A stretch of 40,261 nt of DNA from Thermoplasmata archaeon (GCA_021802205.1 JAKAAT010000011.1:1-40261), one strand, 5' to 3'. Positions 1 through 40,261 are shown, counted from the stretch's first letter. The notes: generated by a model not told the origin, from the letters alone. Numbers and translations: made by a program.

Positions 1-1031
1 TTGAAGTCTGTAGTATAACCATATCCCCCGAAGAGTTGCAGTGACCTCTCTGTTACATACACTGCAGTATCGGAAGCGAACATCTTTGCTATGGATGATA
101 ATTCAACAGTATCCTCATGCTTTTCCCACTTTTCGGCGGCTTCCCTTATCAGGAGTTCAGAGGCTTTTATCTTTGATTCCATTTCTGCTATCATGAACTG
201 GATTCCCTGGAAATCAATAATTTTTTTGTTGAACTGTTTTCTGGTATTTATGTATTCCAGGGCTTCCCTGAAAGCAGATTTCGCAATTCCCAGAGCCTGG
301 GCACCTATTCCTATTCTTCCCGCATCAAGGGTGTCCATTATAACTGAAAAACCCTTGTTGTATTCTCCCACAATATTTGATTCGGGAACAACAACATCAT
401 GAAAATTCAGTTCCACCGTGCTGGACCCCCGTATACCCATCTTATGGATATCCCTGCTGATTTCTAGACCGGGAGCATCCGCATCAACAACAAATGTTGT
501 GATTCCCTTATAGCCTTTAGACTTGTCAGTTGATGCGTCCATCACAAAAAATTTAGCAAGCCTCCCGTTGGAAATAAAGGTTTTTGTCCCGTTGATTTTA
601 TATCCACCAGAACATTTTTCTGCATGTGCTGAAATCGATGCGGCATCACTTCCCGATCCGGGTTCAGTAATAGCAAGACCACCTACTGCACCTTTTGCAA
701 TTTCAGTCAGGTACTTCTTGTTCAGTGATTCACTTCCGAACATAATAAGTGGCTCAGCAAAAAGTGTAAGGGCACCATCAAGCACGAGAGCGGTACTGGG
801 GCACGCCTCTGATATTGTTTCTATTGCCTCGACCAGGAATGGAAAACTTAAACCGTATCCTCCATACTTTTCAGGAATATAAGATGCAAACAATCCCATA
901 TCTCTCATTGCCTGTATAATATCCTCGGGGACTTCCATCCTTTCGTCTATTTCCCTGGCCCTTGGTTTTATTTTATTCTCTGCAAGTTCTCTGACATATT
1001 TTAAAACATCCATTTCATTCTCATTAAGCAT
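1..1031 (-). CDS. acyl-CoA dehydrogenase, C-terminus cut by the window edge
   Basis: The complement of the first kilobase is one open frame of about 343 codons that runs off the left edge. It reads as an FAD-dependent acyl-CoA dehydrogenase, which oxidises acyl-CoA to trans-2-enoyl-CoA. Both family signatures are visible: AITEPGSGSDAAS near residues 120-132 and QLFGGYGY near 332-339. The N-terminal helical domain (VPEDIIQAMRDMGLFASYIPEKYGGYG) is also typical. The family is usually about 380 residues, so only some 40 are missing; they include the region where many members carry the catalytic Glu, which therefore cannot be checked. The start is ATG at 1031, with a weak AT-rich promoter element around 1049-1061 on this strand. 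Plus-strand frames across it are shadows. Substrate chain length cannot be told. Confidence 0.93.
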   Translation of the reverse strand, partial: MLNENEMDVLKYVRELAENKIKPRAREIDERMEVPEDIIQAMRDMGLFASYIPEKYGGYGLSFPFLVEAIETISEACPSTALVLDGALTLFAEPLIMFGSESLNKKYLTEIAKGAVGGLAITEPGSGSDAASISAHAEKCSGGYKINGTKTFISNGRLAKFFVMDASTDKSKGYKGITTFVVDADAPGLEISRDIHKMGIRGSSTVELNFHDVVVPESNIVGEYNKGFSVIMDTLDAGRIGIGAQALGIAKSAFREALEYINTRKQFNKKIIDFQGIQFMIAEMESKIKASELLIREAAEKWEKHEDTVELSSIAKMFASDTAVYVTERSLQLFGGYGYTTDF

Positions 1032-1142
1032 GAAAGTAAATAATGACTAATAATAATAGTTTTCTTATGGCGACTTATAATGGTAGGCATTGAACTAGTA
1101 ACCAGCGATATAGATTTCATGTCTTAAAAATGAATTTATTGT

Positions 1143-1155
1143 CTGTTTTAAACAG
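1143..1155. repeat. short inverted repeat in the divergent intergenic region
   Basis: CTGTTT-T-AAACAG is a perfect 6-base inverted repeat with a one-base centre. It lies between the divergent acyl-CoA dehydrogenase and DUF981-like genes. Its size and symmetry suit a dimeric regulator, but a chance palindrome in AT-rich DNA is quite possible. Nothing else recognisable lies in 1032-1258. Confidence 0.25.
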
Positions 1156-1258
1156 CTTTACCGTATTATAAGTCTTTCAGAACTTATTGTGGAAACTCCC
1201 GGATAATTATTAATTGCATTATCAAAAAAAATAATACTGAATATATTCATAAAAAAAG

Positions 1259-1297
1259 TATTATATTAATATAGTATTAAAATAGAGATTTAGAGGT
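1259..1297 (+). promoter_or_regulatory. TATA-like element and ribosome binding site of the DUF981-like gene
   Basis: An AT-rich TATA-like stretch (about 1259-1274) is followed by GAGGT at 1293-1297, six bases before the ATG at 1304. Unlike many genes here, this one probably has a short leader with a Shine-Dalgarno site. Confidence 0.45.
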
Positions 1298-1303
1298 AAT
1301 TTT

Positions 1304-1876
1304 ATGGGATTTGTTGATCCATTGGCTGCGATGCTACTAAGTCTTGGTATAAGTGCTGCCCTGATTGCTGCTTATTTTTATATGGCTGCACAGGGTAAGG
1401 ACATGAAAGAGCTTGTTATTCCAAGTTTTGCTTTCGGATTTTTTGATTTTGCATCTGGTTTTAGAATGTCCCAGTTCTGGCCATTTCCTGGACCACTGAG
1501 CGCATACAACATGCTATTCGGTGACCCCTTGATGATACTTGGACTGTTACTGATGGCAGGTTCTCTCATGATATATAAACAGGAGAATCTTAGGTCTATA
1601 TCTATTCCTGGTGTAATGTTGGGTATTTATCTATTTATTGAAAGTGCTGCTATGGTTAATTTCAAGCTTGAAACTGGAGATGACCTAGTAAGTGCACTGG
1701 GATTGTATGTTATGAGCGGGATATCTGCAGTATATTCTCTGGTATTGTTCGTGAAACCTGATAACAGCAAAAAGTATCTTTATTATATAGGATTCATACT
1801 TCTGGCACTGACTGCACTGATAGCGCTGTTTATCGGTTATGCCGCAATATATCAGCATTTACAGGCACCGCCGTAA
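1304..1876 (+). CDS. polytopic membrane protein, DUF981-like
   Basis: A 190-residue, almost entirely hydrophobic protein with about six predicted membrane segments. The loop with FWPFPGPLSAYNMLFGDP (about residues 58-75) resembles what I remember of the archaeal DUF981 family, which is common in Thermoplasmata and other acidophilic archaea. No catalytic motif is visible and the function is unknown. It is a single-gene unit with its own promoter and ribosome binding site, divergent from the acyl-CoA dehydrogenase. The gene call is firm; the family name rests on pattern memory only. Confidence 0.8.
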   Translation: MGFVDPLAAMLLSLGISAALIAAYFYMAAQGKDMKELVIPSFAFGFFDFASGFRMSQFWPFPGPLSAYNMLFGDPLMILGLLLMAGSLMIYKQENLRSISIPGVMLGIYLFIESAAMVNFKLETGDDLVSALGLYVMSGISAVYSLVLFVKPDNSKKYLYYIGFILLALTALIALFIGYAAIYQHLQAPP

Positions 1877-2048
1877 TATTTATAATTTTATTCTGTTATT
1901 TTTGTTGCACCATACAACGATATATTTTTAAATGTTTAATTTATATAATCGTGCCTATAGTAAGGTCGATATGAAAATCATAGATACAGTAAAATGAAAT
2001 GTACTCACGATGCTGGGATTTAAATAAATTTATCCCTGTCAATGCCAT

Positions 2049-2090
2049 AAATATAATTACTATGTTTCCTATGGTTTATAAATTGGTGAT
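2049..2090 (+). promoter_or_regulatory. promoter and ribosome binding site of the radical SAM gene
   Basis: AAATATAATTA at 2049-2059 is a TATA-like box. GGTGAT at 2085-2090 is complementary to the archaeal 16S 3' end and lies three bases before the ATG at 2094, so the transcript likely has a short leader. The rest of 1877-2093 holds only AT-rich sequence. Confidence 0.45.
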
Positions 2091-2093
2091 ATT

Positions 2094-3761
2094 ATGAAAA
2101 CAGAAGTTGCGCTGGTACATGCTCCGAGCATATACGATTTCAGAACGAGAGATATTAAACTTGGACCCATAAGTGATGTTATACCGTCTACCCCGGTCTT
2201 CGAAATGTACCCGATCGGTTTCATCAGCATGCTCAACTCACTCATAAAAGAGGGATATAATGCGAGAATATGCAATGTTGCTTCCATGATGGTATCATCT
2301 AACAAATTCGACCCTGTAAAATATTTAAAGGATGTGGAATCCGGAATTTACGGCATTGACCTTCACTGGCTCCCCCATGTCAATGGTGCACTGAAAATTG
2401 CAAAGATTATAAAAGACCTGCATCCAGAATCAAAAGTATTGCTTGGTGGATTTTCTGCCACCTATTTTGCCAATGATATAATGAAGAACTATGAATATGT
2501 AGATTTTATACTCTCGGGAGATTTACAGGAAAATAATATAGTAAAGCTTGCAGAGTCAATAGAAAGTTCACATGACCTCAATAGTGTTCCAGATTTAATC
2601 CACAGAAATGGGGATAAAATAGTACATAATAGGCCGGGAAAATCCTCTATTGATGATGTATTTCTAAACTATGGCATCCTCATGAAAAATTCAATAAAGT
2701 ACCACGATATCAAGGGTCATTTGCCATATGCTTCATGGCTGGAGAATACCGAAGCAATGACAGTTATAGAACACGGTTGCAGTTTCAATTGTGCATTCTG
2801 CGGTGGGTCGAATTTCGCATATAAGAACAATTACAATATTGTATCACCTGTGTACAGAAAACCTGAAATCATTGCTGAGGAGATATCGCTTGTTCAGGAA
2901 ATACTGGGTAGCCCCGTTTTTATAACAGGGGATATAAACCGTGCCGGGGAAAAATTTTATTCATCACTGTTCAGGGAAATGAAGAATAGGAAAATGGATT
3001 TGCCACTTTTGACTGAGTTTTTTATTCCTCCGGGAAAACAGTATATTGATGAGTTCGGAAAGAATTTCCCAGACTTTACCGTAGAGATATCCCCGGAATC
3101 ATCCAATGAGGTAATTAGAAATAAAAATGGAAGACCGTACGATAATAAAAGCCTGGAAAATTTTATTGAAAATTCGATTGCAGCAGGGTCTAAAAAGGTG
3201 GATGTGTATTTCACCATAGGTATGAGCGAACAAACGGTAGATGATGTAAATAAGGACCTAGATTATGGTGAACAGTTAATGAAAAGATTTACAAAGGATA
3301 AGGAGAAACTATATACATTCGTATCGCCACTTACACCTTTCATAGACCCCGGTTCTTTGATATATGAACATCCGGAAGACTATGGCTTCACAATTACAGC
3401 TAAAACGATAGGTGATTATTTCAATTTGCTGGAAAATGGGAAGGTGTGGACTGATTTTCTAAATTATTACACAAAGTGGATGAGTGTAGAACAGATTGCA
3501 AAGGCAACATACGAATCTGAAATACGCATGATAAAACTCAGGCAGTCTCTTGGTATGTTGAAAGATCAGGATGCAGAGGAGATAGTAAAGAATATAACTG
3601 CGTATATGCATGGAGATGCTTATATCTCCAACGAAAACAAGAGCAGCCATTTATCTTATATAGAAAAGGATGTGGAATGGTCTTATAAACATAAACTCAC
3701 GAAGGAATCATTTTTAGTATCACTGTACAGATCATATAATGACATTAAGAAAAAACTTTAA
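2094..3761 (+). CDS. B12-binding domain/radical SAM protein (Ta0216-like)
   Basis: A 555-residue protein. Residues 1 to about 150 look like a cobalamin-binding fold, including the GGFSATYFA segment in the usual place of the GG motif. The radical SAM core follows with CSFNCAFC, so Cys229, Cys233 and Cys236 would hold the 4Fe-4S cluster that cleaves S-adenosylmethionine. The layout matches a B12/radical SAM family described from Thermoplasma (the Ta0216 type). Its reaction is unknown; relatives include methyltransferases acting on unactivated carbons. It stands alone with its own promoter. The following gene is a precorrin-2 dehydrogenase, which may be coincidence. Domain call firm, family call moderate, substrate unknown. 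Confidence 0.88.
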   Translation: MKTEVALVHAPSIYDFRTRDIKLGPISDVIPSTPVFEMYPIGFISMLNSLIKEGYNARICNVASMMVSSNKFDPVKYLKDVESGIYGIDLHWLPHVNGALKIAKIIKDLHPESKVLLGGFSATYFANDIMKNYEYVDFILSGDLQENNIVKLAESIESSHDLNSVPDLIHRNGDKIVHNRPGKSSIDDVFLNYGILMKNSIKYHDIKGHLPYASWLENTEAMTVIEHGCSFNCAFCGGSNFAYKNNYNIVSPVYRKPEIIAEEISLVQEILGSPVFITGDINRAGEKFYSSLFREMKNRKMDLPLLTEFFIPPGKQYIDEFGKNFPDFTVEISPESSNEVIRNKNGRPYDNKSLENFIENSIAAGSKKVDVYFTIGMSEQTVDDVNKDLDYGEQLMKRFTKDKEKLYTFVSPLTPFIDPGSLIYEHPEDYGFTITAKTIGDYFNLLENGKVWTDFLNYYTKWMSVEQIAKATYESEIRMIKLRQSLGMLKDQDAEEIVKNITAYMHGDAYISNENKSSHLSYIEKDVEWSYKHKLTKESFLVSLYRSYNDIKKKL

Positions 3762-3807
3762 CTTCTTAATAAAATTTTTATTGTTATAGAAATAAACCAT
3801 GGAAAAT

Positions 3808-3818
3808 TAATTTATATT
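3808..3818 (+). promoter_or_regulatory. TATA box of the precorrin-2 dehydrogenase gene
   Basis: TTAATTTATAT is centred about 28 bases before the ATG at 3842 and only about 19 before the in-frame GTG at 3833. In leaderless archaeal genes the box sits 24-28 bases before the start, so this favours ATG 3842. Confidence 0.45.
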
Positions 3819-3841
3819 CCTGTAGGAATAATGTGATTAAT

Positions 3842-4336
3842 ATGATTTTTAACATAAAACTAAAAAACAGAAAAATCCTGATTGCCGGTGGCGGAAGAAT
3901 AGCAGAAAGAAAAATAAAACTCTTCCTTGCTGAAGATGTGGTAATCTATGTAATTTCCCCGGAAGTATCTGAATTCATACAAACACTTTCGGATGAAGGA
4001 AAAATAGAACTTACAAAGCGAAAAATTGAGCCCGACGATATAAAAGATAAATATTTCATGGTACTCTGTGCAACCAGTGATCAGCCGGTCAATAATATGA
4101 TTTCAGATATTTGTACGACAAAAAATATTTTACATGATAATTCAGGGAATCATGTAAATTCTGATATTATGATGACGGCAAATGTTCATATCAATGATAT
4201 AACGATCGCCATCAGTACCAATGGCAGTTCTCCGGAAATATCCAAAACATTGAAAAATTTGCTTATCAGTGATCTGGATTCATCGGAATACACTTTCGAA
4301 GATACCATAAAGGCGATATATCATAAAAAAATATGA
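3842..4336 (+). CDS. precorrin-2 dehydrogenase (siroheme synthase N-terminal type)
   Basis: This is the NAD-dependent enzyme that oxidises precorrin-2 to sirohydrochlorin, on the path to siroheme and the alternative archaeal heme route. The nucleotide-binding motif IAGGGRIAERKIKLFL is near the N-terminus, and STNGSSPEISKTLKN near residues 125-140 matches the conserved TNG-SP loop of the CysG-N/Met8 family. At about 164 residues it is shorter than Met8, so it probably lacks much of the C-terminal dimerisation/chelatase part. The frame also opens at GTG 3833; I prefer ATG 3842 because of promoter spacing. The isochorismatase-like gene begins four bases after the stop, so they are probably cotranscribed. 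Confidence 0.88.
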   Translation: MIFNIKLKNRKILIAGGGRIAERKIKLFLAEDVVIYVISPEVSEFIQTLSDEGKIELTKRKIEPDDIKDKYFMVLCATSDQPVNNMISDICTTKNILHDNSGNHVNSDIMMTANVHINDITIAISTNGSSPEISKTLKNLLISDLDSSEYTFEDTIKAIYHKKI

Positions 4337-4340
4337 TAGT

Positions 4341-4976
4341 ATGAAAACTTTTGGAAACAAAACGATATTTGAGAGCATTGATGAGATACTGGACCCGGAG
4401 CATACCGTCCTTGTAAACTGGGATATACAGAATGGTTTAGTAAAAAATATTTTCAACAGGGAAGAGTTCCTAGGCAATGCGAAAAAACTCACAGAGCTAT
4501 CACGGGAAAAAGGCATGCCAATAGTTTATACCAAGATAACACCGCTACCCTTCCGGTATATGGCTTCGTCAGGTATATACAGTTATATGAAAAGATTTGG
4601 TGTCAGTGACCCTGCAAAATTACCGGTTTTCATGGAACCAGGGTCCAGTGATGCTGAAATTTATCCGGACCTTGCCCCGGCAAAGGATGATTATGTAATT
4701 AATAAGAACACAGCAAGTCTTTTCATAGGAACAAATGTTGATAATATGTTCAAGGCAGCAGGAATTAAGACTGTAATTTTTACAGGGATTGCCACTGAGA
4801 TTGGCGTTGAATCAAGTGCCAGAGATTCAGGAAATCTTGGTTATTACACTGTTGTAGCAGCGGATTCCTGTTCCTCCCGTAGTAAGGAAATGCATGAGGC
4901 TTCACTCAAATCAATGTCTGCAGTATGCATGGTCATGGATACAAAATCTATTATGGAAATACTGGAGAAAAAATAA
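4341..4976 (+). CDS. isochorismatase-fold hydrolase lacking the cysteine nucleophile
   Basis: A 211-residue protein of the isochorismatase/nicotinamidase superfamily. Asp28 in NWDIQNGL and Lys122 in INKNTASLF occupy the first two catalytic positions. The third, normally a Cys in T-N-x-C-V-E-S-T-A-R-D, is Gly155 in ATEIGVESSARD. Cysteine hydrolases of this fold (nicotinamidase, carbamoylases) need that Cys. As I recall, true isochorismatases, which hydrolyse a vinyl ether, do without it, so this may be that chemical class or an altered enzyme. It is probably cotranscribed with the precorrin-2 dehydrogenase and ends three bases before the end of the convergent permease. Fold certain; substrate unknown. 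Confidence 0.88.
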   Translation: MKTFGNKTIFESIDEILDPEHTVLVNWDIQNGLVKNIFNREEFLGNAKKLTELSREKGMPIVYTKITPLPFRYMASSGIYSYMKRFGVSDPAKLPVFMEPGSSDAEIYPDLAPAKDDYVINKNTASLFIGTNVDNMFKAAGIKTVIFTGIATEIGVESSARDSGNLGYYTVVAADSCSSRSKEMHEASLKSMSAVCMVMDTKSIMEILEKK

Positions 4977-4979
4977 TTT

Positions 4980-6362
4980 TTACCTTCTTTCCTTTATAGG
5001 CATTCTTCCATAACTATCTTTTATTTTTGTCCCCATAATAATACTGAGAATGGATATAATTATAACGTAAACCACCATAATTACAAGGGAATAGATAAAT
5101 GGAAATTCCAGTCCAGATACAGCATAATAGAGAGCTATGAGTATTATGATTGTGGATACTGCCGGAATTACAATGTCAAAAACAAAATTTTTATGAACCA
5201 TTGAAAGGCCAGTATTAACAATCATATGAATTATCAAAGTAGAAAGTGTACTGATAGCAGCATAGAATATGAACTGGTTCAGAAATCCCCCTGTGCTGAA
5301 AGACGAATAAAATATCATAGTTGAAACCAGTGCAACCGAAATGAATATTCCTAATAATAAAAACAGTGCATTTTGTGGTGCACCATATTTATTCAATTTC
5401 ATAAATGATACTGGTAGGAAGCCATCTCTGGCCATTGAATATAGATTTCTGGTAATTGCTGTACCTATTGTGTTGAAAAGCGTATAAATTATAAAGAAGT
5501 TGAAAGCGAGGAAGAACATCGAAACATATATGCCTATATGGGTTTTTATTACCATAAATGCGGGGATTACTGTATTTGCGAAGTTACCCATATTACTTAC
5601 CCCGAATCCCACAACCAGGGAATAGGAAATTAGAAGGTCCAGAAGCCCTATGATCAAAAGCATGACAACTATGGAAAGTCCGATGTTTTTTCTTGGCGCT
5701 CTTGCCTCCTCTCCCAGGGAAACTACCGAGCCATAACCTGTGTATGCCAGAAAACTTCCTGTTATGAATCCGAGGAAAAGGTCTTTATAACCGGAAATCG
5801 GGGTGAATACTGCAAAGGTATTGTCATTGGATGTGAATATTATTATCAATGAGATGGCAATAACAAATATTATTTCTATGAGATTGATTGTTATCTGTGA
5901 TTTGAAGGACGGGACTATCCCGCGGTAAACGGCATAAAATGAAGGAATACTTATAATTACTATCAAAACTAGGCCGTAATAAAATGGTATATTCACACCT
6001 GTGAGATAAAATATGGCAGGATTAAATATCATTATAAAGAATGAGAGGATAAAAATTAAATTTGCAAGTTGATAAATCAGGTACATGTAGGATGTGATAA
6101 ACGCTGCATATTTTCCCAGGGAATACCCGGAGTAACCATAATACCCCCTGGCACTTGCAGTTCTCTTAGAAAATTGATATAATGTATTGCCTGTGAGAAG
6201 AGAGGCTATCAGCCCGACTAAAAAGGCAAGTGGGCTTGCTCCTGCTGCAAATGCTGCAACACTGATTATCCCATCAAATGTAAAAAGCGGGGATAGTTGG
6301 CCCATTCCCTGAAATATTAATCCGGGCAATGATATTGAATTTGATTGCAAATGGTTCTCCAT
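4980..6362 (-). CDS. APC-superfamily amino acid permease
   Basis: A 460-residue integral membrane protein with about 12 hydrophobic segments. The N-terminal part has the APC look: a first broken helix around SPLFTFDGIISVAAFAAGASPLAF and a glycine- and tyrosine-rich stretch (ARGYYGYSGYSLGKYAAF) near residues 70-90. The SYTGYG-like segment (LAYTGYGSVVSLGEEARAPRKNIG, near residues 204-228) is the conserved middle loop of APC transporters. It likely imports amino acids by proton symport, in keeping with a peptide-feeding acidophile, but the substrate cannot be named. A TATA-like region (about 6385-6400, complement) fits a leaderless start at ATG 6362. Confidence 0.9.
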   Translation of the reverse strand: MENHLQSNSISLPGLIFQGMGQLSPLFTFDGIISVAAFAAGASPLAFLVGLIASLLTGNTLYQFSKRTASARGYYGYSGYSLGKYAAFITSYMYLIYQLANLIFILSFFIMIFNPAIFYLTGVNIPFYYGLVLIVIISIPSFYAVYRGIVPSFKSQITINLIEIIFVIAISLIIIFTSNDNTFAVFTPISGYKDLFLGFITGSFLAYTGYGSVVSLGEEARAPRKNIGLSIVVMLLIIGLLDLLISYSLVVGFGVSNMGNFANTVIPAFMVIKTHIGIYVSMFFLAFNFFIIYTLFNTIGTAITRNLYSMARDGFLPVSFMKLNKYGAPQNALFLLLGIFISVALVSTMIFYSSFSTGGFLNQFIFYAAISTLSTLIIHMIVNTGLSMVHKNFVFDIVIPAVSTIIILIALYYAVSGLEFPFIYSLVIMVVYVIIISILSIIMGTKIKDSYGRMPIKERR

Positions 6363-6481
6363 GGTAGCTAATTGCTTTTTCGTATATAATTATAATTTAA
6401 AATGTACATTATAGTATAATATATATGTATATTTATTATTAATAATCAGTAATAGGTAAAGACATATACAAACAGAAAGAT

Positions 6482-6493
6482 TTAATATATAAA
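6482..6493 (+). promoter_or_regulatory. TATA box of the small membrane protein gene
   Basis: TTAATATATAAA is centred about 25 bases before the ATG at 6512, with no ribosome binding site between: a classic leaderless arrangement. The 149-base gap 6363-6511 holds this and the divergent permease promoter. Confidence 0.55.
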
Positions 6494-6511
6494 TTTATTT
6501 ACATATATAAA

Positions 6512-6850
6512 ATGGATATTAAAAAATATATTAAATTAAAAAATGATATTGAAACTGTTGTGGGTATAATAATCGGATTTGTCTTCGGGGCCAGATTTAT
6601 TGCATTTTTATTCCCTTATCTGGTGCATTATTCCACTTCCGGCATAAGCATGTCAACAAGTGTGTATGCACCACTGATTGCTTTAGTAACGGGAATCCTG
6701 ATATTTTTTGGAATAAGAACCCTTGCATATTTGATATCTTCGATGTTTCTCGGTGCCGGAATTGGAATAGCGCTGTATGAGTTCACAGGATTTAATGTTC
6801 TGATTGAGGTTGTTAAACTGGTTCATGTGTTCATGATAGCTGTAATTTAG
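6512..6850 (+). CDS. small membrane protein of unknown function
   Basis: A 112-residue protein with a short charged N-terminus (MDIKKYIKLKND) and about three or four hydrophobic segments rich in glycine. I do not recognise the family. The TATA box at -25 and the clean leaderless start make it a real gene. It lies between the divergent permease and the large helical-repeat protein, and may be a separate unit, because the next gene has its own promoter-like region. Confidence 0.7.
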   Translation: MDIKKYIKLKNDIETVVGIIIGFVFGARFIAFLFPYLVHYSTSGISMSTSVYAPLIALVTGILIFFGIRTLAYLISSMFLGAGIGIALYEFTGFNVLIEVVKLVHVFMIAVI

Positions 6851-6983
6851 ACCGAAATAAAATAGTAATAGAAAGGCCCAAAAAGCTGATTTTTACAGAA
6901 ATTTTATAATTATTTACATTAGGAGGATTATTTATTTAGATAATACCATAAACTATTATAATATCTGATAAAATATACCGTTA

Positions 6984-9900
6984 ATGTTCTCCATGGATCA
7001 TCTGATGCTGAAAAAGAAATTAAAGGCCGTATTGAAAAAGGCCCTTGAAAAAAATTCAATAGACATTTTCAGCAATTTTGTTATAAAAGAACAGGATGGA
7101 ATTAAGACCATATACGATCAAGAGGTCTCTAAAATTCTTGAGGATGCATTCAAAAATCAGGAAATCACAGAAGATCTATTTGATGCATTGAATCATATAA
7201 ATAGCAATCTCGTTCCGGTGTTGAAATATCAGGTATTCATGTATTATAATATGAATCATATTGAGGAGTTTCTCAAGATTATTAATGCAAATCAGAACCT
7301 TCTAGATCTGGAAGATGTTCATGAAGTGTTTTACACATTAATAAACTCTGTTAATATAGCTACTTCAGTAGAATATCTATGCAGAGCAGGAATTTATGAT
7401 GAACCAAAATTTGAACTCTATTTCAGGGAATCCTTTGAATATAATTCCTTCAAAGAATATATAAAACCATTAAAAGATTCCGGAAATTACAGCTTACTGG
7501 AAAAAATATTACTGCAGTGCATTTCAGTAACCGGTTCCAAGGAATGCTATATCAAACTAGCAGAACTGTATAAGGAGAGAGAGGAAAAGGAGAATCTCAA
7601 GACATTACTTGGCAGAATCACTTCCATATTCAACGATGGGATTGATTTGACATATTTTTATTCGTATCTTGGAGATTATAATTATGTAATAAAAAATTCT
7701 GATAAAACTTCCCCGGCAAATGCCATTCTGGCCGATGCATATTATCATACCGGCGATTACGAACGTGCTCTGAAAATTTATAAGTATATATATTACAATA
7801 TAGACAAAAATGTTCTAAATCGCATTATAGAAATTACATACAATATACAGGATTACTATTCGCTCCTGGGTTATATTTTTTCAATGGAAAAAAATACAAA
7901 TCTCAAAAGGCAATTCATCCTCTACAAAATCGAAGCAGAAATAAATCTAGAAATGTACAGTGAGGCTGAGTTAGATATTGCAAAATATAAAGCAGATTTT
8001 GCTGAGGACCCGGAAATTATTAAATTGTTGATTAAATATTATATAAATATCGATGACCAGGAATCTGCTTACAGCCTTGCATTAACTCTCATCGAAAGGG
8101 GAATTTCTGATAAATATAATTATAAAATAGCTGTGGGTTACCTGTATGAAAACAGCAGATATGACGATTTGTTAAAATTGCTTGATGCTAATCCCGAAAT
8201 GTCTGATTTCATGCCCGAATACTGTTCTTCCTTAATTTATACCGGAAAAATAGATATTACCCTGAATTATATATCTGAGGATCATAGCCTCCTGGATTCA
8301 GGACCTGTGGTCGATACATTATTTGGATTTTTAAAGACTGAGGACAAAATAAAAAAATTTGATAATATTGATATTTCTGGTACCCTGACAGAAATGATAA
8401 TATCTTTTATAAGGGGTAGAAAAAACGTTGATTACAAAAAATATATAGAAAAAGTCTACAGAAATAAATCTGTGGCATGTACTTACATCCTTGCAAGTGC
8501 AGATGATGCACAGAAAATTGCATTCAAGAAAAATTATATCAGAGGTCTTATGGGGATAGAAAAATACCAGACTGTGGGGTCAATTATATCGAGCATATAC
8601 TCAATTCAGAGAGGCATAGTACCGGAAGATCTAAATGATTCTGAATATTTTCTTTATCCTGTTAGCATGGCACTGATTAAACACGGTTTCTATAAACAGG
8701 CTGCAATCTATATAGAATCAATCAATAATAAGTCTCCTGATCCATTCTATTATTATATCAGGGCATTGATTGATGAGCATGAATCAAGCCACAGCGAAGC
8801 TCAGAAACATATAGACGAGGCCATTAATATTTTGGAAAATATAGATTTTTATGCGTTGAGGATCAATATCGCTTTACAGAGGAATGAAAGATCGGATAGC
8901 TTTATAAAGTCATGCATTGAAAAGGGATTCGCTGATATTTTCTTTCAGATAGATGATTTTGTTGAAAAAAATAAAATCGAGGTAAGTGATTCCTTCAGAG
9001 AATTGCTGGCCGCTACTGATGTAAAGAATACAGGACTGTACAGGTTAAAGGCATACTGTATGGATTCATATAAAATTAAGTTGAAGTTTTCGGCACTTTC
9101 GGTTCTGTATGGAGGAACTTCCAATGATATTGTAAAACATTATTTCTTATTGAAATCCAGAAATGAAAAGATTGCAATAACTTTCCTGGAATATTATCCA
9201 GTTAAAAAATATGTATCTTATATTATACTCTGCAGCTATTACTATAGTAAAAGAATTTATAAAAAAACTCTTGAATATTTTAATGCTGCCTATATTAGGA
9301 ACAGCAAAGCTGAAAAGAACCCGGTGTTTCAGGAGATTTCAACCGGAAACATAATTTCACAGAAAATAATTGGTGATATGGAATCCAGAAATGAGTGGTT
9401 TGATTTATTACTTTTTTATTATTACAGAAAGGAATATACACATATCAGGGAGATTATACAGAACCATTACAGCAATACAAAAATTCTGCAATTTGCTATT
9501 AATTTTGCCTGGAAAACCATGGCATTGAAAGAATTTATGCTAGAATTATTCCGAAAAACAGAGGATAAAATTATGGGCGAATTACTGGCAGGTAAATTTC
9601 ATGAAATGGAGCTATATGGCTACGAAATTGACATCCTAAAAAAATTGACTGCATCATACCCTGTAGAACCTGCTAATCAGGACAAACTTATCAATGCATT
9701 AATTCTCAACAATCAGGAGGATGAAGCACTTAAACTATCCTATGAAAATTATCATAAAAACAAATCAAAATCTTCATTCAATAGAATGATCAAGACAGCA
9801 TATACTTTAAAGGATTATGCATCCATTGTTAATATTTGTGGGAATAATGGAGAATTTATAGATAACATAAATATAGAATATTTTATAGATGCCGAAATAA

Positions 9901-10481
9901 AACTATTCAACTATGTAGGTGCCAGAGTTGCAATGAAAGAATATTCAGACCTTATTACAGAGGATATAAAAAATAATATAGAGGCAAAAATTAAGACCTC
10001 GTACAGAACAAGAACAGTTTTGAAGTTTGCAGGTGATATTTTCAAAATAGAAATAGAAAACAATACAATTTTTAATTTTCACGAGATGCAGAAATATATT
10101 CCCGCTTACATATCCACTGATGTTTACAATTTTATAACAAATGACAGGCCATATACGTATATAGACAGGGAAGATTACAATGAACAGTCAAAAAATATCA
10201 TAAGGAGACTTAGGGAAACGGGCATTTTATCTCTTAATAAAATTAAAATACATGATATATACAGTGTAACCGGTGACGTAATAAAAGCTAAAAATTTTTA
10301 TGTATTTATAGGAAGAGCGATGGATGGATATTATAAATCTTCCTTACATGGAGACTGGAAGTTTATTTCCGAGGTGAATAGAAATGATGTGCCGGGAATC
10401 ATTGAGGCAATGGTAAAATATGATATTGGTATTCTTGATTCAATAGCCATATCTGAAAAAATAAAGAAGGGAGCAATTTAA
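6984..10481 (+). CDS. giant TPR-like helical repeat protein
   Basis: A 1165-residue protein made almost wholly of short amphipathic helices. TPR-type signatures appear, for example ANAILADAYYHTGDYERALKIYK (about residues 245-267) and a similar helical pair near 572-617. No signal peptide or membrane segment is seen, so it is probably a cytoplasmic scaffold. The last 120 residues or so (IIRRLRETGILSLNKIKIHDIYSVTGDVIKAKNF onward) look more globular and mixed; I do not recognise them. The start is ATG 6984, since an in-frame TAA lies at 6969-6971; a second ATG follows at 6993. The M50 protease gene begins at the next base after the stop, so the two are surely cotranscribed. Function unknown. Confidence 0.85.
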   Translation: MFSMDHLMLKKKLKAVLKKALEKNSIDIFSNFVIKEQDGIKTIYDQEVSKILEDAFKNQEITEDLFDALNHINSNLVPVLKYQVFMYYNMNHIEEFLKIINANQNLLDLEDVHEVFYTLINSVNIATSVEYLCRAGIYDEPKFELYFRESFEYNSFKEYIKPLKDSGNYSLLEKILLQCISVTGSKECYIKLAELYKEREEKENLKTLLGRITSIFNDGIDLTYFYSYLGDYNYVIKNSDKTSPANAILADAYYHTGDYERALKIYKYIYYNIDKNVLNRIIEITYNIQDYYSLLGYIFSMEKNTNLKRQFILYKIEAEINLEMYSEAELDIAKYKADFAEDPEIIKLLIKYYINIDDQESAYSLALTLIERGISDKYNYKIAVGYLYENSRYDDLLKLLDANPEMSDFMPEYCSSLIYTGKIDITLNYISEDHSLLDSGPVVDTLFGFLKTEDKIKKFDNIDISGTLTEMIISFIRGRKNVDYKKYIEKVYRNKSVACTYILASADDAQKIAFKKNYIRGLMGIEKYQTVGSIISSIYSIQRGIVPEDLNDSEYFLYPVSMALIKHGFYKQAAIYIESINNKSPDPFYYYIRALIDEHESSHSEAQKHIDEAINILENIDFYALRINIALQRNERSDSFIKSCIEKGFADIFFQIDDFVEKNKIEVSDSFRELLAATDVKNTGLYRLKAYCMDSYKIKLKFSALSVLYGGTSNDIVKHYFLLKSRNEKIAITFLEYYPVKKYVSYIILCSYYYSKRIYKKTLEYFNAAYIRNSKAEKNPVFQEISTGNIISQKIIGDMESRNEWFDLLLFYYYRKEYTHIREIIQNHYSNTKILQFAINFAWKTMALKEFMLELFRKTEDKIMGELLAGKFHEMELYGYEIDILKKLTASYPVEPANQDKLINALILNNQEDEALKLSYENYHKNKSKSSFNRMIKTAYTLKDYASIVNICGNNGEFIDNINIEYFIDAEIKLFNYVGARVAMKEYSDLITEDIKNNIEAKIKTSYRTRTVLKFAGDIFKIEIENNTIFNFHEMQKYIPAYISTDVYNFITNDRPYTYIDREDYNEQSKNIIRRLRETGILSLNKIKIHDIYSVTGDVIKAKNFYVFIGRAMDGYYKSSLHGDWKFISEVNRNDVPGIIEAMVKYDIGILDSIAISEKIKKGAI

Positions 10482-11093
10482 ATGATGTACAGCAGAAACA
10501 ATGAATCTAACGATATAATAATTGCAGTTATAGTTCTGACAATAGCATTTACACTTATGATCAATGGAGGTCTCAGAGCTGTAAGCGCAAAAACATTTGA
10601 AGTACATGTTCTTATAGGATTTTCAGTAACAGTGACTGCTTTCCTAATGCACGAAATGGCCCACAGAACAGTGGCAAGGAGGCTGGGTGCAGTAGCATTC
10701 TTCAAGTTATGGCCTGTGGGAATCCTCATGGCACTGGTAACTTCCATATTTGGGTTTATATTTGCCGCCCCGGGAGCAGTTCAGTTTGCAGGTTTATATG
10801 ACAGGGAAAGTGAGGGTAAAATCGCCCTTGCAGGCCCTGCCACGAATATATTTATAGGAATCATAGCGTTTGTTGCCTTTATGTTCGCTCCCCTGGGAGT
10901 CGTTGCAGGAACTATACTTCTATGGGTTGCGTGGTTAAATCTGTGGTTTGCACTGTTCAACTTGATTCCATTCCCACCGCTGGACGGCAGCAAGGTATTC
11001 TACTGGAACAGCAAACTCTTTGCAGCAGTATTTTTAATTACCATAGTTCTAAATTTTGTAGATGGATTTTTACCGCAAATATTCGGTCTTTAA
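10482..11093 (+). CDS. M50 (site-2 protease type) intramembrane metalloprotease
   Basis: A 203-residue membrane protein with HEMAH (His57, Glu58, His61), the zinc-binding motif, inside a membrane segment, and FNLIPFPPLDG (Asn160 to Asp168 and Gly169), the second metal-ligand motif of the family. It matches the short archaeal M50 proteases with few membrane segments and no PDZ or CBS domain. Such enzymes cut membrane-anchored proteins, often regulators. The start ATG directly abuts the stop of the giant repeat protein, so translation is probably coupled; the repeat protein is a natural candidate partner, by context only. The 3' end overlaps the convergent gene by 4 bases. Confidence 0.93.
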   Translation: MMYSRNNESNDIIIAVIVLTIAFTLMINGGLRAVSAKTFEVHVLIGFSVTVTAFLMHEMAHRTVARRLGAVAFFKLWPVGILMALVTSIFGFIFAAPGAVQFAGLYDRESEGKIALAGPATNIFIGIIAFVAFMFAPLGVVAGTILLWVAWLNLWFALFNLIPFPPLDGSKVFYWNSKLFAAVFLITIVLNFVDGFLPQIFGL

Positions 11094-11332
11094 TAATTTT
11101 CCATCAATTTAATAAAAAATATGGTATTCTCTCCAACATCAATTCTATAAGGAATGGAATAGCCTAAAATTTTCCCATCTATATCGCTTTTTATGCTATG
11201 ACTTTCCACCATGTAGCTCCATAATTCAGAAGAGGGATTTATTATAAGCCCATAGTATAAAGGTTCCTTTGAGGCAACAAAATACTTTTCTTTATCTAAC
11301 TTCTGGTGTTTATCTCCGAATAATATTTCCAT
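11090..11332 (-). CDS. small protein of unknown function
   Basis: An 80-residue frame with no known motif. It has ordinary composition (charged N-terminus, alternating hydrophobics such as YGLIINPSSELWSYMV) and no membrane segment. A TATA-like element on this strand at 11351-11360, about 23 bases before the ATG, supports a real leaderless gene divergent from the zinc ribbon operon. Its last 4 bases overlap the end of the M50 gene, as other convergent pairs in the window also do. Confidence 0.6.
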   Translation of the reverse strand: MEILFGDKHQKLDKEKYFVASKEPLYYGLIINPSSELWSYMVESHSIKSDIDGKILGYSIPYRIDVGENTIFFIKLMENY

Positions 11333-11403
11333 ATGGGATAATAATAAGGTATTAAATTAGTTTATGCAATCCACGTTTTCCATGTATGAAAAAGCCGGAA
11401 TTG

Positions 11404-11416
11404 ATAATATATAAAA
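11404..11416 (+). promoter_or_regulatory. TATA box of the zinc ribbon/EF-1 beta operon
   Basis: ATAATATATAAAA is centred 25 bases before the ATG at 11435, with no ribosome binding site between, so the operon mRNA is probably leaderless. Confidence 0.55.
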
Positions 11417-11434
11417 CTTAAATAGGTTTATTTA

Positions 11435-11626
11435 ATGAAGTCCAAGAGAGTGATTAATATAAACACAAAAGAAACATGTACTTCCTGCGGTATAGGCCTG
11501 GTGGAAGTTGGATATTCAATATTTGAGTGCCCCAATTGTGGGGAGGAAATGATTGGTAGGTGCAAACAGTGCAGAGAGCATTCTACAAAATATGAATGCC
11601 CGAAATGTGGTTTTATAGGGCCGTGA
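11435..11626 (+). CDS. zinc ribbon RNA-binding protein (COG2888 type)
   Basis: A 63-residue protein with eight cysteines in four CxxC knuckles (C15/C18, C32/C35, C43/C46, C55/C58), enough for two zinc sites. The pattern and length match the archaeal family annotated as a zinc ribbon RNA-binding protein involved in translation (COG2888), whose gene is commonly next to EF-1 beta, as here. The EF-1 beta gene begins four bases after the stop. The exact role is not known. Confidence 0.9.
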
Positions 11627-11630
11627 TATT

Positions 11631-11897
11631 ATGGGAGATGTAATGGTTCAGCTGAGAGTGCTTCCGGAATCTGTTGAAATAGACCTTGGTGCGCTTAAAA
11701 ATGAAATAACTAATGTAATAGACAAGTTGTGCAAGATTAATGAGATAAAGGAAGAAGAAATAGGATTCGGCCTTAGTGCATTGATGTTTTCCGTGATAGT
11801 TCCAGACGAGGAGGGAAAAATAGATTCAGTGGAAACTGCAATATCCTCAGTAAAGGGCGTAAGTCAGGTGGACACAAGAGACGTTACATTAATATAA
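11631..11897 (+). CDS. ef1b: translation elongation factor 1-beta (aEF1B)
   Basis: An 88-residue protein, the normal length of archaeal EF-1 beta, which exchanges GDP for GTP on aEF1A. The start (VMVQLRVLPESVEIDLGALKNEI), the central EEEIGFGLSALMFSVIVPDEEG and the C-terminal VKGVSQVDTRDVTLI are all characteristic. ATG 11631 lies four bases after the zinc ribbon stop. The glycosyltransferase gene begins one base after its stop. Confidence 0.95.
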   Translation: MGDVMVQLRVLPESVEIDLGALKNEITNVIDKLCKINEIKEEEIGFGLSALMFSVIVPDEEGKIDSVETAISSVKGVSQVDTRDVTLI

Positions 11898-11898
11898 A

Positions 11899-12981
11899 AT
11901 GTTGATTTTTTATATTTTGATTATTTTTTATACAGGAATTCTAATACTCATATCATCGGGTTTTCTTTACATTGAATCACACAAATATCACAGTGAGCAT
12001 ATTGTAAATGATTACAGGCCAAAAACACTTGTTATAATGCCTGTACGTGGTATTGATTATTCCCTGGAAAAAAATTTAGAATCCGTCCAGAAACAAAAAT
12101 ACGAGAATTTTCAATTGATATGTGTTATTGATTCTGAACAGGATGATTCATTAAAAATAATCAACAAGCTGGGAATAGGATATATAATAAGTTCGTACAA
12201 TTGCAGGAAATGCAGCGGGAAAGTAAGAGCCATAAGCACCGCGATTGAAGCATACAAAGATTATGATGTTTATTTGCTTGCCGATTCAGACATAGAGGTA
12301 AACAATAACTGGCTTTTGAATATGGTTATGCCACTTAAAAATGCAGATGCCGGTATCTCCACGACGTTTCCATATTTCGAACCAAGGGGAGGTTTCTGGT
12401 CCAAGGTGAAGGAAATATGGGGATTTGTGGGAATGGGATTAATGGAATCAAAACTGACAAGATTCGGCTGGGGTGGGTCACTTGGCTTCAAAAGGGAATT
12501 AATAGAAGATTCAATGGATTTTTTCAGCGAGCACATATCGGATGATACGGCACTTACCAAAATCTGTAAAAGCAAGGGGAAAAAAATATATTATGTGGAT
12601 TCTGCCAGACCGGATATATATTCTCCGGATAATTTTGAAGTATTCTTTGAATGGGCAAACAGGCAAACAGCGCTCTCCATATCCGCATCCCCGAAGGTCT
12701 ATTATTATGGAATGCTGTTTTACGGGTCTTATCTGTTACTCTTCCTATCGTCAATACTCATGGGGATATTTTACAGTGCTTATTACTTTCTCTTTTTAAT
12801 TCCGTCGGCAATATATATATACAATATGCTCCACAGATTGAAAACTGTAAAACCTGTAAACATAATTGGTGCCATAATACTTCCTGTAATATATATGGTC
12901 AACCTCATTATAGCAAAAAGAATGAAAAATATCAAATGGCGTGGAAACACCTACGATATACAGGATAAAAACTTATTATAA
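11899..12981 (+). CDS. membrane glycosyltransferase, family 2 (ceramide glucosyltransferase-like)
   Basis: A 360-residue protein: an N-terminal membrane helix (1-23), a GT-A catalytic domain and several C-terminal membrane segments (about 265-335). Key positions are DSD at 129-131 (nucleotide-sugar and metal binding), SDD at 214-216, and WANRQTA near 252-258 in place of the QxxRW of processive enzymes. The tail IKWRGNTYDI resembles the end of ceramide glucosyltransferase-like proteins. It probably adds a sugar to a lipid at the cytoplasmic face. It is last in the zinc ribbon/EF-1 beta operon, one base after EF-1 beta, and is followed by a phosphohexomutase. Acceptor and sugar unknown. Confidence 0.9.
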   Translation: MLIFYILIIFYTGILILISSGFLYIESHKYHSEHIVNDYRPKTLVIMPVRGIDYSLEKNLESVQKQKYENFQLICVIDSEQDDSLKIINKLGIGYIISSYNCRKCSGKVRAISTAIEAYKDYDVYLLADSDIEVNNNWLLNMVMPLKNADAGISTTFPYFEPRGGFWSKVKEIWGFVGMGLMESKLTRFGWGGSLGFKRELIEDSMDFFSEHISDDTALTKICKSKGKKIYYVDSARPDIYSPDNFEVFFEWANRQTALSISASPKVYYYGMLFYGSYLLLFLSSILMGIFYSAYYFLFLIPSAIYIYNMLHRLKTVKPVNIIGAIILPVIYMVNLIIAKRMKNIKWRGNTYDIQDKNLL

Positions 12982-12985
12982 TATA
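12973..12985 (+). promoter_or_regulatory. TATA box of the phosphohexomutase gene
   Basis: TTATTATAATATA lies about 22 bases before ATG 13001, within and just after the 3' end of the glycosyltransferase gene. It supports 13001 as the start, not the open frame back to 12941. Confidence 0.5.
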
Positions 12986-13000
12986 TTACTATCCTTAATA

Positions 13001-14341
13001 ATGAAAACACCGCAGTTGTTCGGCACAAATGGAATCAGAGGGATTCCCAATCAGGATCTGACGCTGGATCTTGCAACAGGCATTGGCAGGTCAATAGGCA
13101 CATTTTTTAAATCTTCCAGAATAGCAATCGCGCGGGATACTAGAATCAGTGGAGATATGTTTTTATTCGCAGTTGCCTCCGGCGCAATGTCCACCGGATC
13201 AGATATAGTGTATATAGGAGTATTACCCACTCCCGGCCTTCAGTATTACTGCAGGGAAAATCATATTCCCGGCATAATGATAACGGCTTCACATAATCCA
13301 CCGCAGTACAATGGAATAAAGGCAATAGACAGTGACGGTACTGAAATTGATGAGGCAACAGAGGTAAAAATAGAAGATATATACGAAAACAGGAAATATA
13401 AACTGGCGGACTGGGATAAGATAGGGAGGTACAGTTACGATAATACAGGTATAGACCTTTATATGAATAGCATTATAACCTCTGTTAATTCAAAAACCAT
13501 AGCAGAGAGTAATTTGAGGGTGGCAATCGATACGGGCAACGGGGCATCATACTATACAAGCCCGGAGATACTTACAAGGCTCAACTGCCATCCTGTATCA
13601 CTGAATGCAAATCCTGACGGAAAGTTTTCATCAAGAAATTCAGAGCCGAAACCGGAGAATCTCTCCGATCTTATATCCATAATGAAGACAGGGAAATTCA
13701 GCATAGGAATAGCCCATGATGGGGATGCAGATAGATGTGTGTTCATAGATGAAAAGGGCAATTTTGTGGATGGCGACAGGAGTCTGGCACTTATTGTAAA
13801 ACATACTGTTAAAAGAGGTGATTCTGTTGTCACGCCGGTCAGCAGTTCCGATGCTCTGAGCGAAATATGCACGGAAAAGGGAGCAAAATTAATACTTACA
13901 AGGGTAGGAGCACCCATAGTAGCCCGTGCCATGATTGACAATAATGTGACAATAGGGGGAGAAGAGAACGGCGGAATCATATACGGAAAGCACCAGTACT
14001 GCAGGGATGGCGCAATGACTATGGCACTGATGCTGGATTTACTTGCCAGGGAGAACAAACCCTTATCAGAGCTTTTGAGGGATATTCCAGAATATTATAT
14101 GATAAAAACATCAGTTCCACGTAAAAGGGAATGGGAAGAAATAAAGGAACTCATAACGAAAAAATTCACCGGGAAAATGTTTGATTTTACAGATGGCATA
14201 AAAATTTATGATACTGATGGATGGACACTTATAAGACCATCCGGAACAGAAAAAATTGTCCGTGTATTTTCTGAATCAAGGAAACAGGAAACCGCAAAGG
14301 AATACAATAAAGAATATGAAACGTTTTTAAAAAATTTATAA
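13001..14341 (+). CDS. glmM: phosphoglucosamine/phosphomannomutase family enzyme
   Basis: A 446-residue alpha-D-phosphohexomutase that moves phosphate between C1 and C6 of hexose phosphates. All four functional loops are visible: TASHNP with the phospho-serine Ser97, the magnesium loop DGDADRC at 240-246, the sugar-selecting GEENGG near 320, and the phosphate-binding RPSGTE at 412-417. In archaea this form is usually called GlmM, but glucosamine and mannose versions are hard to tell apart. The frame opens back to 12941; ATG 13001 is chosen because the protein then begins MKTPQLFGTNGIRG as in the family and a TATA box sits before it. Its last 6 bases overlap the convergent CDP-alcohol gene. 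Confidence 0.92.
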   Translation: MKTPQLFGTNGIRGIPNQDLTLDLATGIGRSIGTFFKSSRIAIARDTRISGDMFLFAVASGAMSTGSDIVYIGVLPTPGLQYYCRENHIPGIMITASHNPPQYNGIKAIDSDGTEIDEATEVKIEDIYENRKYKLADWDKIGRYSYDNTGIDLYMNSIITSVNSKTIAESNLRVAIDTGNGASYYTSPEILTRLNCHPVSLNANPDGKFSSRNSEPKPENLSDLISIMKTGKFSIGIAHDGDADRCVFIDEKGNFVDGDRSLALIVKHTVKRGDSVVTPVSSSDALSEICTEKGAKLILTRVGAPIVARAMIDNNVTIGGEENGGIIYGKHQYCRDGAMTMALMLDLLARENKPLSELLRDIPEYYMIKTSVPRKREWEEIKELITKKFTGKMFDFTDGIKIYDTDGWTLIRPSGTEKIVRVFSESRKQETAKEYNKEYETFLKNL

Positions 14342-14941
14342 ATTTTTATACATATCGAAAAACCTGGTTATTGCATTTATATTCCCTGCAAGGCCAAACC
14401 ATATCAGCAGGATACCGGTTGCATATATTTCTATTGAATAAATATCGAAATGTGCGGTTATAAAAAATTGCACCAGGGCGAATATTATGATTAATACAAG
14501 CCGGTCAGCCCTGCCCGCTATACCCGAATAATTCCTCTTTAAACCCAGTGCCTGTGACTGGGTTCCCATATAGCTGGTCAGAAGAATTCCCAGTATTGCG
14601 AAAAGCCCGAGATATATATTTCCATAAATGGAGAAGGTCATTCCCAGAACAATAAACATGTCTGAATAACGATCGAATACATGGTCAAGCATATCACCTT
14701 TTTTAGAGGATATATTCTTTAATCTTGCTATTTTTCCATCAAGGGCATCAAATAATGCTGATAGAATTATTAATATAAATGCAAGCAGTAGAAAGTAATG
14801 CCCCAGATAGTATGATAAACCTCCGAGACCAGCAAGAACAAGTGAAAGTACGGAAACAGTATTGGGATTCATACCGGAAAATTTTTCTGTGATTGGATTC
14901 AAAAACTTATCTGCATTTTTTCTGTAAGAGTCCAGTACCAT
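14336..14941 (-). CDS. CDP-alcohol phosphatidyltransferase, probably archaetidylinositol phosphate synthase type
   Basis: A 201-residue membrane enzyme with the full CDP-alcohol motif: Asp65, Asp68-Gly69, Ala72-Arg73, Gly82, Asp86 and Asp90 (DALDGKIAR then GDMLDHVFD). Such enzymes replace CMP of a CDP-linked lipid with a polar alcohol. The length and the LDHVFDRYSD stretch resemble archaeal enzymes that make archaetidylinositol phosphate from CDP-archaeol. Glycosyltransferases on both sides and a phosphohexomutase suggest a polar-lipid or glycolipid neighbourhood. The head group is inferred, not proven. Confidence 0.9.
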   Translation of the reverse strand: MVLDSYRKNADKFLNPITEKFSGMNPNTVSVLSLVLAGLGGLSYYLGHYFLLLAFILIILSALFDALDGKIARLKNISSKKGDMLDHVFDRYSDMFIVLGMTFSIYGNIYLGLFAILGILLTSYMGTQSQALGLKRNYSGIAGRADRLVLIIIFALVQFFITAHFDIYSIEIYATGILLIWFGLAGNINAITRFFDMYKNL

Positions 14942-14964
14942 ACCCAGATATGAAAAGGTAATTA

Positions 14965-16182
14965 TTAAATTGTTGTCTTTCCGGTTTTCTTGACCTTATG
15001 CCATACACGTTTTGCACCTGTGATTTCAAGGAACATAGTGTATATTGAAATAAGTGAATTTATGGTAAGATACACATAAATAAGGGGCAGATAAATTGCA
15101 TTCTGCTTCTTTTTGATCAACACGAGTATGAAAGCGGCTAGATATATTGCCAGAGATATAACTATAAGGGAAATAAAATATGTTCTCATTGAATGCACGA
15201 AGGGATTATAAAAATTGAGTAATGATATATATAGCCATCCGAAGAATAGTATGCCCGAAAATGTTGGAGCCAGAACAATCATCAATGCATCGAAGTCCGT
15301 GAATGTGCTCAGCCTCTTCTTTGAATGCAGGAAAACCTGATGGTATCCCCTCAACCATCTTGTCCTCTGCTTGAAGTATTCCGAGTATGATGCGGGCGTT
15401 TCCTGAAGTACCTTTGCACTGCTCAGGTATGCGGATTTATATCGTGCGTTTGATATACGTACCGAGCTTTCCAAGTCCTCTGTAAGGAATTTCTCATTCC
15501 AGCCGCCAATGTTTTTTATAACGTGCCTTTTGAAATACTGATTTGATCCTGCAACTGGCACGAAAAGGTTCAAATGTGTTCTTCCGATTAACGTTGCCTT
15601 TACCAGTATCTCATCGATAACTGCAAGCCTTGTAAATATATTTTCCTCTCTATTTATATAGGAATTATAACCCTGTAAAACATCCACATTGAAATAATTC
15701 ATACCGTAAACGGCATTTTCAAGGGTATTTCTCAGAAGCATGGTATCCGCATCATATGTTGCGATAATTTCTCCCCTTGATTTTTTGAAGCAGAAATTAA
15801 GTGCGGAGGCCTTGCTCTTTCCATCTGGCCTGTTGAATACCTTTACCCTGCTATCCTTACTTTCAAATTCTCTGGCTATTTTGTATGTATCATCACTGGA
15901 ATTATCTACAACAACAAGCAGCTCAAAGTTTGTATAGGATTGGTTTAAAATTGATTCTATTGTTCTGGATATAACGGTTTCCTCATTTTTCGCCGGGACT
16001 ATAATGCTAACCAGCGGTTTATACATCTTTAATCCGGCAAATTGTTTATTGTCAAGACCTGCAAAATCTATGTCGTACTTGGTAAAATCACGGTACCCGT
16101 AATATAATATGGGAAACTGGTAAATCACATATACGAGACCTATAGCAACAAGTGCAAGGCCAATAGCTTGAAGTATATCCAT
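14965..16182 (-). CDS. processive-type membrane glycosyltransferase, family 2
   Basis: A roughly 405-residue protein: an N-terminal membrane helix, a GT-A domain and several C-terminal membrane segments. Counting from an upstream ATG at 16206, the motifs are DNSSDD at 101-106, DAD at 152-154, TED at 242-244 and QRTRW at 280-284, the D,D,D,QxxRW set of cellulose-, hyaluronan- and NodC-type synthases. It could extend a surface polysaccharide or glycosylate a lipid. I choose ATG 16182 (Met9 of the longer frame) because a TATA box covers 16203-16215, which overlaps the first ATG and puts the transcript start at about 16182-16185. Product unknown. Confidence 0.88.
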   Translation of the reverse strand: MDILQAIGLALVAIGLVYVIYQFPILYYGYRDFTKYDIDFAGLDNKQFAGLKMYKPLVSIIVPAKNEETVISRTIESILNQSYTNFELLVVVDNSSDDTYKIAREFESKDSRVKVFNRPDGKSKASALNFCFKKSRGEIIATYDADTMLLRNTLENAVYGMNYFNVDVLQGYNSYINREENIFTRLAVIDEILVKATLIGRTHLNLFVPVAGSNQYFKRHVIKNIGGWNEKFLTEDLESSVRISNARYKSAYLSSAKVLQETPASYSEYFKQRTRWLRGYHQVFLHSKKRLSTFTDFDALMIVLAPTFSGILFFGWLYISLLNFYNPFVHSMRTYFISLIVISLAIYLAAFILVLIKKKQNAIYLPLIYVYLTINSLISIYTMFLEITGAKRVWHKVKKTGKTTI

Positions 16183-16202
16183 TATAGGATGATATCCATA
16201 TG

Positions 16203-16215
16203 GCATATATAAATT
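16203..16215 (-). promoter_or_regulatory. TATA box that decides the start of the minus-strand glycosyltransferase
   Basis: On the minus strand AATTTATATATGC lies over the first in-frame ATG (16206). An archaeal promoter here would start the mRNA about 25 bases downstream, at the second ATG (16182). Confidence 0.5.
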
Positions 16216-16255
16216 CTTTTCTATTGGATGACCACTTTCAAATTGAATTTTCCGG

Positions 16256-16269
16256 ATTTTTTAAATAAT
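16256..16269 (+). promoter_or_regulatory. TATA box of the thiamine operon
   Basis: A T-rich stretch ending in TTTAAATAAT is centred about 26 bases before ATG 16289; the transcript is probably leaderless. This leaves no room for a TPP riboswitch, and no thi-box sequence is visible. Confidence 0.45.
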
Positions 16270-16288
16270 TTGAAATTATATTAGTATC

Positions 16289-17077
16289 ATGGTCTCAAGA
16301 GTTATGACCGTGGCATCCACTGATTCAGGTGGTGGCGCAGGCATTATGGCTGATTTAAAAACATTTACTGCAATGAAAGTTTTCGGAACTGCAGTCATTG
16401 TTTCACTTACGGCACAGAACAGTGTATCGGTAAAATCCATTTATGAAGTCCCTGTATATTTCATTAACGACCAGTTTGATGCAATAATGGAGGATATAGG
16501 TACAGATGCAGCCAAAACAGGAATGCTTTATTCAGAGGAAATAATATCGGCGGTAACGGAAAAATTTCTGCAGTATGATGTACACAACATTGTTGTGGAC
16601 CCGGTAATGGTTTCAAAGACAAATGCCAGATTACTGAAAGAGGATGCTGTATTTACAATGGTTCACAAACTTATGAAAATTGCAACCCTGATTACTCCGA
16701 ATATACCGGAAAGTGAGGTTATCTCTTCCATGAAAATTAACAATGTTGAAGATGCCAGAATTGCAGCAAAGAAAATATCCGGAATAACAGGTTCAGCTGT
16801 TCTGGTCAAGGGTGGCCATTCCAGTGGAAATTTGTCCACAGATATACTCTATGATGGAAAAGAATATAGTGAATTTTCAGACATAAGGATAGATACAAGG
16901 AATACACATGGAACCGGTGATACATTATCCGCTTCCATAGCATCATATCTGGCTGCCGGCAAGAATCTCTATGATTCCATCTCCCTTGCAAGAAAGTATA
17001 TAGAAGGTGCCATAAAAAATTCATTTCCCATGGGAAATGGTTATGGTTCACTTTCACATTTCTGGGCGATAAAATGA
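16289..17077 (+). CDS. thiD: hydroxymethylpyrimidine (phosphate) kinase, ThiD type
   Basis: A 262-residue ribokinase-fold enzyme that phosphorylates hydroxymethylpyrimidine and its phosphate for thiamine synthesis. VASTDSGGGAGIMADLKTF near the N-terminus is the substrate loop, LVKGGH is in the middle, and NTHGTGDTLSASIASYLA near 206-223 is the anion-hole and active-site segment. Most ThiD proteins have Cys where this one has Asp211 (GTGD instead of GTGC), as in pyridoxal kinases. It has no fused ThiN domain, unlike many archaeal ThiD proteins. It overlaps the AIR-synthase-like gene by 4 bases and is in one operon with ThiE, which makes the thiamine role likely. Confidence 0.9.
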   Translation: MVSRVMTVASTDSGGGAGIMADLKTFTAMKVFGTAVIVSLTAQNSVSVKSIYEVPVYFINDQFDAIMEDIGTDAAKTGMLYSEEIISAVTEKFLQYDVHNIVVDPVMVSKTNARLLKEDAVFTMVHKLMKIATLITPNIPESEVISSMKINNVEDARIAAKKISGITGSAVLVKGGHSSGNLSTDILYDGKEYSEFSDIRIDTRNTHGTGDTLSASIASYLAAGKNLYDSISLARKYIEGAIKNSFPMGNGYGSLSHFWAIK

Positions 17078-18105
17078 CAGGTAAAATATCGAGGAAATTT
17101 TTTGAGGAAAATATAATAAACAAAACCGGAGCTGTAAGAAGGGATGTTGTAGTTCCTCCGCGTAACGGTGTCGATGTTGGGATTATAGAAATCAATGGTG
17201 GATACATGGCGGTAACTACAGACCCACTTTACATTGATGTCTCATTCGGTTTAAAGAAAGCAGCATGGTTTGCATTTCATATTCTTGCATCCGATCTATA
17301 CACATCTGGAATAAGGGCAGAATATATGAGCATAGACCTGAATCTGCCGGAGAAAATCACTGACGATCAGTTCAATGAAATCTGGAATGTTATACATGAA
17401 GAATGCAAAAAATATAACATAGAGGTTGTCACCGGACACACAGCAAGATATGCAGGTGTTTCGTTTCCCATGATTGGAGGCGTAACACTCATGGGCACAG
17501 GGGATAAGTATATAACAACAGAAAATGCAACTGCTGGCGATTCAATTATAATGGCAAGAAGCTGCGGTCTGGAAGCATCTGTCATACTCGTATACACATT
17601 TCCTGAATATGTAAAGGACCATCTGGGAAGTGAAACGCTAAAATCTATACAGGATAAATTTTATACAATGACATGTGTACCGGAGGAATTATTGGCAATA
17701 GATTTCGGCATTGGAGATAAAATCACGTCAATGCATGACGCAACCGAGGGGGGGCTTTTAAATTCGGTTTACGAGATCGGGTATGCTTCGGAAAATGGAA
17801 TAAGAATATATTATGATAATATTATTATTGACAGGGACATTGAAAGGATATGCTTACTTTTCAACATAAATTCCATGAGGTCCATAAGTGAGGGGACACT
17901 ACTATTTACGGTTAAATCCAGATATGCAGTGGAATTCATGGAAAAGTTGAGAAATTCTGGATTTAATTCAAACATCATAGGAGAGGTTACAGAGAAGAGC
18001 AAAGGAATAAAGTTGATCAGGGATAACAAAGAATATGATATAAATCCAGAAGATGATCAGTTATGGAATGCAGTATCGGAAGGCATTAAGAGGGGTCTTA
18101 AATGA
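17074..18105 (+). CDS. AIR synthase-related protein (HypE/ThiL superfamily) in a thiamine operon
   Basis: A 343-residue protein of the PurM/HypE/ThiL/SelD fold. The ATP-binding region VTTDPLYIDVSFGLKKAAWFAFHILASDLYTSGIRAEYMSIDLNLP and the later VVTGHTARYAG match a group of archaeal proteins often labelled HypE. Two things speak against a hydrogenase role: HypE ends in a Cys-containing tail used for cyanide formation, while this protein ends EGIKRGLK, and the hydrogenase-like complex in this window has no NiFe site. It overlaps ThiD and ThiE by 4 bases each. By context it may act in thiamine synthesis, perhaps as a thiamine phosphate kinase, but the GDDAA motif of ThiL is absent. Fold sure, function open. 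Confidence 0.85.
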   Translation: MTGKISRKFFEENIINKTGAVRRDVVVPPRNGVDVGIIEINGGYMAVTTDPLYIDVSFGLKKAAWFAFHILASDLYTSGIRAEYMSIDLNLPEKITDDQFNEIWNVIHEECKKYNIEVVTGHTARYAGVSFPMIGGVTLMGTGDKYITTENATAGDSIIMARSCGLEASVILVYTFPEYVKDHLGSETLKSIQDKFYTMTCVPEELLAIDFGIGDKITSMHDATEGGLLNSVYEIGYASENGIRIYYDNIIIDRDIERICLLFNINSMRSISEGTLLFTVKSRYAVEFMEKLRNSGFNSNIIGEVTEKSKGIKLIRDNKEYDINPEDDQLWNAVSEGIKRGLK

Positions 18106-18722
18106 ATATAAGGGGGCTTTACCTTGTCACGCCTGAATATACCGGTGAATGGATCTTACATGCCACTGAGGAGGCATTAAAGAGCGGTATTAATGTTTTA
18201 CAGTACAGGGATAAAAAATCATCATTCCGGGAAAAACTCCGTATAGGTGGAAGACTAAGGGGAATGTGCAGTGAATACGGAATTCCCTTCATTGTTGACG
18301 ATGATCCTGTTTTAATGGACATGCTGGATGCAGACGGCATCCACATAGGGAAGGACGATGTTCCATTTGAATATATAAAATCTAGATTTCCTGGAAAAAT
18401 CATAGGTGTTTCCACATACGGTAGTGTAGAAGATGCGATAAAGTTCCAGAAACTCGGTACAGATTACGTGGCATTCGGATCATTTTTCAGTACACAGACA
18501 AAGGAGGATGCAACCATGTGCAATATAAATATTCTAAATAACCTGGATGGAATTACTATTCCTGTATTTGTTATAGGCGGAATAAACAGGAATAACGTTG
18601 ATATGCTTCTTAAATACAGAATTTCAGGAATTGCAGTGGTATCAGCCATCTATTACAGCAGGGACATCTCCGGCGAGGTATCATTTTTTTCAGATAAATT
18701 GAAGGAATACGGAATAACCTAA
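18102..18722 (+). CDS. thiE: thiamine phosphate synthase
   Basis: A 206-residue TIM-barrel enzyme that joins hydroxymethylpyrimidine pyrophosphate and thiazole phosphate to make thiamine phosphate. Typical motifs are LQYRDK at 33-38, ADGIHIGKDD at 77-86, FGSFFSTQTK at 125-134 (family: GP-x-F-x-T-x-T-K) and FVIGGIN near 155-161. The length is normal. It begins with an ATGA overlap with the preceding gene and closes the thiamine operon; the regulator downstream has its own promoter. Confidence 0.93.
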   Translation: MNIRGLYLVTPEYTGEWILHATEEALKSGINVLQYRDKKSSFREKLRIGGRLRGMCSEYGIPFIVDDDPVLMDMLDADGIHIGKDDVPFEYIKSRFPGKIIGVSTYGSVEDAIKFQKLGTDYVAFGSFFSTQTKEDATMCNINILNNLDGITIPVFVIGGINRNNVDMLLKYRISGIAVVSAIYYSRDISGEVSFFSDKLKEYGIT

Positions 18723-18740
18723 GATAATACCACAGGAAAA

Positions 18741-18757
18741 ATTATAATATATATTTA
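18741..18757 (+). promoter_or_regulatory. TATA box of the winged-helix regulator gene
   Basis: ATTATAATATATATTTA lies about 24 bases before ATG 18769 with no ribosome binding site; a leaderless transcript is likely. Confidence 0.5.
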
Positions 18758-18768
18758 TATATACAAAG

Positions 18769-19539
18769 ATGAAAATTGAGCAGGCTCTTATTTCTCAGTT
18801 GATGATTTTACTGAATATAAAAAACGGCAAGACCAGACCTTCAGAAATATCAAAGGAGCTTGATATAACACTCCAGGGTGTTGTTTATCACATAAAAATT
18901 CTCAGAGAAAAAGGATTCATAGATGAAAAAAACAATATAACAAAAGAGGGCTTTGATTTTCTTTATAACGGCCTTAACTACATAGAAGATTTTGTTCATA
19001 GTAGCCTCATCAGTATAGATTCTTCACTTGTGTGGGAGGTGATATCTGACCAGGAACTTATGTCAGGGCAGAAAGTATCACTGTATATGACTAACGGCTA
19101 TCTTCATGCAGGGCCCTATGCAGGTAGCGGAGCCAACGGTATCACAGTAAAAAATTCAAAAAAAAATGAATGCACCGGGGTGACTGCCGTAAGGGAAATT
19201 ATCAAAATAAAAAAATCCAAAATAATAATAGTAGCGTTCAATAATGTTGAGAAAACAACTGATATGAAGAACCTTGACGAGACTGTAAACAATTATATTA
19301 AAGGCATAAATTTTGATTTTATAGGGATCACCGGTGAAATGGCAAAAACACTTATTGACATGCTTGGAAGAAAGCCAGACTTCGAATACGCATCCGTAAA
19401 TTCTGCTTTTGAGGCTGCAAAACGTGGTTTCACAACCCTCATACTGGTATCTGACAGGTTTTTCCATTTTTCCCTGAATGAAATCAGAGAGCTTCAGGCG
19501 AAAAATCCCACGGTTGAACTGGATTTAAGGCATATTTAA
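18769..19539 (+). CDS. winged-helix transcriptional regulator (COG1497-like)
   Basis: A 256-residue protein. Residues 1-65 form a winged helix (TRPSEISKELDITLQGVVYHIKILREKGFI), with the recognition helix around LQGVVYHIKIL. The C-terminal 190 residues look like a ligand-sensing domain; TNGYLHAGPYAGSGANGITVK is distinctive, and the end (VNSAFEAAKRGFTTLILVSDRFFHFSLNEIRELQAKNP) looks like an alpha/beta fold. The architecture resembles archaeal predicted regulators grouped as COG1497. Lying 46 bases after thiE, it might control the thiamine genes, but it has its own promoter and is not the ThiN-type thiamine regulator known in archaea. Regulator call firm; ligand unknown. Confidence 0.83.
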   Translation: MKIEQALISQLMILLNIKNGKTRPSEISKELDITLQGVVYHIKILREKGFIDEKNNITKEGFDFLYNGLNYIEDFVHSSLISIDSSLVWEVISDQELMSGQKVSLYMTNGYLHAGPYAGSGANGITVKNSKKNECTGVTAVREIIKIKKSKIIIVAFNNVEKTTDMKNLDETVNNYIKGINFDFIGITGEMAKTLIDMLGRKPDFEYASVNSAFEAAKRGFTTLILVSDRFFHFSLNEIRELQAKNPTVELDLRHI

Positions 19540-19638
19540 CTGAAATAATGCATATCCCGCGAAAATTCAGGATTTATAATGACCTGTAACGATAAATATA
19601 TTATTGAAAATATATTAATACGTATATTTGTTATTTAA

Positions 19639-19654
19639 ACTAGTCATGGCTAGT
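19639..19654. promoter_or_regulatory. near-perfect 16-base palindrome beside a TATA box, possible operator
   Basis: ACTAGTCATGGCTAGT is a palindrome with one mismatched pair, directly followed by a TATA-like ATTATAAAC at 19655-19663. It sits about 110 bases before the SAM decarboxylase start and could be an operator for a dimeric regulator. A second TATA-like stretch (TATAAATATTTAAATAAG, about 19696-19713) lies closer to the gene. Confidence 0.35.
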
Positions 19655-19753
19655 ATTATAAACACGTTATGATAAAAATAAATTTTTACTATTTTTATAA
19701 ATATTTAAATAAGACTTCATTATAAAGGTTGTTAATAGAGGTGTAAAAAATAT

Positions 19754-19758
19754 GGAGG
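19754..19758 (+). promoter_or_regulatory. ribosome binding site of the SAM decarboxylase gene
   Basis: GGAGG lies three bases before ATG 19762. The promoter at about 19696-19713 would give a leader of some 25 bases, so this gene is leadered. Confidence 0.5.
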
Positions 19759-19761
19759 ACG

Positions 19762-20154
19762 ATGAAAGTGGCAGTAGGGGTACATATTATAGCGGATTTA
19801 TACGGTGTAGATGCAGAGTTAATATCTAGCGCTGATGGTATTTCGCCTATTATCGAAAATGCTATCAAGGAAGGAAATCTAACAGAAATTTCTTCTCAGT
19901 ACTATCAATTCAGGCCCATGGGTGCCAGTGGAATAGCATTGCTGGCGGAATCCCATCTATCATTTCACACATGGCCTGAACATGGGCTTGTGACACTGGA
20001 TATATATACATGCGGGGAACACAGCAATGCGGACAGAGCATTTAACTATCTTATGAATGTATTGCATCCAACATCAATAGAATACAAAAAACTTGAGCGG
20101 GGAAGCAAAATAGAGGAAAATGTGAAAATTGACAACCCCCAGATGATGCTGTGA
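19762..20154 (+). CDS. speD: S-adenosylmethionine decarboxylase proenzyme (pyruvoyl-dependent)
   Basis: A 130-residue prokaryotic-type AdoMetDC that cleaves itself to make a pyruvoyl group and supplies aminopropyl groups for polyamines. The processing site is Glu63-Ser64 in LAESHLSFHTWPEHG; His69 and Cys84 (DIYTCGEH) are the other conserved residues. In archaea without a separate arginine decarboxylase, members of this family can decarboxylate arginine instead, so the substrate is not certain. The start gives MKVAVGVHIIADLYG, matching the family's N-terminus. The exchanger gene begins at TTG four bases after the stop. Confidence 0.93.
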   Translation: MKVAVGVHIIADLYGVDAELISSADGISPIIENAIKEGNLTEISSQYYQFRPMGASGIALLAESHLSFHTWPEHGLVTLDIYTCGEHSNADRAFNYLMNVLHPTSIEYKKLERGSKIEENVKIDNPQMML

Positions 20155-20158
20155 TATA

Positions 20159-21079
20159 TTGAATAAGGGATTAATTTTAGTTTTTTTCTTATTGTTATTG
20201 TTTTTTCTGGATATTTTAATAGGAATTTATCACATTACTTATGAATATAACATTATAACTATTCCGGATATATTAATATCGGTGGCATCAATATACACTG
20301 CCGCAGATATTTTTCTAGATGTATCATACAGTGTGGGCAAATCCCTATCGCTCTCAGAAAAATACATAGGCTTATTCATCGTTGGATTTGCTGCTATAGT
20401 AGATGAAATTGCAATGTCTGTTATGGCAGCTGTTGAAAATCTGGGAACTGTGAGCTTCGGCACAATTCAGGGTTCAAATGTAATTACACTCCTGGCTTTT
20501 TTCATACTTATACCCTTATATTATAGAAAGGGAATCTCCAGATTTGGAATAGACTCCTATGTTATACTTGTCACATCAATAATTCTTCTGTTGCTCTCAT
20601 TTTATTTTATTAAAGTTCCATTCTTTCTGGGATTTATTACTTTAATTATATTCATTTTTTATATTTTCAAAAAAACTACATCAGGAACTCACGAAGAGAT
20701 TGTCCACACAGAGGATTTATATCCATCTTATTATGGAATTATGGCACTCATTATAATAGGATTTGCCTCATATAATATGATAAATTCTGCCCTTATTATA
20801 TCCTATGTAACAGGAATAAACACATTTGTTTCATCTTTCCTGCTTCTTGGCTTCTTCGGGTCACTTCCGGAAATAATGATGATGTCCATAGCAATGAAGG
20901 ATAAAAGGAATGATGTATCTATTGGGCTAATAACGGGAAGCACTGTTTATAAAGAGACCGTTCTTTTTTCAATAATAGCATTTATCGGAACCATGACTTT
21001 CTATAATTCATTTTTTTCCCTGATCATCATGGTAATTTTTTCATTTATTCTTGTTCTGTACACTATAATTTTCAAATAG
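20159..21079 (+). CDS. CaCA-family cation exchanger (sodium/calcium exchanger-like)
   Basis: A 306-residue membrane protein with about 10-11 hydrophobic segments and the two inverted alpha repeats of the CaCA family. Repeat 1 (about 75-110) has FAAIVDEIAMSV...TIQGSN; repeat 2 (about 230-260) has GSLPEIMMMSIAM...LITGSTVYKET with the ion-binding Glu238. Repeat 2 is close to the consensus, while repeat 1 has VDE instead of the usual S-x-PE, so the ion may not be calcium. I use TTG 20159 because it sits just after the speD stop and the first in-frame ATG is far inside. It is probably cotranscribed with speD. The 3' end lies 18 bases from the convergent aIF5B gene. Confidence 0.85.
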   Translation: MNKGLILVFFLLLLFFLDILIGIYHITYEYNIITIPDILISVASIYTAADIFLDVSYSVGKSLSLSEKYIGLFIVGFAAIVDEIAMSVMAAVENLGTVSFGTIQGSNVITLLAFFILIPLYYRKGISRFGIDSYVILVTSIILLLLSFYFIKVPFFLGFITLIIFIFYIFKKTTSGTHEEIVHTEDLYPSYYGIMALIIIGFASYNMINSALIISYVTGINTFVSSFLLLGFFGSLPEIMMMSIAMKDKRNDVSIGLITGSTVYKETVLFSIIAFIGTMTFYNSFFSLIIMVIFSFILVLYTIIFK

Positions 21080-21097
21080 GTTAACATATCAAGAATA

Positions 21098-22846
21098 TCA
21101 GTATCCCCAGAACTGGTCATCCTTTCTCTTGATTTTTATAAGCTCTTCCATGGTTTCTTTCATATCCGCGTCCAGAACCTCGTCCTTCAATTCCTTGACA
21201 ATATTTGCAGGAACATCTACATAGAGGTCCTCTTCTGCAAATATCTGCCTGTTAAGGGTTACTCCCTCTATTGCACAGGACATTTCTGCTCCCTTATCAG
21301 CATACTGGCAGTTGATCTCTCCGTCTCTCAGGCTTTTTATGGTTCCGGCATATTTATTTTTGCCGTTGATAAGCTTATCACCGACCTTGACTCTGCCCGA
21401 AAGTACTTTAATTCCAACTATCACCGGTTTGGCTGCCCTAAATATATAATCTGGCATTATAATAAGTTTAGATGGTACCGGCCTGCTATTTTTACTTTCC
21501 TCATCAAGTTCATGTTTCTTGAATTCCAGCCATTTATTCAAGTCGTCAATCATAGAATAAATAACGTTACCAGTAATAACTCTTACATTATTCGATTCCA
21601 TGGCATCCCTTGCATCACCGGAAACATTCACATTGAATCCCACTATTACCCTGTCCATGGGATTGTTCAAAGTTGAAACGTTGATTATATCCTTTTTGGT
21701 TATATCACCTATCTGTGCTTCCCTGATATTAATTTTATTCTGATCCATTTCATAGGCTATTGCCTCGAGAGATCCTATTGCCTCCGCCTTGATTGTAATG
21801 CCATTATCAGAGAGTTTTATATCCGGTTTTGATTCCTTTATTAATTCCTCAAAAGCGGTTTCAGTATTACCGTTCTTTATTGCTATTATAGAAGTTCCTG
21901 ATAAAACGTCCATTTTATCGGTTATTAATATTCTTATGCCAGCGGCTGCACTTACACTGTTCTTTTCTTCGAGCCCTTTCTTTCCAGATGTTAATATGGC
22001 CTTTACCCTGGTAACTGCCGGGCCGGCTGAAGTGTTAAGCGCTATTTTATCTCCTTTATGGAGTGTTCCCTGATACAGTATTGTATCCAATGTGATTCCC
22101 AGTGAGTCCTCCTTTTTAATTTCTATTACTGATCCGCGGACCGTCTTGTTTTCAAACTGTATGGTATTTTCAAGGAATCTCTGGGCCAGACCAGTCAAAA
22201 CCATTAAAATATCCGGTATTCCGATATTTAATTTTGCACTGACCGGAACAATAGCAAAGGATTTTGTGAAATCAGATATTCTGTCGTAACGATCTGATGA
22301 TACACCCTTAATGTAAAGGTCATTAATTATCTTGTAAATTTTCTCATCCAGAAGGTCTATGTATTCCTGCCTCTGCATCTTCAGTATATCAATAAATGAT
22401 GTGTTTTTTGCATTAATAAAGTATGGTATTAAATCTATCTTGTTTGCTGCAATTATGAACGGGGTTTTATATTTTTTTAAAACATCTATTGATTCAATGG
22501 TCTGGGGTTTTAAGCCCTCATTGATATCTATGACAAGTATGGCTATATCGGCAAGTGCACCACCCATGGAACGCATATTTGCAAATGCCACATGCCCTGG
22601 TGTATCTATAAAAAGAAGACCGGGTATTTTGATCTGAATGTTTTTAAAATAATTTTTGATATTTACTTCAAGAGTTTTTTTATCAATATCCGTGGCACCA
22701 ATTTTCTGTGTTATACCGCCAACTTCCTTCTTGGCAACCTTTGTACCCCGTATATCATCAAGGAGAGTTGTCTTTCCATGATCGACATGTCCAAGGACAC
22801 ATACAATTGGTTCCCTTAAATTTTTTTTTGTGGTTTCCATATTCAA
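21098..22846 (-). CDS. infB: translation initiation factor aIF5B (IF-2 family)
   Basis: A 582-residue translational GTPase that promotes ribosomal subunit joining. G motifs: GHVDHGKTTLLDD near residues 19-31 (P-loop), FIDTPGHVAF (G3) and AANKIDL (G4). As in archaeal aIF5B there is no long N-terminal extension, and the C-terminal domains follow (RAAKPVIVGIKVLSGRVKVGDKL, near residues 473-495). It is the last gene of the L7Ae operon and overlaps ndk by 4 bases. ATG 22846 is used; a second ATG lies two codons on. Confidence 0.95.
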   Translation of the reverse strand: MNMETTKKNLREPIVCVLGHVDHGKTTLLDDIRGTKVAKKEVGGITQKIGATDIDKKTLEVNIKNYFKNIQIKIPGLLFIDTPGHVAFANMRSMGGALADIAILVIDINEGLKPQTIESIDVLKKYKTPFIIAANKIDLIPYFINAKNTSFIDILKMQRQEYIDLLDEKIYKIINDLYIKGVSSDRYDRISDFTKSFAIVPVSAKLNIGIPDILMVLTGLAQRFLENTIQFENKTVRGSVIEIKKEDSLGITLDTILYQGTLHKGDKIALNTSAGPAVTRVKAILTSGKKGLEEKNSVSAAAGIRILITDKMDVLSGTSIIAIKNGNTETAFEELIKESKPDIKLSDNGITIKAEAIGSLEAIAYEMDQNKINIREAQIGDITKKDIINVSTLNNPMDRVIVGFNVNVSGDARDAMESNNVRVITGNVIYSMIDDLNKWLEFKKHELDEESKNSRPVPSKLIIMPDYIFRAAKPVIVGIKVLSGRVKVGDKLINGKNKYAGTIKSLRDGEINCQYADKGAEMSCAIEGVTLNRQIFAEEDLYVDVPANIVKELKDEVLDADMKETMEELIKIKRKDDQFWGY

Positions 22847-23262
22847 TAATCCATTATCTCGTTCTCATTAAAGAATATTTTATATTCGTGATTATATGCT
22901 TCCTGAGAGTCGGATGCGTGAACTATGTTTTCCTCGATGTTTAGAGAGAAGTCCCCCCTTATTGTTCCGGCTGCCGCCTTCGAACCATCTGTTGCACCGG
23001 CAATATTTCTGCACGAAATTATCGCATTATCACCCTCGAGTATTATTGCAACAATGGGACCGGATGTTAAATATGATACTAGGCCATCAAAAAAAGGTTT
23101 GAGGCTATGCACACTGTAATGCTCCTTTGCCTTTGCCTCCGAAACCCTCATCAATTTAAGAGACAAAATTTTTAAACCCTTATTTTCAAATCTGGCTACT
23201 ATATTCCCTATGAGATGTCTTTTAACGCCGTCAGGCTTTATGAGCACCAGTGTTCTTTCCAT
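22843..23262 (-). CDS. ndk: nucleoside diphosphate kinase
   Basis: A 139-residue kinase that balances nucleoside triphosphates. TLVLIKPDGVKR opens the protein and NIVHASDS carries the phosphorylated His115. The length is normal. It lies between L24e and aIF5B, an order conserved in many euryarchaea. It ends in a 4-base overlap with infB. Confidence 0.95.
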   Translation of the reverse strand: MERTLVLIKPDGVKRHLIGNIVARFENKGLKILSLKLMRVSEAKAKEHYSVHSLKPFFDGLVSYLTSGPIVAIILEGDNAIISCRNIAGATDGSKAAAGTIRGDFSLNIEENIVHASDSQEAYNHEYKIFFNENEIMDY

Positions 23263-23266
23263 ACTA

Positions 23267-23473
23267 TTACGCCTTTCTCATTTCCTTCAAGCGGTGGTAT
23301 TCGTTTGTCCACTTTACATTTCTGGCTGCCCTTTTCAGATCGATCATATTTGTTCTGCATTTCTTGGAGCAGAAATTCATTACATTTCCATCCTTTCTTA
23401 TATAAATAATACCGGATGCAGGTTCAATATCATGCCCACAGAAGATACACTTTCTATTTTCCATTTCATTCAC
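23267..23473 (-). CDS. rpl24e: ribosomal protein L24e
   Basis: A 68-residue zinc-binding large-subunit protein. [13 protein letters not shown] (first CxxC) and [12 protein letters not shown] (CxxxC) provide the four zinc ligands, and the tail [14 protein letters not shown] is typical. ATG 23473 overlaps the end of S28e by 4 bases; a second ATG three codons on (MENRKC) is an alternative start. Confidence 0.95.
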
Positions 23474-23679
23474 CTTATAGATAACCTTCTGGCTTCTCTT
23501 GCAGTTTCTCTCAGCATTAGTATATCACCTACCTTTACTGGACCAAGGACATTTCTGGCTATTATACGACCCTGGTCCTTGCCCTCGAGAACTCTAACCT
23601 TGACCGTTGTTGCCTCTCCGGTCATTCCGGTTCTACCCATTAATTCAACTACTTCAGCTGGAGTTGCATCATCTGCCAT
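23470..23679 (-). CDS. rps28e: ribosomal protein S28e
   Basis: A 69-residue small-subunit protein with the characteristic [27 protein letters not shown] and the conserved end [13 protein letters not shown]. Second gene of the operon, six bases after L7Ae, overlapping L24e by 4 bases. Confidence 0.96.
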
Positions 23680-23685
23680 AAAGCA

Positions 23686-24303
23686 TCACTCTTCACTTTC
23701 TTCTGAATCTTTGCTCTTCTTGCCTGTTTTCTTTGCAGCTTTCTTGGGCTCTTTCTTTTCCTTTTTTTCTTCCTTTGATTCAGATTCCTTTTCTTTCTTT
23801 GCAGCTTTCTTGGGCTCTTTCTTTTCCTTTTTTTCTTCCTTTGCTTCTGGTTCTTCGGCTACCTCAGCGGGGGCTGGCTCAGCTACTTCTTCCTTTTTCT
23901 TTTCTTCCTTTGCAGGTGCTTTCTTCTTTTCTTCTTTACCGGTCTTTGCACTTTCTATGGATGATAAAAGACTCTTATATGCCTCATCATTCTTTCCAAA
24001 ATCTGTAACTGCAATTGAAGCCGCAGATGCAATACCTACCTTTAAGCCCAGGTCATTTTTATTTTTAACATATGTATATGGAACTTTTCTCTCTTCACAC
24101 AGTACAGGAATATAGAATACAACCTCAGGTGGAGATACATCCTCTGCAATAACAACAACCTTTGCCTCTCCTCTCTCTATAGCCTTCACTACCTCATTTG
24201 TCCCTTTCTTAATCTTACCAGATCTGTATGAATTTTCTACAAAATCCAATGCATCTTTGACTAACGATTCGGGAGCTTCAAACTTTACATAAGTGTTTTC
24301 CAT
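23686..24303 (-). CDS. rpl7ae: ribosomal protein L7Ae with a long charged repeat tail
   Basis: Residues 1 to about 120 are a complete L7Ae, which binds kink-turns in rRNA, box C/D guide RNAs and RNase P RNA. Examples are KKGTNEVVKAIERGEAKVVVIAEDVSP and LCEERKVPYTYV. Residues 121-205 are unusual: almost only Lys, Glu, Ala, Pro and Ser, with the block KEEKKEKKEPKKAAKK at 155-170 and again at 177-192, and an acidic end (DSEESEE). Normal archaeal L7Ae stops near residue 120-125. The tail is in frame, and the stop is followed six bases later by S28e, so it does not look like a sequencing error. GGAGG at 24310-24314 precedes the start. Confidence 0.93.
   Translation of the reverse strand: MENTYVKFEAPESLVKDALDFVENSYRSGKIKKGTNEVVKAIERGEAKVVVIAEDVSPPEVVFYIPVLCEERKVPYTYVKNKNDLGLKVGIASAASIAVTDFGKNDEAYKSLLSSIESAKTGKEEKKKAPAKEEKKKEEVAEPAPAEVAEEPEAKEEKKEKKEPKKAAKKEKESESKEEKKEKKEPKKAAKKTGKKSKDSEESEE
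23728..23843. repeat. tandem 50-base repeat (66-base period) in the L7Ae tail
   Basis: Bases 23728-23777 and 23794-23843 are identical over 50 bases and offset by exactly 66 bases (22 codons). The duplication keeps the frame and makes the repeated KEEKKEKKEPKKAAKK block. Perfect identity suggests a recent duplication or ongoing slippage. Confidence 0.85.
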
Positions 24304-24309
24304 GATAAT

Positions 24310-24354
24310 CCTCCTTCACTTCTGGTTGGTATTATAAACTGTAATATAAATATT
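24310..24354 (-). promoter_or_regulatory. promoter and ribosome binding site of the L7Ae operon
   Basis: On the minus strand AAATATTTATATTA (24341-24354) is a TATA-like box; a second AT-rich element lies at about 24328-24340. GGAGG at 24310-24314 is six bases before ATG 24303. The operon therefore starts with a short leader and a strong Shine-Dalgarno site. Confidence 0.55.
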
Positions 24355-24580
24355 TAGAATTGCCCGATGTTTCAGGACATGAATAATATCGAATTTCTAA
24401 GTATTCCATAGTTCTGTTTTCCATACCATATCCGTGTTTCATAATATATCCATTTCATTTAAATTCTTATTAAAATTCAAGGGATGCTCAATCAGAGAAT
24501 ACAAGTTATACAGTGATATCATTTTTTATAATACTGACAAATTATCAAAGGAAGCGACAAAAATTCAAGGTTCTCTTACG
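24355..24580. other. intergenic stretch between divergent promoters, no gene recognised
   Basis: This AT-rich stretch lies between the L7Ae operon promoter and the MHS transporter promoter. Both strands hold only very short frames (about 36 codons at most) without recognisable motifs. I see no hairpin, tRNA or repeat. Confidence 0.5.
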
Positions 24581-24594
24581 AATAAATATATATA
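24581..24594 (+). promoter_or_regulatory. TATA box of the MHS transporter gene
   Basis: AATAAATATATATA is centred about 26 bases before ATG 24613 with no ribosome binding site: leaderless pattern. Confidence 0.55.
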
Positions 24595-24612
24595 GGTTTA
24601 AATTTAGAGTTT

Positions 24613-25887
24613 ATGAGTGAAAAAACAGATGTACTTGCAGCATCGATGATCGGTACCATAATTGAATGGTATGGAATATTCATCTTTTCATCCGGTGCCG
24701 TATATATAGAGAGAACTTTTTATCCGAATGTCAGTGTAGCAGAAGGTCTTTTATTAACGCTGTTAACCTTTGCACTCGGGTTTATAACAAGACCGGTTGG
24801 AGCCTATGTTTTCGGGCATTTCGGTGATAAACTAGGAAGAAAAAAGATACTACTCTTGACACTTCTTATCTCTGGAATTTCAACTGGACTTACCGGTCTG
24901 ATTCCTTCAGAGGCCAGTATAGGTGCTCTGGCTATAGTTCTCCTTGTGATACTTAGGCTTGTCTTGGGGTTCGGCCTCGGAGGGGAGTGGGGCGGTGCAA
25001 TGCTATTGACGCTTGAAACCTTTAAAAAGAGGAGGGGATTTTATTCCTCATTTGTTCAGTCCACAGTTGGTATCGGACTATTGCTGGGCACAGCAATATT
25101 CATACCACTGGTTTATCTGTTTCCGGCTTCTTTTATGGATACTATTGGATGGAGAATTCCGTTCTTGGCAAGCTTCGTAATAGTTATAGTGGGAGTATTT
25201 ATCAGACTGAAAGTCAAGGAAACCCCTGTATTCGAAGCAGAAAAGAAAAAGAACAGGATTTTAAAATCTCCTGAAAAAGAATTATTTACCAAACACTGGA
25301 AGGAAGTCATCGTCGGAACACTGCTTGCTGGGTCTTCTGGGAATTTCTTCTATTTTGCAATTTCGCTTCTACCGGTACTGTTTGAGACTACAGGAAAAAT
25401 TACTGTACTGGTTGGCCTAATTGGGACTGCTATATTCGGCATACTGGATATAATATTTGTATTCGTGGGGGGCCAGATATCTGATAAAAGAGGAAGAAGA
25501 GTGATTATCGCCGGAGCCAATTTCCTTGCTCTTATTGTTCTATTTCCTTCAATATATCTTGTGGGCACCGATTATTTCATTATATTCCTGTCACTGTTCG
25601 CAGTTGCCCATGGATTGAGTTACTCTCCAATGGGAGCCATGATTTCCGAAATATTTCCCACAACGGTAAGGTATTCAGGAAACTCAGCTAGCTATCAGTA
25701 CGGGAATTCATTTATCGGTGGTCCAGCTCCTTATGTTTCCGACCTTCTGGGTACTCTAGAATATGCACTTTATCCTGTGTTTACTCTGCTCTTTATATTG
25801 ATTGCCCTAGGTGTTATATATAAGTCAAAAGAAACCGATAATATGTCACTGGAAGAGCCTGATAGCGGTGCTGATATCATGACATAA
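24613..25887 (+). CDS. major facilitator transporter, metabolite:proton symporter (MHS) type
   Basis: A 424-residue protein with 12 likely membrane segments. GTIIEWYGIFIF near residue 14 corresponds to the EWYDF start of the MHS subfamily (with Gly where Asp is usual). GHFGDKLGRKK (about 69-79) is the MFS loop 2-3 motif, repeated in the second half as GGQISDKRGRR. RLVLGFGLGGEWGGAMLL is also an MHS signature. Such carriers import small organic acids, sugars or amino-acid-like solutes with protons; the substrate is not visible. The gene is monocistronic, with a T-rich stretch after its end. Confidence 0.92.
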   Translation: MSEKTDVLAASMIGTIIEWYGIFIFSSGAVYIERTFYPNVSVAEGLLLTLLTFALGFITRPVGAYVFGHFGDKLGRKKILLLTLLISGISTGLTGLIPSEASIGALAIVLLVILRLVLGFGLGGEWGGAMLLTLETFKKRRGFYSSFVQSTVGIGLLLGTAIFIPLVYLFPASFMDTIGWRIPFLASFVIVIVGVFIRLKVKETPVFEAEKKKNRILKSPEKELFTKHWKEVIVGTLLAGSSGNFFYFAISLLPVLFETTGKITVLVGLIGTAIFGILDIIFVFVGGQISDKRGRRVIIAGANFLALIVLFPSIYLVGTDYFIIFLSLFAVAHGLSYSPMGAMISEIFPTTVRYSGNSASYQYGNSFIGGPAPYVSDLLGTLEYALYPVFTLLFILIALGVIYKSKETDNMSLEEPDSGADIMT

Positions 25888-25907
25888 AACAAATTATTGT
25901 AAAATTC

Positions 25908-25913
25908 TTTTTT
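25908..25913 (+). terminator. T-tract after the MHS transporter
   Basis: A run of six T lies 21 bases after the stop codon, as expected for archaeal intrinsic termination, which needs a T-rich stretch and not necessarily a hairpin. Weak evidence. Confidence 0.3.
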
Positions 25914-25955
25914 ATTAAATAGTAATTATAATTTTTAAATCCTGAAAGTTTCGGA

Positions 25956-26304
25956 TTATTCCTTCACCTTTTTAAGAACATAGAGTCCATCTACTGAAGC
26001 AAAATCGTCACAAGACCATATTCGATTTCATATTTGGTTAAACCAACATTTGCCATTTCAGTCTCGCATGCTATGATTTTTATTCATGGTTTTTTCGTTT
26101 TACTGAATGTATCAAGTATGGGCTTGTAGGGAACCTGATCTTTATTTAGAACAGAAACTGCGGGGTCAGGAAAATCATCTCCACAACTAAGTCTTTATCA
26201 TACTCATTCATCTTTGCACCCACTCCGAGATTTGCCATCAATTTAGCCATATTTTCTCTTCCGGTTTCCAGCACGAAAATAACTTTATCTCCCACAAGTA
26301 TCAC
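25956..26304 (-). pseudogene. decayed DsrE/DsrF-like gene with two frameshifts and an in-frame stop
   Basis: Read on the minus strand from GTG 26304, the region encodes VILVGDKVIFVLETGRENMAKLMANLGVGAKMNEYDKD, then shifts frame near 26180-26190 into GDDFPDPAVSVLNKDQVPYKPILDTFSKTKKP. It meets TGA at 26086-26084, resumes in the same frame as IKIIACETEMANVGLTKYEIEYG, shifts again near 26008-26014, and ends DDFASVDGLYVLKKVKE-stop. Total length is about 116 codons, close to DsrE-family proteins, and the IIACE-x-x-M-x-x-x-G-L segment resembles the conserved cysteine region of DsrE/F-like sulfur-transfer or 'peroxiredoxin-like' proteins. The breaks suggest a non-functional gene unless they are sequencing errors. 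It lies downstream of the chelatase operon on the same strand. Confidence 0.72.
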
Positions 26305-26355
26305 TTGCGTTATTCAATAAATAAATTATTAATATTTGTATCTTCTAAGGCAATT

Positions 26356-28194
26356 TCAGTTAATTGATATGTTTTTAAGATCGTTTATAATGGTAGCACC
26401 AGAGTATTCAGAGATTATATTGTTATAAGTGGGAAGAAATCTATTGTCATTTTTGTCTATTATATACATTTTTGATACTTTCTTTATTTTTCTGGAGATG
26501 TCCTCAAGGTCATTCTGGGGATTTCCTGGAAACACATTTCCTCTTCCATCAGATATGAGTAAAGAGATTGTCCTGAATTTTTCAAATGTAGATAGATTGT
26601 ATATTTCTTTCAGTGCATCGTAAAGTGGAGTTTTTCCTTCACTCTTTATATTGTTTATATGATTCCTTAAAGATGTGAAGTTTCTTGAAAAATTCATTAC
26701 AAGTTTTGATTGCTGGCCAGAAAATGTTAGCAATGCTACACGGCTACGCATCAGATATAGTTTTTTAAGCAGCATATCTGAAAAGTCCTTTGCCAGCTTT
26801 ATTCTGGAGCTAAAATTCATCGACCTGCTGGAATCAATGGCTATTATAAATGGAACAGCACCTGATGAAAATGAATCGTTGAGAACTACAGTACTGCTAT
26901 TTATTTCTGTGAAACCAGAAGTCCATGTATTCAGGAGCGATGATCTCATATCAATATGGTTTCCAGATTTTTTCCCACGGTGTTTGTATTGCCTGGCGAT
27001 TCCCGATCTACCCGAAGTCCGTGTTTCCATACTGTTTTCTGTTTTCACCTGTATTTTTGTTATTTGATCTTTTTTGGAATTCTTATCCTGTTTATCCTTA
27101 TCTGCACCTACACCGTTTCCTGATTTATTGTCATTATTACTCTGGTTATCCTGATCTTTCTGTTTTGAGTTCATGTTTTCCTTATCTTCATTATTCTGCT
27201 TATTATCAGGATCATTATAGTCGTAATCTGGCTTGCTATTTCCCTTCTCTTTGATCCTGTGATTGAGAGCAAACTCTAACGCCTTCTTTAAATCTTCTTC
27301 ATTTACATCCTTTCTGCCGTTATATGCCGCGATGGCTTTTGCTGTTTTTACTGAACTTATCATCGCTCTGTTGCTCAGGGAATTTTTCAGTACTGTATCC
27401 GCTATGAACATCAAAAATTCTCTCCTGATTGTAACATATGGAAGTATATCTCTGGCTTTCATTATCCTTGATTTAATCTTTATATCATCATCTTCAAATT
27501 TACTGATAAATTCTGATTTATTTGCATCAAATTCCTCAACCCTGCCTGATATTTGAAGCAGAATTTCAGGTGATTCCGGCATTCTTCCCTCTACGGAAAT
27601 CCCAAATCTATCCAGCAACTGGGGCCTGAGTTCACCTTCCTCCGGATTCATTGTTCCAACAAGTATGAATCGAGCAGGGTGAATGTATGACACGCCTTCC
27701 CTCTCAACTATATTTACACCGGAGGCTGCTGCATCCAGGATGGAATCAACTATGGAGTCATCCAGCAGGTTAACCTCATCTATGTAAAGAATTCCACGGT
27801 TTGCTTCACCTATCAGCCCCTCCCGGAGTACAGATTCACCCTTTATTGCATGTGAGATATCCAGTGAACCAACTACCCTGTCCAGGGTTGTGCTGTTCGG
27901 AAGATTCACTATCCTGATCTTCATTTCCTCTGTTTCCAGTTTCCCCTTTTTCTGTTTTTCAATGCATTCATCGCATAGTTCACCATCCGGGTCGCAGTGG
28001 AATCTGCAGCCTTTCACGGCCTTTATTTCAGGCAATACAGATGATAATGACCTTACCATTGTTGATTTTGCTATGCCCTTGGGACCTGTAATCAGTAATC
28101 CACCTATTCTGCTGTCTATTGCATTAACTATCAAGCCAAGTTTGATATCATCATTGCCCACAATGGCGGAAAACGGAAAATCATAAGTTCTCAT
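26356..28194 (-). CDS. AAA/VWA chelatase subunit (ChlI-ChlD fusion type) paired with CobN
   Basis: A 612-residue protein with an AAA ATPase half and a von Willebrand A half, like magnesium/cobalt chelatase motor subunits. Walker A is GPKGIAKST (37-45) and Walker B ILYIDE (135-140). The four cysteines C63, C67, C74 and C77 form the CX3CX6CX2C knuckle common in this family. Residues about 314-375 are a low-complexity linker rich in Asn, Asp, Lys and Gln. The MIDAS motif DSSRS begins at Asp454. It supplies ATP-driven remodelling for the CobN subunit upstream, with which it overlaps by 4 bases. Which metal and ring are used cannot be told; cobalt into a corrin precursor is the default guess. Confidence 0.92.
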   Translation of the reverse strand: MRTYDFPFSAIVGNDDIKLGLIVNAIDSRIGGLLITGPKGIAKSTMVRSLSSVLPEIKAVKGCRFHCDPDGELCDECIEKQKKGKLETEEMKIRIVNLPNSTTLDRVVGSLDISHAIKGESVLREGLIGEANRGILYIDEVNLLDDSIVDSILDAAASGVNIVEREGVSYIHPARFILVGTMNPEEGELRPQLLDRFGISVEGRMPESPEILLQISGRVEEFDANKSEFISKFEDDDIKIKSRIMKARDILPYVTIRREFLMFIADTVLKNSLSNRAMISSVKTAKAIAAYNGRKDVNEEDLKKALEFALNHRIKEKGNSKPDYDYNDPDNKQNNEDKENMNSKQKDQDNQSNNDNKSGNGVGADKDKQDKNSKKDQITKIQVKTENSMETRTSGRSGIARQYKHRGKKSGNHIDMRSSLLNTWTSGFTEINSSTVVLNDSFSSGAVPFIIAIDSSRSMNFSSRIKLAKDFSDMLLKKLYLMRSRVALLTFSGQQSKLVMNFSRNFTSLRNHINNIKSEGKTPLYDALKEIYNLSTFEKFRTISLLISDGRGNVFPGNPQNDLEDISRKIKKVSKMYIIDKNDNRFLPTYNNIISEYSGATIINDLKNISIN

Positions 28195-31100
28195 TCATTT
28201 TCACCCTCGATTTCCATATACTCTTTTTCCAGTTTCTCCTTCATTTCTTCACTGGCATGCCATATATCCCTTTTATATGCCTCTATCATTCTCGATGTGA
28301 TCTCTGAAAGCGCCCATGGATTCTCCTTCTTGAACCATTCCTTCATTTTTTCATCCATGATGAATTTTTCAGCTATGTTGTTGAAAATATTATCGTTGAC
28401 CATTCCAGTTGTGGCTCCCCATCCGTAGAGATGCTCGATTTTTTTAAGCATTTCCGTAGCACCCCTGTATCCGAAATTCTTCTGGGCATCAATCCACTTT
28501 TCATTCAGCAACTTTCCTATAGCTGTACGCTCTATCTCTTCCTTCATTGTCCTTACTTTTGGTTTGTTTGGATTAAATGTATCCTCGAACATCAGTGACG
28601 GATTTGACCCGCTCTTTTTAGCCATCAGATAGAACCCTCCAGCATATGAGTAATTGCAGGAATCGTCGTTTATATCAATCTCATCTATTTCCCTTTTATG
28701 TATAATGGTCTCTATATCCTTTGATATTGAAAGAAGCTGTTCCCTGGATTCCTTTCCGAAATTGTTCTTACCATAAGAATAGCCCATCCATTCAGTAAAT
28801 ACCTCCGCTAAATCCTCTTCCTTTTCCCATTTGGAGGATTCGACGGCATTATTCACACCGGAACCGTATGATCCGGGCTTTGATGAGAATATTCTGTCGA
28901 GATGTCTGTATTTCCTGTGATGCTTGATAATGAAGTTGCTGTCCTCATCCTCATCAAGTTCCGATACCTTTTTTACAGCCATATCTATTAATTCTATTAT
29001 ATTGAAAAGATTATCACGGACTATTCCGCTGGATTCCACAACTACATCAATTCTCGGTCTTTTCAGTATATCCATAGGAATGGGCTTAACATCCTTGACC
29101 TTTTTTGTTCCCTCCTGCCATACAGGCTCAACGCCCAGTGTGTAAAGTATCTGTGAGATGAGTTCGCCATCTGAACGGTATGCATCCGTTGACCAGAGAA
29201 CGAATCCGATTGTTTCGGGGAATTTATTTTCTTTTTTATATTCAGTTTCAATGAGTTTGTTTGCAAGTACAACACCTACCTGCCAGGCAGAGTGGCTGGG
29301 GATTTTAAATGGATCAACAGCATAAAAATTTCTACCTGATGGGAGCACATCGTATCTTCCCCTTGTAAGAGAACCTGATACTCCCGGTTCTATATATTTC
29401 CCATTCAGAGCCGATAAAAGACTGTTTCTCTCATTTTCTGGAGAATATTTTAATTTCTCGATTATTCCGGACTCAAGCGCCGGCAGCTCACCACCGTTGT
29501 TCAGATACCCATCTATTATCGTCTCTGCTGTTTCTTTACCCTTATTTTTATATAAAGATTCGTCAAAGCGGGTTGCAGTGATAACATAATCCTTTATATC
29601 ATCTGTTTCCAGCTCCTTTCCATATACGTAAAGGCCCTTAGTAACCACAGAATCCTTGAAAAGATTTAATCTATGCTCTATTTCATGGGTGGCCTTATGT
29701 GAATCCCCGAAGTCTATGGATAATCCTATTTTATCTGAAAGTTTCTGGATTTTATCCAGTATCATGCCCTCTCTTGGTTTGTTTTCGGCTTTTTCGGTCT
29801 CTTCATAGTCATCTATTAGATCCTCGAGCTCCTTTATTTCCTCAGGAACCTCATCATAGGCTGTAGGTGGTGTTATATAATCCAGTAATACAGCATAACT
29901 TCTTCTCTTTGCGATGATTCCCTCACCGGGCACATTTGTTGAGTAAAGGTATAGATTGGGGATTTCTCCAATGGAAATTTCCGGGAAGTCTGAAGGTGAG
30001 AGACCAAGACCCTTTCCCGGAGTAAATTCCAAAGTACCATGGGTTCCTACATGGATAATAGCATCGGCTCTGAATATCTCCTGAATCCATTTATAAAACG
30101 CAAGCCAGTAGTGTGTTATAGGTGTCAGTGAGTCATGTATTGTCCTGATGCTATTGTCATTATCTGCAAAGGTTATCCTCTTTGGCTGTATTCCTATGAA
30201 GATATTGCTAGAAATTATTCCGGGTATCTCTATTTTCCCGTCTTTGAGCATATAATCCCTTTCATTATTCAGCTCGCCCCATCTGGATAAGATCTGATCT
30301 TTAGAATCTTCTGGAAGTTCTTCGAAAAATTTGCTGTACTGGTCAACAGGCATACTATAGACTGAACCACCTCTATTTTTTATATCTTCAACAGAAGTCC
30401 ATTTACCCTCAGGAATCGCTTTCCTCTCCATGATTGTCTTTATCAGTGATTCTCCATCCTCGGGAACGTAATCTGTAGAGTAGCCATTGGATGTCAGTAG
30501 CTGCATTATGTTTGAAATGGAATTAAGTGTGTCCAGCCCTGTTGCAGTTCCGATATTAGCCTCAAGATCCTTGAATGAGGATCCTGAATGAAGTATGATA
30601 GCGATTTTTTTATCGCTGTTTTTCTTATATTTGAGGTCAATCCATTTGCTGATCCTTCCAGCCATATAACTTACCTGATCCTTAACCGGGACAAGCTCCC
30701 TGTATACGGTACCGCGATCATATATCTTTTTAATAAGACCTATTAGAACTGGCTCTATTGTGCCGTCCATTTCTGGAAGCATTGCACTCATTATTGTTGA
30801 AACTACATCCATGCCAGAAGAATCCAGCCATTCTTTTTCCTCTTTATAATAGTAAATAAGACCCTGGAAAACCGGTACACCCAGTTCCATAAGTGTAGTT
30901 TTGTCCTCGTCTTTAATCAGTGAAAATGAGAGTAAGTTAATAATCGCATCTACAGCAGGTTTTCCATCCTGATAAAAATACTCGTGAATGCATTCCTCGG
31001 CACTTTTAATATTTCTGGATTTATCCCCGAATCCGTTTGTGAACACAGGGATTGCCGATATTTTTCTGCTGTTCAGTTCATTAATAATAGACTTCACAAT

Positions 31101-31601
31101 GCCGGTATCGTTATCCACCCACGCTGTGCGGTAGAATAGTATACCGGCCTTCCTGGAATAATCTTGATTGCCGTAGTTATATATACCCGAGAAAGGCATT
31201 TCTACTGGATCTTGATATTTGCAGCCATCGTTCAGGCTTTCGATGAATAGTATCATATTTTTGATATTTTTATACCCACCGTAGAAATAATAATTAGATA
31301 CTTTTTCCTCAACATATTTGCTTACTGTGGAATAACTGCTGAGTATTGGATCTATGGCAATAACATTCTTTTTATTTTTGATTACAGATTCAATATCTTC
31401 CAAGATATTGCTGTATATGTTCTCTCCTGAAAAATGATGTATAAAAACTGCATCGGCATTCTTAATAAAATCAACGAATTGAGAGTTTACAGGATCAAGT
31501 CTTGGATATTTTATCTCTATCTCGTTTCCGGTTTCCTCAGCTGCCCTCAAAAAGGACTGTATAACAGAACCATTCCAGCCAATAAGTACGGCAAACTTCA
31601 T
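28191..31601 (-). CDS. cobN: CobN/ChlH-family metal chelatase large subunit
   Basis: A 1136-residue porphyrin/corrin-binding chelatase subunit. The family block IHVGTHGTLEFTPGKGLGLSP...IPNLYLY...NVPGEGIIAKRRSYAVLLDYITPP is clear from about residue 512 to 580; NNAVESS and the C-terminal MIEAYKRDIWHA region also fit. CobN inserts cobalt into hydrogenobyrinate diamide; ChlH inserts magnesium into protoporphyrin. In archaea such genes are usually annotated CobN. It is first in a two-gene operon with the AAA/VWA subunit. No other corrin genes are in the window except the precorrin-2 dehydrogenase about 24 kb away. A TATA-like box at 31621-31630 supports ATG 31601. Confidence 0.92.
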   Translation of the reverse strand: MKFAVLIGWNGSVIQSFLRAAEETGNEIEIKYPRLDPVNSQFVDFIKNADAVFIHHFSGENIYSNILEDIESVIKNKKNVIAIDPILSSYSTVSKYVEEKVSNYYFYGGYKNIKNMILFIESLNDGCKYQDPVEMPFSGIYNYGNQDYSRKAGILFYRTAWVDNDTGIVKSIINELNSRKISAIPVFTNGFGDKSRNIKSAEECIHEYFYQDGKPAVDAIINLLSFSLIKDEDKTTLMELGVPVFQGLIYYYKEEKEWLDSSGMDVVSTIMSAMLPEMDGTIEPVLIGLIKKIYDRGTVYRELVPVKDQVSYMAGRISKWIDLKYKKNSDKKIAIILHSGSSFKDLEANIGTATGLDTLNSISNIMQLLTSNGYSTDYVPEDGESLIKTIMERKAIPEGKWTSVEDIKNRGGSVYSMPVDQYSKFFEELPEDSKDQILSRWGELNNERDYMLKDGKIEIPGIISSNIFIGIQPKRITFADNDNSIRTIHDSLTPITHYWLAFYKWIQEIFRADAIIHVGTHGTLEFTPGKGLGLSPSDFPEISIGEIPNLYLYSTNVPGEGIIAKRRSYAVLLDYITPPTAYDEVPEEIKELEDLIDDYEETEKAENKPREGMILDKIQKLSDKIGLSIDFGDSHKATHEIEHRLNLFKDSVVTKGLYVYGKELETDDIKDYVITATRFDESLYKNKGKETAETIIDGYLNNGGELPALESGIIEKLKYSPENERNSLLSALNGKYIEPGVSGSLTRGRYDVLPSGRNFYAVDPFKIPSHSAWQVGVVLANKLIETEYKKENKFPETIGFVLWSTDAYRSDGELISQILYTLGVEPVWQEGTKKVKDVKPIPMDILKRPRIDVVVESSGIVRDNLFNIIELIDMAVKKVSELDEDEDSNFIIKHHRKYRHLDRIFSSKPGSYGSGVNNAVESSKWEKEEDLAEVFTEWMGYSYGKNNFGKESREQLLSISKDIETIIHKREIDEIDINDDSCNYSYAGGFYLMAKKSGSNPSLMFEDTFNPNKPKVRTMKEEIERTAIGKLLNEKWIDAQKNFGYRGATEMLKKIEHLYGWGATTGMVNDNIFNNIAEKFIMDEKMKEWFKKENPWALSEITSRMIEAYKRDIWHASEEMKEKLEKEYMEIEGENE

Positions 31602-31620
31602 AAAAGTAAAGTAGATTTTA

Positions 31621-31630
31621 CTATATAATT
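31621..31630 (-). promoter_or_regulatory. TATA box of the chelatase operon
   Basis: AATTATATAG on the minus strand is centred about 24 bases before ATG 31601, with no ribosome binding site: leaderless pattern. Confidence 0.5.
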
Positions 31631-31684
31631 ATTCTGAGAAAATTGAAGAAATAGTCATTACTATATTTTTAAACATTAAGAAGC

Positions 31685-31694
31685 TTTAATATAT
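31685..31694 (+). promoter_or_regulatory. TATA box of the alkyltransferase gene
   Basis: TTTAATATAT lies about 26 bases before ATG 31716 and only about 11 before the in-frame TTG 31701, so it argues for ATG 31716. Confidence 0.5.
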
Positions 31695-31715
31695 GGTATT
31701 TTGCTATATAACGTT

Positions 31716-32234
31716 ATGAATTATATCAATATCCAATATTATAAAACAAAAATAGGAGAACTGATACTGGGTTCTTTTGAGGACCACCTTTGCCTGCTTG
31801 ATTTTAGATATAGAAAAATGAGAATATCTGTTGATAGCAGGATAAAAACTGGTCTTAAAGCCGACTTTTTAGAACAAAATGATGAAACTTTAACAGAAGC
31901 CAGAAAACAAATTGATGAATATCTGACCGGAAACAGGAAGGAATTTGACATTCCATTATTAGTGATAGGGACAGATTTTCAGAAAAGTGTCTGGAATGCA
32001 TTGATGGAAATTCCATATGGGTCTACCTCAACCTATTCGCAATTGGCAGAGAGCATAAATAATGCAAAAGCCATTCGTGCAGTGGGTAATGCAAATGGTG
32101 CAAATGCTATTGCACTTGTCATACCATGCCATCGAGTTATTGAAAGCAATGGCGATTTAGGCGGCTACGGTGGTGGGTTATCTGTAAAGAAACGCTTACT
32201 GGAGTTGGAAAATTATGAGGGGACGGGAATCTAA
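31716..32234 (+). CDS. ogt: methylated-DNA--protein-cysteine methyltransferase
   Basis: A 172-residue DNA repair protein that takes alkyl groups from O6-alkylguanine onto a cysteine. IPCHRVIESNGDLGGYGGGL carries the acceptor Cys138; the helix-turn-helix stretch IPYGSTSTYSQLAESINNAKAIRAVGNANGANA is intact. The length is typical of Ogt. The frame opens at TTG 31701, but ATG 31716 is preferred from TATA spacing. It is divergent from the chelatase operon. Confidence 0.93.
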   Translation: MNYINIQYYKTKIGELILGSFEDHLCLLDFRYRKMRISVDSRIKTGLKADFLEQNDETLTEARKQIDEYLTGNRKEFDIPLLVIGTDFQKSVWNALMEIPYGSTSTYSQLAESINNAKAIRAVGNANGANAIALVIPCHRVIESNGDLGGYGGGLSVKKRLLELENYEGTGI

Positions 32235-32400
32235 TAATGCAGTATCATCTCAGGATGATGAAATATGTTATCAGATTAAGAATAATTCAAAGACATTCTA
32301 CGCGGCAAGCGCTTACGTCAATGATAATTTTCTTTATTATAGATATTATTGGAGAAAAGTGACTCCGATAATAATATACTCATCCAGCATAATAAAATAG
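32215..32400 (+). pseudogene. short frame resembling the N-terminus of phytoene/squalene synthase, possible remnant
   Basis: A 61-codon frame overlapping the end of ogt by 20 bases. The stretch IKNNSKTFYAASAYVNDNFLYYRYYW resembles the start of phytoene/squalene synthases, where a S-K-T-F-Y segment opens the domain, but nothing of the remaining 250 or so residues follows. It has no promoter or ribosome binding site of its own. It may be a gene scrap or plain chance. Confidence 0.2.
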
Positions 32401-32472
32401 AGATTTTCTTAAATTTTAGCATGGAATAGTCGGTCATTTATAGGAAAATAATTTCATGAGAATTATAAAACC

Positions 32473-32483
32473 TTTATATAAAT
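32473..32483 (+). promoter_or_regulatory. TATA box of the NifX-like gene
   Basis: TTTATATAAAT is centred about 23 bases before ATG 32501: leaderless pattern. Confidence 0.5.
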
Positions 32484-32500
32484 AGTCTACATTAGCGCCT

Positions 32501-32896
32501 ATGGAAATATTGGCAGTGCCCGCTACAGGAAGAAATTTAGATATGCCCGGAAAGGCCAGTGAAGTTCATATATATAAAATATCAAACGACAGAAACAGGT
32601 ATGATTTAATAAAAACTTATAAAAATCCGTCAATAGAAATAAAGGAGGATGGTGGTCTCCCTCTGTTAGAATCATTGATGAAAGAAAAAGTGAATTCTAT
32701 AATATTACCGGGAATAGGTGGGCCAGGAATATATTTTCTGAATAATAAAATAAAGGTATACATATCAAATGGAGATGAAATAGCATCTATTCAATATTAT
32801 TTATCAAATAAACTAAAATTGACAAATGAACCAACAGTATTCAATTGCCCTGAACCATTATTCAAAAAGGCAGCAGAATATAAAAACAGATTATAA
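32501..32896 (+). CDS. NifX/NafY-like dinitrogenase iron-molybdenum cofactor domain protein
   Basis: A 131-residue protein. The core SIILPGIGGPGIYFLNNKIKVYISNGDEIASIQYYL fits the NifX/NifB C-terminal fold, which carries metal clusters in nitrogenase-making organisms and has many unassigned archaeal members. The N-terminal MEILAVPATG and ASEVHIYKI strands also fit. There is no nitrogenase here, so it may be a metal-cluster carrier or a sensor for another process. A single-gene unit with its own promoter, followed by a T-rich stretch. Confidence 0.75.
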   Translation: MEILAVPATGRNLDMPGKASEVHIYKISNDRNRYDLIKTYKNPSIEIKEDGGLPLLESLMKEKVNSIILPGIGGPGIYFLNNKIKVYISNGDEIASIQYYLSNKLKLTNEPTVFNCPEPLFKKAAEYKNRL

Positions 32897-32910
32897 TTTT
32901 TATTGCTTTT
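32897..32910 (+). terminator. T-rich stretch after the NifX-like gene
   Basis: TTTTTATTGCTTTT-like sequence immediately follows the stop, typical of archaeal termination. A small inverted repeat (ATATGG...CCATAT, 32924-32944) lies just beyond. Confidence 0.35.
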
Positions 32911-33134
32911 GTAATTCCAGTTGATATGGGTATTAACACCATATTTATGGATTTTACTTAATGCTTAATATTCTAACCACGTTCCCGGCTCCTAAGCGCT
33001 AGTGTTATATAAAATTGTCAAAGCAGGATTTTTTACTATTTCGGCATATGATTGGCGCAGATATTGTACGATTCAACAGTGTTTTATTCATAAAATTTGA
33101 CACATTGCGTCTTCAATTATCAACTTTAGAAACT
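32911..33134. other. intergenic stretch before the six-gene membrane complex
   Basis: About 220 bases without a gene. It holds the ATATGG/CCATAT inverted repeat at 32924-32944 and otherwise AT-rich sequence, with a less AT-rich patch around 32980-33002. No tRNA or small-RNA fold is evident by eye. Confidence 0.45.
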
Positions 33135-33148
33135 AAAATTTAAATATT
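33135..33148 (+). promoter_or_regulatory. promoter of the six-gene membrane complex
   Basis: AAAATTTAAATATT is the best TATA-like element, predicting a transcript start near 33167-33170. That is about 50 bases before the first large gene, an unusually long leader for this window; the leader contains two tiny chained frames. Confidence 0.45.
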
Positions 33149-33169
33149 CCTGAATCATTCAGTATAGGA

Positions 33170-33225
33170 ATGACGTCTCCATAATGCAGTGCGCTGATGA
33201 CGCCTACTGGTGGTTAAAATGTTAG
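33170..33225 (+). promoter_or_regulatory. leader with two tiny chained reading frames
   Basis: ATG 33170 opens a 4-codon frame (MTSP) ending TAA at 33182-33184. That stop overlaps by one base the ATG at 33184 of a 13-codon frame (MQCADDAYWWLKC), whose TAG at 33223-33225 lies just past the HyfC-like ATG (33219). The first ATG sits near the predicted transcript start. This could be a leader peptide that couples translation to the operon, or a coincidence. Confidence 0.35.
33209..33213 (+). promoter_or_regulatory. ribosome binding site deciding the start of the HyfC-like gene
   Basis: GGTGG lies five bases before ATG 33219 and overlaps the alternative in-frame GTG at 33210, so ATG 33219 is the better start. 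Confidence 0.5.
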
Positions 33226-34160
33226 AGTTAATCCTGGAGACGCTTTCGCAGTACTTATTCGTTGTTCTTTTTTCACCACTTCTTATAGGAATTTTTGAAA
33301 AGTTCAAGGCAAATGTTGAATCAAGGAGAGGGCCAAGCATATTCCAGCCATATTATGATATATTCAAGTTACTGAAAAAGGAGACTGTAATTACTGAAAA
33401 TTCCTCCAGATTATTCTTATACGCACCTTATATGGCATTCGGCATATATTCGCTCATAGCCCTCATTATACCTGTATTCATGACAAAACCCATAATTTTT
33501 ACCGCGTCAGGTGATTTCTTTGCCGGTGCAATATTATTTTCCCTGGCTGCATTCATAAAAATAATAGGGACAATGGATTCAGGCAGCAACTTCTCCTCCA
33601 TGGGGGCATCAAGGCTCATGTCCTTCAACTTCTTCAGTGAAGGTACACTTATAACAGTATTCTTCGCAGTGGCACTGATAAGCGGCACAAACAATCCATA
33701 CACAACAAATCATTATCTTATCAGCCATCCACTTTCCAACCTTAGCCTTGTACATATCTTCGCAGTGTTTGCATTTTTCATGATATTTATGTATGAATTC
33801 GGAAAGATGCCAACACAGAGTGAGGGAAACCAGGAAATGGGTATGATTGATTCTGGCATAGATTATGAGTACAGTGGAAAGGCACTTGCAGTAAACAAAT
33901 GGTCATCCTATATGAAAGTGTATCTTCTCGGGTCAGTGTTAATCAATGTATTCCTTATTCCGTGGGGAATGTTCAATACATTTCCCTTATTTTTCCTCAA
34001 TGCTATTGTAATGTTTGGTAAATGGATCTTCCTCATAATAATTGTACTGATAGTTGATACATCCCTGGCGAAATTGCGCCTGTTCAAGGTCATAGACTAT
34101 CTTGCAGTAGCATTCACATTTTCAATACTATTTTTAATACTTACTGAGGTGATCGCATGA
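33219..34160 (+). CDS. HyfC/NuoH-like membrane subunit of an energy-converting-hydrogenase-related complex
   Basis: A 313-residue protein with about eight membrane segments, of the HycD/HyfC/NuoH family that anchors the peripheral arm and helps form the quinone-like or ion path. GIFEKFKANVESRRGPSIFQPYYDIFKLLKKE (about 25-58) is the conserved first loop, with the R-R-G-P-S and Q-P-x-x-D-x-x-K-L elements. MYEFGKMPTQSEGNQEMG in the middle holds the acidic cluster of this family, and DTSLAKLRLFK lies near the end. It overlaps the next gene by 4 bases. The start is ATG 33219, not GTG 33210, because of the ribosome binding site. Confidence 0.92.
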   Translation: MLELILETLSQYLFVVLFSPLLIGIFEKFKANVESRRGPSIFQPYYDIFKLLKKETVITENSSRLFLYAPYMAFGIYSLIALIIPVFMTKPIIFTASGDFFAGAILFSLAAFIKIIGTMDSGSNFSSMGASRLMSFNFFSEGTLITVFFAVALISGTNNPYTTNHYLISHPLSNLSLVHIFAVFAFFMIFMYEFGKMPTQSEGNQEMGMIDSGIDYEYSGKALAVNKWSSYMKVYLLGSVLINVFLIPWGMFNTFPLFFLNAIVMFGKWIFLIIIVLIVDTSLAKLRLFKVIDYLAVAFTFSILFLILTEVIA

Positions 34161-34798
34161 ATATAGTTTTTACGGTAATATACCTGCTTGCAGCACTCAT
34201 TGTAGTTACAGGATTTTACATTCAGAGCAATAAATATTTAAGATCCATGGTCATGACACAGGCATTTCAGTCATTCCTCATTGCCCTCATAGCAATACTT
34301 CTAGGTATAGAGCTGAAACAGTATACATTTTTCATTCTGGCAGTACTTGTTATACTGTTGCGAAGTTTTCTGGTCACATATTTCCTTGCAGCGAAGATAC
34401 CCAAGAATAAAAATTATTTATACGAATCGAAGCTTCCTACCACTTACTATCTCCTTGTGGATCTTGCATTTATTGTTGTTTCCATATTTATAGTATATTC
34501 AATATCTTTTATTCATATAGTTTCACGCATATTTCCTGAAAGCAATATCATTCTATTTCCCATGTTACTGTTCTTCCAGGGGCTCTTTATTATTGCATCC
34601 AGGAGGAGAACTATTGCACAGATACTGGGTTACATAGAGGAAGAAAATTCCCTGATACTCATGGGCACCTTTATTCTTCCCGTTCCCATAATAATAGAAA
34701 GCAGTGTATTTCTGGATGTGCTAATACTGGTTGTAATTTTTTCAATTATCAGCATAGAGAAAACCGAGCATAAACCGGTGGAGGAGTTGAGAGGATGA
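34157..34798 (+). CDS. HyfE-like membrane subunit (NuoK-related)
   Basis: A 213-residue protein with about seven hydrophobic segments, matching HyfE, whose C-terminal part is related to NuoK. The FQGLFIIASRRRTIAQILGYIEEENSLILMG segment (about 139-170) is the conserved region, with the acidic pair in a glycine/tyrosine context. It sits in the membrane arm. ATGA overlaps at both ends show tight translational coupling with the neighbours. Confidence 0.88.
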   Translation: MNIVFTVIYLLAALIVVTGFYIQSNKYLRSMVMTQAFQSFLIALIAILLGIELKQYTFFILAVLVILLRSFLVTYFLAAKIPKNKNYLYESKLPTTYYLLVDLAFIVVSIFIVYSISFIHIVSRIFPESNIILFPMLLFFQGLFIIASRRRTIAQILGYIEEENSLILMGTFILPVPIIIESSVFLDVLILVVIFSIISIEKTEHKPVEELRG

Positions 34799-36120
34799 TT
34801 TACGAAATACTCATACTGATTATACCTCTGATTGCAATGGGATTCTATAAAAATATTAAGATAACCAGCATAATAGCGGCAATTATTGAAATGTTCCTGC
34901 TTATTCCACTTTACTTTAATTTATCTGATTCCGGATTCTTTTTCATTGACCATATTACGTATATATTCATTCTGATGGTGAGCTCCATTTATCTTATGTC
35001 CTTGATCTACTCCAGAAAATATATCCATAATGTGAAGAATAAGGGAATTTCTGAAAATGTTTATTATATGCTCATGGGATTCTTCTATGTTGCCATGGAG
35101 TTTGCCCTCATGGTAAACAATTATGGTTTCATGTGGGTGGGAATAGAAACTACCACAATATCATCTGCGCTACTCCTGATCACAGAGAAATCCGATATAT
35201 CACTGGAGGCAACATGGAGGTACATAATTATAGTCTCAGCTGGTGTAACATTTGCTTTCATATCTGTTATACTAATATACTACGCCTTCGGAACACTTAC
35301 AGTTACGGTAATTCTATCTAAAGGAATCAAAGACAGCCTAGCTGTAAGGCTTGCCGTGGGAATTGCCCTAGTAGGATTCGGCACGAAGGTGGGTGTTTTT
35401 CCCGTACATACATGGCTTCCCGATGCCCATAGCGAGGCCCCTGCTCCCGTTAGTGCAATGTTCTCCGGAGTATTACTGCCTGTAGCACTGTATGTGCTTT
35501 ACAGAATTTACGAAATATATCCAATGCGGGAAGTATTCGTCTGGGCTGGAACCATTTCAGTACTTTTTGCAGCTATATTCCTCGGATATCAGAAAAACTA
35601 CAAGAGAATGTTTGCATATTCAACAATGGAGAATATGAACATAGCGCTCATAGGTTTGAGCACGTTTACCTTCGCCGGGCTCGTGGGTTCCCTTCTACTT
35701 CTACTTTCACACAGCTTCGGTAAGGCCGGTGCATTTTACTCCTCAGGAAATGTTTATGAGATGTCAGGGACAAAATCAATTGATGGTGTTGGTGGATTAA
35801 TAAGAAATAAAGCGAGTGCCGCTTCTATGCTCCTATCATCCTTTGCCGTAACTGGAACTCCCCCGTTCGGAACATTCTTTGGTGAATTCCTTATACTTTA
35901 CTCAGTGCTATCCATACATTTCTATGCACAGTTCGGTATAATAGTACTTTCACTGTTCCTCGCTTTTGTATCAATAAATTTCAATGTATCAAAAATGCTG
36001 TTCAGGGGCAAATCAGAATACAGCCAGTCTGGAATTAATACTGCTATACCCCTTATAGCAGCAATAATATCTGTATTCATAGGAATTGTATTCCTGGTGG
36101 TGTATCATGAAATATTATGA
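34795..36120 (+). CDS. HyfF/NuoN-like antiporter-type membrane subunit
   Basis: A 441-residue protein with about 13-14 membrane segments from the proton-pumping NuoL/M/N and Mrp antiporter family. WVGIETTTISSALLL (about residue 112 on) has the key membrane Glu; GTKVGVFPVHTWLPDAHSEAPAPVSAMFSGVLLP (about 196-229) has the conserved Lys and the PDAHSEAPAP loop; a buried Lys pattern follows (KNYKRMFAYSTMEN, LLSHSFGKAGAFYSSG). It probably moves protons or sodium. It overlaps HyfE by 4 bases and the next gene by 14. Confidence 0.92.
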   Translation: MIYEILILIIPLIAMGFYKNIKITSIIAAIIEMFLLIPLYFNLSDSGFFFIDHITYIFILMVSSIYLMSLIYSRKYIHNVKNKGISENVYYMLMGFFYVAMEFALMVNNYGFMWVGIETTTISSALLLITEKSDISLEATWRYIIIVSAGVTFAFISVILIYYAFGTLTVTVILSKGIKDSLAVRLAVGIALVGFGTKVGVFPVHTWLPDAHSEAPAPVSAMFSGVLLPVALYVLYRIYEIYPMREVFVWAGTISVLFAAIFLGYQKNYKRMFAYSTMENMNIALIGLSTFTFAGLVGSLLLLLSHSFGKAGAFYSSGNVYEMSGTKSIDGVGGLIRNKASAASMLLSSFAVTGTPPFGTFFGEFLILYSVLSIHFYAQFGIIVLSLFLAFVSINFNVSKMLFRGKSEYSQSGINTAIPLIAAIISVFIGIVFLVVYHEIL

Positions 36121-37261
36121 ATTCGGAGACAAAACCGGAAGGTATGTAGGAAGAACAGAAAAATACGATGTTTACACATCAACACTTACAGAGGCAGATA
36201 AAGAAGAAAATGATAATGAAGAAAAGACCCAGGGGGAAATATATTTCAATTATGGGCCATCAGCAGGCGGACTGAGGGAATCAGTAAATTTCCAGATCCT
36301 TACGCCTGGAGAGTCCATAAGAGATGTTATCATAAACTCCGGTTTTAAAAATAGAAATATCAGCATAATCGGTGATAGTATTTCAGATGCCATGCTAAAG
36401 GTAGAAAGAATCAATGGGTTTCATTCAGCATCACACAGCATAGCTTATGCCCTTGCCGTAGAGGACGCTTTGAATATTGAGAATGATGATTTAAATGATG
36501 CAAGAATTGTAGAAATTGAACTTGAAAGGATAAGATCCAATATTGATGTAATAAAAGGGTTATGTGAATCTGCAGGCTTTGCCGTGCCGGAAAAACAGCT
36601 TCTCCTTTTGAGAGAGGAGGTTGCAAGAATAATTTCCGGTGCTTTCGCACATAGATATTATTTTTCTGTAAACCGCATAAACTCTATTGAAGGGGATTTT
36701 TCCAGAATATCACTCAGAACCGTTGAGAAACAGTTCAGGTCCATCTATGAAGGTCTGCTTTCTTCCAAAATATTCCTTGATAGGATACAGGAAAACGGGA
36801 TTGTATTAAATCCGATATCTACTGGGCCCGCTGCCCGTGCTGGAAATTTCAGATATGATGCCAGATTAGATTCTAAGTCTCTCATATATGGAAAATTTAA
36901 TACTGTGCTTGAAAAGGATGGTGATACATTTTCCAGATTTCTGGTGAGGGCAGAAGAAATATTTGAATCTATAAATATAATAGAATCGTACGGTGTTAAA
37001 AGGATTTTCAGAAAAAATAAGATGGAATTGAGTGGCTCTGGTGATGGTACTGCCAGGATAGAATCACCTGCCGGAGACCTGTTCTATTATGTAAAAATAA
37101 AGGAGGGCAAGCTGGCTGATATACAGATGTCACCGCCCTCATACCTTAATATTCGGAATTTCAGATCTGCACTGAGGAATAAGAATATTTTCACCGATTT
37201 CTTTTTTGTATGGGAGAGCTTCGGCATCTGGATATCGGAACTGGAGGTGAAGTTTCAGTGA
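36107..37261 (+). CDS. hydrogenase-large-subunit-like protein (HyfG/NuoD family) without NiFe ligands
   Basis: A 384-residue protein of the NuoD/group 4 hydrogenase large-subunit family. The NuoC-like N-terminal domain of HyfG is gone, replaced by about 40 residues with an acidic stretch (TEADKEENDNEEK). The family core starts at NYGPSAGGLRESVNFQILTPGESI. Where hydrogenases have R-I-C-G-I-C there is R-I-N103-G-F-H106; where they have D-P-C-x-x-C near the end there is D364-F-F366-F-V-W369. All four NiFe ligands are therefore absent and no hydrogen activation is expected. I use ATG 36107, preceded by GGTGGTG; the frame opens earlier at 36086. The small subunit starts with a 4-base GTGA overlap. 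Confidence 0.88.
   Translation: MKYYEFGDKTGRYVGRTEKYDVYTSTLTEADKEENDNEEKTQGEIYFNYGPSAGGLRESVNFQILTPGESIRDVIINSGFKNRNISIIGDSISDAMLKVERINGFHSASHSIAYALAVEDALNIENDDLNDARIVEIELERIRSNIDVIKGLCESAGFAVPEKQLLLLREEVARIISGAFAHRYYFSVNRINSIEGDFSRISLRTVEKQFRSIYEGLLSSKIFLDRIQENGIVLNPISTGPAARAGNFRYDARLDSKSLIYGKFNTVLEKDGDTFSRFLVRAEEIFESINIIESYGVKRIFRKNKMELSGSGDGTARIESPAGDLFYYVKIKEGKLADIQMSPPSYLNIRNFRSALRNKNIFTDFFFVWESFGIWISELEVKFQ
37243..37250 (+). promoter_or_regulatory. ribosome binding site deciding the start of the small subunit
   Basis: GGAGGTGA, a perfect match to the archaeal anti-Shine-Dalgarno complement, lies seven bases before GTG 37258. It argues for this GTG over the upstream in-frame ATG 37210, which would overlap the preceding gene by 52 bases. 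Confidence 0.6.
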
Positions 37262-37857
37262 ACTGGTTCATCAATGGCATCAGAAAGAGAATACAAACCG
37301 AGAAACTGGATCAATACAGGGTTATGTATCCCTCTGTACTGGAGGGGATGAGTGATTATAACTGCCCCACGGAAGCACTCAGGGATGGAAAATGGGATAT
37401 GGATAAATGCATATTCTGCAGGCAGTGCGATCTGGATCCAACAGGAAATCAGGATACCTATTCTGTAGAGAAAGCGATTCCGAATATATTCAAAAAATCC
37501 CTGTATCTTTATCCTGTGGACTCTGGAACATGTGGTGCCTGCAATGTTGAATTCACTACCTTGTTTTCCCCACAGTATGATTCCAGCAGGTTCAAAATTT
37601 TCATGGCAAATACTCCCAGGCATGCCGATGCTCTGGTTGTTATGGGAGTTCATACAGAGGGGATGGAGAGGGTTCTTCAGGAGGCGTATGATGCCATGCC
37701 GGAACCGAAAGTTGTCATAGGGCTTGGTGCGTGTGCGTTGTCTGGCGGCATTATTGGTAGAGGTGCCATGGAGAAATATGATATCCATATTGCAGGATGC
37801 CCACCGACACCGGCAGCGATCCTCAAAGCAATAATAGAGGCGAGGGATAAAAAATGA
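37258..37857 (+). CDS. hydrogenase-small-subunit-like protein (HyfI/NuoB family) with an added half-ferredoxin segment
   Basis: A 199-residue iron-sulfur protein. The proximal cluster site is complete and of hydrogenase type: C92-G-A-C95, C159 in GLGACALSGG and C181 in AGCPPTP. Before it, residues 36-57 read C36-P-TEAL...C51-IF-C54-RQ-C57, the CP plus CxxCxxC arrangement that in two-cluster ferredoxins holds one 4Fe-4S cluster. Neither NuoB nor E. coli HyfI has this segment; it may replace the separate HyfH/NuoI ferredoxin subunit, which is missing from the cluster. The start is GTG 37258 from the ribosome binding site. Overlaps of 4 bases at both ends. Confidence 0.9.
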   Translation: MNWFINGIRKRIQTEKLDQYRVMYPSVLEGMSDYNCPTEALRDGKWDMDKCIFCRQCDLDPTGNQDTYSVEKAIPNIFKKSLYLYPVDSGTCGACNVEFTTLFSPQYDSSRFKIFMANTPRHADALVVMGVHTEGMERVLQEAYDAMPEPKVVIGLGACALSGGIIGRGAMEKYDIHIAGCPPTPAAILKAIIEARDKK

Positions 37858-39599
37858 TATATTACTATATACCGCTCATAGCTGTTTTCCTTGCTTCTCT
37901 AATTTCCATAAGATATAGAACTGCCGGTTACATAATTACTGCTATAGCTTCTATTCTGTTTTTCCTTTTCACATTCAAAATTTTTGATTACATAACGTAC
38001 TTTTACCTGATAGCAGCCATAGTGTGGATAATAACATCTGTATTTTCCATTTCATATTCAAAGAAATATGGAAGATGGCTTGCTCCACTGTTCATATTGA
38101 CCATAGCAGGTATGATGACAATTCTGTATGCAAATAATTTCCTGGTTTTCATAACAGGCTGGGAAATTATGTCCATACCTGCCTATTTAACCGTGGCAAT
38201 AAACAAGAGAAACGATATAGAAGCATATATATTCATGCTGTTCTCAGAAATAAGCACTGTACTGATTATAACCGCTGCAGTGCTTTCATATTACTATACC
38301 GGTACATTTAATTTTACTGGACTTTCCAGTGATGTTGTCCTGCTCATATTTGCCATAGGGGCTATGTCTAAAATGGGATTGACGCCCTTCATGATAAGTG
38401 AGTGGCTTCCCATAGCACATGGAAGTGCCCCAGCCAATTCATCTGCAATTTTCAGTGCAACAATGACTCTCATGGGTGTATACGGAATATTGAAAATAGC
38501 TATTCTTTCTCCAGTTTCCATTGACATTGGTATACTATTTATTATTATAGGTGTGATCTCCGTACTATTCGGTGCGCTCTATGCGTATATTTCTGAAAAT
38601 ATGAAATCTCTCGGCGGTTTCAGTACCATAGAAAATAATGGAGTGCTGATGGCTGCAATAGGGCTATTCATTGCTGTCAATGATAGTGTGTTAAAAGAGT
38701 TTGTCCTGATTTCCATTGCCATCTTTGCCATGGCACATTCCATAGCAAAAACAGGGCTGTTCATATCCATTGGTCATACAGGAGTTGAGTATTTCAGTGC
38801 GGTTACGGGAGGTAAGGATACTGTAAATCAGGCAGGTAAATTTTTTGCAATGTCCTCACTTTCCGGGCTGTTTCCATCACTGGGCGGCCTAGGGATCTGG
38901 ATGATATTAGAGTCTTTTTTCATGGGTGCCTACCTATATGGCCCTCTGGGGATTGCGTCGATTATAGCCGGTTCCCTGATTGCTATGGGAGAGGGATTTG
39001 CCACTGCTGCAATGCTGAAAATTTTCTATTTCACCGATAGTCACAGGAGATCCAGCGGAAAAAATCTGGAGAATTATACAATACTCGGAACCGGAATCAC
39101 TCTTGTATTTCTGTTTGCCATGTCATTCCTGATTATTGGAAAGAACTATATATCCGGCATACCCTCTGTTCTTGTGTTCAATGGTCTTATGATCGAATCA
39201 CGTCTCGGTGTTTCTGATTTCGGGCTCATAACTCCTCTGTATATTCTTATACTTTTAACGGTATTTACGACAATTGTTTTCCTAGTCTTCGGAAAACCAA
39301 AGGCAAGAATTGCACACAGGTGGAACGGTGGGGTTGAGAATGACCAGTACTACAATTCGTTTACCTATTCAAACAACATAAGACTCATACTTAAAAGGAT
39401 ACTCAGAACCACCAGTACAGATGAAAACAGGGTAGAAACTGTTGATGTATTCTGGATGATCATGATAAATATTGCTATGGCATACAGAAAGTTTGCTAAA
39501 TTTACAGCATATAAAATCATGAACAGCAGAATATCCGCTTATATTACATACATGATAGCTGCCTTCATATTGATAATTATAATAGTATCCCTGATCTGA
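37854..39599 (+). CDS. HyfB/NuoL-like antiporter-type membrane subunit
   Basis: A 581-residue protein with about 15-16 membrane segments. FITGWEIMSIPAYLTVA (about residue 99-115) has the membrane Glu; GAMSKMGLTPFMISEWLPIAHGSAPANSSAIFSATMTLMGVYGILK (about 168-214) is the HyfB form of the antiporter core. It should be the second ion-moving subunit of the complex. The C-terminal region has a charged loop (FGKPKARIAHRWNGGVENDQYYNSFTYSNN) typical of HyfB. It overlaps the small subunit by 4 bases and is the last gene of the cluster; 130 bases then separate it from DUF211. Confidence 0.92.
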   Translation: MIYYYIPLIAVFLASLISIRYRTAGYIITAIASILFFLFTFKIFDYITYFYLIAAIVWIITSVFSISYSKKYGRWLAPLFILTIAGMMTILYANNFLVFITGWEIMSIPAYLTVAINKRNDIEAYIFMLFSEISTVLIITAAVLSYYYTGTFNFTGLSSDVVLLIFAIGAMSKMGLTPFMISEWLPIAHGSAPANSSAIFSATMTLMGVYGILKIAILSPVSIDIGILFIIIGVISVLFGALYAYISENMKSLGGFSTIENNGVLMAAIGLFIAVNDSVLKEFVLISIAIFAMAHSIAKTGLFISIGHTGVEYFSAVTGGKDTVNQAGKFFAMSSLSGLFPSLGGLGIWMILESFFMGAYLYGPLGIASIIAGSLIAMGEGFATAAMLKIFYFTDSHRRSSGKNLENYTILGTGITLVFLFAMSFLIIGKNYISGIPSVLVFNGLMIESRLGVSDFGLITPLYILILLTVFTTIVFLVFGKPKARIAHRWNGGVENDQYYNSFTYSNNIRLILKRILRTTSTDENRVETVDVFWMIMINIAMAYRKFAKFTAYKIMNSRISAYITYMIAAFILIIIIVSLI

Positions 39600-39702
39600 A
39601 ATACATAGGATTTATTATATTTATTATAAAACTGGATCTGTATATAAATCAAAGCAGAATTGTATTTTCTCTGCTAAAATCAGAAAAGGTTAATAAATAA
39701 TA

Positions 39703-39718
39703 ATTATATAATGATATA
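39703..39718 (+). promoter_or_regulatory. TATA box of the DUF211/VIT1-like operon
   Basis: TTATATAATGATATAA is centred about 24 bases before ATG 39730: leaderless pattern. It marks the start of a transcription unit separate from the membrane complex. Confidence 0.5.
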
Positions 39719-39729
39719 AATGGAAGAAT

Positions 39730-40035
39730 ATGGCTAATAGCCAAATTGCTTCGAGGTTTGAAAAACTTATGAATCTTAGAAGGATTTTACTGGACGTTGA
39801 TAAGGGATTAAACAGGCCAACACTCACGGAACTTGCAGGTTCCATAGAGGAGGTACCTGGTGTGGATGCTGTGAAGATAACTGTTACAGAAATGGATATG
39901 GAAACCATGGGAACCAGTATAACGGTTGAAGGATTAAATATCAATTATAATTATCTTGTAAAGGTTATAGAGGATATGGGCTGTGCTATACACTCCATAG
40001 ATGAGGTTATTACCGGAAAGCATATAATAAAATGA
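39730..40035 (+). CDS. DUF211 family protein
   Basis: A 101-residue protein matching the archaeal DUF211 family (MTH889 type), a small ferredoxin-like fold that can assemble into rings. Conserved parts: NLRRILLDVDKGLNRPTLTELAGSIEEVPGVDAVKITVTEMDMET, then VEGLNINYNYL and GCAIHSIDEVITGKHII. About a dozen extra residues precede the usual MNLRRILLDV start; ATG 39730 fits the TATA spacing, ATG 39769 is the alternative. It overlaps the VIT1-like gene by 4 bases (ATGA), so the two probably work together. No exact function is known. Confidence 0.9.
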   Translation: MANSQIASRFEKLMNLRRILLDVDKGLNRPTLTELAGSIEEVPGVDAVKITVTEMDMETMGTSITVEGLNINYNYLVKVIEDMGCAIHSIDEVITGKHIIK

Positions 40036-40261
40036 ATAAAAAATACATATTCCCGGTTAGTATTGGCCTTTCAGATGGGATAATCACTGCTCTGATACTT
40101 GCATCCGGAGGAATTATAGGCAAAAGCACCATAGATTTATTTGAGTCGTTTAAAATTTCATTCGGATCTGCCTTTGCAGGGGCTTTCAGTTATTTTATAG
40201 CCCAGTATGCAGGTCTAAATGAGGAATTGCATAGAACAGCTCTTCAATTAAATTTGAAATC
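40032..40261 (+). CDS. VIT1/CCC1-type transporter, start only
   Basis: The frame begins ATG 40032 in the end of the DUF211 gene and runs off the window after 76 codons. MNKKYIFPVSIGLSDGIITALILASGGIIG is the usual first membrane segment of VIT1/CCC1 iron/manganese transporter-like proteins, and FGSAFAGAFSYFIAQYAGLNEELHRTALQL fits the second segment and the following amphipathic helix. The family moves divalent metals out of the cytoplasm; the substrate here is unknown. Cut by the right edge. Confidence 0.78.
   Translation, partial: MNKKYIFPVSIGLSDGIITALILASGGIIGKSTIDLFESFKISFGSAFAGAFSYFIAQYAGLNEELHRTALQLNLK

Follow-up and report, generated by a model that had tools for sequence, protein, structure and literature searches.

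The six genes at positions 33,219 to 39,599 of a 40,261-nucleotide DNA stretch from a Thermoplasmata archaeon (the window, meaning this stretch at its full length) encode an energy-converting hydrogenase-related (Ehr) complex, which we read, with a probability of roughly 60%, as a ferredoxin-linked ion pump whose electron acceptor would be something other than protons or sulfane sulfur. An earlier note on this DNA had proposed an Ehr-type complex, and the proposal was borne out: a NiFe site is absent, whereas the electron-transferring small subunit and the antiporter modules are intact. Redox-driven ion translocation is suspected for the Ehr family. The Ehr class already carries this name in the literature (PMC4378227, PMC6349859, PMC10284858), and we took its definition from PMC6349859 and PMC4378227; the Ehr literature cited in the latter includes Coppi 2005 and Marreiros et al. 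2013.

Organization of the operon

The window is one contig of a draft assembly of 1.75 Mb with an estimated completeness of 85%. The host is a member of Ferroplasma, with Ferroplasma acidarmanus Fer1 among its congeners. Six co-directional genes on the + strand extend from 33219 (or GTG 33210) to 39599 in the order C-E-F-G-I-B, and both the gene calls and the family matches agreed with the six-gene complex of this order described in the earlier note. The genes, and two sites within gene G, are as follows:

33210..34160, + strand: C, HyfC/HycD/NuoH-like membrane subunit (Pfam NADHdh, 117.9 bits)
34157..34798, + strand: E, HyfE-like membrane subunit (NCBIfam hydrogenase 4 membrane subunit, 38 bits, a weak match under the curated cut-off of 136)
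34795..36120, + strand: F, antiporter-like subunit HyfF (NCBIfam NF005042, 565.6 bits, above cut-off)
36110..37261, + strand: G, large subunit with the NuoD/HycE fold, without NiFe ligands (Complex1_49kDa, 61.6 bits)
36413..36424, + strand: N102-G-F-H105, site of the N-terminal CxxC ligands (alignment with HycE C241/C244)
37223..37240, + strand: G372-I-W374-I-S-E377, site of the canopy Asp and the C-terminal CxxC ligands (alignment with HycE D529/C531/C534)
37258..37857 (GTG start), + strand: I, small subunit (Oxidored_q6, 77 bits)
37854..39599, + strand: B, antiporter-like subunit HyfB (NCBIfam NF005046, 621.5 bits, above cut-off)

ATG 33219 is the likely start of C rather than GTG 33210. For I, the GTG at 37258 aligned with the start of the Fer1 homologue, and ATG 37210 was also open. 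Consecutive genes (C/E, E/F, F/G, G/I and I/B) overlapped by 4, 4, 11, 4 and 4 bases, the 4-base G/I overlap assuming GTG 37258 as the start of I; the statement that all but one junction overlap by 4 bases was correct, F/G being the exception. The identity of E was further supported by its operon position and by homologues in about 70 operons.

The six-gene operon was found in most of the 76 named loci, spread over dozens of archaea including Fer1, Acidiplasma aeolicum, Sulfolobales archaeon Acd1, Metallosphaera, Marsarchaeota and DHVE2, and the set formed a single operon in nearly all of the 40 family loci examined for context. Gene order C-E-F-G-I-B was kept in nearly all loci, with three exceptions (L115-L117) arranged as F-G-I-B-C-E. 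The Fer1 homologue was about 70% identical. Comparison with a close relative gave dN/dS values of about 0.02-0.11 for all six genes, indicating strong purifying selection; for C the value was about 0.03 against a 94%-identical homologue. Because the same six genes recur as an operon and their dN/dS is low, the arrangement is not a matter of chance.

Loss of the NiFe ligands in the large subunit

The large subunit was aligned with HycE, HyfG, five other NiFe large subunits, MbhL, four complex I NuoD/Nqo4 sequences and Ehr homologues. That it aligns with group 4 [NiFe] hydrogenases, as had been claimed, was supported by its Complex1_49kDa match and by an AlphaFold model (pLDDT 93) whose best PDB fold match was 7z0s_E, the E. 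coli HycE; against the NiFeSe_Hases profile it scored only 22.2 bits, below the cut-off. The protein (383 residues, numbered with M1 at 36110) contains a single cysteine, C152, which was Cys in only 39 of 75 homologues. With one cysteine, four Cys ligands are impossible under any alignment.

HycE C241, C244, C531 and C534 were found to correspond to N102, H105, W374 and E377, respectively, and the HycE numbers used in this mapping (E193, D529, C531) match the published FHL structure (PMC9474812). Among the 75 homologues the four positions were occupied by Asn (63), His (52) or Phe (16), Trp (60) or Tyr (7), and Glu (68) or Asp (7). The reported change of RICGIC to RINGFH was thus confirmed, with its residues renumbered from Asn103/His106 to N102/H105, since the earlier count ran one higher. 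The second motif had to be relocated. DFFFVW (37196-37213; Phe366, Trp369 in the earlier count) had been taken as the equivalent of DPCxxC, and this assignment was rejected as it begins nine residues early, D363 matching a conserved Asp nine residues upstream of DPCxxC. From this conserved Asp on, the C-termini of HycE (VSDAPLIIGSLDPCYSCTDR), an Ehr relative (FTDFSFAWESFGFVIAEVDR) and the present large subunit (FTDFFFVWESFGIWISELEV) aligned without any gap, and E. coli NuoCD did likewise; the equivalent of DPCxxC is therefore GIWISE, containing Trp374 and Glu377. The wider claim, that every NiFe ligand is lost, stands with all four replaced. Judged by its sequence, the large subunit cannot bind a NiFe site.

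A remodelled cavity

The canopy Asp of HycE (D529), called strictly conserved in the FHL structure paper (PMC9474812), was replaced by G372, and Gly was present in 41/41 Ehr rows. The canopy Arg478 corresponded to A321 (in Ehr rows this position usually holds Ser, Gln, Pro or Ala), and the histidine of GPxHP was replaced by Ala, Thr, Ser or Met in Ehr. Lys80 and Phe366 were invariant in the Ehr rows and His181 was found in 39 of the 41. Retained were the proton-donor Glu of the beta1-beta2 loop (HycE E193, here E57) as well as R395 (R243) and E437 (E283).

The same cavity was compared with the quinone site of complex I, which shares the NuoD fold, the lack of NiFe and an acidic residue at the last ligand position, matched here by Glu377. 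The quinone residues His38 (in the GPQHPSTH38G loop) and Tyr87 (the Tyr of RMDY; Nqo4 numbering) were both present in 4/4 complex I rows, whereas R56 and G103 occupy these positions here. H105 was considered as a counterpart of His38 and rejected; its partner in the alignment is the non-conserved His89 of Nqo4. The cavity is conserved, yet it matches neither the NiFe site of the hydrogenases nor the quinone site of complex I.

The cluster-bearing subunit and the membrane arm

The small subunit is a fusion of an N-terminal NuoI/HyfH-like half-ferredoxin with a NuoB/HycG-like domain, and its AlphaFold model (pLDDT 90) best matched HycG (7z0s_G). As the earlier note had it, the cluster cysteines are kept: all eight are present as two four-Cys motifs (numbered from ATG 37210), C52, C67, C70 and C73 in the half-ferredoxin and C108, C111, C175 and C197 in the NuoB-like domain, and they were conserved in 72-77 of 77 rows. 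The proximal-cluster motif, CGAC, is a CxxC of the hydrogenase/MBH type with four cysteines; CxxC was found in 77 rows, aligned with MbhJ and HycG. Complex I differs in having CC at this place, and the operon studied here, with its six genes, is set apart from complex I in gene number as well.

The membrane arm was shown by sequence to be complete, with NuoH-like C, HyfE-like E and antiporter-like F and B carrying a charge axis. The membrane Glu and Lys residues expected in the antiporter-type subunits were indeed found, E118, K198, K310 and E364 in F and E104, K173, K299 and E353 in B, with 99-100% conservation.

A cation/proton antiporter that is redox-silent and merely retains a hydrogenase-like cap would fit the slower evolution of the membrane subunits (dN 0.02-0.07 against 0.08-0.09 for the cap) and the loss of the proximal-cluster Cys in one bacterial relative. 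Such an antiporter is improbable, however, as about 75 archaeal homologues keep all eight Fe-S cysteines and the pocket residues are conserved as well.

Another candidate is a sulfane sulfur reductase like Pyrococcus MBS, working with an open-coordinated proximal cluster. Pyrococcus MBS/MBX is likewise derived from group 4, with a ferredoxin-type small subunit and the NiFe site lost, and sulfur-rich habitats would suit this function. In MBS, two of the four large-subunit cysteines are kept and a shortened loop leaves three proximal-cluster cysteines (PMC7684303). The present large subunit retains none of the ligand cysteines, and the small subunit has a proximal motif of the MBH type with four cysteines, so that the MBS mechanism is not transferable, and we regard sulfane sulfur reduction as very improbable.

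Phylogeny and genome context

In the large-subunit tree the Ehr proteins formed one clade (41 rows, support 100/100) outside NiFe group 4 and complex I, the latter being nested among group 4. The subunit therefore does not fall inside the true hydrogenases. Three bacterial plasmid relatives adjoined the Ehr clade (99/98, midpoint root). These Hyc-like plasmid operons (Mycobacterium branderi, Burkholderia multivorans) have the identical order C-E-F-G-I-B and have also lost the Ni ligands; they differ in their longer large subunits (495-506 aa) and in their pocket residues (E/A/C/G, S/D/T/G). An AU test of Ehr plus complex I as one clade gave only mild rejection (p-AU 0.03).

A second NiFe large subunit that could complete the complex was searched for, and none was found in the genome itself or in four near-complete Ferroplasma genomes; weak NiFe large-subunit matches in three family genomes coincided with Ehr itself. 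HypD was absent from all ten family genomes tested (the host's own and nine others), whereas the two hydrogenase-bearing genomes searched in parallel both had it. A functional hydrogenase, holding NiFe through other ligands or using another large subunit, would have homology and gene names on its side; set against the one large-subunit Cys, the missing HypD and second large subunit and the separate clade, it is hardly conceivable.

E. coli hydrogenase-4/formate hydrogenlyase (Hyf/Hyc) has homologous subunits, HycE being the closest fold with E193, R395 and E437 kept here. In contrast to it, the present complex is without the Cys ligands, canopy D529/R478, the NuoC-like domain, HycB/FdhF, the maturation protease and the Hyp genes. 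In line with the earlier annotation of Fer1, the complex might join a formate dehydrogenase encoded elsewhere to make an assembly resembling formate hydrogenlyase; FdhA scored over the cut-off in the host genome and in each of the six further genomes tested. Coupling of formate dehydrogenase with Ehr was proposed for other systems (PMC6349859), and Yelton et al. treat a Fer1 formate hydrogenlyase cluster (PMC3750248). However, H2 production is impossible here, and neither FdhA nor a HycB-like linker was found in or near the operon; FdhA lay tens to hundreds of kb away in single-contig genomes and was never a recurrent neighbour. In addition, a formate dehydrogenase complex was reported not to be found in Cuniculiplasma (PMC5155288), and the genus has an Ehr-bearing MAG (L132). 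We give such an assembly little chance.

Electron donor and acceptor

No recurrent neighbour gene that would name the electron donor was found across the clade loci. Soluble ferredoxin is favoured as the donor by the two four-Cys motifs and by the lack of an NADH, F420 or formate module. In the ferredoxin-linked Ehr pump that we prefer, soluble ferredoxin would hand electrons to the half-ferredoxin cluster, from which they would reach the former NiFe cavity by way of the proximal cluster. There a small organic two-electron acceptor may be reduced and protonated through Glu57 of the beta1-beta2 loop and an Arg243/Glu283 path, and its reduction would drive the translocation of protons (or another cation) by the two antiporter-type subunits. 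Alternatively, the complex might run in reverse, paid for by the large proton gradient of the acidophile.

For Ferroplasma, menaquinone ranks first among the single candidate acceptors, although this remains doubtful; the cavity is without the complex I quinone residues, so that some other acceptor is about as likely. It also speaks against our preferred reading that Ferroplasma has a complex I already (the host genome encodes its own complex I NuoD), which would make another ferredoxin:quinone pump partly superfluous. MqnA/MqnD homologues were detected in 11/11 family genomes tested, and none in the tested genomes of DHVE2 (f2; three genomes), f5, f6 and f7, whose pockets differ. MenB gave no match in the tested DHVE2, f6 and f7 genomes, and the MenB-like matches of f5 were below the cut-off. 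As DHVE2 archaea carry Ehr and the three DHVE2 genomes tested gave no match to MqnA, MqnD or MenB, menaquinone is unlikely as an acceptor for the whole clade. For the present sub-lineage there is a hint that it could be used, the link between pocket and pathway being confounded by ancestry and the f5 MenB-like matches falling below the cut-off.

These observations also bear on the idea that the complex is a compact form of complex I, with menaquinone being reduced where the NiFe centre used to sit. The NuoD fold, two antiporter subunits and Glu377 speak for it, as do the menaquinone-pathway homologues, which occurred in every family genome tested that has a pocket of the Asn102-Trp374-Glu377 type and were absent from the tested genomes with other pockets. 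This correlation is confounded by phylogeny, however, and the His38, Tyr87 and canopy Asp positions are changed, the proximal motif is CxxC rather than the CC of complex I, and a common clade with complex I was mildly rejected. A compact complex I is therefore unlikely, though far from negligible.

Significance of the finding

Ehr complexes without NiFe have been described before and are widespread. Yelton et al. 2013 (PMC3750248) reported that both Ni-binding motifs are missing from the 'putative group 4 hydrogenases' of Ferroplasma and further Thermoplasmatales of acid-mine origin, and a report of 2014 (PMC4378227) described an Ehr of Sulfobacillus whose genes are syntenic. Members from Fer1, Sulfobacillus and comammox Nitrospira share the group 4-like subunit set, the loss of both Ni motifs and the retained antiporter subunits. 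The archaeal clade differs from other Ehr by its own pocket residues (N/[HF]/W/E) and the invariant K80, F366 and G372, and by nothing defining otherwise. The F. acidiphilum genes FAD_0579-0584 are presumably this same operon. These six genes have been listed as Mrp/hydrogenase subunits (PMC5473848).

What the present analysis adds is a corrected residue map and, from comparison of the aligned proteins, evidence for a distinct conserved pocket. We tentatively suggest that archaeal Ehr may add another catalytic type to those of the complex I superfamily, one in which a conserved cavity (Lys80, Asn102, His/Phe105, His181, Phe366, Gly372, Trp374, Glu377) would reduce an unrecognised organic substrate, and not protons, quinone or sulfane sulfur, while driving ion translocation. 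The archaeal clade has lost the NiFe ligands, the complex I quinone residues and the canopy Asp, and has gained a conserved set of its own; the range of acceptors is thereby narrowed and the residues to mutate are named. Relatives among named strains (Ferroplasma acidarmanus Fer1, Acidiplasma aeolicum) carry the complex, and it could be purified there.

Ligand loss among the relatives of the Ehr operon

At four loci from Thermoplasmata MAGs (L136, L137, L138 and L140), the first ligand Cys of the large subunit was found to be present (ERYCGPLS) and the other three were gone, a state comparable to the partial ligand loss described for MBS, the sulfane sulfur reductase of Pyrococcus (PMC7684303). 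On the Mycobacterium branderi plasmid pJCM12687 (L177:10081-10875), the operon order was C-E-F-G-I-B, matching that of the window operon; the Ni ligands were lost, as were the proximal-cluster cysteines of the NuoB-like small subunit, whose motif regions read DTGSNGSDEWE, GTDAISGG and GAPASP. Given the loss of these cysteines, the M. branderi relative may be without the proximal cluster.

Two further Ehr operons (L106 and L139) were located on contigs assigned to Micrarchaeota MAGs, and the L106 small subunit was without the half-ferredoxin cysteines. This placement may reflect either a binning error or a true transfer from Thermoplasmatales hosts.

The large-subunit gene of E-plasma was split into two ORFs (L141:9782-11064 and L048, G002:C3:752725-753917), with an additional, unbroken copy at another genomic place; in a second genome, the gene at G034:C3:233309-234488 was likewise in two ORFs.

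Genomic context and the complex I of the same cell

Upstream of the window operon, on the opposite strand, a CobN-type chelatase gene adjoins one for a ChlI/ChlD-like AAA/VWA protein (26356-31601, minus strand), together forming a metal chelatase pair.

The complex I NuoD encoded by the window genome (L075:1088-2200) contained both the complex I Tyr (RMDY) and the loop His; the quinone residues are therefore kept in complex I, whereas they are absent from the Ehr of the same cell.
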